Made by a program: the position numbers and the translations under genes. A model generated the notes under the pieces. The model had not been told where the DNA came from. It saw only the letters and a program-made list of their open reading frames with translations, and did no database searches. From Planctomyces sp. (GTDB taxonomy: Bacteria; Planctomycetota; Planctomycetia; Planctomycetales; Planctomycetaceae), in assembly GCA_002702685.1 (NCBI GenBank), contig PABD01000034.1:1-52826 (forward strand): a stretch of 52,826 nt of DNA. The letters run 5' to 3'. Positions 1 through 52,826 of the stretch are shown here, piece by piece. How positions within the stretch are numbered: position 1 is the stretch's first letter; each line of letters starts with the position of its first letter.

Positions 1-1035
1 AAACGTGAACGCGACCGCATCAACGCGGAAATTGAATCGCTGGAATCCGGGGAGACAGTATCGACGCACACTCCCACCGCCATTCGCGAACGATTTTCGG
101 ATGTGCTCTCCGATCTCAACTCATTGCAGGGTGACTTCCGCGCGGTTGAAGAGACCTTCAAACAGATCACGCTCGAAGTCCAGAAACAACAAGCCCGCTC
201 GTTCGATCCGCGCGGGAACATTCTCGGTTACGCGCTGGAGACGGAGGACCGGCTGAAGCAGGGGGACCAGGGGATCAGCTTTGACGCCTTTGTGCATCTG
301 CTTCTTTCTCAATCGCAGCAGGAAGAACTCGAAAAGCTGATCACGCGGCTGGATGACATGAACGAACTTGTCCAGCAGGACGAAGGCAAAGAACGCTTGC
401 GGGGAATGATTCATCATCTCTCGCGCGAAGCTAGCAAGGTGATGCAGACGCTGCGGCGGTTGAATGCGACATTAAAAAAATTACTGAGCACACGCGTGAG
501 CAAGACGCGGATGCGGATCGCCACGGTGTTGAACGACATTATCGAAGCAGCGCAGAATCAGGCAGAGCAACCGCCGGAAACCGGGCTCGAGTTGTTCGTA
601 GAACTCGACCTCAACAACGCGATGTCACGCACCTTCTGGCAGGGACCGATTGAATTTGATGAACTCGAACTGAGCGACGCGAACCCCGATGAAAGCGAAC
701 GTCAGCAGGCGTTCCAGCATCTCGCGGCGATGCAGCGTCTCGACTGGGAAATGATGCGTAAGAACATCGACAGCTTCGTCGATGTGAAAGACGAGACTAC
801 ACTTCCCGACCTCATCGAGCACTGCGGGCTGCAGAACGGATCGATCGAAGTCCTCGGTTACATCCAACTCGCGCATGACGATGGCCACGAAGTGGATGAA
901 TCGGTCACGGAACTGGTTCGCATCCCTACTCGCCACGGACTGCAGGAATTTGACATTCCGCGCGTCGTTTTTCTTTCCCGGAAAATCCGATCCATGAAAC
1001 TGATGTTAAACAACGGGGAGGGGAGCCATGAGTGA
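1..1035 (+). CDS. jetA: Wadjet-like JetA / DUF3375 protein, 5'-truncated by the window edge
   Basis: The frame of ORF 103..1035 is open back to base 1 (KRERDRINAEIESLESGETVSTHTPTAIRERF...), so the ATG at 103 is internal. It overlaps a DUF4194-like gene and then an SbcC/MukB-like ATPase, the JetABC order. Confidence 0.8.
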   Translation, partial: KRERDRINAEIESLESGETVSTHTPTAIRERFSDVLSDLNSLQGDFRAVEETFKQITLEVQKQQARSFDPRGNILGYALETEDRLKQGDQGISFDAFVHLLLSQSQQEELEKLITRLDDMNELVQQDEGKERLRGMIHHLSREASKVMQTLRRLNATLKKLLSTRVSKTRMRIATVLNDIIEAAQNQAEQPPETGLELFVELDLNNAMSRTFWQGPIEFDELELSDANPDESERQQAFQHLAAMQRLDWEMMRKNIDSFVDVKDETTLPDLIEHCGLQNGSIEVLGYIQLAHDDGHEVDESVTELVRIPTRHGLQEFDIPRVVFLSRKIRSMKLMLNNGEGSHE

Positions 1036-1615
1036 CTTTCCCGAATTTCGTGAGCGCGGTATTGCGGCGGCGCATCTCCTGCAGGGAGTGGTCGATGAAC
1101 GCGATACCGACACGTGGACTATTCTCCTCGGTAACGAATCTCATCTCCGTGATTATTTCTACGAGATCGGCCTGGTGCTGGTGATCGACCGGGAAGAGGG
1201 AATCGCGTTCCTGCGGCAGATGCACGACGACGAACGGACCGGCGGGTATGAACGCCTTCCCCGCATCTTCAAGAAGTCGGCACTTGGTTATCAGAGTTCG
1301 CTCCTGACGGTACTGCTGCGCGAGGAATACCGCCGGTTCGAAGAGGAAGATCTCGATAATGAGCGCTGCGTCGTCGATCTGGACGAAGTGCTCGCGCAGT
1401 GGAAATCGTTCTTTCCCGCAGACGAGGATGAATTCGCCCTCCGTAAGAAACTGGGGACGGCTTTCAATCAGCTCGAGCGGTTGAAGTTCGTCAGTCGTAT
1501 TAAATCCGAAACAGACAAATGGGAAGTGGAGAAACTTCTAAAGGCACGCGTCCCGCTGGAGGAATTGGAAACCCTGCGGAATCGTTTGTTAGCCCATCAG
1601 GCGGACAGGAAATAA
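1028..1615 (+). CDS. jetB: Wadjet-like JetB / DUF4194 (kleisin-associated MukE-like) protein
   Basis: 195-aa ORF overlapping the jetA end by 8 nt; operon position between a DUF3375-like protein and an SMC-like ATPase. Confidence 0.8.
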   Translation: MSDFPEFRERGIAAAHLLQGVVDERDTDTWTILLGNESHLRDYFYEIGLVLVIDREEGIAFLRQMHDDERTGGYERLPRIFKKSALGYQSSLLTVLLREEYRRFEEEDLDNERCVVDLDEVLAQWKSFFPADEDEFALRKKLGTAFNQLERLKFVSRIKSETDKWEVEKLLKARVPLEELETLRNRLLAHQADRK

Positions 1616-1620
1616 GTGGA

Positions 1621-4600
1621 ATGGAACATTTATTCGATATGCGCCCCGATCGCCCCGGTTACCGGTTGAAGCGACTCGAGGTGTTCAACTGGGGAACCTT
1701 CGACAGCAAACGGGGGAATGTCTACCGGTTCGAGCCCGACGGCCGCACCTCGCTCCTCGTGGGGCACAATGGTTCCGGCAAGTCGACCCTCGTGGACGCC
1801 GTGCTGACGCTGCTCGTTGACGGCAAAACCCGCAATTACAATGTCGCTGCGGGGGCGAACAAAACTGAGCGGACGACGAAAAGTTACCTGAAGGGGGCTT
1901 ACGATCGGACGACCGATGAATTCGCGCAGACGCGCACGAAGTACCTTCGTCCGGATGGCAATCACCTGACGGCGCTCTCCGCGGTGTTCGAGGATGAACA
2001 ACTGGGTAAGGCGTTCACGCTCACCCAGGTGTTGTATCTTCGCAATGATGGTTCGGACGATCGCGTGTATGGCATCGCCGATGCCCCGATGGAACTGAAA
2101 GAGGTGCTGCGTGGTGTCCATAAATCGGACCAGGTCCTTGAACGTTTGAAGGAGGTCGGCTACCAGACGACGCGGGGGTATGTTGACTATCACAACTGGC
2201 TCGTCAAACGGACCCACATGAAGTCCAAGGCGATCGAGATGTTCAATCAGACGGTGGCCGTCAAGAACATTCAGTCTCTCGATAAGTTCATCCGCGCGCA
2301 CATGCTCGAGTCGCACAACTGGGACGACAAGATCAATCAGCTGCTTAATCACTTTACGGATCTCCGGGTTGCCCACAACGAACTTCTCCGCGCGAAGCAC
2401 GCGCAGGAGTTACTGCTTCCCATTGAAGAACGGGGTGCCCGATACCACGAGAAACGGAATCTACTCGAAGAAGTTGATGCCCAGATTTCGGCGGCGGAAT
2501 CGTTTTACCCGCTGGTGCGACTGGAGATTCTGGAACCGGAACTGAAGCAGTTGCAATCGCAGCGCGAAATGGTCTCTGAGCAGACGAAGAGTCTGAAAAC
2601 TCAGTTGGGCCAGCTGCGGGAAACGAAACGGTCTTTGCAGAATGATCTCGACGGTGCCGGTGGTGCGCGTGTCAAAGAGATTCCGCAACTCATCCAGGCC
2701 GAACATCGCGTTCTCGAACAGAAACAGAAGACATTCCAGCGTTATTACACGCAGTTGCGATTGTGCGGTATTAACCAGTCCATCACCACCGTGAAACTGT
2801 TTTCGAACGTCCGCAGGAAATGTCTGTCACTGCAGGAAGAGAAGAACGCGGAACTTCAGAGCCTGTTCAACTTGTTGAGCGAACAGCGTCTGTTCCGTTC
2901 TCAGTTGGAACGGGATGTCGAAGCGGAGCAGTTGGAGTTGACCGCGCTGCGTCAGCGCCGAAGTAATGTCCCCGAGCGACTCATCACGATCCGCGACGAG
3001 ATCTGCCGCGCCCTGGAATTGAATGCGAAAGAGCTCCCGTTCGCCGCGGAGCTGATCGGAATTCAGGCGGGAGAAGAGTCCTGGACAGCGTCGATCGAAA
3101 TGGTGCTGCATTCATTCGCTTTAAGCCTGCTGGTTCCCGAGAAATATTACCGTCAGGTGCGGCAGTATGTCGAACATCATCGTCTCACCGATGCGTCGGG
3201 GAGAGGACAACGACTGGACTACCTCTGTGTCGGCCATCCCGCGCCCCCCAATGGCGACCGTCTGCACTCTCACTCGCTGCTCCATAAACTCGACTTCCGT
3301 ACGCGTCATCCGCTCGCCGCGTGGGTACGTGATGAAGTTCGCAGCCGATTTAATTTCATCTGTTGCGACGACATCGAGGAATTCAACAAGGTATCGCACC
3401 GGGCGATGACCCGGCACTGCCATATCAAATACAGTCCTGAACGTCATCAGAAGGATGATCGCGATCAGCGCACCAATCCGAGACACTTCGTGCTCGGGTG
3501 GGACAATGCCGACAAGAAACAATTACTGGCCGGGCATGTCGCCGCATTGGAAGAACAACTTGCCGCAGTGAATCGGCAACTTGAGGAAACTGAAGCCGAG
3601 ATTCAGCGACGACATCAACAGCAGCAGGCGGTGGAGACGATCCTGTCGATCACGGACTTCGATGAAATCGATGTCCAGCGACATGAACGGCAGGTGGAAC
3701 AACTTCGTTCGGAACAGGCCCGTCTCGAAGGGGCCAGCGACGTCGGTAAGGAACTCAAAAAGCGCCTGGCGCAAATTGAAAAAGAAGAGCATGAGCTCGA
3801 AACCAAACGGGACGAATCGCTGCAACAGGAGACGTTGCTCACCAGTCAGATCGATCAGGGGGAGCGGCTCATTCAGAACGATACTCTCTTACTGGATGAG
3901 CTCCGGTCCAGTGGTGATTTTGTAGTCCATGAAGCGTCGTTCGCGGCGCTGCGCAAGGCATTCGGCAAAGCCCCGAAAACGCTCGAGGAACTGCAGGAGC
4001 GACAGAGCAAGTGGCGTAAAAAACTACGGGTGAAGATTGACAAGCTGCGTGATCCGCTCGCGAACCTGGAAAGGAGTCTGTCCGCCGCCATGAGTGCTTA
4101 TCTGCGTGAATTCCCCGAAGACTCAGCCGATCTGGATGCTGGAATTCGCAGCCTCGACAGCTTTCTTGGCCTGCTGGACCGCGTCCGGGAGGAAGACCTT
4201 CCCCGATACGAACAGAAATTCAAGGAACGACTCAACGATCAGGTCACCAAAGAAGTCGCCTTTTTCAACACAGCCTTGCGGGAAGAAGAACGCCAGATTC
4301 GTACCCGCATCGACCAACTCAACAAGGCTCTCCGCGGTGTCGATTATTCGCGAGACTCGTTCATGCGGTTGATCGCGCAACCGGTGAATGATCGGGAGAT
4401 CGCCCAGTTCCGGAAGTCGATTGCCGAGTGCCTCGATGATCGCCTCAACCAGACGGAAGACGAATACGAACAGCGGTTCCTCAAAATACAGAAACTGATT
4501 GCGCAGCTGGAAGACAAGGAACGGAAACTGTGGCGCACAAAAGTGACCGACGTTCGCAACTGGTTCAATTTCGTCGCGGAGGAAATCGATCGTGGCACCG

Positions 4601-5028
4601 GGGAACTGCGTCGCTCTTATACGGGGAGCTCGGGACAATCGGGAGGAGAGAAAGCGAAGCTCGCGTTTACGATACTGGTGGCGGCGCTCGCCTATCAGTT
4701 CGACGTCGATCCCCATGGTGGCACCGCCGGCCGATTTCAGTTTGTGGTGATCGACGAGATGTTCTCCAAGGTGGATGATCAGAACGCGGAATATGCTCTC
4801 AAGCTGTTCCAGCAGTTCGGACTGCAGTTGCTGATTGTTGCTCCGCTGGACGCCAAAGCGCGCGTGACGGAATCGTACGTCGATCGTTACCTCCATGTCG
4901 TCAAAGACGAACGGACGAATCATTCGCAGCTCTACAGTATGACCGCCCGTGAATACGACGAAATCGTCCAGCAGATCGGCGGGAAACGCGCGATCGCAAA
5001 ATCGGAATCGGTGACGTCGGAAAGATAG
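1621..5028 (+). CDS. jetC: Wadjet-like JetC, SMC/MukB-like ATPase with coiled coils
   Basis: Walker A GHNGSGKST near the N-terminus, long coiled coil, signature SSGQSGGEKAKLAF and Walker B QFVVIDEMFSKVD. Start placed at 1621 (MEHLFDMRPDRPGYRLKRLEVFNWGTF) rather than 1519, which overlaps jetB. Confidence 0.88.
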   Translation: MEHLFDMRPDRPGYRLKRLEVFNWGTFDSKRGNVYRFEPDGRTSLLVGHNGSGKSTLVDAVLTLLVDGKTRNYNVAAGANKTERTTKSYLKGAYDRTTDEFAQTRTKYLRPDGNHLTALSAVFEDEQLGKAFTLTQVLYLRNDGSDDRVYGIADAPMELKEVLRGVHKSDQVLERLKEVGYQTTRGYVDYHNWLVKRTHMKSKAIEMFNQTVAVKNIQSLDKFIRAHMLESHNWDDKINQLLNHFTDLRVAHNELLRAKHAQELLLPIEERGARYHEKRNLLEEVDAQISAAESFYPLVRLEILEPELKQLQSQREMVSEQTKSLKTQLGQLRETKRSLQNDLDGAGGARVKEIPQLIQAEHRVLEQKQKTFQRYYTQLRLCGINQSITTVKLFSNVRRKCLSLQEEKNAELQSLFNLLSEQRLFRSQLERDVEAEQLELTALRQRRSNVPERLITIRDEICRALELNAKELPFAAELIGIQAGEESWTASIEMVLHSFALSLLVPEKYYRQVRQYVEHHRLTDASGRGQRLDYLCVGHPAPPNGDRLHSHSLLHKLDFRTRHPLAAWVRDEVRSRFNFICCDDIEEFNKVSHRAMTRHCHIKYSPERHQKDDRDQRTNPRHFVLGWDNADKKQLLAGHVAALEEQLAAVNRQLEETEAEIQRRHQQQQAVETILSITDFDEIDVQRHERQVEQLRSEQARLEGASDVGKELKKRLAQIEKEEHELETKRDESLQQETLLTSQIDQGERLIQNDTLLLDELRSSGDFVVHEASFAALRKAFGKAPKTLEELQERQSKWRKKLRVKIDKLRDPLANLERSLSAAMSAYLREFPEDSADLDAGIRSLDSFLGLLDRVREEDLPRYEQKFKERLNDQVTKEVAFFNTALREEERQIRTRIDQLNKALRGVDYSRDSFMRLIAQPVNDREIAQFRKSIAECLDDRLNQTEDEYEQRFLKIQKLIAQLEDKERKLWRTKVTDVRNWFNFVAEEIDRGTGELRRSYTGSSGQSGGEKAKLAFTILVAALAYQFDVDPHGGTAGRFQFVVIDEMFSKVDDQNAEYALKLFQQFGLQLLIVAPLDAKARVTESYVDRYLHVVKDERTNHSQLYSMTAREYDEIVQQIGGKRAIAKSESVTSER

Positions 5029-5031
5029 CCG

Positions 5032-5073
5032 TAAAAGAAAAGCCCGGACAACTCTTCCAAGTGTGTGCGGGCT
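5032..5073 (-). terminator. Putative rho-independent terminator at the end of the ECF42-linked operon
   Basis: On the minus strand: AGCCCG...CGGGCT stem followed by TTTTCTTTT; lies between the ends of convergent genes jetC (+) and the DUF1579-like gene (-). Confidence 0.55.
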
Positions 5074-5104
5074 GATGGACGCTTTGACTGATTCCGCGAG
5101 GCGA

Positions 5105-5656
5105 TTACTTTTTGTCCCGAGTCATCTCGCCGGTCATGAAGGTGATCCATTTTCCATCGTCACCCATCACTTCGGATGTCGCGATAATCTTGTTGTCCGA
5201 TTTGAATTCATAGCTGTCCCGGTACTGGGACTTTTCGCCCGGGACGAAGAACGAGGGGCCTTCCGCGACGAGGGACAGCTTGTTGGTGGATGCGTCGTAC
5301 GTGCCTTCGTACTTCCACATGTGGTTCATCATGGTGTCGACCCACGTGCCGACGTATTTCTGTTTCTCCGCGTCGTAACCAATCGTCTGCAGGCCGTGGA
5401 ATTCCATGCCGACGGAAGTTCCCTCCAGTTTGTTGACGACCCAGAAGTCGCCCAGCATGTGCGAGCTCATTTTGCCCTTGCATTCGGTCGAAGGTTGATC
5501 GGGCGTTCCGATCGTTTTGCCGACGCTGGTCCAGTCGCCAGTGAATTTCTGCAGCAGCGCATGTTCTTCCAGTACAGGGGAGGGCTGCGGTTCCTGTGCC
5601 TGGCCACAGAGCGACATGAGTGACAGGCAAAGCAGGGTGTAGAGAACGCGTTTCAT
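5105..5656 (-). CDS. DUF1579-like secreted protein
   Basis: Signal peptide MKRVLYTLLCLSLMSLCGQAQ, followed by KFTGDWTSVGKTIG...GKMSSHMLGDFWVVNKLEGTSVGMEFHGLQTIGYD, typical of DUF1579. Confidence 0.8.
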   Translation of the reverse strand: MKRVLYTLLCLSLMSLCGQAQEPQPSPVLEEHALLQKFTGDWTSVGKTIGTPDQPSTECKGKMSSHMLGDFWVVNKLEGTSVGMEFHGLQTIGYDAEKQKYVGTWVDTMMNHMWKYEGTYDASTNKLSLVAEGPSFFVPGEKSQYRDSYEFKSDNKIIATSEVMGDDGKWITFMTGEMTRDKK

Positions 5657-5661
5657 GATGC

Positions 5662-6069
5662 TTAATCCTCGTGGATGCGAATGGGGGTATCGGGTGATTG
5701 AAACACAAAACGAAAGACGCGACGATCACGCAGGCCAAGCGCGATCCAGGCAACGATGCCGACAATAACAGGGGTCAGGGTGGAACTGATCGGATCCTCG
5801 ATGCGAAGGTGAGTGGCCACGGCGCCGCCGAGGTAACCGATCAACAGCAAGCCACCCAGCACGGCCGTGCGCGGGATCAGGTACAGGATGGTAGCCGTCA
5901 CTTCAAGGATGCCGACGTAGAACATCACATCGGCTTCCCAGCCGAGTTTGGCGAACATCTTCTCCTTGCCTTCGAAGTCGTAGAATAACTTGCCACTCGC
6001 GCTGATACCGATCAGCATTGCGGCAAGTAAGCCACTGAGGATCCAACCGATAATCTTCAACTTCGACAT
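5662..6069 (-). CDS. DoxX-like membrane protein
   Basis: About four hydrophobic segments, ASGKLFYDFEGKEKMFAKLGW motif; 5 nt upstream of the DUF1579-like gene. Confidence 0.75.
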   Translation of the reverse strand: MSKLKIIGWILSGLLAAMLIGISASGKLFYDFEGKEKMFAKLGWEADVMFYVGILEVTATILYLIPRTAVLGGLLLIGYLGGAVATHLRIEDPISSTLTPVIVGIVAWIALGLRDRRVFRFVFQSPDTPIRIHED

Positions 6070-6119
6070 AGTTCTGGTTCCGAAAATAACTGGGAAGTGA
6101 CCCTGCTACAGGATGATGC

Positions 6120-6479
6120 TCACTGTTGAGTTTCGACTTCGGGTAACGGGCAGAGGGGGCGGATTTCTACGGTCCCTATTTTAGCCGGAGGGATACGCCC
6201 GGCAATCTCGATCGCCTCATCGAGGTTCTCGACGTCAATGATGTAGTAACCGCCGAGTTGTTCCGTCGTTTCCGCGAAAGGTCCGTCAGTGACTTGGCGA
6301 TTTCCATTACGAACACGGACACTCGTCGCGGTCGTGACCGGATGCAGCGGGCTGGAGGCAATCCATTTTCCCTGCTGGTCGAGTTCCTCGCAGATCGCCA
6401 TTGAATCCAGCATACACTGGTGACGTTCCTCTTCGGTCCAGCCCTCTTCGGCACCATACACTAATAACATATATTTCAT
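6120..6479 (-). CDS. YCII-related / DGPF-domain protein
   Basis: MKYMLLVYGAEEGWTEEE start and VTDGPFAETTEQLGGYYIIDVENLDEAIEIAGRIP motif. Confidence 0.88.
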   Translation of the reverse strand: MKYMLLVYGAEEGWTEEERHQCMLDSMAICEELDQQGKWIASSPLHPVTTATSVRVRNGNRQVTDGPFAETTEQLGGYYIIDVENLDEAIEIAGRIPPAKIGTVEIRPLCPLPEVETQQ

Positions 6480-6561
6480 ATTACCGATCCTGTTTTCAGT
6501 AGGAAAAAGGCGAAGTAGTTCTGGACGAACCGTCCAACTTCACGGCGTCCGTTCGCGCTGA

Positions 6562-7044
6562 TCAGTAGACCTGGCTCCAGTCGGGCGCGTCGAGTTTCTC
6601 GGCGTCTTTAATATGCCAGGCGGTGTTGTCGAGCGGATTGAACGGAATGGAGACATGTTCGTGCACGACTTTCCATTCCCCGTTGATCTTGTGGTAGCCG
6701 ACCGTGATCCGCATCCAGGTATTGCCGCAGGGGTGATTCGGGTCATCGGGGATGAACCGGTGCAGTCCGAAGGCGAAGGCGACATCGCCATTGACATGAA
6801 TCTTGAGATCGCGATGTTCGGTCGTGAACGATTCCGGGAAGTGCGGCAGGCAGTTGGACCAGATTTCACGAATAGCCGCGGGACCCACAGTTTTATAGGG
6901 TGGAATCGCGTCGTAGAGCACAGCGTGGTCGGCATAGTCTGCCGTGAGGCCGGCGACATCTTTGGCTTCCAAGGCGGTTGACCAGCGGGAGATGAGTTCC
7001 CGAATCGCGGCTTCGTCCGCGGCGTTGTTTTTGTATGTTGTCAT
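6562..7044 (-). CDS. SnoaL-like / NTF2-fold (SgcJ/EcaC-type) protein
   Basis: AAIRELISRWSTALEAKDVAGLTADYADHAVLYDAIPPYKTVG..., NTF2-like pattern. Confidence 0.8.
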   Translation of the reverse strand: MTTYKNNAADEAAIRELISRWSTALEAKDVAGLTADYADHAVLYDAIPPYKTVGPAAIREIWSNCLPHFPESFTTEHRDLKIHVNGDVAFAFGLHRFIPDDPNHPCGNTWMRITVGYHKINGEWKVVHEHVSIPFNPLDNTAWHIKDAEKLDAPDWSQVY

Positions 7045-7107
7045 GAGAGTATTTCCAATCCAGGTGTGTTTCGAATTGAGTTTGAAGGACGATATGGCGC
7101 GATCGCC

Positions 7108-7944
7108 TTACTGGGGTTGTTCCCCCGGAACCATCACCATCCAGCCGACGCCGAACTTGTCGGTGAGCTGGCCGTAGCAGGGGGAGAAGAATGTTTTTCC
7201 AAGTGGCATCATGATATTGCCTCCCGCGGCGAGGGCCTCGAAGGCCCGACGGGCTTCGTCTTCCGTCTGGACGGTGAGCGCGAGTTGAAAGCCAGAGAAG
7301 TTGCTCTTGTCGTCGCAACCGTCGGAGGCATAGACCGTCATTTGGCCGATCTTCATTTCGCCATGCATGATCTTGTTTTCGAAACCGTGCTGCAGCATCC
7401 CTTCCGGGGGCGAATCGGGAGCTTCGTTGAATCGCATCGTAAAGCCAATGGTCGCGCCGATCGCTTCCTCATAGAACGCGAATGCTTCCTCGCAGCGACC
7501 GGAGAAGAAGAGGTAGGGTGTTACGGTCGCGGATTGCAGTTTGATTTTGTTGGCCAGTTCCGTCTCCCGTTCGCGAAGTTCGGGCGTCATTTCGTCACCG
7601 AAGTCTTCCATTTCGAAAACAGGACGGAGTTCCAGTTCTCCCTCCTGGAACGGGCTCTTCTTGATCCACTCGACGGCGTCTTCCAGCGAATCGACCTGCC
7701 ACATCCAGTAACCGGCGAGCAGTTCCTTCGTTTCGGCGAAGGGGCCATCGATGACCTCGCGGATTTTGCCATTGAACGCGACCCGTTTGGCTTTGGAGGT
7801 CGGGTGCAGGCCGTCGCCGGCAAGCATGACACCCGCTTTGACGAGTTCCTCGTTATACTTGCCCATTTCGGTAAGCAGCTCCGTGCTCGGCATCTGTCCC
7901 GCTTCGGAATCTTTGTTCGCTTTGACTAAAACCATGACTTTCAT
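7108..7944 (-). CDS. Two-domain protein: N-terminal YCII/DGPF + C-terminal PhnB-like VOC (glyoxalase-fold) domain
   Basis: N-terminal MKVMVLVKANKDSEAG...VIDGPFAETKELLAGYWMWQVDSLEDAVEWI; C-terminal VTPYLFFSGRCEEAFAFYEEAIGATIGFTMRFNEAP...YGQLTDKFGVGWMV. Confidence 0.85.
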   Translation of the reverse strand: MKVMVLVKANKDSEAGQMPSTELLTEMGKYNEELVKAGVMLAGDGLHPTSKAKRVAFNGKIREVIDGPFAETKELLAGYWMWQVDSLEDAVEWIKKSPFQEGELELRPVFEMEDFGDEMTPELRERETELANKIKLQSATVTPYLFFSGRCEEAFAFYEEAIGATIGFTMRFNEAPDSPPEGMLQHGFENKIMHGEMKIGQMTVYASDGCDDKSNFSGFQLALTVQTEDEARRAFEALAAGGNIMMPLGKTFFSPCYGQLTDKFGVGWMVMVPGEQPQ

Positions 7945-8030
7945 CGTCTCGGCTCCTGAAGGCTCGAATTGACTGGTGAGTATTCCCGGGGATGTTTTTC
8001 AGCGGCTGGCTGGCCGTGTTCTGTGAGTTA

Positions 8031-8057
8031 GTCGAATGAGCCTCCTGCAGATCGACA
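8031..8057 (-). promoter_or_regulatory. Candidate ECF42-type promoter (-35 TGTCGA, 17-nt spacer, -10 CGAC)
   Basis: Minus strand reads TGTCGA-TCTGCAGGAGGCTCATT-CGAC, 87 nt upstream of the first gene of the YCII/DGPF operon. The motif resembles what I recall as the ECF42 consensus (TGTCGA / CGA[T/C]C-like); not statistically tested. Confidence 0.55.
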
Positions 8058-8150
8058 ATGAGACGACAAACTTTCTGAATTAAATTCGAAGACGGTACAG
8101 CGTTCCCGTTAAGCCATTGTCATCAAACTGGATAAGGTGACGGACCAAAT

Positions 8151-9401
8151 TTACGAGTCTGCTTTCAGTTCCCGCAGTTTGGCGGTCAGAAACCGGCGTT
8201 CCGGTTCCTGCCGGGCGAGTTCCAAGGCCCGTGTGAAGGCCAGCCGGGCCTGTTCGTGATCTCCCATTCTTCTCAAGAGCTCGCCCCGGGCGGAGTGCGC
8301 GAGGTGATAGTCGAGGAGCTCTCCCCGATCCAGGATCTCCTCGATCAGTCGGACCCCGCTGGCCTCTCCGTCCCGCATGGCGATGGCGACGGCCCGGTTG
8401 AGTTCGACAATCGGTGAACCTCCCGCCTGCAGCAGCACGTCGTACAGGCCGACGATATCGTTCCAGTCGGTCTCTTCGGGGCGGGCGGCCTCGGCATGCA
8501 CCGCCGAGATTGCCGCCTGAATGGTATAGGGGCCGACATTCCCCGCGGCGAACGCGCGTTGAACCAGTTGCTGACCCTCGCGGATCAATTCACGATTCCA
8601 GCGGCTGCGATCCTGATCTTCAAGCAGGATGATGTCCCCCTCCGGTGAAAGCCGCGCGGCGCGCCGGGACTCATGCAGCAACATGAGCGCGAGCAGTCCC
8701 ATCACTTCGGGGTCGGGGAGGAGTTCCAGCATCAGACGTCCGAGACGGATGGCTTCGTTCGACAGGTCGGGACGGGTATGCGTGGTGCCGGTTGACGCGG
8801 AGTACCCTTCGTTGAAGACGAGATAGATGACTGCCAGAACCGCATCGATACGCTCGGGCAAGTCCGCTTCGGACGGGATCACGTAGGGAATACCGGCGTC
8901 GCGAATTTTCGCTTTGCCCCGCACAATCCGTTGGGCCATCGCGGCGGGGGCTGTCAGGAAGGCGCTCGCAATTTCTTCCGTGGTCAGTCCGCAGACCTCG
9001 CGTAGCGTTAGCGGGACCTGCACCTTCGGGTCGATCGCCGGGTGACAACAGGTGAAAATCAAACGGAGCTGGTCGTCTTTGATCTGCCGTTCGGCAAGAT
9101 CGGCGTTATGGTCGGCGATGGCTTCGACGCGCGCGGCGATAGCGGGTTGCATCTTCTGGAAACTTGCGCGGCGTCGGACCAGGTCGACCGCTTTGAATCG
9201 ACCTGTGGAGACGAGCCACGCCCGCGGGTTATCGGGGATGCCCTCGTGTTGCCACTGTTCCGCCGCGGCAGTGAAGGCTTCCTGCAATGCTTCCTCAGCG
9301 AGATCGAAATCCCCCAGTAACCGGATTAACGTCGCCAGGACCCGCCGCGATTCCTGTTGGTACAGGCGCGTCATGCGATCTTCGAGTGGCGGCGCGGGCA
9401 T
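8151..9401 (-). CDS. ECF42-type RNA polymerase sigma factor with long C-terminal (DUF6596/TPR-like) extension
   Basis: Sigma2/sigma4-like N-terminus (MTRLYQQESRRVLATLIRLLGDFDLAEEALQEAFTAAAEQW...LTLREVCGLTTEEIASAFL), then IDAVLAVIYLVFNEGYSASTG and a C-terminal helical extension; adjacent to DGPF genes. Start assigned to MPAPPLEDRM at 9401. Confidence 0.85.
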   Translation of the reverse strand: MPAPPLEDRMTRLYQQESRRVLATLIRLLGDFDLAEEALQEAFTAAAEQWQHEGIPDNPRAWLVSTGRFKAVDLVRRRASFQKMQPAIAARVEAIADHNADLAERQIKDDQLRLIFTCCHPAIDPKVQVPLTLREVCGLTTEEIASAFLTAPAAMAQRIVRGKAKIRDAGIPYVIPSEADLPERIDAVLAVIYLVFNEGYSASTGTTHTRPDLSNEAIRLGRLMLELLPDPEVMGLLALMLLHESRRAARLSPEGDIILLEDQDRSRWNRELIREGQQLVQRAFAAGNVGPYTIQAAISAVHAEAARPEETDWNDIVGLYDVLLQAGGSPIVELNRAVAIAMRDGEASGVRLIEEILDRGELLDYHLAHSARGELLRRMGDHEQARLAFTRALELARQEPERRFLTAKLRELKADS

Positions 9402-9675
9402 AGCAGGCAAAGTCCGGGAGGCGCGATTTGGAAAATTGTTGACCAGAATCCCGATGTTGGAAAAAACTGACCATGTTCCCATTATTCAATACGGCCTGAT
9501 ATTCCGTCAAACGCCGAATGACGAGGATCAGATAAGAATCGGAGGTGTTTTCCGCTCTTCGATTGGGCTACAATCAGAGGACCCTCTCCTGCTTTTTTTG
9601 ACATGACCAAATTCCGATTCGGGCCCTCACTGATATCGCCCGGATTTCATTTCGCTTGAGGACAAGTCCCCGCCG

Positions 9676-10386
9676 ATGGATTTGCGTTCCCGAGAACAGG
9701 TTGAGGAACTCATGGACCAGCCCGGTCTGGAAGAGCAGGCACATCAGCGCGCGCTCGCCGGACTGCGTCGACTCAACTGGATCAGCGGCAGCAGCCGGAT
9801 CGTCTGGCCTCGTCTCCGGGAACTGGCTCGCCAACACCCGAATGACAGGCTGCGTGTCCTCGATGTCGCCAGTGGCGGGGGAGATGTTCCGATCCAACTG
9901 GCTCACCGCGCCGCCCGCGAGAATCTATCCCTCGAATTTACCGGCACGGACATCAGTCCGGTCGCTGTCGACTATGCCTGCCGTCAGGCAGAGGAACACG
10001 CGGTTCCCGTCCAATTCCGGGAATGGAATGCGCTCGAAGAACCGGTGCCGGGAGAGTTCGATGTCATCATGTGCTCGCTTTTCCTGCATCACCTGCCCGC
10101 AGACGACGCGATTCATTTCCTTGAAAAGATATCGCAAGCGGCCAGGCGAATGATTCTCGTCAACGACCTCCGCCGTTCCACGCTCGGTTATGGCCTCGCG
10201 TGGATTGGCTGCCGCCTCCTCAGTCGTTCCCCCATCGTGCATGTGGATGGACCACTCTCCGTGCGTTCGGCTTTCACATCACAGGAAGCAATTGAACATG
10301 CCCGCCGGGCAGGGATGGAACAGGTCGAAATCACTCGCCATTGGCCGCAACGGTTCCTGCTGACCTGGAGGAAAGCGGGATGTTGA
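9676..10386 (+). CDS. Class I SAM-dependent methyltransferase (type III PKS cluster)
   Basis: LRVLDVASGGGDVPIQLA motif I and FDVIMCSLFLHHLP; overlaps the next gene. Confidence 0.82.
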   Translation: MDLRSREQVEELMDQPGLEEQAHQRALAGLRRLNWISGSSRIVWPRLRELARQHPNDRLRVLDVASGGGDVPIQLAHRAARENLSLEFTGTDISPVAVDYACRQAEEHAVPVQFREWNALEEPVPGEFDVIMCSLFLHHLPADDAIHFLEKISQAARRMILVNDLRRSTLGYGLAWIGCRLLSRSPIVHVDGPLSVRSAFTSQEAIEHARRAGMEQVEITRHWPQRFLLTWRKAGC

Positions 10387-11567
10387 TCGATAACACGCTT
10401 TCGTGCGCAGCCGCCTCCGGGAAGAACTGGGATGCCGTCATCGTCGGCGCCGGCCCCGCCGGTGCTCTCGCCGCGCATCAACTGGCAAAGCAGGGCTTCG
10501 AGGTGCTGTTGGTGGATCGTAAGAGATTCCCGAGACCCAAGGTCTGCGGTGGTTGTGTGAACGATCGCTCGCTCAGCCTGCTGAAAGAAGCGGGACTGGG
10601 GGACATGATTGCGCGCGAGGACGCCATTCCGCTGTCGCAGATGGAAATTCACAGTCGACGACAGAATGTCGCCCTGCCGCTCCCCGGAGGGATTGCCATT
10701 AGCCGAACACGTTTTGATGAGCTGCTGCTGGAACGCGCACAGCAACGGGGTGTTTCCTTCCTGTCAGGTGTGACTGCGCAACTGGATGACCTGAGCGACG
10801 CGGGAACAGAACGCCTGGTGAATCTGCAGAAACCGGATCAGAAATCGTTCCCTGTTCGAGCCCAATTGGTGATACTGGCCGATGGACTGGCGAATTCGGC
10901 GCTCAAGAAATATCCCGAAGCGAAGAGTCGGTCCGTGGTCGCCTCGCGCGTCGGTCTGGGTGGAACGATCACCCATTCGGGCGAAGACTACCGCGCCGGC
11001 TGCATCTACATGGCGGTATCGGATAAGGGGTATGTCGGGCTCACCCGATTTGCCGGCGGTTGGCTCAATATCGCTTCCGCCCTCGATGCCCGCGCATTGA
11101 AAGATGCGGAGAGTACGTCGGCATTGATCAGAGAGATTATCGCCGGAGCGAAGCTACCCTCGATTAAAGGGCTCGACGAGGTCGAGTGGTCGGGGACCAT
11201 TCCGTTGACGCGTTCCCCGCAGCGGATGGCAATGCCGCGCGTGTTACTCTGCGGTGATGCCGCCGGTTACGTGGAGCCGTTTACCGGCGAAGGGATCGCG
11301 AGCGCGCTGCAGGGAGGCTATCTCGCTGCGGATTTTGTCGGCGCGCACTTGGCACATTGGAATGAATCGGCCGAACAACAATGGACCCGGCTATACCGCG
11401 CGCGAATTCAAAATCGCTACCGGTATTGTCGCTGGATAACGCGGATCTCGCGTTCGCCGCGTGCCGTGGAGTGGGCGTTGTCGACGGTAAGACGATTCCC
11501 CGCGATTACACGTCCGGTTATCCGACATTTGAACGAACCCCTCGATATCGCTCCGCTTCCGGGTTGA
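10380..11567 (+). CDS. FAD-dependent oxidoreductase (geranylgeranyl-reductase-like / NAD(P)/FAD-dependent)
   Basis: DAVIVGAGPAGALAAHQLAKQGFEVLLVDRKRFPRPKVCGGCV and LLCGDAAGYVEPFTGEGIASALQGG. Confidence 0.87.
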   Translation: MLIDNTLSCAAASGKNWDAVIVGAGPAGALAAHQLAKQGFEVLLVDRKRFPRPKVCGGCVNDRSLSLLKEAGLGDMIAREDAIPLSQMEIHSRRQNVALPLPGGIAISRTRFDELLLERAQQRGVSFLSGVTAQLDDLSDAGTERLVNLQKPDQKSFPVRAQLVILADGLANSALKKYPEAKSRSVVASRVGLGGTITHSGEDYRAGCIYMAVSDKGYVGLTRFAGGWLNIASALDARALKDAESTSALIREIIAGAKLPSIKGLDEVEWSGTIPLTRSPQRMAMPRVLLCGDAAGYVEPFTGEGIASALQGGYLAADFVGAHLAHWNESAEQQWTRLYRARIQNRYRYCRWITRISRSPRAVEWALSTVRRFPAITRPVIRHLNEPLDIAPLPG

Positions 11568-11584
11568 GCATTCCTTTTGCATTT

Positions 11585-12706
11585 ATGTCTTACAGACAGA
11601 TCGAAACCATCATGAGTTTTACTATCCTGGGAATCGGAACGGCGAGTCCCGACCACTTTATCGAGCAGTCGGACGCCGCCGAAATTGTCAAAGACCTCTG
11701 TCTGGATGACGAAAAACAGAAGCGACAGATGGTGATGCTCTATCGCCGCTCCGGTGTTTCGACGCGACATAGTGTTCTGTTGGAGTCTTCGGAACCCGGC
11801 CTCGAAAATCGGCAATCCTTCTATTCGCAACTGAGTGGGTCGGATGATGCCGGTCCGACCACGGTCGAGCGGATGGAGTTGTACGAACAGCACACGCCCC
11901 GGTTAGCACTCAAAGCGGCGAACAAGGCTTTAATGCAGGCGAACAAATCTCCGCAAGAGATCACTCACCTGGTGACGGTTTCCTGCAGTGGGTTCAATGC
12001 GCCCGGATTCGATATCGAACTGATTCGAGAGTTGGGGCTGCCCGAAGAAGTGGCGCGGACGCATGTCGGGTTCATGGGTTGCCACGGCGCGCTCAATGGA
12101 CTCCGCGTCGCCAAAGCATTCACCGATGCCAACCCCGAGGCTTGTGTTCTCGTCTGTGCCGTCGAACTTTGTAGCATTCACCATCAGTACGGTTGGAACC
12201 CGCAACAGATCGTGGCCAACTCGCTCTTCGCGGATGGTGCCGCGGCACTGGTTGGCAGCGGCGCTCCACAAGCGGAAGACAGCGCGTGGCAAATTGCCAG
12301 CCAGGGATCGCGGATGATTCCCGAGTCGCGCGAGATGATGAGTTGGCGGATTGGGAACAACGGCTTTCAAATGTCACTTTCCCCGGAAGTACCCGGTCTG
12401 ATCGAACAGTATCTGCCCGAATGGATGGAAAGCTGGCTCGGACGCTCCGGTCTCAAGACGGACGACATCGAGTCGTGGGCGGTCCACCCGGGGGGCCCGC
12501 GCATTCTGCAGTCAACAGCGACGGCGCTCAATATCAGCGACGAGCAGATGGCCCCATCGCGCCAGGTGCTGGCGGAACTGGGGAACATGTCATCACCGAC
12601 GGTTCTCTTTATTCTCGAACGCCTGCGTCAGGCAGATGCCGGGCGACCGTGCGTGATGCTTGGTTTCGGCCCCGGCCTCGTTGTGGAGGCGGCGCTGCTT
12701 CGTTAA
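11585..12706 (+). CDS. Type III polyketide synthase (chalcone/stilbene synthase-like)
   Basis: GIGTASPDHFIEQ, VSCSGFNAPGFDIELIRELGL active-site Cys region, GCHGALNGLRVA, WAVHPGGPRIL and LGFGPGLVVEAALL; alternative start at 11612. Confidence 0.9.
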   Translation: MSYRQIETIMSFTILGIGTASPDHFIEQSDAAEIVKDLCLDDEKQKRQMVMLYRRSGVSTRHSVLLESSEPGLENRQSFYSQLSGSDDAGPTTVERMELYEQHTPRLALKAANKALMQANKSPQEITHLVTVSCSGFNAPGFDIELIRELGLPEEVARTHVGFMGCHGALNGLRVAKAFTDANPEACVLVCAVELCSIHHQYGWNPQQIVANSLFADGAAALVGSGAPQAEDSAWQIASQGSRMIPESREMMSWRIGNNGFQMSLSPEVPGLIEQYLPEWMESWLGRSGLKTDDIESWAVHPGGPRILQSTATALNISDEQMAPSRQVLAELGNMSSPTVLFILERLRQADAGRPCVMLGFGPGLVVEAALLR

Positions 12707-12853
12707 TTTCAGGAAGAGATGCTGGCGATCGGTAGACTGGTATCTGTGCGACACGGGACGATAGACTGGAAACGATATCGATAGCCCAGTCCTAGTTGTA
12801 TTGTTCGGTGCTTCCGCCACAAATTACAAACCCTTCCAACCTGGAGACAAGAG

Positions 12854-13342
12854 ATGAGTATCGCCGAGACGATCAAGCAGTCCTACCAACTTTCCGATCA
12901 GGTGGTGCAAGCTTATCTGAATGACCTGTCGGATGATGAACTCAAAATCCGCGCGGTGGCGGGCATGAACAATATCAACTGGCAGGTCGGTCACATCATT
13001 GTGTCCGAACACCAGATCGCCGAGATGCTTTGCCCCGGGTCGATGCCCCCGCTCCCGGAAGGAATGGCGGAAATCTATGATCGCGCCAATGTCGATAAGG
13101 ACGACCTCCCCTTCTACACGAAGGAGCGTCTGTTTGAGCTCAAAGAAGAACAGCGGGCGGGGACCATCGCAGCGATCGACAAGTTGTCCGACGAAGAGCT
13201 GATGAAACCGTCTCCCGAGAAGCTGAAGATGCTGGGAGGAACGATCGGGGCCATCTTCCTGATGCTTGGCTCGCACTGGACGATGCATGCCGGGCAGTGG
13301 GTGGCGGTGCGTCGGCTCACGGGGAAAGAAGTTAAAATCTGA
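12854..13342 (+). CDS. DinB-family protein
   Basis: About 160-aa helical protein with NNINWQVGHIIVSEHQIAEML and HWTMHAGQWVAVRRLTGK. Confidence 0.75.
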   Translation: MSIAETIKQSYQLSDQVVQAYLNDLSDDELKIRAVAGMNNINWQVGHIIVSEHQIAEMLCPGSMPPLPEGMAEIYDRANVDKDDLPFYTKERLFELKEEQRAGTIAAIDKLSDEELMKPSPEKLKMLGGTIGAIFLMLGSHWTMHAGQWVAVRRLTGKEVKI

Positions 13343-13409
13343 GTGCCACGCTTCCCGCGTAACATGTTGTTTTCCAATTGCGTGCATCGTCGAAACCAGG
13401 CCCCGGCTG

Positions 13410-13443
13410 CCTGAAGGGATTCCCCCTCAGGTCACCGTTTTTT
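13410..13443 (+). terminator. Putative rho-independent terminator after the DinB gene
   Basis: CCTGAAGGG-ATTC-CCCCTCAGG hairpin (one mismatch), 6 nt later TTTTTT. Confidence 0.6.
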
Positions 13444-13874
13444 CGCGCCGATGGCATTCGGCTCTCTGGAATCGGGTCGGAAGAGTGTTACGATTAGGTA
13501 AGGATCGCAGATCCCGAGGCTTCTTCGCGCTGGGGTTTTTGCGCCGGCGACGAGCGGAGTTTCCCCACCAAAAACACCTGCCTTGTTTGAGTTTCTCAGG
13601 CCACTCCGACCCCACGTGATAGTGTTGTTTGGACAGTCGCGAACGCCACCCCTGAGGGGATCGGGCGAGAGCAGCTCTTCCTCTCCTGAGGTTTCGCACT
13701 GGCTGACTTCACTGTCTCCCTCCGACCCCCGCGATGGCGGTCCCGGGCCCGATCAGGAATTCGCTTCCACAGCAACTCCTCCTTCAGCCCGGTCTATGTG
13801 ATCAGTCAGAGTTGTCCGTGCCCACCCGAAAAACTCGCCCACCTGAACTTTTCAACAATGTCTGCGGGACTACT

Positions 13875-14531
13875 ATGCGTTTATTTACAATCATCTTCGT
13901 GATGGTGAGCGTCAGCACCATCGTGTTTATCTCCGAGGCCGATGCGCAGCTGTTCGGCGAGCGCTCCCTCGGTCAACCACTTAATAAACAGCAGGGTCCG
14001 TCGGCGCAATCGAGCAATGCCACGGGCTCAAGCCCCATTTCCGGCAATGCGCGCTTCCTGCGAGAAAACCGGGATCAGCGCAGCTTTGTCGGCGCGGACT
14101 CCCAGGAAGCGGCCGGTTTCGTCGGCTCCACGCAAGGATCGACCGACGGCAATGTGCCGAGCGCGACTCAGGAATTGCAAATAGAGCGATCGCAGAGCGC
14201 GCGGCTTAATCGTCCTTTGCAGCGTCCTGGTGCCAATGAGATGTATCTCCCGCGGCTGACGCTCGGCTTCGAAGCGCCTCCCAAGTCGGCTATAGAGAAG
14301 GTGAACGACCTGCAGCAGATTCTGGCGTTGTCCACTCCCACTCAGTCTGTTGCTCCCGGGATTGAGGTGCTGTTTGATCGGGGTACCGTGACCCTGCGGG
14401 GAGAGGTGGAGTCGGCCCACCAACGCGATCTATGTGCTCGGATTCTGATGTTCGAGCCTGGCGTAGATACTGTTCGTAACGAGCTCGTAGTGAGCTCTGA
14501 CCCGCCCCCGAACTCTCCTGGTACTCCTTGA
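13875..14531 (+). CDS. Secreted protein with C-terminal BON-like domain
   Basis: Signal peptide MRLFTIIFVMVSVSTIVFISEADA; C-terminal GIEVLFDRGTVTLRGEVESAHQRDLCARILMFEPGVDTVRNEL resembles BON. Start placed at 13875, not 13734. Confidence 0.65.
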   Translation: MRLFTIIFVMVSVSTIVFISEADAQLFGERSLGQPLNKQQGPSAQSSNATGSSPISGNARFLRENRDQRSFVGADSQEAAGFVGSTQGSTDGNVPSATQELQIERSQSARLNRPLQRPGANEMYLPRLTLGFEAPPKSAIEKVNDLQQILALSTPTQSVAPGIEVLFDRGTVTLRGEVESAHQRDLCARILMFEPGVDTVRNELVVSSDPPPNSPGTP

Positions 14532-15567
14532 GCGGCAACTGCTTAACGCGTTTATCCTGCCAGGTCTGATACGGCGCGGCTGTCTCTTTCTTCTGCTGGC
14601 TGACCTGCGCCAGTTGCGCCTTCATCTGCTCCAGCGATGCCCGCAACGCCTGGATTTCGGCTTCCTGCGCCGCTGATTCCGCGCTCACCTTCTGCTTTTC
14701 CAGCGGCTGCGCCGATTCCTCGAGTGGCAGTTCGGCGGGGGCCCGTTTCTCTGTGCTGTGACTGAAGTCATCGTTCGCTTCCGGGACGCTGCTCTCCCCG
14801 GCCCCACTGAAATCCCATTCGGCCTGTTCTTCGTTCAGATGCCGATTCTGGAACCGGGAGGGAATATTGATCGTCTCCGTCTGCATACGACTGCTTTCGA
14901 GATGGCGCTCCGGAATGGGACGAGCCTTCTGCGGTTCCTCATAAGCGGCAGTGGTGATCGCGATCTCTTCTTCGTCCTCAGGTTTGTTCGACTTTTTCGA
15001 CCGGTTGGCCATGTACCCTTTGGGAATGCCGGGCAGGGTTTGCATCGTCGGGTCGGAAACGACCGTGGCGCCTGATTCATCCTCGAACCGCACCAGCAGA
15101 CTGATTTTGCGCGGTTCGCCGCCGACTTCATCCCACGGGATCCAGAAACTGTACGAGTGACCCAGCGCAGCCTTACTGTAGTGCTTCTCGAGGTCTTCCG
15201 CTTTGAAGATGAATTTACGGTCCGGCACGGGGTCGTTCGTGTCGGTCGTGTTGTCAAACGCGTATACGACCAGGCTCCCCTTCACGATAATCGGTTGCTT
15301 GCCCTGCGAGTCGTAGAACAGCACGCGACCTCCGAATCCACGAACCCCTTTCTGGTTTCGCTGATTCAGAATTGTATCTTTCCAGACGGCGACGAGTCGA
15401 TCGGGGACTTTGGGTTCATCGTCGTCCGTTTCCCAGGGGAACGGTTTGTCGAGGTCGAACCGCATCGCCTGCGCCAGTTTCAGCGAGGTGCAGCCTGTCG
15501 AACTCACCACCAACAACAGCAGGCAGACGAGCGCGGCAAGTGCATTCATGGGGCGACGCGAAATCAT
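14290..15567 (-). CDS. Predicted lipoprotein with C-terminal coiled coil, downstream of the secretin
   Basis: N-terminal hydrophobic segment then lipobox-like SSTGC; conserved-looking globular region; ESAAQEAEIQALRASLEQMKAQLAQVSQQKK coiled coil. 3' end overlaps the BON-like gene on the other strand. Confidence 0.7.
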   Translation of the reverse strand: MISRRPMNALAALVCLLLLVVSSTGCTSLKLAQAMRFDLDKPFPWETDDDEPKVPDRLVAVWKDTILNQRNQKGVRGFGGRVLFYDSQGKQPIIVKGSLVVYAFDNTTDTNDPVPDRKFIFKAEDLEKHYSKAALGHSYSFWIPWDEVGGEPRKISLLVRFEDESGATVVSDPTMQTLPGIPKGYMANRSKKSNKPEDEEEIAITTAAYEEPQKARPIPERHLESSRMQTETINIPSRFQNRHLNEEQAEWDFSGAGESSVPEANDDFSHSTEKRAPAELPLEESAQPLEKQKVSAESAAQEAEIQALRASLEQMKAQLAQVSQQKKETAAPYQTWQDKRVKQLPLKEYQESSGAGQSSLRARYEQYLRQARTSESEHIDRVGGPTPPLPAGSRYPDQTAPQSREQQTEWEWTTPESAAGRSPSL

Positions 15568-15699
15568 GATCTATCCTCATCCGCCGCCGCCCCTCACAGA
15601 GAGTGCGTCAGCATGGAACTCGAATGTTGCAGTTGTCCGCGGGGAGGAGACCGCCGCGGTTACGAGAGTTCAATTCACACTAAGCGAGTCGTTGCAAGT

Positions 15700-18600
15700 C
15701 TACTTACGGGCGGTTTTACCGCGCGGCCAGAATGAGCGTTTCTCCGAGACAATCGGCTGGATGGAGTCCGGCATCTGCGCGCCATCCGGTTGTTGCCGGA
15801 AGACCTGATCTTCCTGCATCATCATCGGTTGCACGGCGTCCGGTGGCGGAGTGACAGGGCCGGGAACGGGTGTCGGTTGCATCTCCGGTCCGACCGGATT
15901 CGGGAACAGACCGCGGGGATCGTCGTCGGGGAAGATCACCTCAAGTTCATTATCCAGATCGCAGTTGCCATCGACGCAGTAACCCATGTCGTAGTGAATC
16001 GCGGCCACGTCGGCGGCACACCAGTGCATACGGGCCTCTTCCATCTGTTTGATCCGCTCCATGTCTTCCGGGTTGTTGACGATGTAGGGAGTCAGGATAA
16101 TCAACAGTTCCGTTCGGCGTACGGTACGTGAGTCAAATCGGAAGAGATCCCCGAGCAGCGGAATGTCAGCGAGGTAGGGGACCCGGCGCGCGATTTTGCC
16201 CGTTGATTTGGTGATCAAACCACCGAGGATAATCGTCTGTCCGTTGTCGGCACTGACGGTCGTCGATGCGGTTGTCAGGTTGATACGCGGCGAACGAAGG
16301 ACTTCCCCTTCGTTGGAAGTCGCGATCGGAATCCCGTCGGCAATTTCACCGAGTTCCGATTTCTCGGCGTCGATTTCCATAACGACGTTACCCTCTGGGC
16401 TGATACGCGGCGTCACCGCCACGATCAAACCGACGTTCTCGAGTTCGACGGTATTCACCTGTCCGAACTGTGTCAGGTTCGAGGCCACGATACGCGGCAC
16501 CCGTTCCCCGACCTGAATGAAGGCCGGCTGGTTATCGAGGGTCATGATCTGCGGACGACTGAGAACGTCGAGTCGACGCGATTCTTTTAGTGCCCGCACG
16601 AGGATATTGATGTTCTCGCTACCTGCCGACAGCACCAGGCCACCGAATCCGAGCTGCGTGTTAACACGACCGACATCGAAGTGCGACAGTGCTTGACCGG
16701 CAAGGTCGCCCGACGTCGAAAGGGATTTGGTACTACCACTGTTACCCAGCGGGTTGTTGTTGAAGTTGAAGCCCGGTTCGTTGGTCGCCCCTTGGATAAC
16801 CTGTTCGGTCAACGTGGTGACCCCGTTCGCGTTGGTGATCTGAGTGGTATTCGTAGTCGTGAGGAGTTCTCCCAGCAGCGAGCGGTCGAACAGCAGGCTG
16901 TCCTGCAGACCGAGCTCCACGCCGAATTCGTCGACGTCGTTCAACGTTAACTCGGCGATGAGCACCTGGATCATCACCATGGGCGGTTGTTCGTCCAGTT
17001 CCTGGATCAGCGCGAGGATGCGATCGTAGTATTCCGGCGTCGCCGAAAGGATGATGCTGTTACTGATCTCTTCCGAGACCACGACAACTTCGCGTTCGAT
17101 CTCAAGGAAGCGGTTCGTTCCTTCACTGGCGGCATCCCGCACACGGCGTTCGTCCCGCAGGAATTCGTTGATTGCTTCGTAAACATCGAACGCAGGTGCA
17201 TTTCGCAGTTTGTAAACCGAGGTCTTGCGTTCCTGAACATCGCGAGCATCGAGTCGCACGAGCAGGGCTTCGATCAACGCGAGGTCGGTCGAGGAACCGG
17301 AAGCAATAATGCTGTTCGTCCGCTCATCGATCGAGAACCGCAGCGGAATCAGCGACGATTCTGACGTCCCGGGAATTTGAGGTCCGACACTAGCGCCGGG
17401 TGTGTTCGGGATCAGTGCCCGCAGCATTTGAATCAATGATGCGGCATCCCCGTTTACGATGCGGAAGACTTTGATCTGAGCCTGCTCGGTCGGTTCACGG
17501 TCGAGCTGATCAATCAACGCATCGATCAACGGCAGGCTCTCTTCCGGTGCCGAGATAATCAGGGTGTTCGTACGCGGATCGGGAGTGATGCGTACATCCT
17601 GCAGGGCGCCGGTCTTCAGGAGCTTTTCTCCCTGCGTATCGACGGTCAGCAGTTCAAGGACTTTCGACTTCCCCCCCTGGCCCTCTCCCCGGGCGGCATC
17701 GATTGCCTGTTGGATTACCTGGGCGAGGTCAGCGGCGAGCGTGTTTTTGAGTTTATAGGTGCGGACCTGATTCACCGCTTCGCCCCCCGGCATATCAAGC
17801 CGTTTGAGCAGCGCGGCGACTTGCAACAGGTCGCGATTGGCACCACGCACGATCAGTGAGTTCGTGCGGGGATGCGCGATGACATTGACGGTCGGGGCGA
17901 GTCCCCCCAGGGGAGTGAAGAACTGCAGCACCGCTTGCACGGCCTCGGTAGCGTCGGCATGTTCGAGTTGGAAGAGCTGCATCTCCGAGTCAGGATCAAC
18001 GGGTTGATCGAGTCTCTGAATCAGATCTTTCAGAGCGCCGAAGGCCTCCCCCCAACCAATGAGCAGGATCGCATTCGGTTTGATAAGGGCGGTGGCAAAA
18101 GCACGGCCCTGACGTCCTCCGACCAGTTGCTGCGATATCTGTGTCGTCAATGCTTCCAGCGCCCGGCCCGAAACGTGTTCGAGGGGAATCAGTTCGATCT
18201 CCGGTTCGGCGTCGATAGAGAGTTGTTCGATCTGATCGATGATGCGACCGATCTCTTCGACGTCCTCATCACGACCACGCAGAATGATCAGGTCGAGATC
18301 GTCGAGTGTTTCAATCTGTACTGTATTGCTGAGTTCTCCCAGACGAGCGCGCAAGCGCGCTTCGTCTTCCATATCACGCCGTGCGTCGGCGGGATCGCCT
18401 TCGAGTTCAAAGGTGATATTCGGGTTGGGATTGTTATTCTGAAAGCCTTCCTGAAAGTTGATCTGCTCAATAGCATTCTTTCTGTTCGGCATCAGCTGGC
18501 TTTGGGGTTCTTCACCCGGAGCGGCCGGTTTCTCGGTGGCGTTCCCCTCGGCGCGGTAACCACTCATGTAGGCCTTGATTGCTTTCCGAACGGTTTCCGG

Positions 18601-19554
18601 TTTCGAATTGACGACCGGTACCACGCTGATTTTTCCGGCGCCGATATCATTCGGGCTGTCGAGTGACTGCACGAGCATTGAGAATTGATCGACGAGGTTC
18701 TCCATGCCGCTCATCATCAACCGGTTCTGTTCGGGTTGAAACTGCAACGTCAGTTTGGCACCGGTTCGGCCTTGAATCTCGTAGCGGCCTGCCCGACCCT
18801 GCGGGTCTTTCATGAGGCGACGCTTCAGCAGGTCCTGCACTTTCTTTTCGAGGCGGTCCATGGAATGAAAGCGGGGATAGTAAAGATCATCGATCTCACG
18901 AATGTCTTCGATGGCCTGTCGTCGCGTAGTCCCGGGAGCCTGGACGAGCGCCGTGGTCTCCGCGAGGAGGTCCGCGCCGGCAAGTTTCTGCTTAAGTTCA
19001 TCGAACCGGCCCTGGCTGGAGAGAATCAGCAGCATGCTGCTGTCAGGCTCCATGGTTACCCTGGTACCGGACTCAACCGCCAGGAACTGCCTGGCAATCT
19101 GTTGAGCGGCGGGTAAGGAATCCGGCCGACAACGGAGGGTGTGCAGCGACTGCTTCACTGAGGCTTCCGCGGCGGGCTCAAGAACGAGCGGCGGCTGTGC
19201 GTCGGGGCCTTGTGTTTTGGGAAGGGCCGCGGGGGCGCCGGGCTGATCGACTTTCTTCAGCAGTTCGGAAACAAGCTGATGAACTTCGGCCGGTCCCTTC
19301 ACGACGAGGATCTTCTGTTCCTCGATCGCGCTGGTTTCGACTTCCGCCGCCTGGTCTTCGAGGAATCCTTCCAACAGGTTCTTCACGTAGTTCGGAGACT
19401 GATGCTGTAAGCGATAGACTTCGAACTTTGTCGACTGCGGATCGGCAGCCGTATTCTTATCAACGGTCTTACCATTTTGAGCATGTAAGAGATGGGGTGC
19501 CGTCACTAGGGACCCGATCACCAACAGCGTGCAAAGGGCTCGCACAGATATCAT
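15700..19554 (-). CDS. Secretin (GspD/PulD-like outer membrane channel) with expanded N-domain array
   Basis: C-terminal secretin core (VMIQVLIAELTLNDVDEFGVELGL..., LSRPQIMTLDNQPAFIQVGERVPRI, GQTIILGGLITKSTGKIARRVPYLADIPLLGDLFR); signal peptide; many repeated N1-type domains. Confidence 0.9.
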   Translation of the reverse strand: MISVRALCTLLVIGSLVTAPHLLHAQNGKTVDKNTAADPQSTKFEVYRLQHQSPNYVKNLLEGFLEDQAAEVETSAIEEQKILVVKGPAEVHQLVSELLKKVDQPGAPAALPKTQGPDAQPPLVLEPAAEASVKQSLHTLRCRPDSLPAAQQIARQFLAVESGTRVTMEPDSSMLLILSSQGRFDELKQKLAGADLLAETTALVQAPGTTRRQAIEDIREIDDLYYPRFHSMDRLEKKVQDLLKRRLMKDPQGRAGRYEIQGRTGAKLTLQFQPEQNRLMMSGMENLVDQFSMLVQSLDSPNDIGAGKISVVPVVNSKPETVRKAIKAYMSGYRAEGNATEKPAAPGEEPQSQLMPNRKNAIEQINFQEGFQNNNPNPNITFELEGDPADARRDMEDEARLRARLGELSNTVQIETLDDLDLIILRGRDEDVEEIGRIIDQIEQLSIDAEPEIELIPLEHVSGRALEALTTQISQQLVGGRQGRAFATALIKPNAILLIGWGEAFGALKDLIQRLDQPVDPDSEMQLFQLEHADATEAVQAVLQFFTPLGGLAPTVNVIAHPRTNSLIVRGANRDLLQVAALLKRLDMPGGEAVNQVRTYKLKNTLAADLAQVIQQAIDAARGEGQGGKSKVLELLTVDTQGEKLLKTGALQDVRITPDPRTNTLIISAPEESLPLIDALIDQLDREPTEQAQIKVFRIVNGDAASLIQMLRALIPNTPGASVGPQIPGTSESSLIPLRFSIDERTNSIIASGSSTDLALIEALLVRLDARDVQERKTSVYKLRNAPAFDVYEAINEFLRDERRVRDAASEGTNRFLEIEREVVVVSEEISNSIILSATPEYYDRILALIQELDEQPPMVMIQVLIAELTLNDVDEFGVELGLQDSLLFDRSLLGELLTTTNTTQITNANGVTTLTEQVIQGATNEPGFNFNNNPLGNSGSTKSLSTSGDLAGQALSHFDVGRVNTQLGFGGLVLSAGSENINILVRALKESRRLDVLSRPQIMTLDNQPAFIQVGERVPRIVASNLTQFGQVNTVELENVGLIVAVTPRISPEGNVVMEIDAEKSELGEIADGIPIATSNEGEVLRSPRINLTTASTTVSADNGQTIILGGLITKSTGKIARRVPYLADIPLLGDLFRFDSRTVRRTELLIILTPYIVNNPEDMERIKQMEEARMHWCAADVAAIHYDMGYCVDGNCDLDNELEVIFPDDDPRGLFPNPVGPEMQPTPVPGPVTPPPDAVQPMMMQEDQVFRQQPDGAQMPDSIQPIVSEKRSFWPRGKTARK

Positions 19555-19884
19555 CCTTGTTATCTCGATTGCGACATCCTGAGCAGCATGACGACATCCC
19601 CGGTCGAATTCGATGGCGCAATAATCCGAATGTATAATGACAAAGCGGATGCGCTCTCTCGAATACCCCGGCGCTCATCGACGCGTGAAGGTATCCGACA
19701 AAGTGATTTACGAATAACGGGAAATGAAGTACGCGCACCGTATATCAATACGTCTACGCCCGGCACATCCCTGTGCGGACAGAACGAGTGATTTCAAAGG
19801 GGTGACGCATGCTTTTCAGGGCGGGCCTGATGAGAGAGAGGGCGGGATACTAAGGAAAGCAAAAACATGCATCAAGACCAGTTT

Positions 19885-19921
19885 ACTGTTAAATCAAGCC
19901 TTAATTGTGCGATTTAACAGT
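19885..19921. repeat. Perfect 11-bp inverted repeat with 15-nt loop in intergenic DNA
   Basis: ACTGTTAAATC-aagccttaattgtgc-GATTTAACAGT; no T-run follows on either strand. Confidence 0.8.
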
Positions 19922-19998
19922 CTCATCCTGTTGTGGGTGACGGAGATACATTGCTTTTGTAAGAACTACATCCGTTTCAGGGGCTTCGCCTCACGACA

Positions 19999-22900
19999 TT
20001 ATTCTCCCGTCTTCGACGAACCAACCAACGTGTTGAGCGTGTAATGCGCCGTTGCCGGCCAGAAGGGTTCCGTCGAGGAATCGAGATCGCCGCAGTTGAT
20101 ATCGTACACGTAGGACGGCAGCAGTTCGTCTACCTGAAGCAGTACCGACTTTCCGTCTTCGGCGACAGTGGTCTCAGTGATCTCAACCTGATGCCGGCCC
20201 GAATCGGGAGTTCCATACGAGCCCTGCCAGACGCGGGTATAGGTGGAGATTCCATACTGGTCCTTCTGGGCCGCCAGTTCCCGGTCGACAGGTTTGAAGA
20301 ACTCGACGCGGAAACCGTTTTCCTCAAGCGTGATCCGCTTGATACCATTCGGGACGGTACCGGTCGGCGTCAGCTTGACGATTTCGCCGGTGTTGCTCCC
20401 CCCCGACCAGCCGCTGTCGTAGATGCTTCCGATATAAATCGCTCCATCCGGCCCCGTGCAGCCCGAAAGTGGGCCGAGAAAGTTTTCAGGGGAATCGAGT
20501 CGGTCGGGTTCGCTGAAGTTATAAGTAGCGCCCTGCACGTCTCCGTTGACGGTATCTGTGCTGAACCGAATCAGGAAGCGACCATTGTATTCGCAACCAA
20601 TTCCAGCGCCGGCCAGTTCCGGAACCGGGTAGTCTTCCGGAAGCACGAACAAGCCATTGACACTTCTGGTCCACGGGTGCGGTACCTGGATGGCGGCGCG
20701 GGTTTCTTCCCGGCCTTTCTCCCGATCCTGCCAGGCGGGAACGCCGTAGGCTTTGCCTGCCTGCAGGTAATTGATCTCGTTAAACGTGTTCTGCACCCCC
20801 TGTTGATCGGAGACATACACGCGATCAGAGGAATCGATCGCCAGCCCCGTCGGATAACGGAACGCCGTCCCGATCGGTTCGACATTCCCGGACTCATCAA
20901 ACCGGAGTACGTTGCCGCGCCATTTGCGGGTATTGTTGTCGCGTGACTTCTGAGCGTAATCGGAACCGATACCGACGTAATAATACCCCTGGGTATCTTT
21001 GACGATGCCACACGTCCAGTCGTGGTAGTCTTCGGAATACCCCCAACCGGTGGCGACGACTTCCCGGATGTCCGCCCGATCATCACCGTTCGTATCAATC
21101 AGGCGGACAACTTCCGGTTTGTGCGACACCAGTAACTGATCACCATCGGCGTAGATACCGAAGGGGGCCGCGAGTCCTTCTTCAACGAGGATCAACTTGT
21201 CTTGGAACCCGTCGCCATCGGTGTCCCGGGCGAGATAGACGTCCCCCTTAAGGGAGGTAAATGCGAGATCGCCATTCGGCATTACGGTCATGGCGGTCGG
21301 CATGATGGAGGGGGGAAGGGAAAGGCGTTGGCCGGTGAACCCGGGCAGTGTGCTGACGGGCGTCGGGCGGACCGCATCGTTCTGTTCGAGATTGGCCGCG
21401 AGCGCCGGTGCTTGAAGATCGCAGCGATAGCTCCAGCGACCGCTCACTTCGCCAGTTGCTGCATTCAATCGGTACCAGGTACGAGTGGCTGGCTGCTCCG
21501 ACAATGAATTCAGTTTCTCATGATCCACCGCTTCCTGCGGCACGTTCGAGACGAGTTCGACGGCGGGTTGTCCGAGTCCGCTGGCGAGCTTGGGAAGGCT
21601 CACGACCAGTCTCGCTTTATCCGGCAGCTGACTGACCGTGAAACTTCGCTGGACGCCGGTCTTTTCGTCGGCGTTGTGTTTTTCGAGTCGTTCGCGGATA
21701 CGGATTTCCTGTACGGATCCGGCGATCTCGAAGTGAACGAGGTATTCAAGATCGACGGCGTTCTCATCCCCCTGGTAACTGACCAACCGCGTCGCGGTTC
21801 CGTCGGTCGCATGCGGAAGCAGGATTTCGCCATCGAGTTCCAGAACATAATCGGGCACGGCGGAGAACTGCGCCAGCGGATTTCCGGCCAAATCCCAGAA
21901 CCAGCTTTTCCCCGCAGTTCGCTGGCGCGCGAAATCGCCGATCGTCCAGACGCGCACTTGCGGTTGAGAGAGATCAAAGAGAACACTATGCCCGTTATCG
22001 AACCCCGCGGCGAAGGAGCGAACGACTTCCGTCTCATTTTTGTCATCACGAATCTGGAAGACATCCCGCACGATCCGCGGGTTTTCTCCCGGTGTCACCG
22101 CCCAGTATTGTTCGACGACGGTCGGGTCGGTGGGAACGGTTAACCGGGGATCGTTGAGGGCTGTCCAGACTGCCGCCAACTGCGACGGAAGATGAGCGTC
22201 GAGCACTCCTTCCTTCGGCCTGTTGAACGACGGCATTTCCATACCCCGAATGATGCGGATCGGGGATTGGACCCAGCGATAGAAGAATTCCTTCCGCATG
22301 CGGTTGCCGACCTCTTTCAGGTCGGTACCGCGCGCACCGGGCTCCACTTTTTTCGGTTTGAAATCGCCAATCTGGTGACAGGCGATGCAACTGAATCCCC
22401 GCGCGCCAACCAGCGCCTGGCCGGTGAGAAAAAACTCTTCGTCTTTGTCGCTCGGGATTTCGGGGATCGGTGTTGTCGCGGGGGCTGCCTCCGGAATGCG
22501 GTCGTGTCCTTTCAAATAGTCCAGCAGCGCCGCCGACTCGGCTTCCGAATGACGGAACTTCGGCATGCGGATCGCCAGCCAGTCGACACGGACGCGGTCC
22601 TGCTCTCCGGCGATTGCTTTACGCAGGATATCGTCCTGTAACTTGTCACCGATAGCAGTTAGCGCCGGAGGGACGAAGAATTCGCTCAAACCTTCTTGCC
22701 CGGGAACGGTGGACGCGATCTTGCTGGCGAGATCTTTGAAACCTTCTCCCTGTCCGCGTTCGTGACATGCAAGACAGTTCTTTTTTGAGAGTAGCCGTTC
22801 GCCCGTAGTGTAGTGACTTTCCTGAGACGTCCCAGATCGCCCTTGTCCGCTGTCAATCAAGGCAGGGCCGCTGATCGCCATGAATGCGTCCAGAGCTTCC

Positions 22901-24285
22901 CTATCGATGCGGTCGCCGAAGTGAGGCGTCGGTCGATCGGTGCTTGCGACATTTTTCGCGGTGACGCAGGACGAAGGTGTATCGAGCTTGTCTTTGTGAA
23001 TCGGCCCTAGGTTCAATCCTGTGAACTGCAGGGCTCCTTTCCCCATATCATGACAGGAGACGCAACTCGATTGATCCATCAGTTTCATACCGCGCTCGAC
23101 CATTGCCTCGGTGATCTCCGGCGGTCCATTCGATTCTTTATCGCCATCCGCACCGGTGCTGGCGAGAAACTGCGCGACTTGGGCTTTCTCTGTTTTGGAG
23201 AGCAGGACTTCCGGCATGCGATGTTTCGGGTGCAGTTCGCCCGGTGATTCCAACCAGGTGTAGATCCAGTCGGCCGTGCGTTTGTCACCGAGCGTGCTCA
23301 GTTCCGGACCGCTGTAGTAGCCATTCCTGCCGAGTTCACCGACCTGATGACACGCCAGGCAACCGACCGTGTGGACCAGCCTACTTCCTTCGGCGAGATG
23401 ATCGATTGGTTCCGGGGGAGGCGCATCTTTTTTCTGTTTTTTATCCGACTGAGGTTGTTTGAGTTCGGGAGGCGCCTGCAGAGTCACCTCCTTGTTCGCT
23501 TTGGTCCAGAGCGCGGCGGCGATCGCTTCCGCTTCGCTATTGTCGAAGCCGTAGTTCGGCATCTTGCTGGCGCTGTTCTGATGCGTCGGGTCCTGTAGCT
23601 TCGCGACTAGCCAGTTCCACTCAATGTTTTCCCGGACGGAAGCCAGCGAAGGGGCGTCGAGGACGGGCTCGATCGATCCTTTGCCTCGCGCGACGTGGCA
23701 GTTATTGCAGCGGAAGGCATCGACCGTCATCCGGCCCTGTTCCACGAGGTATGGTTCGGGACTCGGTTCTTCCCGCAACAGGGCGTTGTCGGGAACCGGT
23801 TCCAAGGCGAAGGCATCCGAGGACCAGTAGAGTTTGATCACTCCCTGGGACGACGTCTTCTGATAATGAACTTCAAACTCCTGTTCCCCCAGCGAAAGTT
23901 CATGCGCGTCACCACTGATCCAGGCCGGTTCGTCGGAACTTCCCGACAGCACTGTTTCGCCATCGACTTTGACTTCCACTTTCCCCGCGACGTAGGCGTG
24001 GAAGGTGAGCGGAGAATCCTGACGAACGAGGATCAGGCTTGTCCAATCGACTTCAAAGCCGTCTGCGGGAAGGCGATCATCGGGAGATTGTGTTCCCCAG
24101 TCGAATTGAATGTCGGGATCGAGCCTTTCGAATGACTCTGCCTCTTCATGTTGATACACCCCGAGCATTCCCGGCAGAAACAGGGCATCTTCATCTTCCT
24201 GGGCGCACAGGGTTTCGGTGGTACAGGTGAAGGCGAACAAGAGCAGGGTCAGGCGCATCCAGCACGTCGGGCGGGGGAAGGTCAT
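19999..24285 (-). CDS. Secreted multihaem c-type cytochrome with PA14-like N-terminus and C-terminal membrane-bound-dehydrogenase-like beta-propeller
   Basis: Five CXXCH motifs (CNNCH, CLACH, CVSCH, CLACH, CIACH); N-terminal PA14-like region; C-terminal LAFTSLKGDVYLARDTDGDGFQDK.../YPTGLAIDSSDRVYVSDQQG propeller-like repeats. Start placed at signal peptide MTFPRPTCWMRLTLLLFAF (24285). Confidence 0.85.
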   Translation of the reverse strand: MTFPRPTCWMRLTLLLFAFTCTTETLCAQEDEDALFLPGMLGVYQHEEAESFERLDPDIQFDWGTQSPDDRLPADGFEVDWTSLILVRQDSPLTFHAYVAGKVEVKVDGETVLSGSSDEPAWISGDAHELSLGEQEFEVHYQKTSSQGVIKLYWSSDAFALEPVPDNALLREEPSPEPYLVEQGRMTVDAFRCNNCHVARGKGSIEPVLDAPSLASVRENIEWNWLVAKLQDPTHQNSASKMPNYGFDNSEAEAIAAALWTKANKEVTLQAPPELKQPQSDKKQKKDAPPPEPIDHLAEGSRLVHTVGCLACHQVGELGRNGYYSGPELSTLGDKRTADWIYTWLESPGELHPKHRMPEVLLSKTEKAQVAQFLASTGADGDKESNGPPEITEAMVERGMKLMDQSSCVSCHDMGKGALQFTGLNLGPIHKDKLDTPSSCVTAKNVASTDRPTPHFGDRIDREALDAFMAISGPALIDSGQGRSGTSQESHYTTGERLLSKKNCLACHERGQGEGFKDLASKIASTVPGQEGLSEFFVPPALTAIGDKLQDDILRKAIAGEQDRVRVDWLAIRMPKFRHSEAESAALLDYLKGHDRIPEAAPATTPIPEIPSDKDEEFFLTGQALVGARGFSCIACHQIGDFKPKKVEPGARGTDLKEVGNRMRKEFFYRWVQSPIRIIRGMEMPSFNRPKEGVLDAHLPSQLAAVWTALNDPRLTVPTDPTVVEQYWAVTPGENPRIVRDVFQIRDDKNETEVVRSFAAGFDNGHSVLFDLSQPQVRVWTIGDFARQRTAGKSWFWDLAGNPLAQFSAVPDYVLELDGEILLPHATDGTATRLVSYQGDENAVDLEYLVHFEIAGSVQEIRIRERLEKHNADEKTGVQRSFTVSQLPDKARLVVSLPKLASGLGQPAVELVSNVPQEAVDHEKLNSLSEQPATRTWYRLNAATGEVSGRWSYRCDLQAPALAANLEQNDAVRPTPVSTLPGFTGQRLSLPPSIMPTAMTVMPNGDLAFTSLKGDVYLARDTDGDGFQDKLILVEEGLAAPFGIYADGDQLLVSHKPEVVRLIDTNGDDRADIREVVATGWGYSEDYHDWTCGIVKDTQGYYYVGIGSDYAQKSRDNNTRKWRGNVLRFDESGNVEPIGTAFRYPTGLAIDSSDRVYVSDQQGVQNTFNEINYLQAGKAYGVPAWQDREKGREETRAAIQVPHPWTRSVNGLFVLPEDYPVPELAGAGIGCEYNGRFLIRFSTDTVNGDVQGATYNFSEPDRLDSPENFLGPLSGCTGPDGAIYIGSIYDSGWSGGSNTGEIVKLTPTGTVPNGIKRITLEENGFRVEFFKPVDRELAAQKDQYGISTYTRVWQGSYGTPDSGRHQVEITETTVAEDGKSVLLQVDELLPSYVYDINCGDLDSSTEPFWPATAHYTLNTLVGSSKTGE

Positions 24286-24482
24286 CTCTTCGAATTTCCG
24301 GTGAACGGGCGAGGGGGAGGTGGGTGGGAAAAGTGCATGCACTTTATCTTATCTTGCAGGCTCAACAGCCCAATTACAATGCACTCAGGAAGGTTCCGGT
24401 TCCGTCGCAGCGAACCTTTACGCTGAAAAGCCGTCCTCGCTGAGAGAAACCTCTTCTTTTTCCTGATCAGAAAAAACAAACG

Positions 24483-25232
24483 ATGACCAATCAGAAATGG
24501 AATGCCGCGGAATATAAATCCCGCGCCGCGTATGTGGCGGAACTCGGCAAATCGCTGCTCGCCTGGCTGCAACCGGAACCGGGCGAGAAGATTCTTGATC
24601 TGGGCTGCGGCAATGGGACGTTGACCCTGTCGTTAATCGAATCGGGGGCCGAGGTCCGGGGCATCGACGCGGATGCGTCAATGATCGCGGCGGCGCGGGA
24701 GCACGGGATCGACGCGGAACAACGCTCGGCGACCGAACTGGATTTCGACGAAGAATTCGACGCGGTTTTTTCCAATGCGGCACTGCACTGGATGCAACCT
24801 CCGGAAAAAGTCGTCGAAGGGGTTTATCGCGCGCTCAAACCGGGAGGGCGATTTGTGGCGGAATTCGGTGGCGCGGGGAATGTGGAAATCGCGCGGTCCA
24901 ACCTGGTGGCGGCGCTCAATGCGAGAGGTCTCGACGGTCGCCAGTACGATCCGTGGTACTTTCCGACGGCCGAGGCGTATCAACAGCTACTCGAGTCCCA
25001 CGGTTTCGAAGTGACGCGCATCGAATTGTATGAACGTCCGACGCCGATAGGGGAACGGATCCTCGACTGGCTGCGTAACTTCGCGGGCACGTTTGTCGAG
25101 CCGATTCCCGAATCGGAGCGCGCCGCATTTCTGGATGAAGTCGGCGAACGCATGCTCCCCTCGGTACCGCGCGATGAGCAGGGATATCTGCTGGATTACG
25201 TGCGGCTGAGATTCATCGCCATCAGGAAGTGA
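24483..25232 (+). CDS. Class I SAM-dependent methyltransferase
   Basis: EKILDLGCGNGTLTLSLIESGAEVRGIDADASMI and FDAVFSNAALHWMQPPEKVVEGVYRALKPGGRFVAEFGG. Confidence 0.87.
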   Translation: MTNQKWNAAEYKSRAAYVAELGKSLLAWLQPEPGEKILDLGCGNGTLTLSLIESGAEVRGIDADASMIAAAREHGIDAEQRSATELDFDEEFDAVFSNAALHWMQPPEKVVEGVYRALKPGGRFVAEFGGAGNVEIARSNLVAALNARGLDGRQYDPWYFPTAEAYQQLLESHGFEVTRIELYERPTPIGERILDWLRNFAGTFVEPIPESERAAFLDEVGERMLPSVPRDEQGYLLDYVRLRFIAIRK

Positions 25233-25237
25233 TCGAT

Positions 25238-25639
25238 TCAGCCGCGGAACGTCGCCTGTGAATTCGGAGTTTCCCAGAGGGAGACTTCCACCACGGGCAG
25301 ACCGAAGGCGATGCCGCGCTCGTAAATCAGGCGGGCGATGTTTTCCGCGGTCGGGTTGTCATCAATCACGTAGATCGGTTCACCCGACTCGCGCAAGGTG
25401 TTCAGGACCGGATCGTCCTTGCAGAGAATCATGCGGTGGTCGAGTTCATCGTCGATCCATGTGCGTAGTTTGGCTTTGATGTCGGTGAAGTCGACGAGCA
25501 TGCCTCGTTCGTCGAGATCGGGGCCTTCGAGTACAATCTGCACCCGACCATTGTGGCCGTGCAGATGGCGGCATTTGCCGTCATAGTTCAGCAACCGGTG
25601 GCCGTAACAGAAGTGAATTTCCTGAGTGATGCGGTACAT
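25238..25639 (-). CDS. queD: 6-pyruvoyl-tetrahydropterin synthase / 6-carboxytetrahydropterin synthase family
   Basis: FCYGHRLLNYDGKCRHLHGHNGRVQIVLEG, DLDERGMLVDFTDIK, LDHRMIL and NPTAENIARLIYE; start at MYRITQE. Confidence 0.87.
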   Translation of the reverse strand: MYRITQEIHFCYGHRLLNYDGKCRHLHGHNGRVQIVLEGPDLDERGMLVDFTDIKAKLRTWIDDELDHRMILCKDDPVLNTLRESGEPIYVIDDNPTAENIARLIYERGIAFGLPVVEVSLWETPNSQATFRG

Positions 25640-25757
25640 GAATGAGCGATATCTAGGGGGGATAATTCCGAGGGGTCTCTCGAGCGGGTTACCCGGATTG
25701 TATCGCTCTGACGCGGGTGGTCTCAACAGGTGGTCGGTGAAGATTTCATGGGGATGT

Positions 25758-25892
25758 TCATTTCGCGCTGTAGAACTTCACGGACCAGGCGACGAAGACG
25801 ATGGCCGCGGCCAGCGCCATGTAATCGGTCAATCCCGCGGTGAGCCATGACCGCAGGAACATCTCTACCCAACCCTGTAGCGTGTACCACAT
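25758..25892 (-). CDS. Small (44-aa) single-pass membrane protein
   Basis: MWYTLQGWVEMFLRSWLTAGLTDYMALAAAIVFVAWSVKFYSAK, preceded on the minus strand by a strong SD-like AGAGGGGGG shortly before the ATG. The 132-aa ORF track entry starts too early. Confidence 0.5.
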   Translation of the reverse strand: MWYTLQGWVEMFLRSWLTAGLTDYMALAAAIVFVAWSVKFYSAK

Positions 25893-26176
25893 GAAAGAAC
25901 CCCCCTCTTTTTTGCGAGTAAAAAAGTGAACGGCCCGTGTCCCCTTAATTATGATCCGGAACAGGCATACTGCTGATCTGTTCCATACGGGGGAATATAC
26001 GTCTGGAAAAATCATGCGGCACGGTTTTCCGCACGGCCGATGAGCCGGGGAGATGACCTCCCCCGGGAGAGTCGAGCGGCATTCACGGCTGCCACGAATA
26101 CCGGAGCCGGAGGGCGGATTTCGACAGGCAAGTCGCATGCGACACAACTGTCGCAATAGTCCGGGCCGACGGCGAA

Positions 26177-26707
26177 TCAGCTCAGGTGTTCGAGCAACAG
26201 TCCCAGCGCCCGGTAGACGGCCTCCGTATGCCGCCGGTGTCGGAGCGTTCCCTCTCCTTCGCTCGAGTCCTGCGCCAGTTCCAGACGCTGCGCGAAGACG
26301 GTCATGCCCGATCCACCATTAGTCGTTTCCGCGATGCCGACCCAGGCGATGCCATCGGTTTCCGGAGGGGCGGCGGGGCCGAAATCTCCTGTAATTGAGA
26401 GGGATAAATCAGCTTCGGGCGTATTTCGCAAGACGCCTGTCGCCATCTGTTCGGCGACGACGGAACTGACGGGGCCCGGGTCATCGAGTGCTTTCCGCTC
26501 GACATCGAGCCACTTCACCTTGGTATCAAACCGGTAGACGACCGCCGATCCGCACAGCCATTCCGAGGTACCCGGCACGCGTGCAAGCGTCGCGGCGATC
26601 AGGCCGGCGGTGCAGCTTTCGGCGCAAACGAGTTTTCGGTTTCGTTGCTGAAGTTCCTTCGAAACGGTCGCCGCGCGGCGGTCGAGATCGGGCTGAGTGA
26701 TGTTCAT
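26177..26707 (-). CDS. CinA C-terminal-domain protein (nicotinamide-nucleotide amidase family)
   Basis: LVCAESCTAGLIAATLARVPGTSEWLCGSAVVYRFDTKVKWL and LSLSITGDFGPAA. Confidence 0.85.
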   Translation of the reverse strand: MNITQPDLDRRAATVSKELQQRNRKLVCAESCTAGLIAATLARVPGTSEWLCGSAVVYRFDTKVKWLDVERKALDDPGPVSSVVAEQMATGVLRNTPEADLSLSITGDFGPAAPPETDGIAWVGIAETTNGGSGMTVFAQRLELAQDSSEGEGTLRHRRHTEAVYRALGLLLEHLS

Positions 26708-26926
26708 GGTGCTTTCCACAGGGGGCGAGTCGGCCGTGGTCATTTCCGTCAGTTTAGTCAGGAAGTGGTCACGTCAACTACTGGAAGCCGTCGAAAAATG
26801 GTCGATTACAGGTGAACTGAAGCTACCGAAATCGGTAGAATACCCGCTTTTATGTGAGGATACGCTGCACTTTGTCCTGCGCCGAATGACTCCTCCTCAC
26901 GAACTTCGGGAAAATAAACCGCGCCT

Positions 26927-28531
26927 ATGAACTGGTTACTGCTTTCGCGAATTCTGGGACAACTCGGAATTCTGATCGGCTGCTCGATGGTCGTCAGTCT
27001 GCCGTGGGCCTTCCCCGTGATGGGCCAGACGCCGACCTTTGAGACCCAGGGCTTTCTGGGCCTGCTCTTTTCCATTTTCTGCAGCCTCGTTGTAGGTGGT
27101 ACCCTGTACTGGATTGGCCGTAACGACCGGGCGAATATCCTCCGCAAGGAAGCCCTCGCCATCGTGGGGCTGGGCTGGCTGCTCGCCGGTTTCCTCGGTG
27201 CGCTTCCCTATCTCTTCTCACAGACCTATCGCACGGTTGATCAACCGATGACGGTGTTCGATGCCTTCTTTGAATCCGTCTCGGGGTTCACGACGACAGG
27301 GGCTTCCGTGCTGACGCAACTGGAAGATCCCCAACTGACCGATCCGGAGAGTGAACACGTCAAGCTGATCCCGCGCTGCATTCTCTTCTGGCGCAGTTTT
27401 ACCCACTGGCTGGGAGGAATGGGAATCATCGTCCTCTTCGTGGCGATTCTCGGACAGCTGGGGGCGGGGGGAAAAGCGCTCATGCGGCGCGAGGTCCCGG
27501 GACCCATCAACGAAGCCGTGCGTCCGCGCGTGCGTGAAACGGCGATGGTGATGTGGGCGATTTACATGTCGTTGACCGCCATTTTTACATTGGTGTACTT
27601 CCTCGAAGGAATGTCTGTTTATGATGCCCTCTGCCACACCTTCGGCACGCTCGCCACGGGAGGGTTCAGTACTTACAACGACAGCATAGGGTACTTTCAA
27701 TCCGTCACGATCGAGATGACCACCGTGCTCGGCATGCTGATGGCGGGGACAAACTTCTCCCTGTATTACTTTGTCTTCCGGTATTCGAGCCGGAATGAGC
27801 ACTTCAGTCTGAAACAACGTCTCGCACCGCTCTATCGAGACCCGGAACTGAAGACCTACCTCGCCATTCTCTTTTGCGCGACCGTGGCGCTGACACTGTC
27901 GCTCTGGTCGAATGAAATCTACGACGGCATCTTCACCTGTCTGCGCCATTCGACCTTTATTTCCGTGTCGATCATGACGACCACCGGCTACGGAACGGAG
28001 AACTTCCACGAGTGGAGCGAGTTTGCGAAAGGCCTGCTGCTGCTGCTGATGTTTATCGGGGGCTGCTCGGGGTCGACGGCCGGTGGCCTCAAGGTGATTC
28101 GCTTTCTGCTCTTCGCCAAAATTCTGCGTCTGGAAGTCGAACAGGCGTTCCGACCGAACGTTGTGCGGTCGCTCAAAATCTTCGGTGTCTCGGTCGACAA
28201 ATCGCTACGGCATGAAGTGATGGTTTACTTCAGTATCGTGCTCTTTATCTTCATCTCCAGCTGGATGATGCTTTCCGCCATCGAACCGGACGACCAGTGG
28301 CAGCGGGGCGAACAGAACGTCAAAGCGGAGAAACTGCTCGACTGCGCGAGCGCGGTCGCTTCCTCGCTCAATAACATCGGGCCCGGACTGGGGGTCTTGG
28401 GGCCCGCCGAAAACTATTCCGGTTTCTCGAGCGCCGGCAAGTTCCTGCTCACGATGCTGATGCTGCTCGGCCGGTTGGAACTCTTCGCCATCCTGGTACT
28501 CTTCTTCCCCTCATTCTGGCGAAACCAGTAG
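26927..28531 (+). CDS. trkH: TrkH-family potassium uptake protein
   Basis: Selectivity-filter-like segments [42 protein letters not shown] and [25 protein letters not shown] motif. Confidence 0.92.
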
Positions 28532-28544
28532 GTAGTTCAGACGA

Positions 28545-28600
28545 GGGTGGCCCAGACAATCTCGTCAGAGTTGTCCGGGTTGCGTCAGCAACACATAAGC
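28545..28600. repeat. Intergenic two-hairpin repeat, copy 1
   Basis: gggtggCCCAGACAAtCTCgtcaGAGTTGTCCGGgttgcgtcagcaac; hairpin 1 at 28551-28579, hairpin 2 (GTTGC-gtca-GCAAC) at 28579-28592; homologous to 52400-52450. Confidence 0.8.
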
Positions 28601-28803
28601 AACGAATGCCCATTAAACGTGAGAGACCATTCGTCAGAGTGATTGAACCAAGAAGACACCAGGGACACCAAGTCGGAAGACAGCAAGCTGACACCACGAG
28701 CATTCAATTTCGATCCAATGCTGATCTCTTCTGCATTCCTTTTCGTGTATTTTGTGGTTAACAGATTATTCTTCGCGTCAGCTGGTGAAACTGTTTCGGC
28801 CGA

Positions 28804-30123
28804 TTAACTGAAGATCTCCCGGATCGGCTCTCCACCATCGGTGATCGGAACAGGGCGGTTGTCGGCGTCGTAAAGTTCTTCCCGCGGATTGATGCCGAGG
28901 GCGCAGTGGATGGTGGCGTGAAAGTCGGGGATCGATACGGGGCGGTCGACGATGTTCTGCGACAGGTCGTCGGTTTGACCGATCGTGATGCCGTTCTTGA
29001 GTCCACCACCTGCGAGAATCATGCTGAACGTCTTGCCCTGGTGACCGCGTCCGCCCCCCGCGTCGAATCCCGGAGGTCGACCGAATTCGGTACCGACGAC
29101 AATCAACGTCTTATCGAACATCTTCTTCGCTTCCAGGTCGAGGACGAGTGATGAGAGGGCGATGTCGAGCTCTTCGATCAGTTTGTACTGGTCTTCGATT
29201 GTGGCCTGGTGCACGTCCCAACCCGCGCCGTTCAGAAAGTTGAGGTTGTGGGATACTTCGACGAACCGCACCCCCGACTCCAGCAGCCGCCGCGCGAGCA
29301 GACAACGCTGTCCGAACTCGCCCCCGTAGCCATTTCGCAGATCGGCCGGTTCGCGGTCGAGTTCAAAAATGCGAGCGAAATCAGGTCCGGCCATCGCCTG
29401 GGCCTGTTCGACGGCGGCGTCGTAATCGGCGATAAGCTGATCTTCCTGATGCCGATTCACATAGCCTTCGCGAACGGCTTGCAGCAGTTTTTCGCGGCGG
29501 AGATTCCGTTCCCGGGACAGGTCTTTCGGGCGGGAAATTCCCTTCGGCCCCGCGGCGGTTTCGGTGAGATAAAGGTAACCGTGCCGGGTTCCGAGGAAAC
29601 CGGGTCCGCGGGTGACGTTCGGGTAACCCATCAGAACATAGGCGGGAACATTGTCACCCGCGGCGCCTTTCTGATGCGCGACGATGGAGCCGACGGAAGG
29701 ATAGACGATCGTACCGGATGTCGGTCGCCCCGTGTGGACGCGGTTGGTCGCGGCGGCGTGTTCATCGATCACATCGTGATGAACAGTCCGCACAATATTG
29801 AATCGATCAAGAATCGGGGCGCAGCGGCTTAAGTGCTGACAGACCTGGGTGCCCGGAATGGCGGTGTCGATCGCGTCGTAATACGAGCCCGGTTTTTTGT
29901 TTTTGGGATCGCCTTTGCGTTTGGGGTCCCACGTGTCAATCTGACCGGCACCTCCACCCAGCCAGACGAAGATGCAATGCTCCGCTTTCCCGACCGGCAT
30001 CGGCGCGCCGGTTTCGTTCGCGAACAACGGGTTCCCCAGCATCGCCAACGCCGAAGCCGACAACCCGGCCGCGCCGGTATGAGTGAGGAAATCACGTCGT
30101 GTGTATTGATCAGAATTAAGCAC
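28804..30123 (-). CDS. DUF1501 domain-containing protein
   Basis: TAT-like leader with [75 protein letters not shown]. Confidence 0.92.
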
Positions 30124-30164
30124 GGGAGCACCTGTAAGTCTTTATTTTAGTTGAGAGAACAATC

Positions 30165-33100
30165 CTACGGGACGACGACAAACTCAGGGGAGTTGATTAA
30201 CGCCCAGAGCATGTCTTCGGCGCGTTCGCGCCAGTCGGTTTCCAGCAGGGTTGTCGGTGGATCTCCTTTTTGAATTGCTCCTTCAAAGGCGATCTTCAAT
30301 TCATTCGCGCGAGGTTTCAGGTGGTTAGACCAGCTGACACCATCTCGTAAAGGTCGGGTCGGTACGGGACCAGGTTCCGCTCCCGCGATACGGCGTGTGT
30401 CGTAACCCGGACTCAGATACTCGGTGAAGAGCGTGAGTTCCTCAGCGGTTGGTTCCCGGGTCAGTACCGCCAGATAGACATCCTTAACGTAACCTTCCAC
30501 CGGTTGATCCTGCAGCGCCAGTTCGGTGAAGCGGGAATCTTCCGACAATTGTGTCACGCGGCGGCCGACGACGCCATTTGAAAGGATCGCCGACTGCAGG
30601 ACGGAGGGTTCTTCTTCGCGGTAAGTGAGCGGGTCCTGGCGGGAACCTCGCCAACCGAAGTTTTCGAGAACGTTGATCACCGTCTGCACGGCGGGTAACG
30701 ACAGAGAAGGGCGGTCGCGTTCATTGGAAAGCGAGGTGAATTCCCACGCCCGTTCCGGTGTGCCGAAGTTTCGTGAAATGGACTCACGACGCGTGCCATC
30801 CACATCGATGTTCATGTCTTCGGTATTGAACGGTTTGCTGGCAGCATGGAACAGTGAATCGACCAGTTGCTCCGCCCGCATGCGACGACGTTCGGGACCG
30901 GCGAACAGAGCGAGTTCGTCGGCGTCGCTGGTCGGTGTGCGCTGATACGCGGCCGAAGTCATGATCAGCCGGGTCAGGTATTTGAGGTCATAGTTATTCA
31001 GCATGAACTCCCGCGAGAGATAATCGAGCAATTCGGGATGGCTGTTGTCACCGAACTCCCAGTCGTCCACGGGGTCGATGATGCCGCGTCCCATCAGACG
31101 CTGCCACATCCGGTTGACGATCACTTTGGCAAAACGGTCGTTCTGCGGGGAGGTGATGTCCCACGCCAGTTGTTCGCGAGTGTCGTCCGGTTTCGCGAGG
31201 AAGGACTCGACGGGCTTGATGTCGTATTCATCGGCGAAGGGCCACTCCGGCGGCAGGGCTTCTCCCGGTTTGAGGGTGACCTTAACGATCATGTTTTCGA
31301 GGACTGCGGGATCGACGTTGATTGTGCTTGTCTTGGGTACTTTTTCGGGGCCACGTTTGAGCATCGCCGCCATCTGAAATAGGTCGCGTTGTCCAAAGTC
31401 ATGGAAGGGAGCGTCGTGACAGCGGGCGCATTTCATGTTCATGCCGAGGAAGGCCTGCCCCAGCACATGCGCTTTCGCGGCCATCGGGGAATCGTTTTCG
31501 CTGGCGACCGCGAATCCGGCGGGACCACCGTAGTATTCACTTCCTTCCATCAATACCAGTTCGGTGACCAGCTGGTCGAACGGTTTGTTGTCGAGAAAGG
31601 CGTCGTGGATGTAATAACGGAATGGACCCGTGTTATTGAGGGTGGGGTTGATTACGTTCGGGTTTTCGGCGAGGACATCCTGCCAGTAGCTGACCCAGTG
31701 GTCGGCCCAGCCGGGATGTTCGAGCAGGCTGTCGATGTATCTCGCGCGACGACTAACGGTCGTGTCGTTGAGGAAGGCACGCACCTGATCGGGAGTCGGA
31801 ACGACACCGATGACATCAAGAGTCGCGCGGCGGAGGAAGGCGTAATCACCGGTGGGAGCAGTCGGCTCAACTTTGTGTTCGACAAGCTGTGTGTTGAGGA
31901 AACGATCGATCGCGTTCTCTTCCGGCAAACCTGTTTCCGCCGGGAGATCGACGGGCGGAATATTCTTCTCGACATAGTCGCGAATCCACGCGTGTCGCTG
32001 GCCCCAGTTTTCCCGGTACGCCTGCGACGCGTCACGACGTCGTAGGGTGTTGAGTTCGTCGAACGAAGCGTCATCGGCGATTTCAAATTTATTCCATGCG
32101 TGGTTAGTGAGCGGGAAGTTGCCGGCGTGGTCGATAACAGCGAATTGTTCCGTCCCTTCGAGTTGCACGGCGATCAACGTCTCCCCCAGTTCCGGGCGTT
32201 TGCCCTGTCCGCCGGCGTAGAAGTCGTATTGAATGCGGTGCGTTCCGCCCGGCGAAGTGAAAGCGACCACGGTCTCGCTGTCACCCGGTTGTACGGGGCG
32301 GATACCGGGGACGATCTCGGTCATCTCCCACAGGGTGTTATGACCATCCCCCCGCTGGTCGGGAAAATCATTTTCGCCGAGCAGCTCGCCGTCGACCCGC
32401 AGTTGAGAACCACTGCGCGAACGGAAGAGGAGACGATGAGTTCCTGCGGGAAGTTCGATATTGGTCGATGCGCGAACGAGGTAAGGATTACTTCGGTCGA
32501 CAATGATTCCTTTGTGGTTGTACTTCAAGGGTATCTGGGTGAGGGCGAGTGCCGATTGCGTATAACTCTCCACCGGGTCGGGATGAATGAGGTCCCAATT
32601 GGTCGCAAACTTCACGTCCTCGAAGATCTCGACCAGTACCTGCCCGGTCGGGAGTTCGCTCGGACTCTCGTACGGGTCGGGAAGGATGACATCGAAGTGA
32701 TTGGCAATCTGCTGCGCGGTGAGTGCGTGTCGATAGAGGGCGATCTCATCGAGTTCGCCGATGAACGAACTGCTTGACCCACCTCCTTGAGCGGAACCGA
32801 TCCAGAGTTCATCATCATCGACGACGGGCGCTTTGTCTGTCTTCCCGCCGTAGTCCCACTTGCCGTCGACTTCTGTGCTGTCGATGTAACCTCTCAATGA
32901 ATCGGCTTCACCGAAGGTATACGTGATCGCGACACGGTGCCAGCCGCTGTTGATGGCGAAGCCACCGGTGGACGTCCAGCGATGCCAGTCACTCCCCTCG
33001 CCCCGGCTGCGGAAGAGAAAGTTCAGGTTTGCATTTCCTGACTTGCCGATCAGACGCAGGGCGTAGTTCTGATTGTCGCGATTGAAGCCGTCGCGATGGG

Positions 33101-33560
33101 TGCGGCCCTTGCCGATGATGTACGGAGCATGTCCATTCCCCATCTGCTGAGGATTCACCCAGGCTTCGAGCGTGATGGAATCACCGGCGTCGAAATCGAG
33201 CGGACTGCCAGCGCCTCGATCGGTAACGCGGAGGTAACTTCCTTCCTTGTTGATCTTGAACGCGTGATGTTCGCTTTGGAAGAGCGGGTAGGTTTCCGGT
33301 TTCGGCCCCGAAGCCAGCCATTTGACCGATCCAACGGGAGAAACTTCAAAGTCTCCCACTTCGGTGATCTGGTTTTCGAGACTGTTCTCTTTTTCGAATC
33401 GCCAATAGATGACCGGGTCGTCGCTGAGAACACGTTCCTGATACGGACGGGTATCGGGGGCCGAATTCGTTTCCGGGTCCTCTGCGCGGACGAAGCTGGA
33501 AAGTCCGAAGAGAGAAACGAGTGCGAGGGAGAAAGACAAACAATGTCGACGGCAGGACAT
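30165..33560 (-). CDS. LamG-like + DUF1549/DUF1553 protein
   Basis: N-terminal LamG-like (ALYRHALTAQQIANHF), DUF1549 region (AIDRFLNTQLVEHKVEPTAPTGDYAFLRRATLDVIGVVPT), CARCHDAPFHDFGQ, DUF1553 region (NRFAKVIVNRMWQRLMGRGIIDPVDDW). Start at signal peptide MSCRRH (33560). Confidence 0.9.
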   Translation of the reverse strand: MSCRRHCLSFSLALVSLFGLSSFVRAEDPETNSAPDTRPYQERVLSDDPVIYWRFEKENSLENQITEVGDFEVSPVGSVKWLASGPKPETYPLFQSEHHAFKINKEGSYLRVTDRGAGSPLDFDAGDSITLEAWVNPQQMGNGHAPYIIGKGRTHRDGFNRDNQNYALRLIGKSGNANLNFLFRSRGEGSDWHRWTSTGGFAINSGWHRVAITYTFGEADSLRGYIDSTEVDGKWDYGGKTDKAPVVDDDELWIGSAQGGGSSSSFIGELDEIALYRHALTAQQIANHFDVILPDPYESPSELPTGQVLVEIFEDVKFATNWDLIHPDPVESYTQSALALTQIPLKYNHKGIIVDRSNPYLVRASTNIELPAGTHRLLFRSRSGSQLRVDGELLGENDFPDQRGDGHNTLWEMTEIVPGIRPVQPGDSETVVAFTSPGGTHRIQYDFYAGGQGKRPELGETLIAVQLEGTEQFAVIDHAGNFPLTNHAWNKFEIADDASFDELNTLRRRDASQAYRENWGQRHAWIRDYVEKNIPPVDLPAETGLPEENAIDRFLNTQLVEHKVEPTAPTGDYAFLRRATLDVIGVVPTPDQVRAFLNDTTVSRRARYIDSLLEHPGWADHWVSYWQDVLAENPNVINPTLNNTGPFRYYIHDAFLDNKPFDQLVTELVLMEGSEYYGGPAGFAVASENDSPMAAKAHVLGQAFLGMNMKCARCHDAPFHDFGQRDLFQMAAMLKRGPEKVPKTSTINVDPAVLENMIVKVTLKPGEALPPEWPFADEYDIKPVESFLAKPDDTREQLAWDITSPQNDRFAKVIVNRMWQRLMGRGIIDPVDDWEFGDNSHPELLDYLSREFMLNNYDLKYLTRLIMTSAAYQRTPTSDADELALFAGPERRRMRAEQLVDSLFHAASKPFNTEDMNIDVDGTRRESISRNFGTPERAWEFTSLSNERDRPSLSLPAVQTVINVLENFGWRGSRQDPLTYREEEPSVLQSAILSNGVVGRRVTQLSEDSRFTELALQDQPVEGYVKDVYLAVLTREPTAEELTLFTEYLSPGYDTRRIAGAEPGPVPTRPLRDGVSWSNHLKPRANELKIAFEGAIQKGDPPTTLLETDWRERAEDMLWALINSPEFVVVP

Positions 33561-33868
33561 ACGGGAACGCTCCTGGAGGTCCGTGGCGGGTGGGATTATC
33601 AGGTGGGATGAATTATTGATGAGTGGTGTAAGTCCCTTGGGAAAAAAGACTTCCTTCATCTTATACCACTCCGGGATGGGATCTCACCCACAAATCAGAA
33701 GTTTTTTATGGATCAGTTCGACCGGTGCCGGTTCGCGCATGGAAATATTGGGATAAGTCACGAAATGGGGCTGATTTCGGCTTCAGGATGAAAATGAAGG
33801 TGAGATTCGGTGTCGCAGTGGAATACAACAGGGAAGGTAAAGACTGACCGAAATTCGAAAGCGGATGC

Positions 33869-34402
33869 ATGACCCCCACCGAGCAGGAATATTTCGTGCA
33901 GCAGATCACGTCGCATCAACCGATGCTGCACGGGTATATCCGATCATTGTTACCCGACGCCGATCGCGCGAGTGATGTGCTGCAGGAAACGAACCTCGTG
34001 CTGTGGCGCAGCGCGAGCGAATTTACGCAGGGCGAGAACTTCGGTGGTTGGGCGCGCAAGGTGGCTTACTATCAGATTCTTGCTTACTACCGCGACCATC
34101 AACGCGAAAAACTACTTTTCGATGCGGAACTCGTCTCGGTCCTTGCCGATGCGAGCGAGCAACAATTCGCGCGTGAGCGGGACTGGAAAACCGCGCTCAA
34201 GAACTGTCTGCAGAAACTGACGGAGCATCAACGCCGTCTCATTCAGGAGCGATACCTCCCCGGAGGATCGGTCCAGCGGATGGCGGAGGAATCGGGGCGG
34301 CCTGTCGGTTCTGTCTCGCAGTCACTCTATCGCATCCGCGAAAACTTACGTCAGTGCATTGATGCTCAACTCCGACTTGATTCGGGAGAGATACCTAAAT
34401 GA
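33869..34402 (+). CDS. ECF-like sigma-70 family factor (planctomycete type)
   Basis: YIRSLLPDADRASDVLQETNLVLWRSASEF, LTEHQRRLIQERYLPGGSVQRMAEESGRPVGSVSQSLYRIRENLRQCI. Confidence 0.9.
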   Translation: MTPTEQEYFVQQITSHQPMLHGYIRSLLPDADRASDVLQETNLVLWRSASEFTQGENFGGWARKVAYYQILAYYRDHQREKLLFDAELVSVLADASEQQFARERDWKTALKNCLQKLTEHQRRLIQERYLPGGSVQRMAEESGRPVGSVSQSLYRIRENLRQCIDAQLRLDSGEIPK

Positions 34403-35772
34403 CTTCGTCCGAAGAACTCAACCGGCTGATCTCCGCGGCATTGGATGGTCAACTGACCGAAGCGGAACAGTCAGAACTTCGCGCGGCTTTGCGCGAGTCC
34501 TCCTCGGCGCGCGAGCGTTACCTCGAATACGCGCACCTCGATTCCCTGCTGCAATGGGAACAGGGTGACCTTCCCGGTCTTGCGGAACCTCCGATGCAGA
34601 AAATGGATGAGTCGCCGATTCGTCTCTCGTCACAACGACAGGTCCGCCGCCTGCGGTGGATGCTGGCGGCGGCGCTTGCCATTTGTTGCCTTCTTTCGGG
34701 ATTATTGTTCACGCGCATCGGGCAACCTGCGGCGGTGGCGAAGAATATAGATCCACTCTCCGAATCGGGACCGGTGGCGATCATCTCGCAGGTAGAGGAC
34801 GTCGTCTGGTGCTCCACCGACCTGCTGGAGTCCGTCCCACGTAAGGTGGGATCACCCTTATCGACCGGTTGGGTCAAAATTGAATCGGGTAAGGTGCAGA
34901 TTGATTTCTACAGTGGCGCGACTCTACTCCTGGAAGGCCCCATTGAACTGGGAATCAATGCCCGCAACCGCGCGCATTTGAAAGAAGGAAAGCTGACCTT
35001 CTTCAGCGGTGATCAACCCGAAGGGTTCTATCTATCCAGCGAACATGCCCAGTTGTATGGAGAAGGGGCCAGCGGCGGAGTCGTTGTGAACGATCGCCAA
35101 TTGGAAACCCACGCGCTGGCGGGAACGTTGAAATTATTTGGCTCCCGTATGCCGCTGGATGTACCGGAACCGGTCCTGCTCGAAGCAGGAAATGCGTTTG
35201 TCCTTCGTAAGGGGATCCGCAATGTGGAGCCGGTTGAGTTTCTATCGACCTCCTTCGCCCGCGCGGAGGATCTGGAACTGCGCGAACAGCCGGGAACCTC
35301 GCGCCCATTTCATTTTGCTGATCAACCGATGTTGGGCTACGGGTTTCAGGATGGCCAGCATGGTCTACCTGCAGAAGCCGAATTGCTCGATCATCATGAA
35401 CGTCTGGTCCTGCGCGGTAACACGTGGAAGATGTTCGAAGTCGATATGGAAGTGACCGAAGACCTCGTGATTGAATTCGAATTTCGCAGCGATCAGGAAG
35501 GACAGATCCACGGGTTCGGCTTCGATACCGATGATACATACAACGACCGGTCGTCGATCATGCAGATTCACGGCTACGAGATGCTTCCCACAATTGGACA
35601 GCAGTACAATACGTATGCGGGCGAAGGCTGGCAGCGGTTCCGGATTCCCGTCGGTCGCTATTTTTCGGGCAAGCAGAAGTACCTCTACTTCGTCGCGGAT
35701 GACGATGTCACCGCCCGGGCCACCAGTGAATTCCGCCATGTCCGCTTCTTCCGCAGCCAGCCCCGGCGATAG
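34399..35772 (+). CDS. FecR-like membrane protein / putative anti-sigma partner
   Basis: ATGA overlap with sigma gene; N-terminal EELNRLISAALDGQLTEAEQSELRAALRESSSARERYLEYAHLDSLL, one TM (MLAAALAICCLLSGLLF), FecR-like segment (IDFYSGATLLLEGP). Confidence 0.8.
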   Translation: MTSSEELNRLISAALDGQLTEAEQSELRAALRESSSARERYLEYAHLDSLLQWEQGDLPGLAEPPMQKMDESPIRLSSQRQVRRLRWMLAAALAICCLLSGLLFTRIGQPAAVAKNIDPLSESGPVAIISQVEDVVWCSTDLLESVPRKVGSPLSTGWVKIESGKVQIDFYSGATLLLEGPIELGINARNRAHLKEGKLTFFSGDQPEGFYLSSEHAQLYGEGASGGVVVNDRQLETHALAGTLKLFGSRMPLDVPEPVLLEAGNAFVLRKGIRNVEPVEFLSTSFARAEDLELREQPGTSRPFHFADQPMLGYGFQDGQHGLPAEAELLDHHERLVLRGNTWKMFEVDMEVTEDLVIEFEFRSDQEGQIHGFGFDTDDTYNDRSSIMQIHGYEMLPTIGQQYNTYAGEGWQRFRIPVGRYFSGKQKYLYFVADDDVTARATSEFRHVRFFRSQPRR

Positions 35773-35944
35773 TCGACATTCGCGGCATCGATAAGGTGTT
35801 CTCCGGAGATGTCGCGCGCTTTTTCGGGGGGACCCTTATCAGTGGTCTGTCGATCGGGTAACTTGGAAGCGATTGCGGCGAACACTATTGCCGCGACATG
35901 AACTCTGACAATCGCTGTGCGCTTATTCCAGGATATTACTCGAC

Positions 35945-37897
35945 ATGCCTCGTCTGTTCCGTCTGACCGGTTGGTGTTTTGCCCTCTGTTCGCTCTCGCT
36001 CGTGCTGTCGGCCGCGGAGCCCGATACCAAGCTCGATATGGAAATGCTTGACTATCATCACCCCGACCTGGTGGTCGATCTGGGGGTCGGTTTGTGGGCA
36101 TTCCCGATGCCGATGGATTATGACGGGGATGGCGACCTCGACCTCGTCGTCTCGTGCTCTGACAAACCTTACAACGGAACGTACTTCTTCGAAAACACCG
36201 AAGGAGATGTTAAGTTCCCGGTGTTTCAACCGGCGATCCGCATCGGTGATGGCAGCCATCATATGCGTGCGTCGCACGTGGGCGATGAGGTTGCCGTGAT
36301 GTTGCCGGGGCGAATTTACGAAGACTTTACCCAGCATCGGTTCTCCCGGGAGAAAGAACTCCCTGTCGCGGCCAAGCTGAATGTCCCGGAGGGAGTCAAG
36401 ATCCGCTCCAATCAATGGTCGCTGGTGGACTATGACGGAGATGGTGTTCGCGACCTTGTGGTCGGTATGGGAGAATGGCAGGACTACGGATGGGACGACG
36501 CTTACAACAGCGAAGGAGAGTGGACCAACGGTCCGCTGCATGGATATGTCTATGTAATCAGGAACAGCGGAACGAATGAGGCTCCCGAGTATGGCGAACC
36601 GAAGAAAGTAGACGCCGGTGGCGAACCGGTCGATGTCTATGGCTGGCCGTCGCCGAACTTTGCGGACTTTGACAACGACGGTGACCTCGATCTTCTGTGC
36701 GGCGAGTTTGTCGACAAGTTCACGTACTTTGAAAACATCGGGTCGCGCACCGAGCCTGAATATGCCAGCGGACAATTTCTGCTGCATGAAGGACAACCGC
36801 TGACAATGGACCTTGAGATGATTGTCCCCGCGGCTATCGACTGGGATAAGGATGGCGATGTCGATCTGGTCGTGGGAGACGAAGATGGTCGTGTCGCGCT
36901 GGTCGAACATCTGGGCCAGTTCAAAAACGGCATTCCGCAGTTTCATCCTCCTGTCTATTTCAAACAGCAGGCGAATCATGTGAAATTCGGCGCGCTCGCG
37001 ACCCCCTATGGGTACGACTGGGATGGCGACGGTGATGATGACATTCTCTGTGGAAATACAGCGGGATACATCGGCTTCATCGAGAACATGGGAGGTAATA
37101 TCCCGCCGACGTTCGGTGCTCCCCGTTTACTCGAAGTTGACGGCAAACCCTTCCGCATCATGGCTGGTCCGAATGGCTCGATTCAAGGACCGTGTGAAGC
37201 GAAGTGGGGATACACGACATTAACAGTCGCCGACTGGGATGGCGATGAACTCCCCGACATCATGGTGAACTCGATCTGGGGTGAAGTGATCTGGTTGAAG
37301 AACATCGGAACTCGCACGAATCCAAAATTGGCCAGGCCGCAGGCGGTGATCGTCGAGTGGGAAGGCCCGGCCCCGAAGCCGGCGTGGTTCTGGTGGAACC
37401 CGGAAGGAAATCAACTCGTCACGCAGTGGCGAACCACACCGCAGATGGTAGACTTCAACAAAGACGGTCTCGTTGATCTCGTGATGCTCGACCATGAAGG
37501 TTATCTCGCGTTATTCGAGCGGACGAAGCAGGATGGCCAGCTGAAGCTGCTCCCCGGAAAGCGAATTTTCGTAGATGAGCAGGGCGAAACATTCCGTCCG
37601 AACGCCGGGCGCGCCGGTAAGAGTGGACGCCGGAAAATCCAGGTCGTGGACTGGAATGGAGATGGTCGCCTCGACGTGCTGATGAACGGGATCAACGCCG
37701 ACCTCTACCTCAACGAGGGAGAAGAAGATGGGAAAGTCGTGATCTCTCACAAGGGCCCGATGGCGGAGCGGAAAGTCTCCGGCCATACCAGCAGCCCGAC
37801 CGTCGTCGACTGGAACAAGGACGGCGTCCCCGACCTCCTCGTCGGCGCGGAAGATGGACACCTCTACTACAAAGAGAACGAACGAACCGCGAAATAG
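35945..37897 (+). CDS. Secreted FG-GAP/VCBS repeat protein
   Basis: Repeated calcium-site-like segments YDGDGDLDLVV, YDGDGVRDLVVG, DNDGDLDLLCG, DKDGDVDLVVG, WDGDGDDDILCG, WDGDELPDIMV, WNGDGRLDVLM, NKDGVPDLLVG. Confidence 0.9.
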   Translation: MPRLFRLTGWCFALCSLSLVLSAAEPDTKLDMEMLDYHHPDLVVDLGVGLWAFPMPMDYDGDGDLDLVVSCSDKPYNGTYFFENTEGDVKFPVFQPAIRIGDGSHHMRASHVGDEVAVMLPGRIYEDFTQHRFSREKELPVAAKLNVPEGVKIRSNQWSLVDYDGDGVRDLVVGMGEWQDYGWDDAYNSEGEWTNGPLHGYVYVIRNSGTNEAPEYGEPKKVDAGGEPVDVYGWPSPNFADFDNDGDLDLLCGEFVDKFTYFENIGSRTEPEYASGQFLLHEGQPLTMDLEMIVPAAIDWDKDGDVDLVVGDEDGRVALVEHLGQFKNGIPQFHPPVYFKQQANHVKFGALATPYGYDWDGDGDDDILCGNTAGYIGFIENMGGNIPPTFGAPRLLEVDGKPFRIMAGPNGSIQGPCEAKWGYTTLTVADWDGDELPDIMVNSIWGEVIWLKNIGTRTNPKLARPQAVIVEWEGPAPKPAWFWWNPEGNQLVTQWRTTPQMVDFNKDGLVDLVMLDHEGYLALFERTKQDGQLKLLPGKRIFVDEQGETFRPNAGRAGKSGRRKIQVVDWNGDGRLDVLMNGINADLYLNEGEEDGKVVISHKGPMAERKVSGHTSSPTVVDWNKDGVPDLLVGAEDGHLYYKENERTAK

Positions 37898-38031
37898 CGG
37901 GTGCGGGGCGTTGATGTCACGTCTCCCCGGCGCGTCGGGCAGGTAAGTTGTCACGTTCGCGGGAAACCCAGCTTCCCCCTGCTGAGGAAATAGCGTATGC
38001 TGGAGGCTCTCTTTTCAGGAGTGTCCACAGC

Positions 38032-39897
38032 ATGCGTATTCTAGCATCCCTGCGTGAGCGGGAATGGCATCGTTGGCGGGGAGACCGCGCGACGTATTAT
38101 TTCATCGCCGCGTCACTGCTGATTCTGATCAAATACGCAGTCCCGTATTTCTACGATCTTTCGAACGGTCATACGGCAAGTATTTATACCGTTGCGTGGA
38201 ACGCAGAAGGATCGAGGTTGATCAGTGCCGGGGCCGACCATCGTGAAACGGAAGTGGTCAGCTGGGACGCGGAGACGGGCAAGAAGCTTCACCGGGAAAT
38301 CTATCTCGTGGGGGCTCCTCAGTCATTAAAGTTAATGCGCGGCCCGGATTCCTTCGTGATGATGTCAATTCTTGTTGTAAAAGACCGCCGTCAATGGGAG
38401 TGCTGGCTGACCCCTTTTGATGAAAACCTTGAGTCATCTCAGGAACCCAGGGAGATCGACAGATCGTTTCGGGGTGTTGTGCCGTTGGCGGATCGGCGCG
38501 AGATGATCCTGTATGGCCCCGATTCGATCCAACGGACCACGTTTGTGGGAGAGGCCGTGCAAATCCTGTTCGAGAAAGAGCGGGATTCCGTTGGGGAAGT
38601 TTCAGTATCGCGCAACGGCCGATTCGTGGTCGCAAGCGTGGGGAATCGAGTCCTCGTCTGGGACCTGGAGGCACCGCAGGAATATATCGAACTGCAAGCG
38701 CCCGAGGGGCCGCTCGGAATGGTCACCATCGATAGCTCTGGAACCCACGTCATTGCGACGCGTACCAGAAAAGGAATTCGAGCTGGGGAATACCCTGTCT
38801 ATTTCTGGGATCTGCAGCAGGGAACGGAGTTGCAGGAGAAACTGACCTTCAGCGGGCCCGTCGTGCAGACAAATTTCATTGACGAAGATGAAGCGAGGTT
38901 GCTGATCCTCGCACGGACGGCTGCGAATGAAACGACGATGGATGCCTATTCGCCTTCGGGCACATTGATGGAAGAGATTGCCAGAATCGATGAGGAAGTC
39001 TGGATGGCTGTCTATTCACCGACCGCGAACCAAATGGCGATTGAAACTCGCAACGGCTTTGATATGTGGTCATTGAATGCTGGTGAAGCGGAATTGACGA
39101 GTTCGATGCGGGAGAAAGGGACGAGAAGAGTCACCTGGTCACCGGATGGCCGGAAGCTGGCCGTAAGCGATTATAACAAGGGGTTATGGATCTATTCCGC
39201 GAAAACGGGCGAAATAATCCACACGCTCGAACCGAGCAATCGTCCGTTCTGGTTCAATCAGGTGCTGTTGGTCCTGACAGCCTTCCTCGTCAGTCGCGGG
39301 CTTGCGATTGCGTTTCCGAAAGCGGCCGACTCGAACGGTCTCGGTGCGGCACAACGACATGTCATGGAGCGCGTTTCCACACATCTCGGATGGGAACTGC
39401 GCGAGCGTCAGGCCATGCCAGGTTTAGTCGATTCGGAATTTGTCCGAAAAAGATCACCGGGTCAATTTGAGTATTCACTGCACGGTCTGGTCGACGGACA
39501 ACCCGCCATTCTGGCGACCTTCATCTGGCCGGCGCTTTCGTCCCTTGCCCTGCCGGCCCATCGGCAACTGTGTATGGTCTTCCCCGAAGGAGGTCGTGGC
39601 CTCACGGATGTGATGATTTCATCTGGCTCCCCTTAGGAATCGGTCGAGCAGGTCCCGGGACTGACAGTTCATCAGGAAGAGGAACTGCTGGTGTTCCTCC
39701 GACAACATCCGGGGTGGAACGTGGAGGTTCATGGCGACTGCTTGCTTCTGTGGTGGGAGCCTGTCAATAAATCTACTCGACCACGGTTGACCCCCGATTA
39801 TTCCGATCACATCCACGACTTCCGCCGGGAAGCGGCGGTAATCGCCCGGCTTGTGCAAGCTGACATGATCACAGCGGGATCGGCTGGAACAATGTAG
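38032..39897 (+). pseudogene. WD40-like membrane protein interrupted by an in-frame amber stop at 39634-39636
   Basis: WD-like repeats (HTASIYTVAWNAEGSRLISAGADHRETEVVSWDAETGK; GTRRVTWSPDGRKLAVSDYNKGLWIYSAKTGE) and TM. After TAG the same frame continues for 86 codons with protein-like sequence (ESVEQVPGLTVHQEEELLVFLRQHPGWNVEVHGDCLLLWWEPVNKS...) to 39897. The uninterrupted CDS is 38032-39636. Confidence 0.6.
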
Positions 39898-40024
39898 TAC
39901 CGGAAAAATGAATTCCAGGACCTCTGTTTCAAGACTGGCTGTGAGCTCGTTCGGAGAAGGGTTATGATGGAGATTGTCAGCCGCTTCCTTCTCATTCCTT
40001 CCCTACGTCCTGATCGGTCAGGCC

Positions 40025-41413
40025 ATGGAGCAGTCCAATTCCGAACCGTTGATTGCTGATGCGCGAGCAGGCAAGGATCTCGATACACTCAGGCGTCAGG
40101 GACGATGGTCGAACGATGAGGTCGTGGTCGTTGTCGCCGCGGTTGCTGCGGCTGTTGATCAATCCCACGCACAGGGAGTTATCCATCGGGATCTCAAACC
40201 GGAGAATATCCTGCTCGACAGCAATGGACGCGTTCAGCTCACGAACTTCGGACCGTCATCGCAGGATGATGTCGACGCCCCCGACATGTCGGCGGCCGAT
40301 CAGATTATTGGGACGCTGCAGTATATGGCGCCGGAACAGGCGGATCGTTCGCGGGGGCCGATTGATGCGCGAACTGATGTCTATGGGCTCGGTGGTTTGC
40401 TTTTCGCTCTCCTGACCGACGATCCTCCCGTGGTCGGAGCGAACAAGATGCAGGTCTTCGCCAAGCTGTTGTCGCCCGAACCGAATCGCTCGCCGCGCGA
40501 GATCGATCCCGACATCCCCGCGTCGCTCGAATTGATCTGCACTAAGGCGCTGGCGAAGGATCCCGCGGAACGTTATCAATCCGCTCGCGAGTTTGAAGAG
40601 GCAATCTTACACTCTCACCCCGGTCACCATCCGTCAAAACTGGTGGAATTGGCGATCCGCTCTGAGATGCTTTATAAACGCCCGTTCTGGGTGATTCCCT
40701 CCGTCATCGTCACCATGTGTCTGCCGTTGTTGATTGTCATCATGATGTCTCGACCAAAGGGCGAAGCGGAAGAACAGTCCGGGACTTACGCAACAGCGTC
40801 GGTGCTTGCGGGAGAAATGACATGGCAGTTGTCGCTGTTCAAAGAGGGAGAAGCGCATCGTCAGGTCAATCTCATCAACGCGCCGCTCGTGGTTCAGACG
40901 GGTGATTCGCTGCAGTTTCATCTGAAGTTTGAAGAGGCTGTGTTTCCGTATGTCTTCTGGATCGACTCCGAACAGGGGATCAATGTGCTGCACGCGCCGC
41001 GGCGCGAGGACGATGCTGAAGAGAACCTGGTCCTGCCAGGGACGGGTGAGCAGGCTTATCCGGTCACCGGCGGGACCGGCACGGAAATGTTGCTGGTCAT
41101 TCTGCGGGAAGAACCGGTAGCGGACCCGATTCTGTTAACATCGCAATTGACGAATCTTCCCTCGCTGGAACCGCTGGAGGTCGGACCCCTCGTGATCGAT
41201 GGCACGCCATTTCCGTTCAATCCTCCGCTGCCAGCCGCAGAGGAAGAATTGCTCGCGGAAAATCTCAGTGACAATGCGCGTCCGCTCGGTAACCCGACGG
41301 ATCTCAAGTCGTCGGCTGCTGTGGAGGAGGCCCACATGTGGATCAGAAGCCTGCCGCTGGAACTGGGAGAAGTCCATTTCCTGCTGCTCAATGTGCAATC
41401 GAACGGAAATTGA
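40025..41413 (+). CDS. Kinase-like protein lacking N-lobe (pseudokinase-like), TM, C-terminal DUF4384-like extracytoplasmic region
   Basis: VIHRDLKPENILLDSNGRVQLTNFG, GTLQYMAPEQADRSRGPIDARTDVYGLGGLLFALLTDDPP; no GxGxxG or VAxK region before the hinge; TM at PFWVIPSVIVTMCLPLLIVIMM. Start uncertain (TTG 39974 or ATG 40025). Confidence 0.75.
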   Translation: MEQSNSEPLIADARAGKDLDTLRRQGRWSNDEVVVVVAAVAAAVDQSHAQGVIHRDLKPENILLDSNGRVQLTNFGPSSQDDVDAPDMSAADQIIGTLQYMAPEQADRSRGPIDARTDVYGLGGLLFALLTDDPPVVGANKMQVFAKLLSPEPNRSPREIDPDIPASLELICTKALAKDPAERYQSAREFEEAILHSHPGHHPSKLVELAIRSEMLYKRPFWVIPSVIVTMCLPLLIVIMMSRPKGEAEEQSGTYATASVLAGEMTWQLSLFKEGEAHRQVNLINAPLVVQTGDSLQFHLKFEEAVFPYVFWIDSEQGINVLHAPRREDDAEENLVLPGTGEQAYPVTGGTGTEMLLVILREEPVADPILLTSQLTNLPSLEPLEVGPLVIDGTPFPFNPPLPAAEEELLAENLSDNARPLGNPTDLKSSAAVEEAHMWIRSLPLELGEVHFLLLNVQSNGN

Positions 41414-41544
41414 GCACTGGTCGCCCCGCTGATCCTCTTCGGAATTGACGCCGCCGTGGGGGGACTCGCTTCTGCAACGGCGAGCCGATTGTTAGGATAT
41501 CGCTTCTGTTAACTGCATTCGTTGCCGCTTTCGGAAAGTGATTT

Positions 41545-42543
41545 ATGACGAAGAAAGTGCTCATCACCCCCGAGTGCCTCTACCGGCAGCCGGGCCGCCA
41601 CGTGGAATTGTTCGAGTCGTGCGGGTTCGAGGTCTGCTATCCCGAGGACATTACCTTCACGCGCGGTTTCTACAGTATTGCCGACAGTGTTCAGGTCCTC
41701 GCGGATTTCGACGCGGTTCTGGCCGGTTCCGAAGGATACTCCGCCGAACTGCTGGATCAGCTTCCCCGCCTCCGTGTGATTGCGCGGTTCGGAGTGGGAT
41801 ACGATCCGGTCAACGTCCCGCGGTGTACGGAATTGGGCAAGGCGGTCACCATTACCCCCGCCTCCACGCACGAGGCGGTCGCCGAAATGACGTTGGCACT
41901 CATCTTTGCCGTTGCCAAGTCGGTCATTCCGAACGACACCAGTACCCGGCAAGGGGCGTGGAGCCGCGTGGTCCTGTACCCGATCCGGGAACGAGTCATC
42001 GGCCTCGTCGGTTTGGGACGTATTGGCCGCAGTACCGCTGTCCGCGCGAAGGCACTCGGCATGGAGGTCATTGCGCACGATCAGTTTGCGGACGCGGACT
42101 TCGTCCGGGAACATGGCATTGAAATGGTCTCACTTGAAGACCTGCTACGCCGCTCGGATTATGTATCGCTGCATGCTCCGATGCTGCCGACGACCAGACA
42201 CCTGATCAACAGGGAAACGCTCGCGCTGATGAAGCCCGATGCCGTCCTGGTCAACACGGCGCGGGGTGGGCTCGTCAACGAGGCGGATCTCCTCGTCGCG
42301 CTCACGAGCGGCCAGATTCGGGCGGCCGCCCTCGATGTCTTCGAGAAGGAACCACCATCGCCGGAGAATCCGCTGTTTCAGTTGGACAATGTGGTGCTGG
42401 CGCCGCATATGTCGGGGCTCGATCACGTCTCGGTCGCGAATATGGCCCACGAAGCGGCCGAATGCATCACGAAGTTGAGCCAGAATATCTGGCCCGAGGG
42501 AAAAGTCGTGAACAGCGAATTGAAAACCGGCTGGAGCTGGTGA
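41545..42543 (+). CDS. D-isomer-specific 2-hydroxyacid dehydrogenase (phosphoglycerate dehydrogenase-like)
   Basis: VIGLVGLGRIGRSTAVRAKALGMEVIAHD, LMKPDAVLVNTARGGLVNEADLLVAL, AALDVFEKEPP. Confidence 0.9.
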   Translation: MTKKVLITPECLYRQPGRHVELFESCGFEVCYPEDITFTRGFYSIADSVQVLADFDAVLAGSEGYSAELLDQLPRLRVIARFGVGYDPVNVPRCTELGKAVTITPASTHEAVAEMTLALIFAVAKSVIPNDTSTRQGAWSRVVLYPIRERVIGLVGLGRIGRSTAVRAKALGMEVIAHDQFADADFVREHGIEMVSLEDLLRRSDYVSLHAPMLPTTRHLINRETLALMKPDAVLVNTARGGLVNEADLLVALTSGQIRAAALDVFEKEPPSPENPLFQLDNVVLAPHMSGLDHVSVANMAHEAAECITKLSQNIWPEGKVVNSELKTGWSW

Positions 42544-42667
42544 TAATTCGAGAAGAAGACAGGTTGCGAGACTGCGCGCCCTGTTCGCTCTTGTATGTCG
42601 ATTCAGCGACGATTCCCTGATCCCACTATATCTGTTGTCATTCACGTATCGTTACAGGTGAGAAGTC

Positions 42668-44563
42668 ATGACCGAAACCAAAGAGAATCAGAATTACACG
42701 TTTCAGGCCGAAATCAAACAGCTGTTACATCTGTTATCGCATTCGTTGTATCAGAACAAGGAAATCGCGATTCGCGAACTGGTGTCGAATGCCTCCGACG
42801 CTCTCGACAAGTTCCGTCACATTTCGCTGACTGAACCCAAATATGCCGACGATCACGCGCTGCAGATCACCGTCGAGCCTGATGCGGATCACAAAGTACT
42901 CACGATCCGCGACAACGGCATCGGGATGACGAAAGAGGAGCTGATCGGCAATCTCGGCACGATCGCGCACAGCGGTTCGCTCGACTATCTGAAGAATTTG
43001 ACCGGTGATGCGAAGAAAGATGTTTCGCTCATTGGTCAGTTCGGCGTCGGGTTCTATTCCTCTTTCATGCTCGCCAACCGGGTTGAGGTCGTTACCCGCA
43101 GTTATCTTGAGGACAAAGGCTGGCAGTGGGAATCGTTCGGCACCGGCGAGTTTTCGATTACCCCGGCTGATGTGGAGACGCGCGGTACGCAGATTCGCCT
43201 CTATCTCAAAGACGAGATGGAAGAGTTCACCAAACCGGAACGCCTCCAGTATATTCTTACCCGCTACAGCACCTTTGTTCCTTACCCGATCATGCTCGAA
43301 GGGGAACAGGTCAATGATCAACAACCGATTTGGGTCGAGCCGAAAAGCCAGCTGAGCGACGAACAGTACGAAAGCTTCTATCAATACCTGACACACCGGG
43401 GAGATGAGAAACCGCTCTGGCATCTGCATCTCTCCGCCGACTCGCCGATTCAGTTTCATTCCATTCTATACTGCGCGCCGCACAACCTCGAAAAGATGGG
43501 TTTCGGTGTGATGGAGCACGGACTGCATCTCTGTGCGAAACGGATTCTTGTCGACAGTCAATGCCGCGATCTCCTGCCGGAGTATCTCCGTTTCATCCAG
43601 GGGATCGTCGATTCGGCCGACCTGCCGCTGAACGTCTCCCGCGAGACATTGCAGGACAATACGATCTTCCGCAAGATCAAAAAGGTGCTGACGAAGAAAG
43701 TCCTCGACCACCTGCAGAAGATTTCAGAGGGTGAGAAAGAAGAGTACCTCAAGTTCTACCGCGAATTCGGGCTGATGCTGCGGGAAGGTCTCAATCAGGA
43801 CTTCGAACACCGGATGAAAATTGCGAAGTTGCTCCGTTTCCGGTCGTCGGACTCGAACGGCGACGAGTTGACCTCGCTTGATGAATACCTGAGCCGCTCA
43901 AAGGAAGATCAGACGCAGATTTATTACATCGGCGGACCTTCCCTCAGCCAGATTCGCAACAACCCGAACCTCGAAGTCTTCCGGCGCAAAGGTCTGGAAG
44001 TTCTGTACCTCGTCGACCCGATTGATGAATTCGTGCTCGCTCAGCTGAATATGTACGAGGAGAAGCGACTCGTCTCGGTCGACAGCGCCGATATCGAGTT
44101 CCCCGAAAGCACGAAGGAAGTCGACGCCGAAGAGGAGACCAGAGCGGAAGAGGCCGCCAGCACCACCGGCTTCGAGCAAGTCGTCGAGCTGTTCAAGGAA
44201 GCCCTCGGGGACCAGGTGCAGGATGTCCGCGCATCGAAACGATTACGGGAAGGGATCAGTACGCTGGTCAGCACGGGAGGGATCAGCACTCAACTGGAAC
44301 AGGCCCTCAGCATGCAGGCCCCCGAGCAGATGCCGCTCTCCAAACGCATTCTCGAAGTCAACGCCGCCGCGCCGCTGATCCAGCGACTCTCCGATATTTC
44401 GGGCAACGACGAGCATCACGACTTCATTAAAGACTGTGCTCGCCAGGTCTACGCGAATGCGCTGCTCTCCGTCGGCCTGCTTCCCAATGTCGATGAGATG
44501 GTCCACCGCGTGGATGATTTACTGCTGAACGCCGCACAGAATCGCTCGTCGATTGTGACGTAA
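42668..44563 (+). CDS. htpG: Hsp90-family chaperone HtpG
   Basis: FQAEIKQLLHLLSHSLYQNKEIAIRELVSNASDALDKFR, IRDNGIGMTKEELIGNLGTIAHSG, LIGQFGVGFYSSFMLA, DLPLNVSRETLQ. Confidence 0.97.
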   Translation: MTETKENQNYTFQAEIKQLLHLLSHSLYQNKEIAIRELVSNASDALDKFRHISLTEPKYADDHALQITVEPDADHKVLTIRDNGIGMTKEELIGNLGTIAHSGSLDYLKNLTGDAKKDVSLIGQFGVGFYSSFMLANRVEVVTRSYLEDKGWQWESFGTGEFSITPADVETRGTQIRLYLKDEMEEFTKPERLQYILTRYSTFVPYPIMLEGEQVNDQQPIWVEPKSQLSDEQYESFYQYLTHRGDEKPLWHLHLSADSPIQFHSILYCAPHNLEKMGFGVMEHGLHLCAKRILVDSQCRDLLPEYLRFIQGIVDSADLPLNVSRETLQDNTIFRKIKKVLTKKVLDHLQKISEGEKEEYLKFYREFGLMLREGLNQDFEHRMKIAKLLRFRSSDSNGDELTSLDEYLSRSKEDQTQIYYIGGPSLSQIRNNPNLEVFRRKGLEVLYLVDPIDEFVLAQLNMYEEKRLVSVDSADIEFPESTKEVDAEEETRAEEAASTTGFEQVVELFKEALGDQVQDVRASKRLREGISTLVSTGGISTQLEQALSMQAPEQMPLSKRILEVNAAAPLIQRLSDISGNDEHHDFIKDCARQVYANALLSVGLLPNVDEMVHRVDDLLLNAAQNRSSIVT

Positions 44564-44581
44564 CAACGCCCGTAGTTACTG

Positions 44582-45133
44582 TCAGGGTGAAACTCGTATC
44601 AGTTGGTTGATCGGGAAACGATACAGGTATTCCCGATCAACCGCTGCGAGCGGAATGTCGATTCGACTTGAAGTGACTCGATCCCAGTCAGGTGGGAAAT
44701 CGATATGCTCCAGCAGGAGTTGTACGGGTTCCCGTGCACACAACTCGTGGAGGAATAATCGATACGTTTCCAGTTCCGGATAATAACCCGCGGTACGTGG
44801 TAAAGGTTGTTTGTGTCCGGCCTGTATGAGTTTCTGCGTGATGGCGCGATCGAGTTTTGCCGCCGACCAGTCGGGATGTTTTCTTTCCAGCTTTTGTCTT
44901 AATTCCGAAGCATCCTGTCGATACGGTTTGGGGCGAAAGTTACCACAACTCAGAGCGCCTGCCGAAAACACGGCGGCGCGATCGTCAACGACACGGACTC
45001 CGGCGGGCACGTCGGAGTCTGTAAAGAGTCGACCACCCATACGATGCCGATTCGCGATATCCATTACGATTTCGCTGATCGCTGAAGAAATGAATATCCA
45101 CAATTGAAACACTTCTTCTTCCCTCTGGCTCAA
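44582..45133 (-). CDS. Hypothetical protein
   Basis: 183-aa ORF with protein-like composition; convergent with htpG; no family recognised. Confidence 0.5.
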   Translation of the reverse strand: MSQREEEVFQLWIFISSAISEIVMDIANRHRMGGRLFTDSDVPAGVRVVDDRAAVFSAGALSCGNFRPKPYRQDASELRQKLERKHPDWSAAKLDRAITQKLIQAGHKQPLPRTAGYYPELETYRLFLHELCAREPVQLLLEHIDFPPDWDRVTSSRIDIPLAAVDREYLYRFPINQLIRVSP

Positions 45134-45235
45134 TTCCAGGTGACACTGAACTGAGGTTCGAGGCCGGCGTCAGGTTCGGCGCAATCGACGCGTAAAGTCG
45201 GGTTGCATGGTATCATTCAAATGGGTGGGATCGCC

Positions 45236-48200
45236 TCACAAACTCGTCGGTTCCACCTTGTCCAATACTTTCAACCGGTCCTGATGATCCTGCAGGAATT
45301 CAGCGACGCTGTTGACGTCTTTTCCCTGCAACTTCAGGCCCAGACGGACGCAATCGAAGTAAATCAGGTTGATGGCGGGGACGATGATCAACGTCAGAAC
45401 GGTCGCGAACGCCAGACCGAACGTCAGCGTGACGGCCATCGGAATCAGGAAGGCCGCCTGAAAGCTGGTCTCGAACATCAGCGGCGTCAATCCCGCGATG
45501 GTCGTCAGCGAAGTCAGCAGAATCGCACGCAGTCGCAAGCGGGAACCGCTGATCGTAGCTTCAAATTCGTTGTAGCCCGCGCGGATGCGGGCATTGATGA
45601 AATCGACCAGAACCAGCGAGTCGTTCACGATAATTCCTGTCAGGGCGACGCAACCGATCCAACTGAGAATGGTAAACGGATTGTTGGTCAACCAGTGCCC
45701 GACGATCGCCCCCTGCAGGCCGAACGGAATCGCCATCATGACCACCACCGGTTGAAAGTAAGACCGGAAGAGCGCCGCCAGACAGAGATAGATCAGTAGC
45801 AGCGCCACGGGGAACGCGATCCGGATGCTGGAAAATGATTTCGTTCGTTCTTCGAATGTTCCCAGAAACTGAATTTCGGAACCGGGAAATTCGTGAACCA
45901 TTTCGTTCCGGAACGTCTTCTGGATCTCCGCGACAATATCAGCGATATTCGCAACGCCGTCCTGCTCGTTCACGTCGGCGTAGACCGAAATCGACGGTTT
46001 CATGTTCGTGCGGTTGAGAGTCGTAAAGCTCTCGGCTTCTTCCAATTCCGCGACTTCCGAGAAGGGTATCCAGCCGCGTTCACGATAGTTTGCCCCGGTG
46101 GGCAGGTACATCGCCTCCAGATTATAAATATTGGTTCGGAAGTCTTCGGGGTATCGAACCATGATTTTAATATCTTCACGATTTCGCGAAAATCGTTTTG
46201 CTTCGCGACCATAGATGGCGGAACGGACATGATTCCCGAGTTCACTCACGGTAATGCCGCTGGGACGGGCCGCTTCCAGTAACCGGATCTGTGCTTCCCG
46301 TTTTCCCTGTTCGTAATCGTCATCGATATCAAACACACCCGCGTACCCCGCGAGTTCTTCCTTGAGGCGAGCGGACAGTGGCTCCAGAAACTCGGCATCG
46401 GTGGAGGAGACTTTAATCTCGATCGCCTTTCCACCGGGACCGCCATTTAATGCCGTCCAGACGATGGAGTTCACCCCCGGCAGATTATTCGACATCCGAC
46501 GAAAGTCGGTCAATAATTCTTCACTCGATCGGCCGTCGATCGCCTCGCGTTCATCGGCGGCCAGTAACTCGATCACCAGCTGACCGACGTGTGACTGGTC
46601 GTCGCTTCCCACCGCTCCCGCTCCGGCAATGTCATATGCACGACCGATATTCATGCGTACGTTGACGACCTCCGGTGACTGATCGACGTACTCGCTGATT
46701 TTGGAGATCTGTTCTTTTACCACTTCGGTGCGCACCCCGATCGGCATTTCCAGATTACAGATGACCGTTTCCGAGTCCATCTTCTGAATGAAAACATCCT
46801 GCACGATCCCCCCCTTCAGCATCCCGTAGGCGAGCAGTGACGTGCAGATCCCGGCCGTGACGGTGAGATACCGCCAACGCAACGTAAATCGCAGGAAGCG
46901 CTCGTAGATACCGCCGAGCACCCCCTGCACAAAGCCATCGCGGACGCGGACAAATCTACTGTAGGAGCGACGGAACATCCCCATATTTTCGAGGGAGTGT
47001 TCGATCCGGTTACCATGCTTGTCTTTGATTCTCGGCAAATGCGCCAGGTGCGCCGGGAGGATTAACAGGGCTTCCAGCAGCGAGACAGACAGCGCCGCGA
47101 GCACGACCAGCGGTAACTGCCCCATGAAGTCCCCGATCTGCCCGGAGATGAAAAAGAGCGGCGAAAAGGCTGCAATGGTGGTGATCACGGCGACGGTAAC
47201 CGGCCACATCACTTCCTCGGCCCCGATGACCGCCGCCCGCAGGGGATGCATTCCTTCTTCCACATGCCGGTAGATGTTTTCACCGATCACGATCGCGTCG
47301 TCGACGATAATCCCCAACACAATAATCAAACCGAACAGCGACAGCAGATTGATCGTCACCCCGAACATCCACATGACAATGAACGTGCCCAGAAACGAGA
47401 CGGGCAGGCCGACGGCGGCCCAGAAGGCGACACGCCAGTTCAGAAACAGGTTGAGCGAGATCAACACCAGAATCAAACCACTCATTCCGTTGCGTGTCAT
47501 CAGGTCGAGACGCCCCTCCACGAATCGCGAAAGGTCTGTGTGCAGCGCCACTTCAAAGTCATGGCTGAAGGGCTGCGTCCGGGCCTCCCGATAGACCGCC
47601 ATCGGATCAGGCCGCCCGCCCAGCATGTTCGTCACATAGCTCGAACCCGCTCCCAGAAACCCGAACGGCTTGCTGTACCAGGGGCGGTCGAAACTCGCGT
47701 CGTAGCCGTAATAATCAAATGGTTTGCCGCTTTTCCCGGCAACATACGCCTTGACCAGGCCGGCAATCTGAATGGCATCCTGTGAGGACGTTTTGAAGAT
47801 GGTGCAGTACGCCGCAGGTTTGTTATTGAAATAGTTTTCGAGTTCCACGTCCACAAACGTATCGCGGATCACCGCCACATCCGAAAGTTTGATCACGGAA
47901 CCATCCGGTTCCGTTCGCACAATCAGGCCTTCCAGATCACGACCGCGAGTCTCTTCCCCGACTGTCCGGACCGAGACCGATGCCCGGTCTCCTTTCAACT
48001 GACCCCCGGAGACATCCAGATTACTGCTTTTGATGGCCGAAGCGATTTCTTCAAAGGTGATGCTGTATTCCTGCAACCGCTCCGGACGAATTTCGACGCT
48101 GATTTCATCGTCCCGGATCCCCTCGAGTTCGATCTCGCTGACGCCGGGAAGCTGTCGCAATTCGTCTTTCATATCCCGCACCGCCTGTTTGCGGTCGGCC

Positions 48201-48640
48201 TCTGTTCCTTCGCCATAAACGGCGATACTGATCACCGGTAACTTGGGTTCGAATTTGCGAACCGTCAGCTCGACGGCCTGCGGCACATCGGGAATGGAAT
48301 CCAACTCATTCTTGACTTCATCGAGGACCGCGTTGATGTCGTCGACTTCGTTGAACAGGGTGAGGACGGTCATCGAGTAACCTTCGCCAATGGTCGACTC
48401 GATCTTCTCGATCCCCTCGATGTCCTTGACCTTTTCCTCGAACTTGACCGTAACCGTTTTCTGAATTTCCTCGGGCTGCACACCGGGATAGACGGCGGAG
48501 ATCATGAGCTTGCTCGCCCGGATTTCAGGGAACATTTCCCGGACGAGAGAGAGCGAAAAGAACGCGCCCGAGACCAGGACAACAATCATCAGCATGTTGA
48601 CCAGGACGGAATTCCGAACACTGAAACTGGGTAACGACAT
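45236..48640 (-). CDS. RND-family efflux transporter permease subunit (AcrB/CusA-like)
   Basis: [89 protein letters not shown], twofold repeated topology. Confidence 0.95.
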
Positions 48641-48828
48641 GGAGGGTTCTCATCAGGGCAAAATGCGGTCGGCAGTCACTTCTCATTCAGAGCGACCGTG
48701 AGCCCCTATTTTTAGGCGAAACAGAGAGAAAAGCGAATTGAGATTGAGCGTGCTGCTCGAATTTTCACGATTGGGAATCGATCCGGCAGGTTGCCGGTTC
48801 AATCCCACCTTCTCCACCTTCCCCGAAA

Positions 48829-49377
48829 TCAGGGGACGAGGTTGTTGAAACTCTCTTCGAGGTCATCGAGCAGGCGTGTCAGCACCTCGCGGGTGAAAAC
48901 CAGATCGACGGCAGTCCGGTTCGACTGGTTGCCCGAGATCTGGTACCGGCGAAGTACCAGACAGCCCTGTGGATCGACGGCGAGCAGCATTTCGTAATAC
49001 TGCTTTGAGTTTCCCTGCTGCGAAGGCTGGCTGGATCGAACGAGGATCTTCTGGCTCGTCGGGTCGATCTCGATCGGGGAGACGTTTTCAAGGAGGTAAG
49101 TCAGGCGTGTACTCAAGTCTTTTGCCCAGTCCTCGAGCGTCTGCAGGCTGAGGTTGCCCCCCGCCGGTGGCGTTAATCGCAGGGTCGACAGGCTGCAACT
49201 CAGCTGTTCGACGGCGGTCAGGTCGAGATCGATCAAGAGATTTTTATCCCCCGTGAAACGCGCGGTCTGCGGGAAGGACTGTCCGCGCAGGTGATCGAGT
49301 TCCTGAGTGACGTCGGGTGAGAGTGTCATGCTGTTCTCGCGTAAATAAGCTGGGCTGCTTTCAAATTGGTCCGCCAA
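48829..49377 (-). CDS. Hypothetical protein upstream of the RND gene
   Basis: 182-aa ORF; start may be internal (MTLSPDVTQELDHLRGQ, 49329). Confidence 0.6.
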   Translation of the reverse strand: MADQFESSPAYLRENSMTLSPDVTQELDHLRGQSFPQTARFTGDKNLLIDLDLTAVEQLSCSLSTLRLTPPAGGNLSLQTLEDWAKDLSTRLTYLLENVSPIEIDPTSQKILVRSSQPSQQGNSKQYYEMLLAVDPQGCLVLRRYQISGNQSNRTAVDLVFTREVLTRLLDDLEESFNNLVP

Positions 49378-49403
49378 CCGGGCCTTTCCTGTGGACGCGG
49401 TGT

Positions 49404-50957
49404 CTACGACAACAGGGGTTCAATCGATACCGATCCCATTGTTTCCGTCTCGTGTTCGATCCCGTCGAAGGAGAGCAGGGTGTGTTTGTCCTCGACAATC
49501 GTTTCAAGGTGCACCGGTCGACCCCACAGTTTCTGCAGGTTTTCGAGCGTTGCGTGGGCATCGTCCTGTTTGAGTTCGACGCCGTGATATTCGTGTTTCA
49601 GATAGAGTTCGCCACGATTGCGATAATTCCCCTCGTAGATGCGAATGATCGGTCGGCTGTGATTGGTCAGAGAATTGAGCAGTTGCTGTTTAATCTTGGG
49701 GAACTCACGCGACACGATCTCGTAGTAATTGTTCGATTCGTTGTATCCGAAGGCGAACATGTTATGTTCGATGCAGAACTCGGCCGTCAGGAAGGTGTCG
49801 ATGAACGTGATGTCGTTGTGCACTCGGCGTACCTCGAAGATCTTGTCGCGACCGAGACCCAGATTTTTGTTCCACCGTTCCTTTTCGAACATGTCGTCGC
49901 AGTCGTCGTAGTCCGGACCGAACCGGCCGGTATTCCAACGATGTTCGATATCCTTGAACAACTCGATGCCTAACTTGTAAGGATTGAGTCGCCGGGGCGA
50001 TGTCGCCATCGTGCCGCTGTGATGGTCGGCGTAGGTGATGAGGTCTTCGTCTTTGAGGGCATGGGACGTCATGATGGTTGAGTGCCAGTAGCTCGCCCAG
50101 CCTTCATTCATGATCTTCGTCTGTCCCTGGGGTGCGAAGTAGTACGCTTCATCTCGGATGATCGACAGGATATCGTGCTGCCACGGTTTTAACGGAGCGT
50201 GCTGCAGCAGGAAGAGCAGTACGTCCCGCATTGGTTCGGCCGGGAACTTTCTGGCGGATTCCTCCGCGCGTTCTTTTCCTCCTTCCGCGTGTTGTTCCAA
50301 CGTCTGCGGCGGATTGATAAAGCTGTCCATGTAGGGCTTCGAGGGAAACCGCCCGTCATTGACATTGCCATTGCTGTCGCCATCGCCCGACTCCCAGGGC
50401 GAGGCATGATTGGCCGGCAGGTCGGCGGAGCGTTTAATGTGCGGTGAGTATGGGTCAATCAGGTCCTCGAGCGACAGGCAGGCATCGATGAATTCTTCAA
50501 CGACCTCATAGCCGAACCGGTCTATGTACCGATTGACGCGCGCCGCGTGGTTCGCCATCTCGTCGAGCATCTTGCGATTGGTCGGCGCGAACCAGGCGTT
50601 GTTCTTGAAGAAATCGCAATGGCCGTAGACATGCGCGATGACCAGTTTCTGGTCCGTCAGTTCATTCGCCGTCAGCAGATAGGCATAGCAGGGGTCGGTG
50701 TTGATCACCATCTCGTAGATCTTCTGCAGACCGTACGAATAGCCTTTCATCATTTCATCGTACTGCGCCCCGAACCGCCAGTGAGGATAGCGCACGGGAA
50801 ACCCGCCATAGGAGGCGAGCATGCTCATCTCTTCGTAATCGACCATCTCGAAGATCGTCTCGAAGAAGTCGAGCCCATAACTCGCCGCCTTCGCTTCCAG
50901 CTCGAGCTGTAATGCGCGAATCTCAGGAGGTAAAGGACGTTGAATACTGATCGGCAT
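49404..50957 (-). CDS. spoVR: SpoVR-family protein (YcgB-like)
   Basis: GLDFFETIFEMVDYEEMSMLASYGGFPVRYPHWRFGAQYDEMMKGYSYGLQKIYEMVINTDPCYAYLL and MNEGWASYWHSTIMT. Confidence 0.95.
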   Translation of the reverse strand: MPISIQRPLPPEIRALQLELEAKAASYGLDFFETIFEMVDYEEMSMLASYGGFPVRYPHWRFGAQYDEMMKGYSYGLQKIYEMVINTDPCYAYLLTANELTDQKLVIAHVYGHCDFFKNNAWFAPTNRKMLDEMANHAARVNRYIDRFGYEVVEEFIDACLSLEDLIDPYSPHIKRSADLPANHASPWESGDGDSNGNVNDGRFPSKPYMDSFINPPQTLEQHAEGGKERAEESARKFPAEPMRDVLLFLLQHAPLKPWQHDILSIIRDEAYYFAPQGQTKIMNEGWASYWHSTIMTSHALKDEDLITYADHHSGTMATSPRRLNPYKLGIELFKDIEHRWNTGRFGPDYDDCDDMFEKERWNKNLGLGRDKIFEVRRVHNDITFIDTFLTAEFCIEHNMFAFGYNESNNYYEIVSREFPKIKQQLLNSLTNHSRPIIRIYEGNYRNRGELYLKHEYHGVELKQDDAHATLENLQKLWGRPVHLETIVEDKHTLLSFDGIEHETETMGSVSIEPLLS

Positions 50958-51226
50958 GATGAAACCCTGTGTGTCGCACTGGACGGTGAACGTTGTCAGC
51001 GTTCAGTTTATGAATTGAACCAGCAGGGCCCCAAGTGGCCGAGCTGATAAAGTACAAGTAAGGAAGCTTTCAGAGGCTGAAGATCAAACGATGAGATCAA
51101 AACAGAATTTTGGAAGTGATTAAGGAAGACTGCTGAGTAGCTCTGCAATCTCAAGCACCAGGCAACTCTTGGTGAAAATGGTGTCTTGGTGGTAAATCAG
51201 CCCCCCGTTCCATGGATGAGATCGAA

Positions 51227-52336
51227 TTACTTTCCCGTTCCCAGGAATTGTTTGATGGAATCGTAAATCGCGTCCTTGCTGCTGATTTCCGAAAGGATCA
51301 TGTTTTCCCAGTCGCCCGATATCTTACGCAGTTCGCGGATGAACTCGCCGGACCCATACGGGCTTTCGACCTGGCCATAACAGAACAGGTTACTGACCGG
51401 GAGTAACGTCTGCTGTAGTTGTTCGAGACACGCGTTGTTGTCTTCGCCCCAGTTGTCACCATCAGAAAACTGAAAACAGTAAATGTTCCAGTCGTTAACG
51501 GGGAAGTCGCGCTGAACGATTGCCTCGGCTGCCTTGTAAGCGGACGAAATCCGTGTTCCGCCGCTTTCGCGGATGCGAAAAAAAGTATCTTCATCGACTT
51601 CATGGGCGACGGCATCGTGGACGACATATCGGATTTGCAGACCGTCGTAATGTTTCTTGAGCCACGTGTTGATCCAGAAGGCTTCGATGCGGACGATCTC
51701 TTTCTGGTCATCGGTCATCGAACCGGAGACATCCATCATGTAGATAATGGCGGCGTTAGCATCGGGTTCGGTTGTCGTCGTCCACGACCGAAACCGTTCG
51801 TCCTCGCGCGTGGGGATGATCACCGGTTTCTCCGGGTCGTAGGTACGCGAGGCAATCTGCCGTTTGAGCGCTCTTTTGTATGTACGCTTGAAGTGCCTGA
51901 GCGAATCGGGGCCGGTGGGACTGATCGTGTTGTACTTGTCCTTCTGGCTCTTGAGGTTGTCATTTCCTTTGGGCTCGATACGAGGAAGGTGCAGTTGGTC
52001 GCCGAGCATATCCGCCAGTTCGTCGAGCGATACCTCGACCTCCCGCACATGTCGGCCCGGTTGATCTCCCGCCTGGCCCTGGCCATCTCCTTCGTCCTGT
52101 CCGCCGCTCCCGATCGGTTGACCGACATTGCCATCACCCTGTCCCGCACCGCCGCTCCCGCGTTTACCGAACTTGAAGCGGGGGATATCGATGCTCGAAA
52201 CAGGAATACTGACCGACTCCCGCCCCTTGCGACCGAACATCTCACTGCGCGTGATGTACTTCCGCAGATTCTCGCGCACCTTCCCCTTCAAAATCTTATT
52301 GAAGCGATTCAGGTCCTGATCAATACTGCGAGGCAT
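51227..52336 (-). CDS. yhbH: DUF444 family protein (YeaH/YhbH)
   Basis: SIDQDLNRFNKILKGKVRENLRKYI, AAIIYMMDVSGSMTDDQKEIVRIEAFWINTWLKKHYDGLQIRYVVHDAVAHEVDEDTFFRIRESGGTRISSAY. Confidence 0.94.
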   Translation of the reverse strand: MPRSIDQDLNRFNKILKGKVRENLRKYITRSEMFGRKGRESVSIPVSSIDIPRFKFGKRGSGGAGQGDGNVGQPIGSGGQDEGDGQGQAGDQPGRHVREVEVSLDELADMLGDQLHLPRIEPKGNDNLKSQKDKYNTISPTGPDSLRHFKRTYKRALKRQIASRTYDPEKPVIIPTREDERFRSWTTTTEPDANAAIIYMMDVSGSMTDDQKEIVRIEAFWINTWLKKHYDGLQIRYVVHDAVAHEVDEDTFFRIRESGGTRISSAYKAAEAIVQRDFPVNDWNIYCFQFSDGDNWGEDNNACLEQLQQTLLPVSNLFCYGQVESPYGSGEFIRELRKISGDWENMILSEISSKDAIYDSIKQFLGTGK

Positions 52337-52399
52337 AGTCGATATTTTCTTATTTCAGAGCTTTTTCCAGCCCCTCGACGATAGGAACTACCAAGTGAT

Positions 52400-52450
52400 G
52401 GGTGGCCCAGACAATCGCGTAAGCGTTGTCTGGGTTGCGTTAGCAGCACA
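52400..52450. repeat. Intergenic two-hairpin repeat, copy 2
   Basis: gggtggCCCAGACAAtCGCgtaaGCGTTGTCTGGGttgcgttagcagc; hairpin 1 at 52406-52434, hairpin 2 at 52434-52447. Confidence 0.8.
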
Positions 52451-52598
52451 AAGGCGGGAATCACAGATACAACAGGAGACGCTCCCTGAAAAGAACCGCA
52501 ATTCAAGGCAACCATCACCTGATGTACCTGGCCCCCCTGTTCTCCTTTTTTCGAGTCTTCGCGCCTTCGTGTTATACTCACGGGTTGAAGTCAGGGTG

Positions 52599-52826
52599 TT
52601 ACTTACCTTCTTTCTTGACATCTCCGCGGGCGAAGATACTGGCAACGTATTGCAGGACATCGGTGGCCGATTCCTCATTATAACCACTGTTGCGGATCAG
52701 GCGTGATTTGACGATGTCGATTTTCTCCTGTGTGTCGGCGTCGATAACGTTCGAGACGAGGCTCGTCAGCTTGATCGAGTCTTTCTGGTCTTCGAACAGT
52801 TTCATCTCGAGCGCCTTCTGCAACCG
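52599..52826 (-). CDS. prkA: PrkA-family serine protein kinase, C-terminal end (truncated by the window)
   Basis: [75 protein letters not shown]; adjacent to DUF444 and SpoVR. Confidence 0.88.

Follow-up and report, generated by a model that had tools for sequence, protein, structure and literature searches.

In GTAG-type REPs a GTRG head marks the base of a hairpin; the repeats occur in high copy number between genes, form inverted dimers and flank the gene of a REP-associated tyrosine transposase (RAYT) (PMC2817692; PMC3733652; PMC6006769; PMC8266576), and the published families are described as having a single hairpin of 20-50 nt, which may be bulged. Two inverted REPs with their heads outside, moving as one unit, form a REPIN (Bertels and Rainey 2011, PMC3116915). 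The TIRs of P. putida and P. fluorescens, in which a REP hairpin is joined to a second stem-loop, flank RAYT genes and are present in hundreds of copies (PMC3733652). REPs are already known from Planctomycetes, and the same survey assigns several REP families to R. baltica (PMC3733652). The mechanism of REP dissemination has been described as unresolved even in E. coli (PMC8266576). The IS200/IS605 elements IS608 and ISDra2 use an HUH-Tyr transposase and subterminal hairpins with a 5' guide, and they leave no target duplication. A hallmark of RAYT/TnpAREP enzymes is that they cut one strand specifically, at CT (or CA) of a single-stranded REP. To our knowledge, the recognition and spreading of REPs by RAYTs is an open question, with work confined to a few proteobacterial pairs.

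The window, that is, the whole stretch of 52,826 nucleotides analysed here, contained two copies of a two-hairpin repeat (Table 1). Their positions and sequences, and the GTNA loops of all four hairpins, were as given in a preliminary description of this DNA, which had missed the invariant GGGTGG head 5' of the first stem that identifies the repeat. Hairpin 1 of copy 1 had the inner stem CTC-GTCA-GAG, a single bulged T and an A-C mismatch (28554/28576); the inner stem of copy 2 was CGC-GTAA-GCG. Copy 1 was located between the convergent TrkH and DUF1501 genes, and copy 2 had the 3' end of PrkA on one side and the DUF444 gene on the other. Past position 28625 the likeness of copy 1 to the full element was at the shuffle level and the other end was gone, while the interior of copy 2 scored 40, against 35 for the best of 40 shuffles, and its right-end hairpins were gone. 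Both window copies were solo ends of the TTGC type whose partner had been lost. By themselves they were weak evidence, and the case rests on the family. The TrkH and DUF1501 genes, adjacent in the window (28531-28804), were far apart in one congener (G002) and on different contigs in another (G001), and the copy 1 repeat sits at this synteny break. A CACGAAGGCGCGAAG repeat adjoined copy 2 (window 52557-52571, minus strand); matches of this type numbered 27 in the genome and 6 in the control, and two more REP copies (contigs C106 and C132) directly abutted such a repeat.

Table 1. Coordinates of the two repeat copies and their flanking genes in the window
Feature	Position	Strand	Remark
TrkH cation transporter, flanks copy 1	26927..28531	+	convergent with next gene
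Copy 1 of two-hairpin repeat	28545-28599	+	head + hairpin 1 + hairpin 2
Copy 1 head GGGTGG	28545..28550	+	GTGG, guide-like tetranucleotide at foot of hairpin 1
Copy 1 hairpin 1	28551..28579	+	CCCAGACAATCTC-GTCA-GAGTTGTCCGGG
Copy 1 hairpin 2	28580..28591	+	TTGC-GTCA-GCAA
Copy 1 tail and interior remnant	28592..28625	+	resembles positions 48-80 of full 165-bp element
DUF1501 protein, flanks copy 1	28804..30123	-	
DUF444 (YeaH-like) protein, flanks copy 2	51227..52336	-	
Copy 2 of two-hairpin repeat	52400-52454	+	head + hairpin 1 + hairpin 2
Copy 2 head GGGTGG	52400..52405	+	
Copy 2 hairpin 1	52406..52434	+	CCCAGACAATCGC-GTAA-GCGTTGTCTGGG
Copy 2 hairpin 2	52435..52446	+	TTGC-GTTA-GCAG, one T-G wobble
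Copy 2 interior remnant	52447..52536	+	resembles full element up to its position 139 of 170
PrkA kinase, C-terminal part, flanks copy 2	52599..52826	-	runs off contig

The genome of the window (G000) comprised 4.30 Mb in 267 contigs and was 65.6% complete. A chance match was rejected, since the window held two matches to the core hairpin pattern with at most three mismatches where shuffling predicted 0.04, and the pattern was found 102 times in the genome against 3 for the reversed pattern. The genome-wide covariance-model search proposed in the preliminary description detected 149 ends (E<=1e-3). With about 149 copies and with covariation present, the repeat was not confined to two copies without covariation, the outcome which that description had named as fatal to its view of a REP/MITE-like spreading structured element; that view was borne out by the number of ends, by the covariation in pairing and by a RAYT gene inside a pair of copies. 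GGGTGG or GGGTAG stood just 5' of the first stem in almost all core matches, and the columns G1, G2, G3, T4 and G6 were nearly invariant among 108 aligned ends, so that the GTRG tetranucleotide of GTAG-type REPs was found directly 5' of the hairpin. The high copy number and extragenic location also corresponded to GTAG-type REPs (149 ends; 7 of 68 sites in ORFs), but in place of a single hairpin of 20-50 nt a second covarying hairpin directly adjoined the first. The GTNA loops of the window were often replaced by GAA, GCCA or GCA elsewhere in the family. As in REPINs, 51 inverted pairs had their heads outside, most of them 164-166 bp long, and no tail-to-tail pair was found among the 149 ends; the 47 unpaired ends included the two that bracketed the RAYT. 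In nearly all of the 51 dimers whose sequence was read, the second hairpin was TTGC/TCGC at one end and TGCC/GGCC at the other. The two ends of a dimer tended to differ in the hairpin 1 inner stem as well (alike in 6 against 13.9 expected, P=0.004, for copies that are not independent).

Other palindromic forms were present in the same genome. A second, longer dimer of GTAG-headed REPs was seen on C84 (L073:946-1256) and also on C18, C37, C49, C86, C144, C190, C211 and C230; it measured 290-311 bp where both ends were scored, and its interior held the inverted repeat AACCACAGATGAACACGGATTTACAC (41 copies, 0 in the control). The AACCACAGATG repeat was the apparent interior of the long REPIN in this genome, and one remnant of it followed TrkH in G002. 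“Double-foot” palindromes, in which hairpin 1 was flanked by the head and its complement without hairpin 2, were located at L019 (C28:3349-3394) and L033 (C101:7400-7461). This form is what a central deletion of the dimer would give, and similar palindromes are known for RAYT subclass 2.4 (PMC6006769).

The REP-associated transposase that the preliminary description had suggested looking for was found between a pair of copies on contig C5. The genome contained three IS200-like genes, all above the cut-off of 80 bits of the NCBIfam REP-associated tyrosine transposase model (REP_Tyr_transpos, NF047646; 101.6, 85.1 and 81.1 bits), with the C5 gene scoring 101.6 bits. The NCBIfam IS200 equivalog gave just 33.8 bits with a cut-off of 55, which placed the transposase outside IS200/IS605. 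The C5 RAYT was located between the inverted ends C5:12240-12292 (+) and 12880-12933 (-), of the TGCC type upstream and the TTGC type downstream, in the arrangement of a cognate RAYT (REPtron), and it was the only one of the three RAYTs bracketed by inverted ends of the two-hairpin family. Because of this placement, the locus has the build of an autonomous form of the element. The RAYTs on C229 and C4 (L046, L047) were rejected as movers, with no two-hairpin unit nearby and a different clade. The C5 RAYT matched E. coli TnpAREP (PDB 4er8) by sequence, and 4er8 was also the top fold match of a modelled relative (pLDDT 87; E 3.5e-10, TM 0.73). The HVH motif, the catalytic Tyr, the Y..N pair and WQ were invariant in 10 homologues; the residues in alignment A2 were H66-V-H68, Y137, N141 and W116-Q117, of which H, H, Y, N, W and Q were invariant. 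The position of E. coli R104 appeared to be occupied by Trp in the alignment to 4er8. The E. coli TnpAREP residues W94 and Q95 have been reported as conserved in REP-associated subclasses (PMC6006769).

The repeats very probably represent individual ends of a miniature element (REPIN) of this planctomycete that is non-autonomous and depends on a RAYT, and this judgement includes the mechanism outlined here. The complete element is usually about 165 bp long, with two inverted ends around a poorly conserved interior and with each end composed of GGGTGG, hairpin 1, hairpin 2 and a short tail. Following the precedent of E. coli TnpAREP and of IS608, the GTGG-headed strand would fold into two hairpins in single-stranded DNA, for example at the replication fork. 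The C5-encoded RAYT, an HUH/Tyr nuclease, would bind this fold, the GTGG head would select the cleavage site, the cut would proceed via a covalent 5'-phosphotyrosine, and the excised piece would be joined elsewhere without target duplication. We infer that the RAYT would cleave the repeats, mobilise them in trans and read hairpin 2. Surviving insertions lie mostly downstream of genes, and many, both window copies among them, have since lost one end.

The sites of insertion were surveyed with genes called simply from ORFs of at least 150 aa. Only 7 of the 68 REP sites fell within ORFs, compared with 80% of positions drawn at random from those loci, and the orientation relative to genes, also raised in the preliminary description, was co-directional at 30 sites, convergent at 29 and divergent at 2. 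The copies avoid genes and divergent promoters. The 3' end of TrkH was kept in both congeners, G001 and G002 (83% and 78%), and copy 1 was absent 3' of the orthologous gene in each. This absence bears on the alternative that the RAYT-spread repeats now serve the host, for example by binding nucleoid proteins or gyrase, and mostly reflect exaptation. The 47 unpaired ends, whose hairpins stayed intact long after partner loss, and the host roles of REPs reported in E. coli (PMC8266576) favour such recruitment; it is nevertheless unlikely, as copy 1 is not common to the congeners and the non-Watson-Crick cells of the stems look like symmetrical decay.

The compensatory changes in the stems, taken in the preliminary description as a sign of selection on the folded RNA or DNA, were real as covariation in pairing. 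Among the 108 aligned ends, 97.1% of the cells of the two-hairpin structure were paired, and the covariation score, counted over 103 distinct ends, was 0.274 against 0.092 for shuffled and <=0.032 for slid partners. Full replacement was seen at pair 18-27 (UA 45, AU 31, GC 24) and at pairs 39-48 (UA, GC, CG), 40-47 (GC, CG), 10-34 and 14-30 (AU, GC), and the hairpin 2 pairs 38-49 to 41-46 covaried. Much of the covariation separates subfamilies, so that the cells are not independent events, and the paired changes appear to be variation among subfamilies of a DNA element. They gave no support for a selected RNA. RNA under selection tolerates G-U but not A-C, and since the non-Watson-Crick cells comprised 19 G-T and 19 A-C, there was no sign of RNA-type selection on the folded strand. 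An RNA function of the hairpins at the 3' ends of genes, as terminators, mRNA stabilisers or processing sites, with the paired changes due to RNA selection, is very unlikely. E. coli REPs reportedly have such roles, and the sites were indeed mostly at gene 3' ends; however, this location is accounted for by the avoidance of promoters and genes, no Rfam family matched over its gathering score within the window, and an RNA role leaves the fixed-length inverted pairs and the same ends around the RAYT unexplained. A conventional MITE, descended from a DDE-transposase insertion sequence and bounded by terminal inverted repeats, would likewise have inverted ends around a short interior and a fixed composite size, but is extremely improbable because no target duplication was found in 41 elements searched for 2-8 bp, the ends are head-tagged hairpins, and the gene that such ends enclose encodes an HUH RAYT.

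The association of two-hairpin ends with the RAYT extended across Planctomycetia. Homologues of the C5 RAYT formed a clade present in about 32 of 199 genomes of the class, with a score that separated it from most other RAYTs. In a tree the clade was on one side of a branch with an SH-aLRT of 91 (quick search), and the other two RAYTs of the genome were outside it; the named members were from Planctomycetaceae, Pirellulales and other planctomycete MAGs. At least 10 ends were found in 11 of 12 genomes with this or a close RAYT and in 2 of 28 without (40 genomes, its own and relatives; P=4e-7, a value too small because such co-occurrence tests ignore the kinship of the genomes). G001 and G028 had many ends without a close RAYT. 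The pattern of hairpin 2 plus tail, GTNGCGNAGCNACAAGA, occurred in at least 10 copies in 12 genomes (up to 110), with at most 4 in the controls, and was enriched where a clade RAYT was present. A strict scan for the GTRG head, hairpin 1 and an immediate hairpin 2, which misses ends on contig edges, showed that 19 of 42 clade RAYTs were bracketed by two-hairpin ends and 31 of 42 had any unit, against 0 and 5 of 59 other RAYTs; any two-hairpin unit was seen in 1 of 210 shuffles. Contig ends, decay or limits of the scan were considered the causes for the 23 unbracketed clade RAYTs, 11 of them without any detected unit. Two clade RAYTs, L129 (G002) and L139 (G013), had an in-frame stop; G002 carried 57 ends and G013 only one. 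Head-to-tail tandem arrays of two-hairpin units with a period of about 62 bp were observed on both sides of the RAYT in G027 (L136; G027:C1:2995206-2998682), whereas other genera have inverted dimers instead.

Comparison of the units showed which parts were kept. The 65 units contained 54 hairpin 1 sequences and only 14 hairpin 2 cores, the latter all paired because the scan demands it; the loop of hairpin 2 was mostly GNA and the tail was CAAGAGG. Between genera, hairpin 1 was wholly different, and the head, hairpin 2 (NNGC..GCNN) and the CAAGAGG tail were kept. The exact genus-specific DNA pattern had no matches in the named genomes, presumably because hairpin 1 is genus-specific, although the protein search did find homologues there. 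A possible, still tentative, explanation is a two-part code, in which the RAYT clade of Planctomycetia would read a constant module (GGGTGG head, hairpin 2 and CAAGAGG tail) together with a fast-changing hairpin 1 that would give each lineage, perhaps each end, its specificity. If so, RAYT and repeat families could split while the catalytic geometry is retained. A distinct RAYT clade that spans many genera of a single class, with one hairpin free to change and one kept, is a natural experiment, and comparing its RAYT-repeat pairs would reveal the portion of the folded DNA that the enzyme recognises. The family also accounts for many of the repeats that lie between planctomycete genes, a large class.

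All features except the second hairpin are established REP, RAYT and REPIN biology (PMC2817692, PMC3116915, PMC3733652, PMC6006769, PMC8266576). A literature search, outside which most subscription papers lay, found no account of planctomycete two-hairpin REPs or of a RAYT clade that extends through a class and conserves a second hairpin. Among known two-hairpin arrangements the Pseudomonas TIRs come closest, resembling the planctomycete ends in the joined stem-loop, the flanked RAYT genes and the copy number; they are described with a degenerate GTAG-1 REP and an unrelated stem-loop, and are not reported to conserve the second hairpin across genera (PMC3733652). The HUH-Tyr transposase, the hairpins with a 5' guide and the lack of target duplication are shared with IS200/IS605, but the transposase here is of the RAYT type and each end of the element is an inverted copy of the other. 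The heads-out inverted arrangement is that of a REPIN, with two hairpins per end, nearly always different second hairpins and a length of about 165 bp in the planctomycete element. The head, copy number, intergenic location, inverted dimers and repeat-flanked RAYT are those of GTAG-type REPs, from which the planctomycete unit differs in having a further hairpin next to the first and a conserved tail, both kept while hairpin 1 changes completely between genera.
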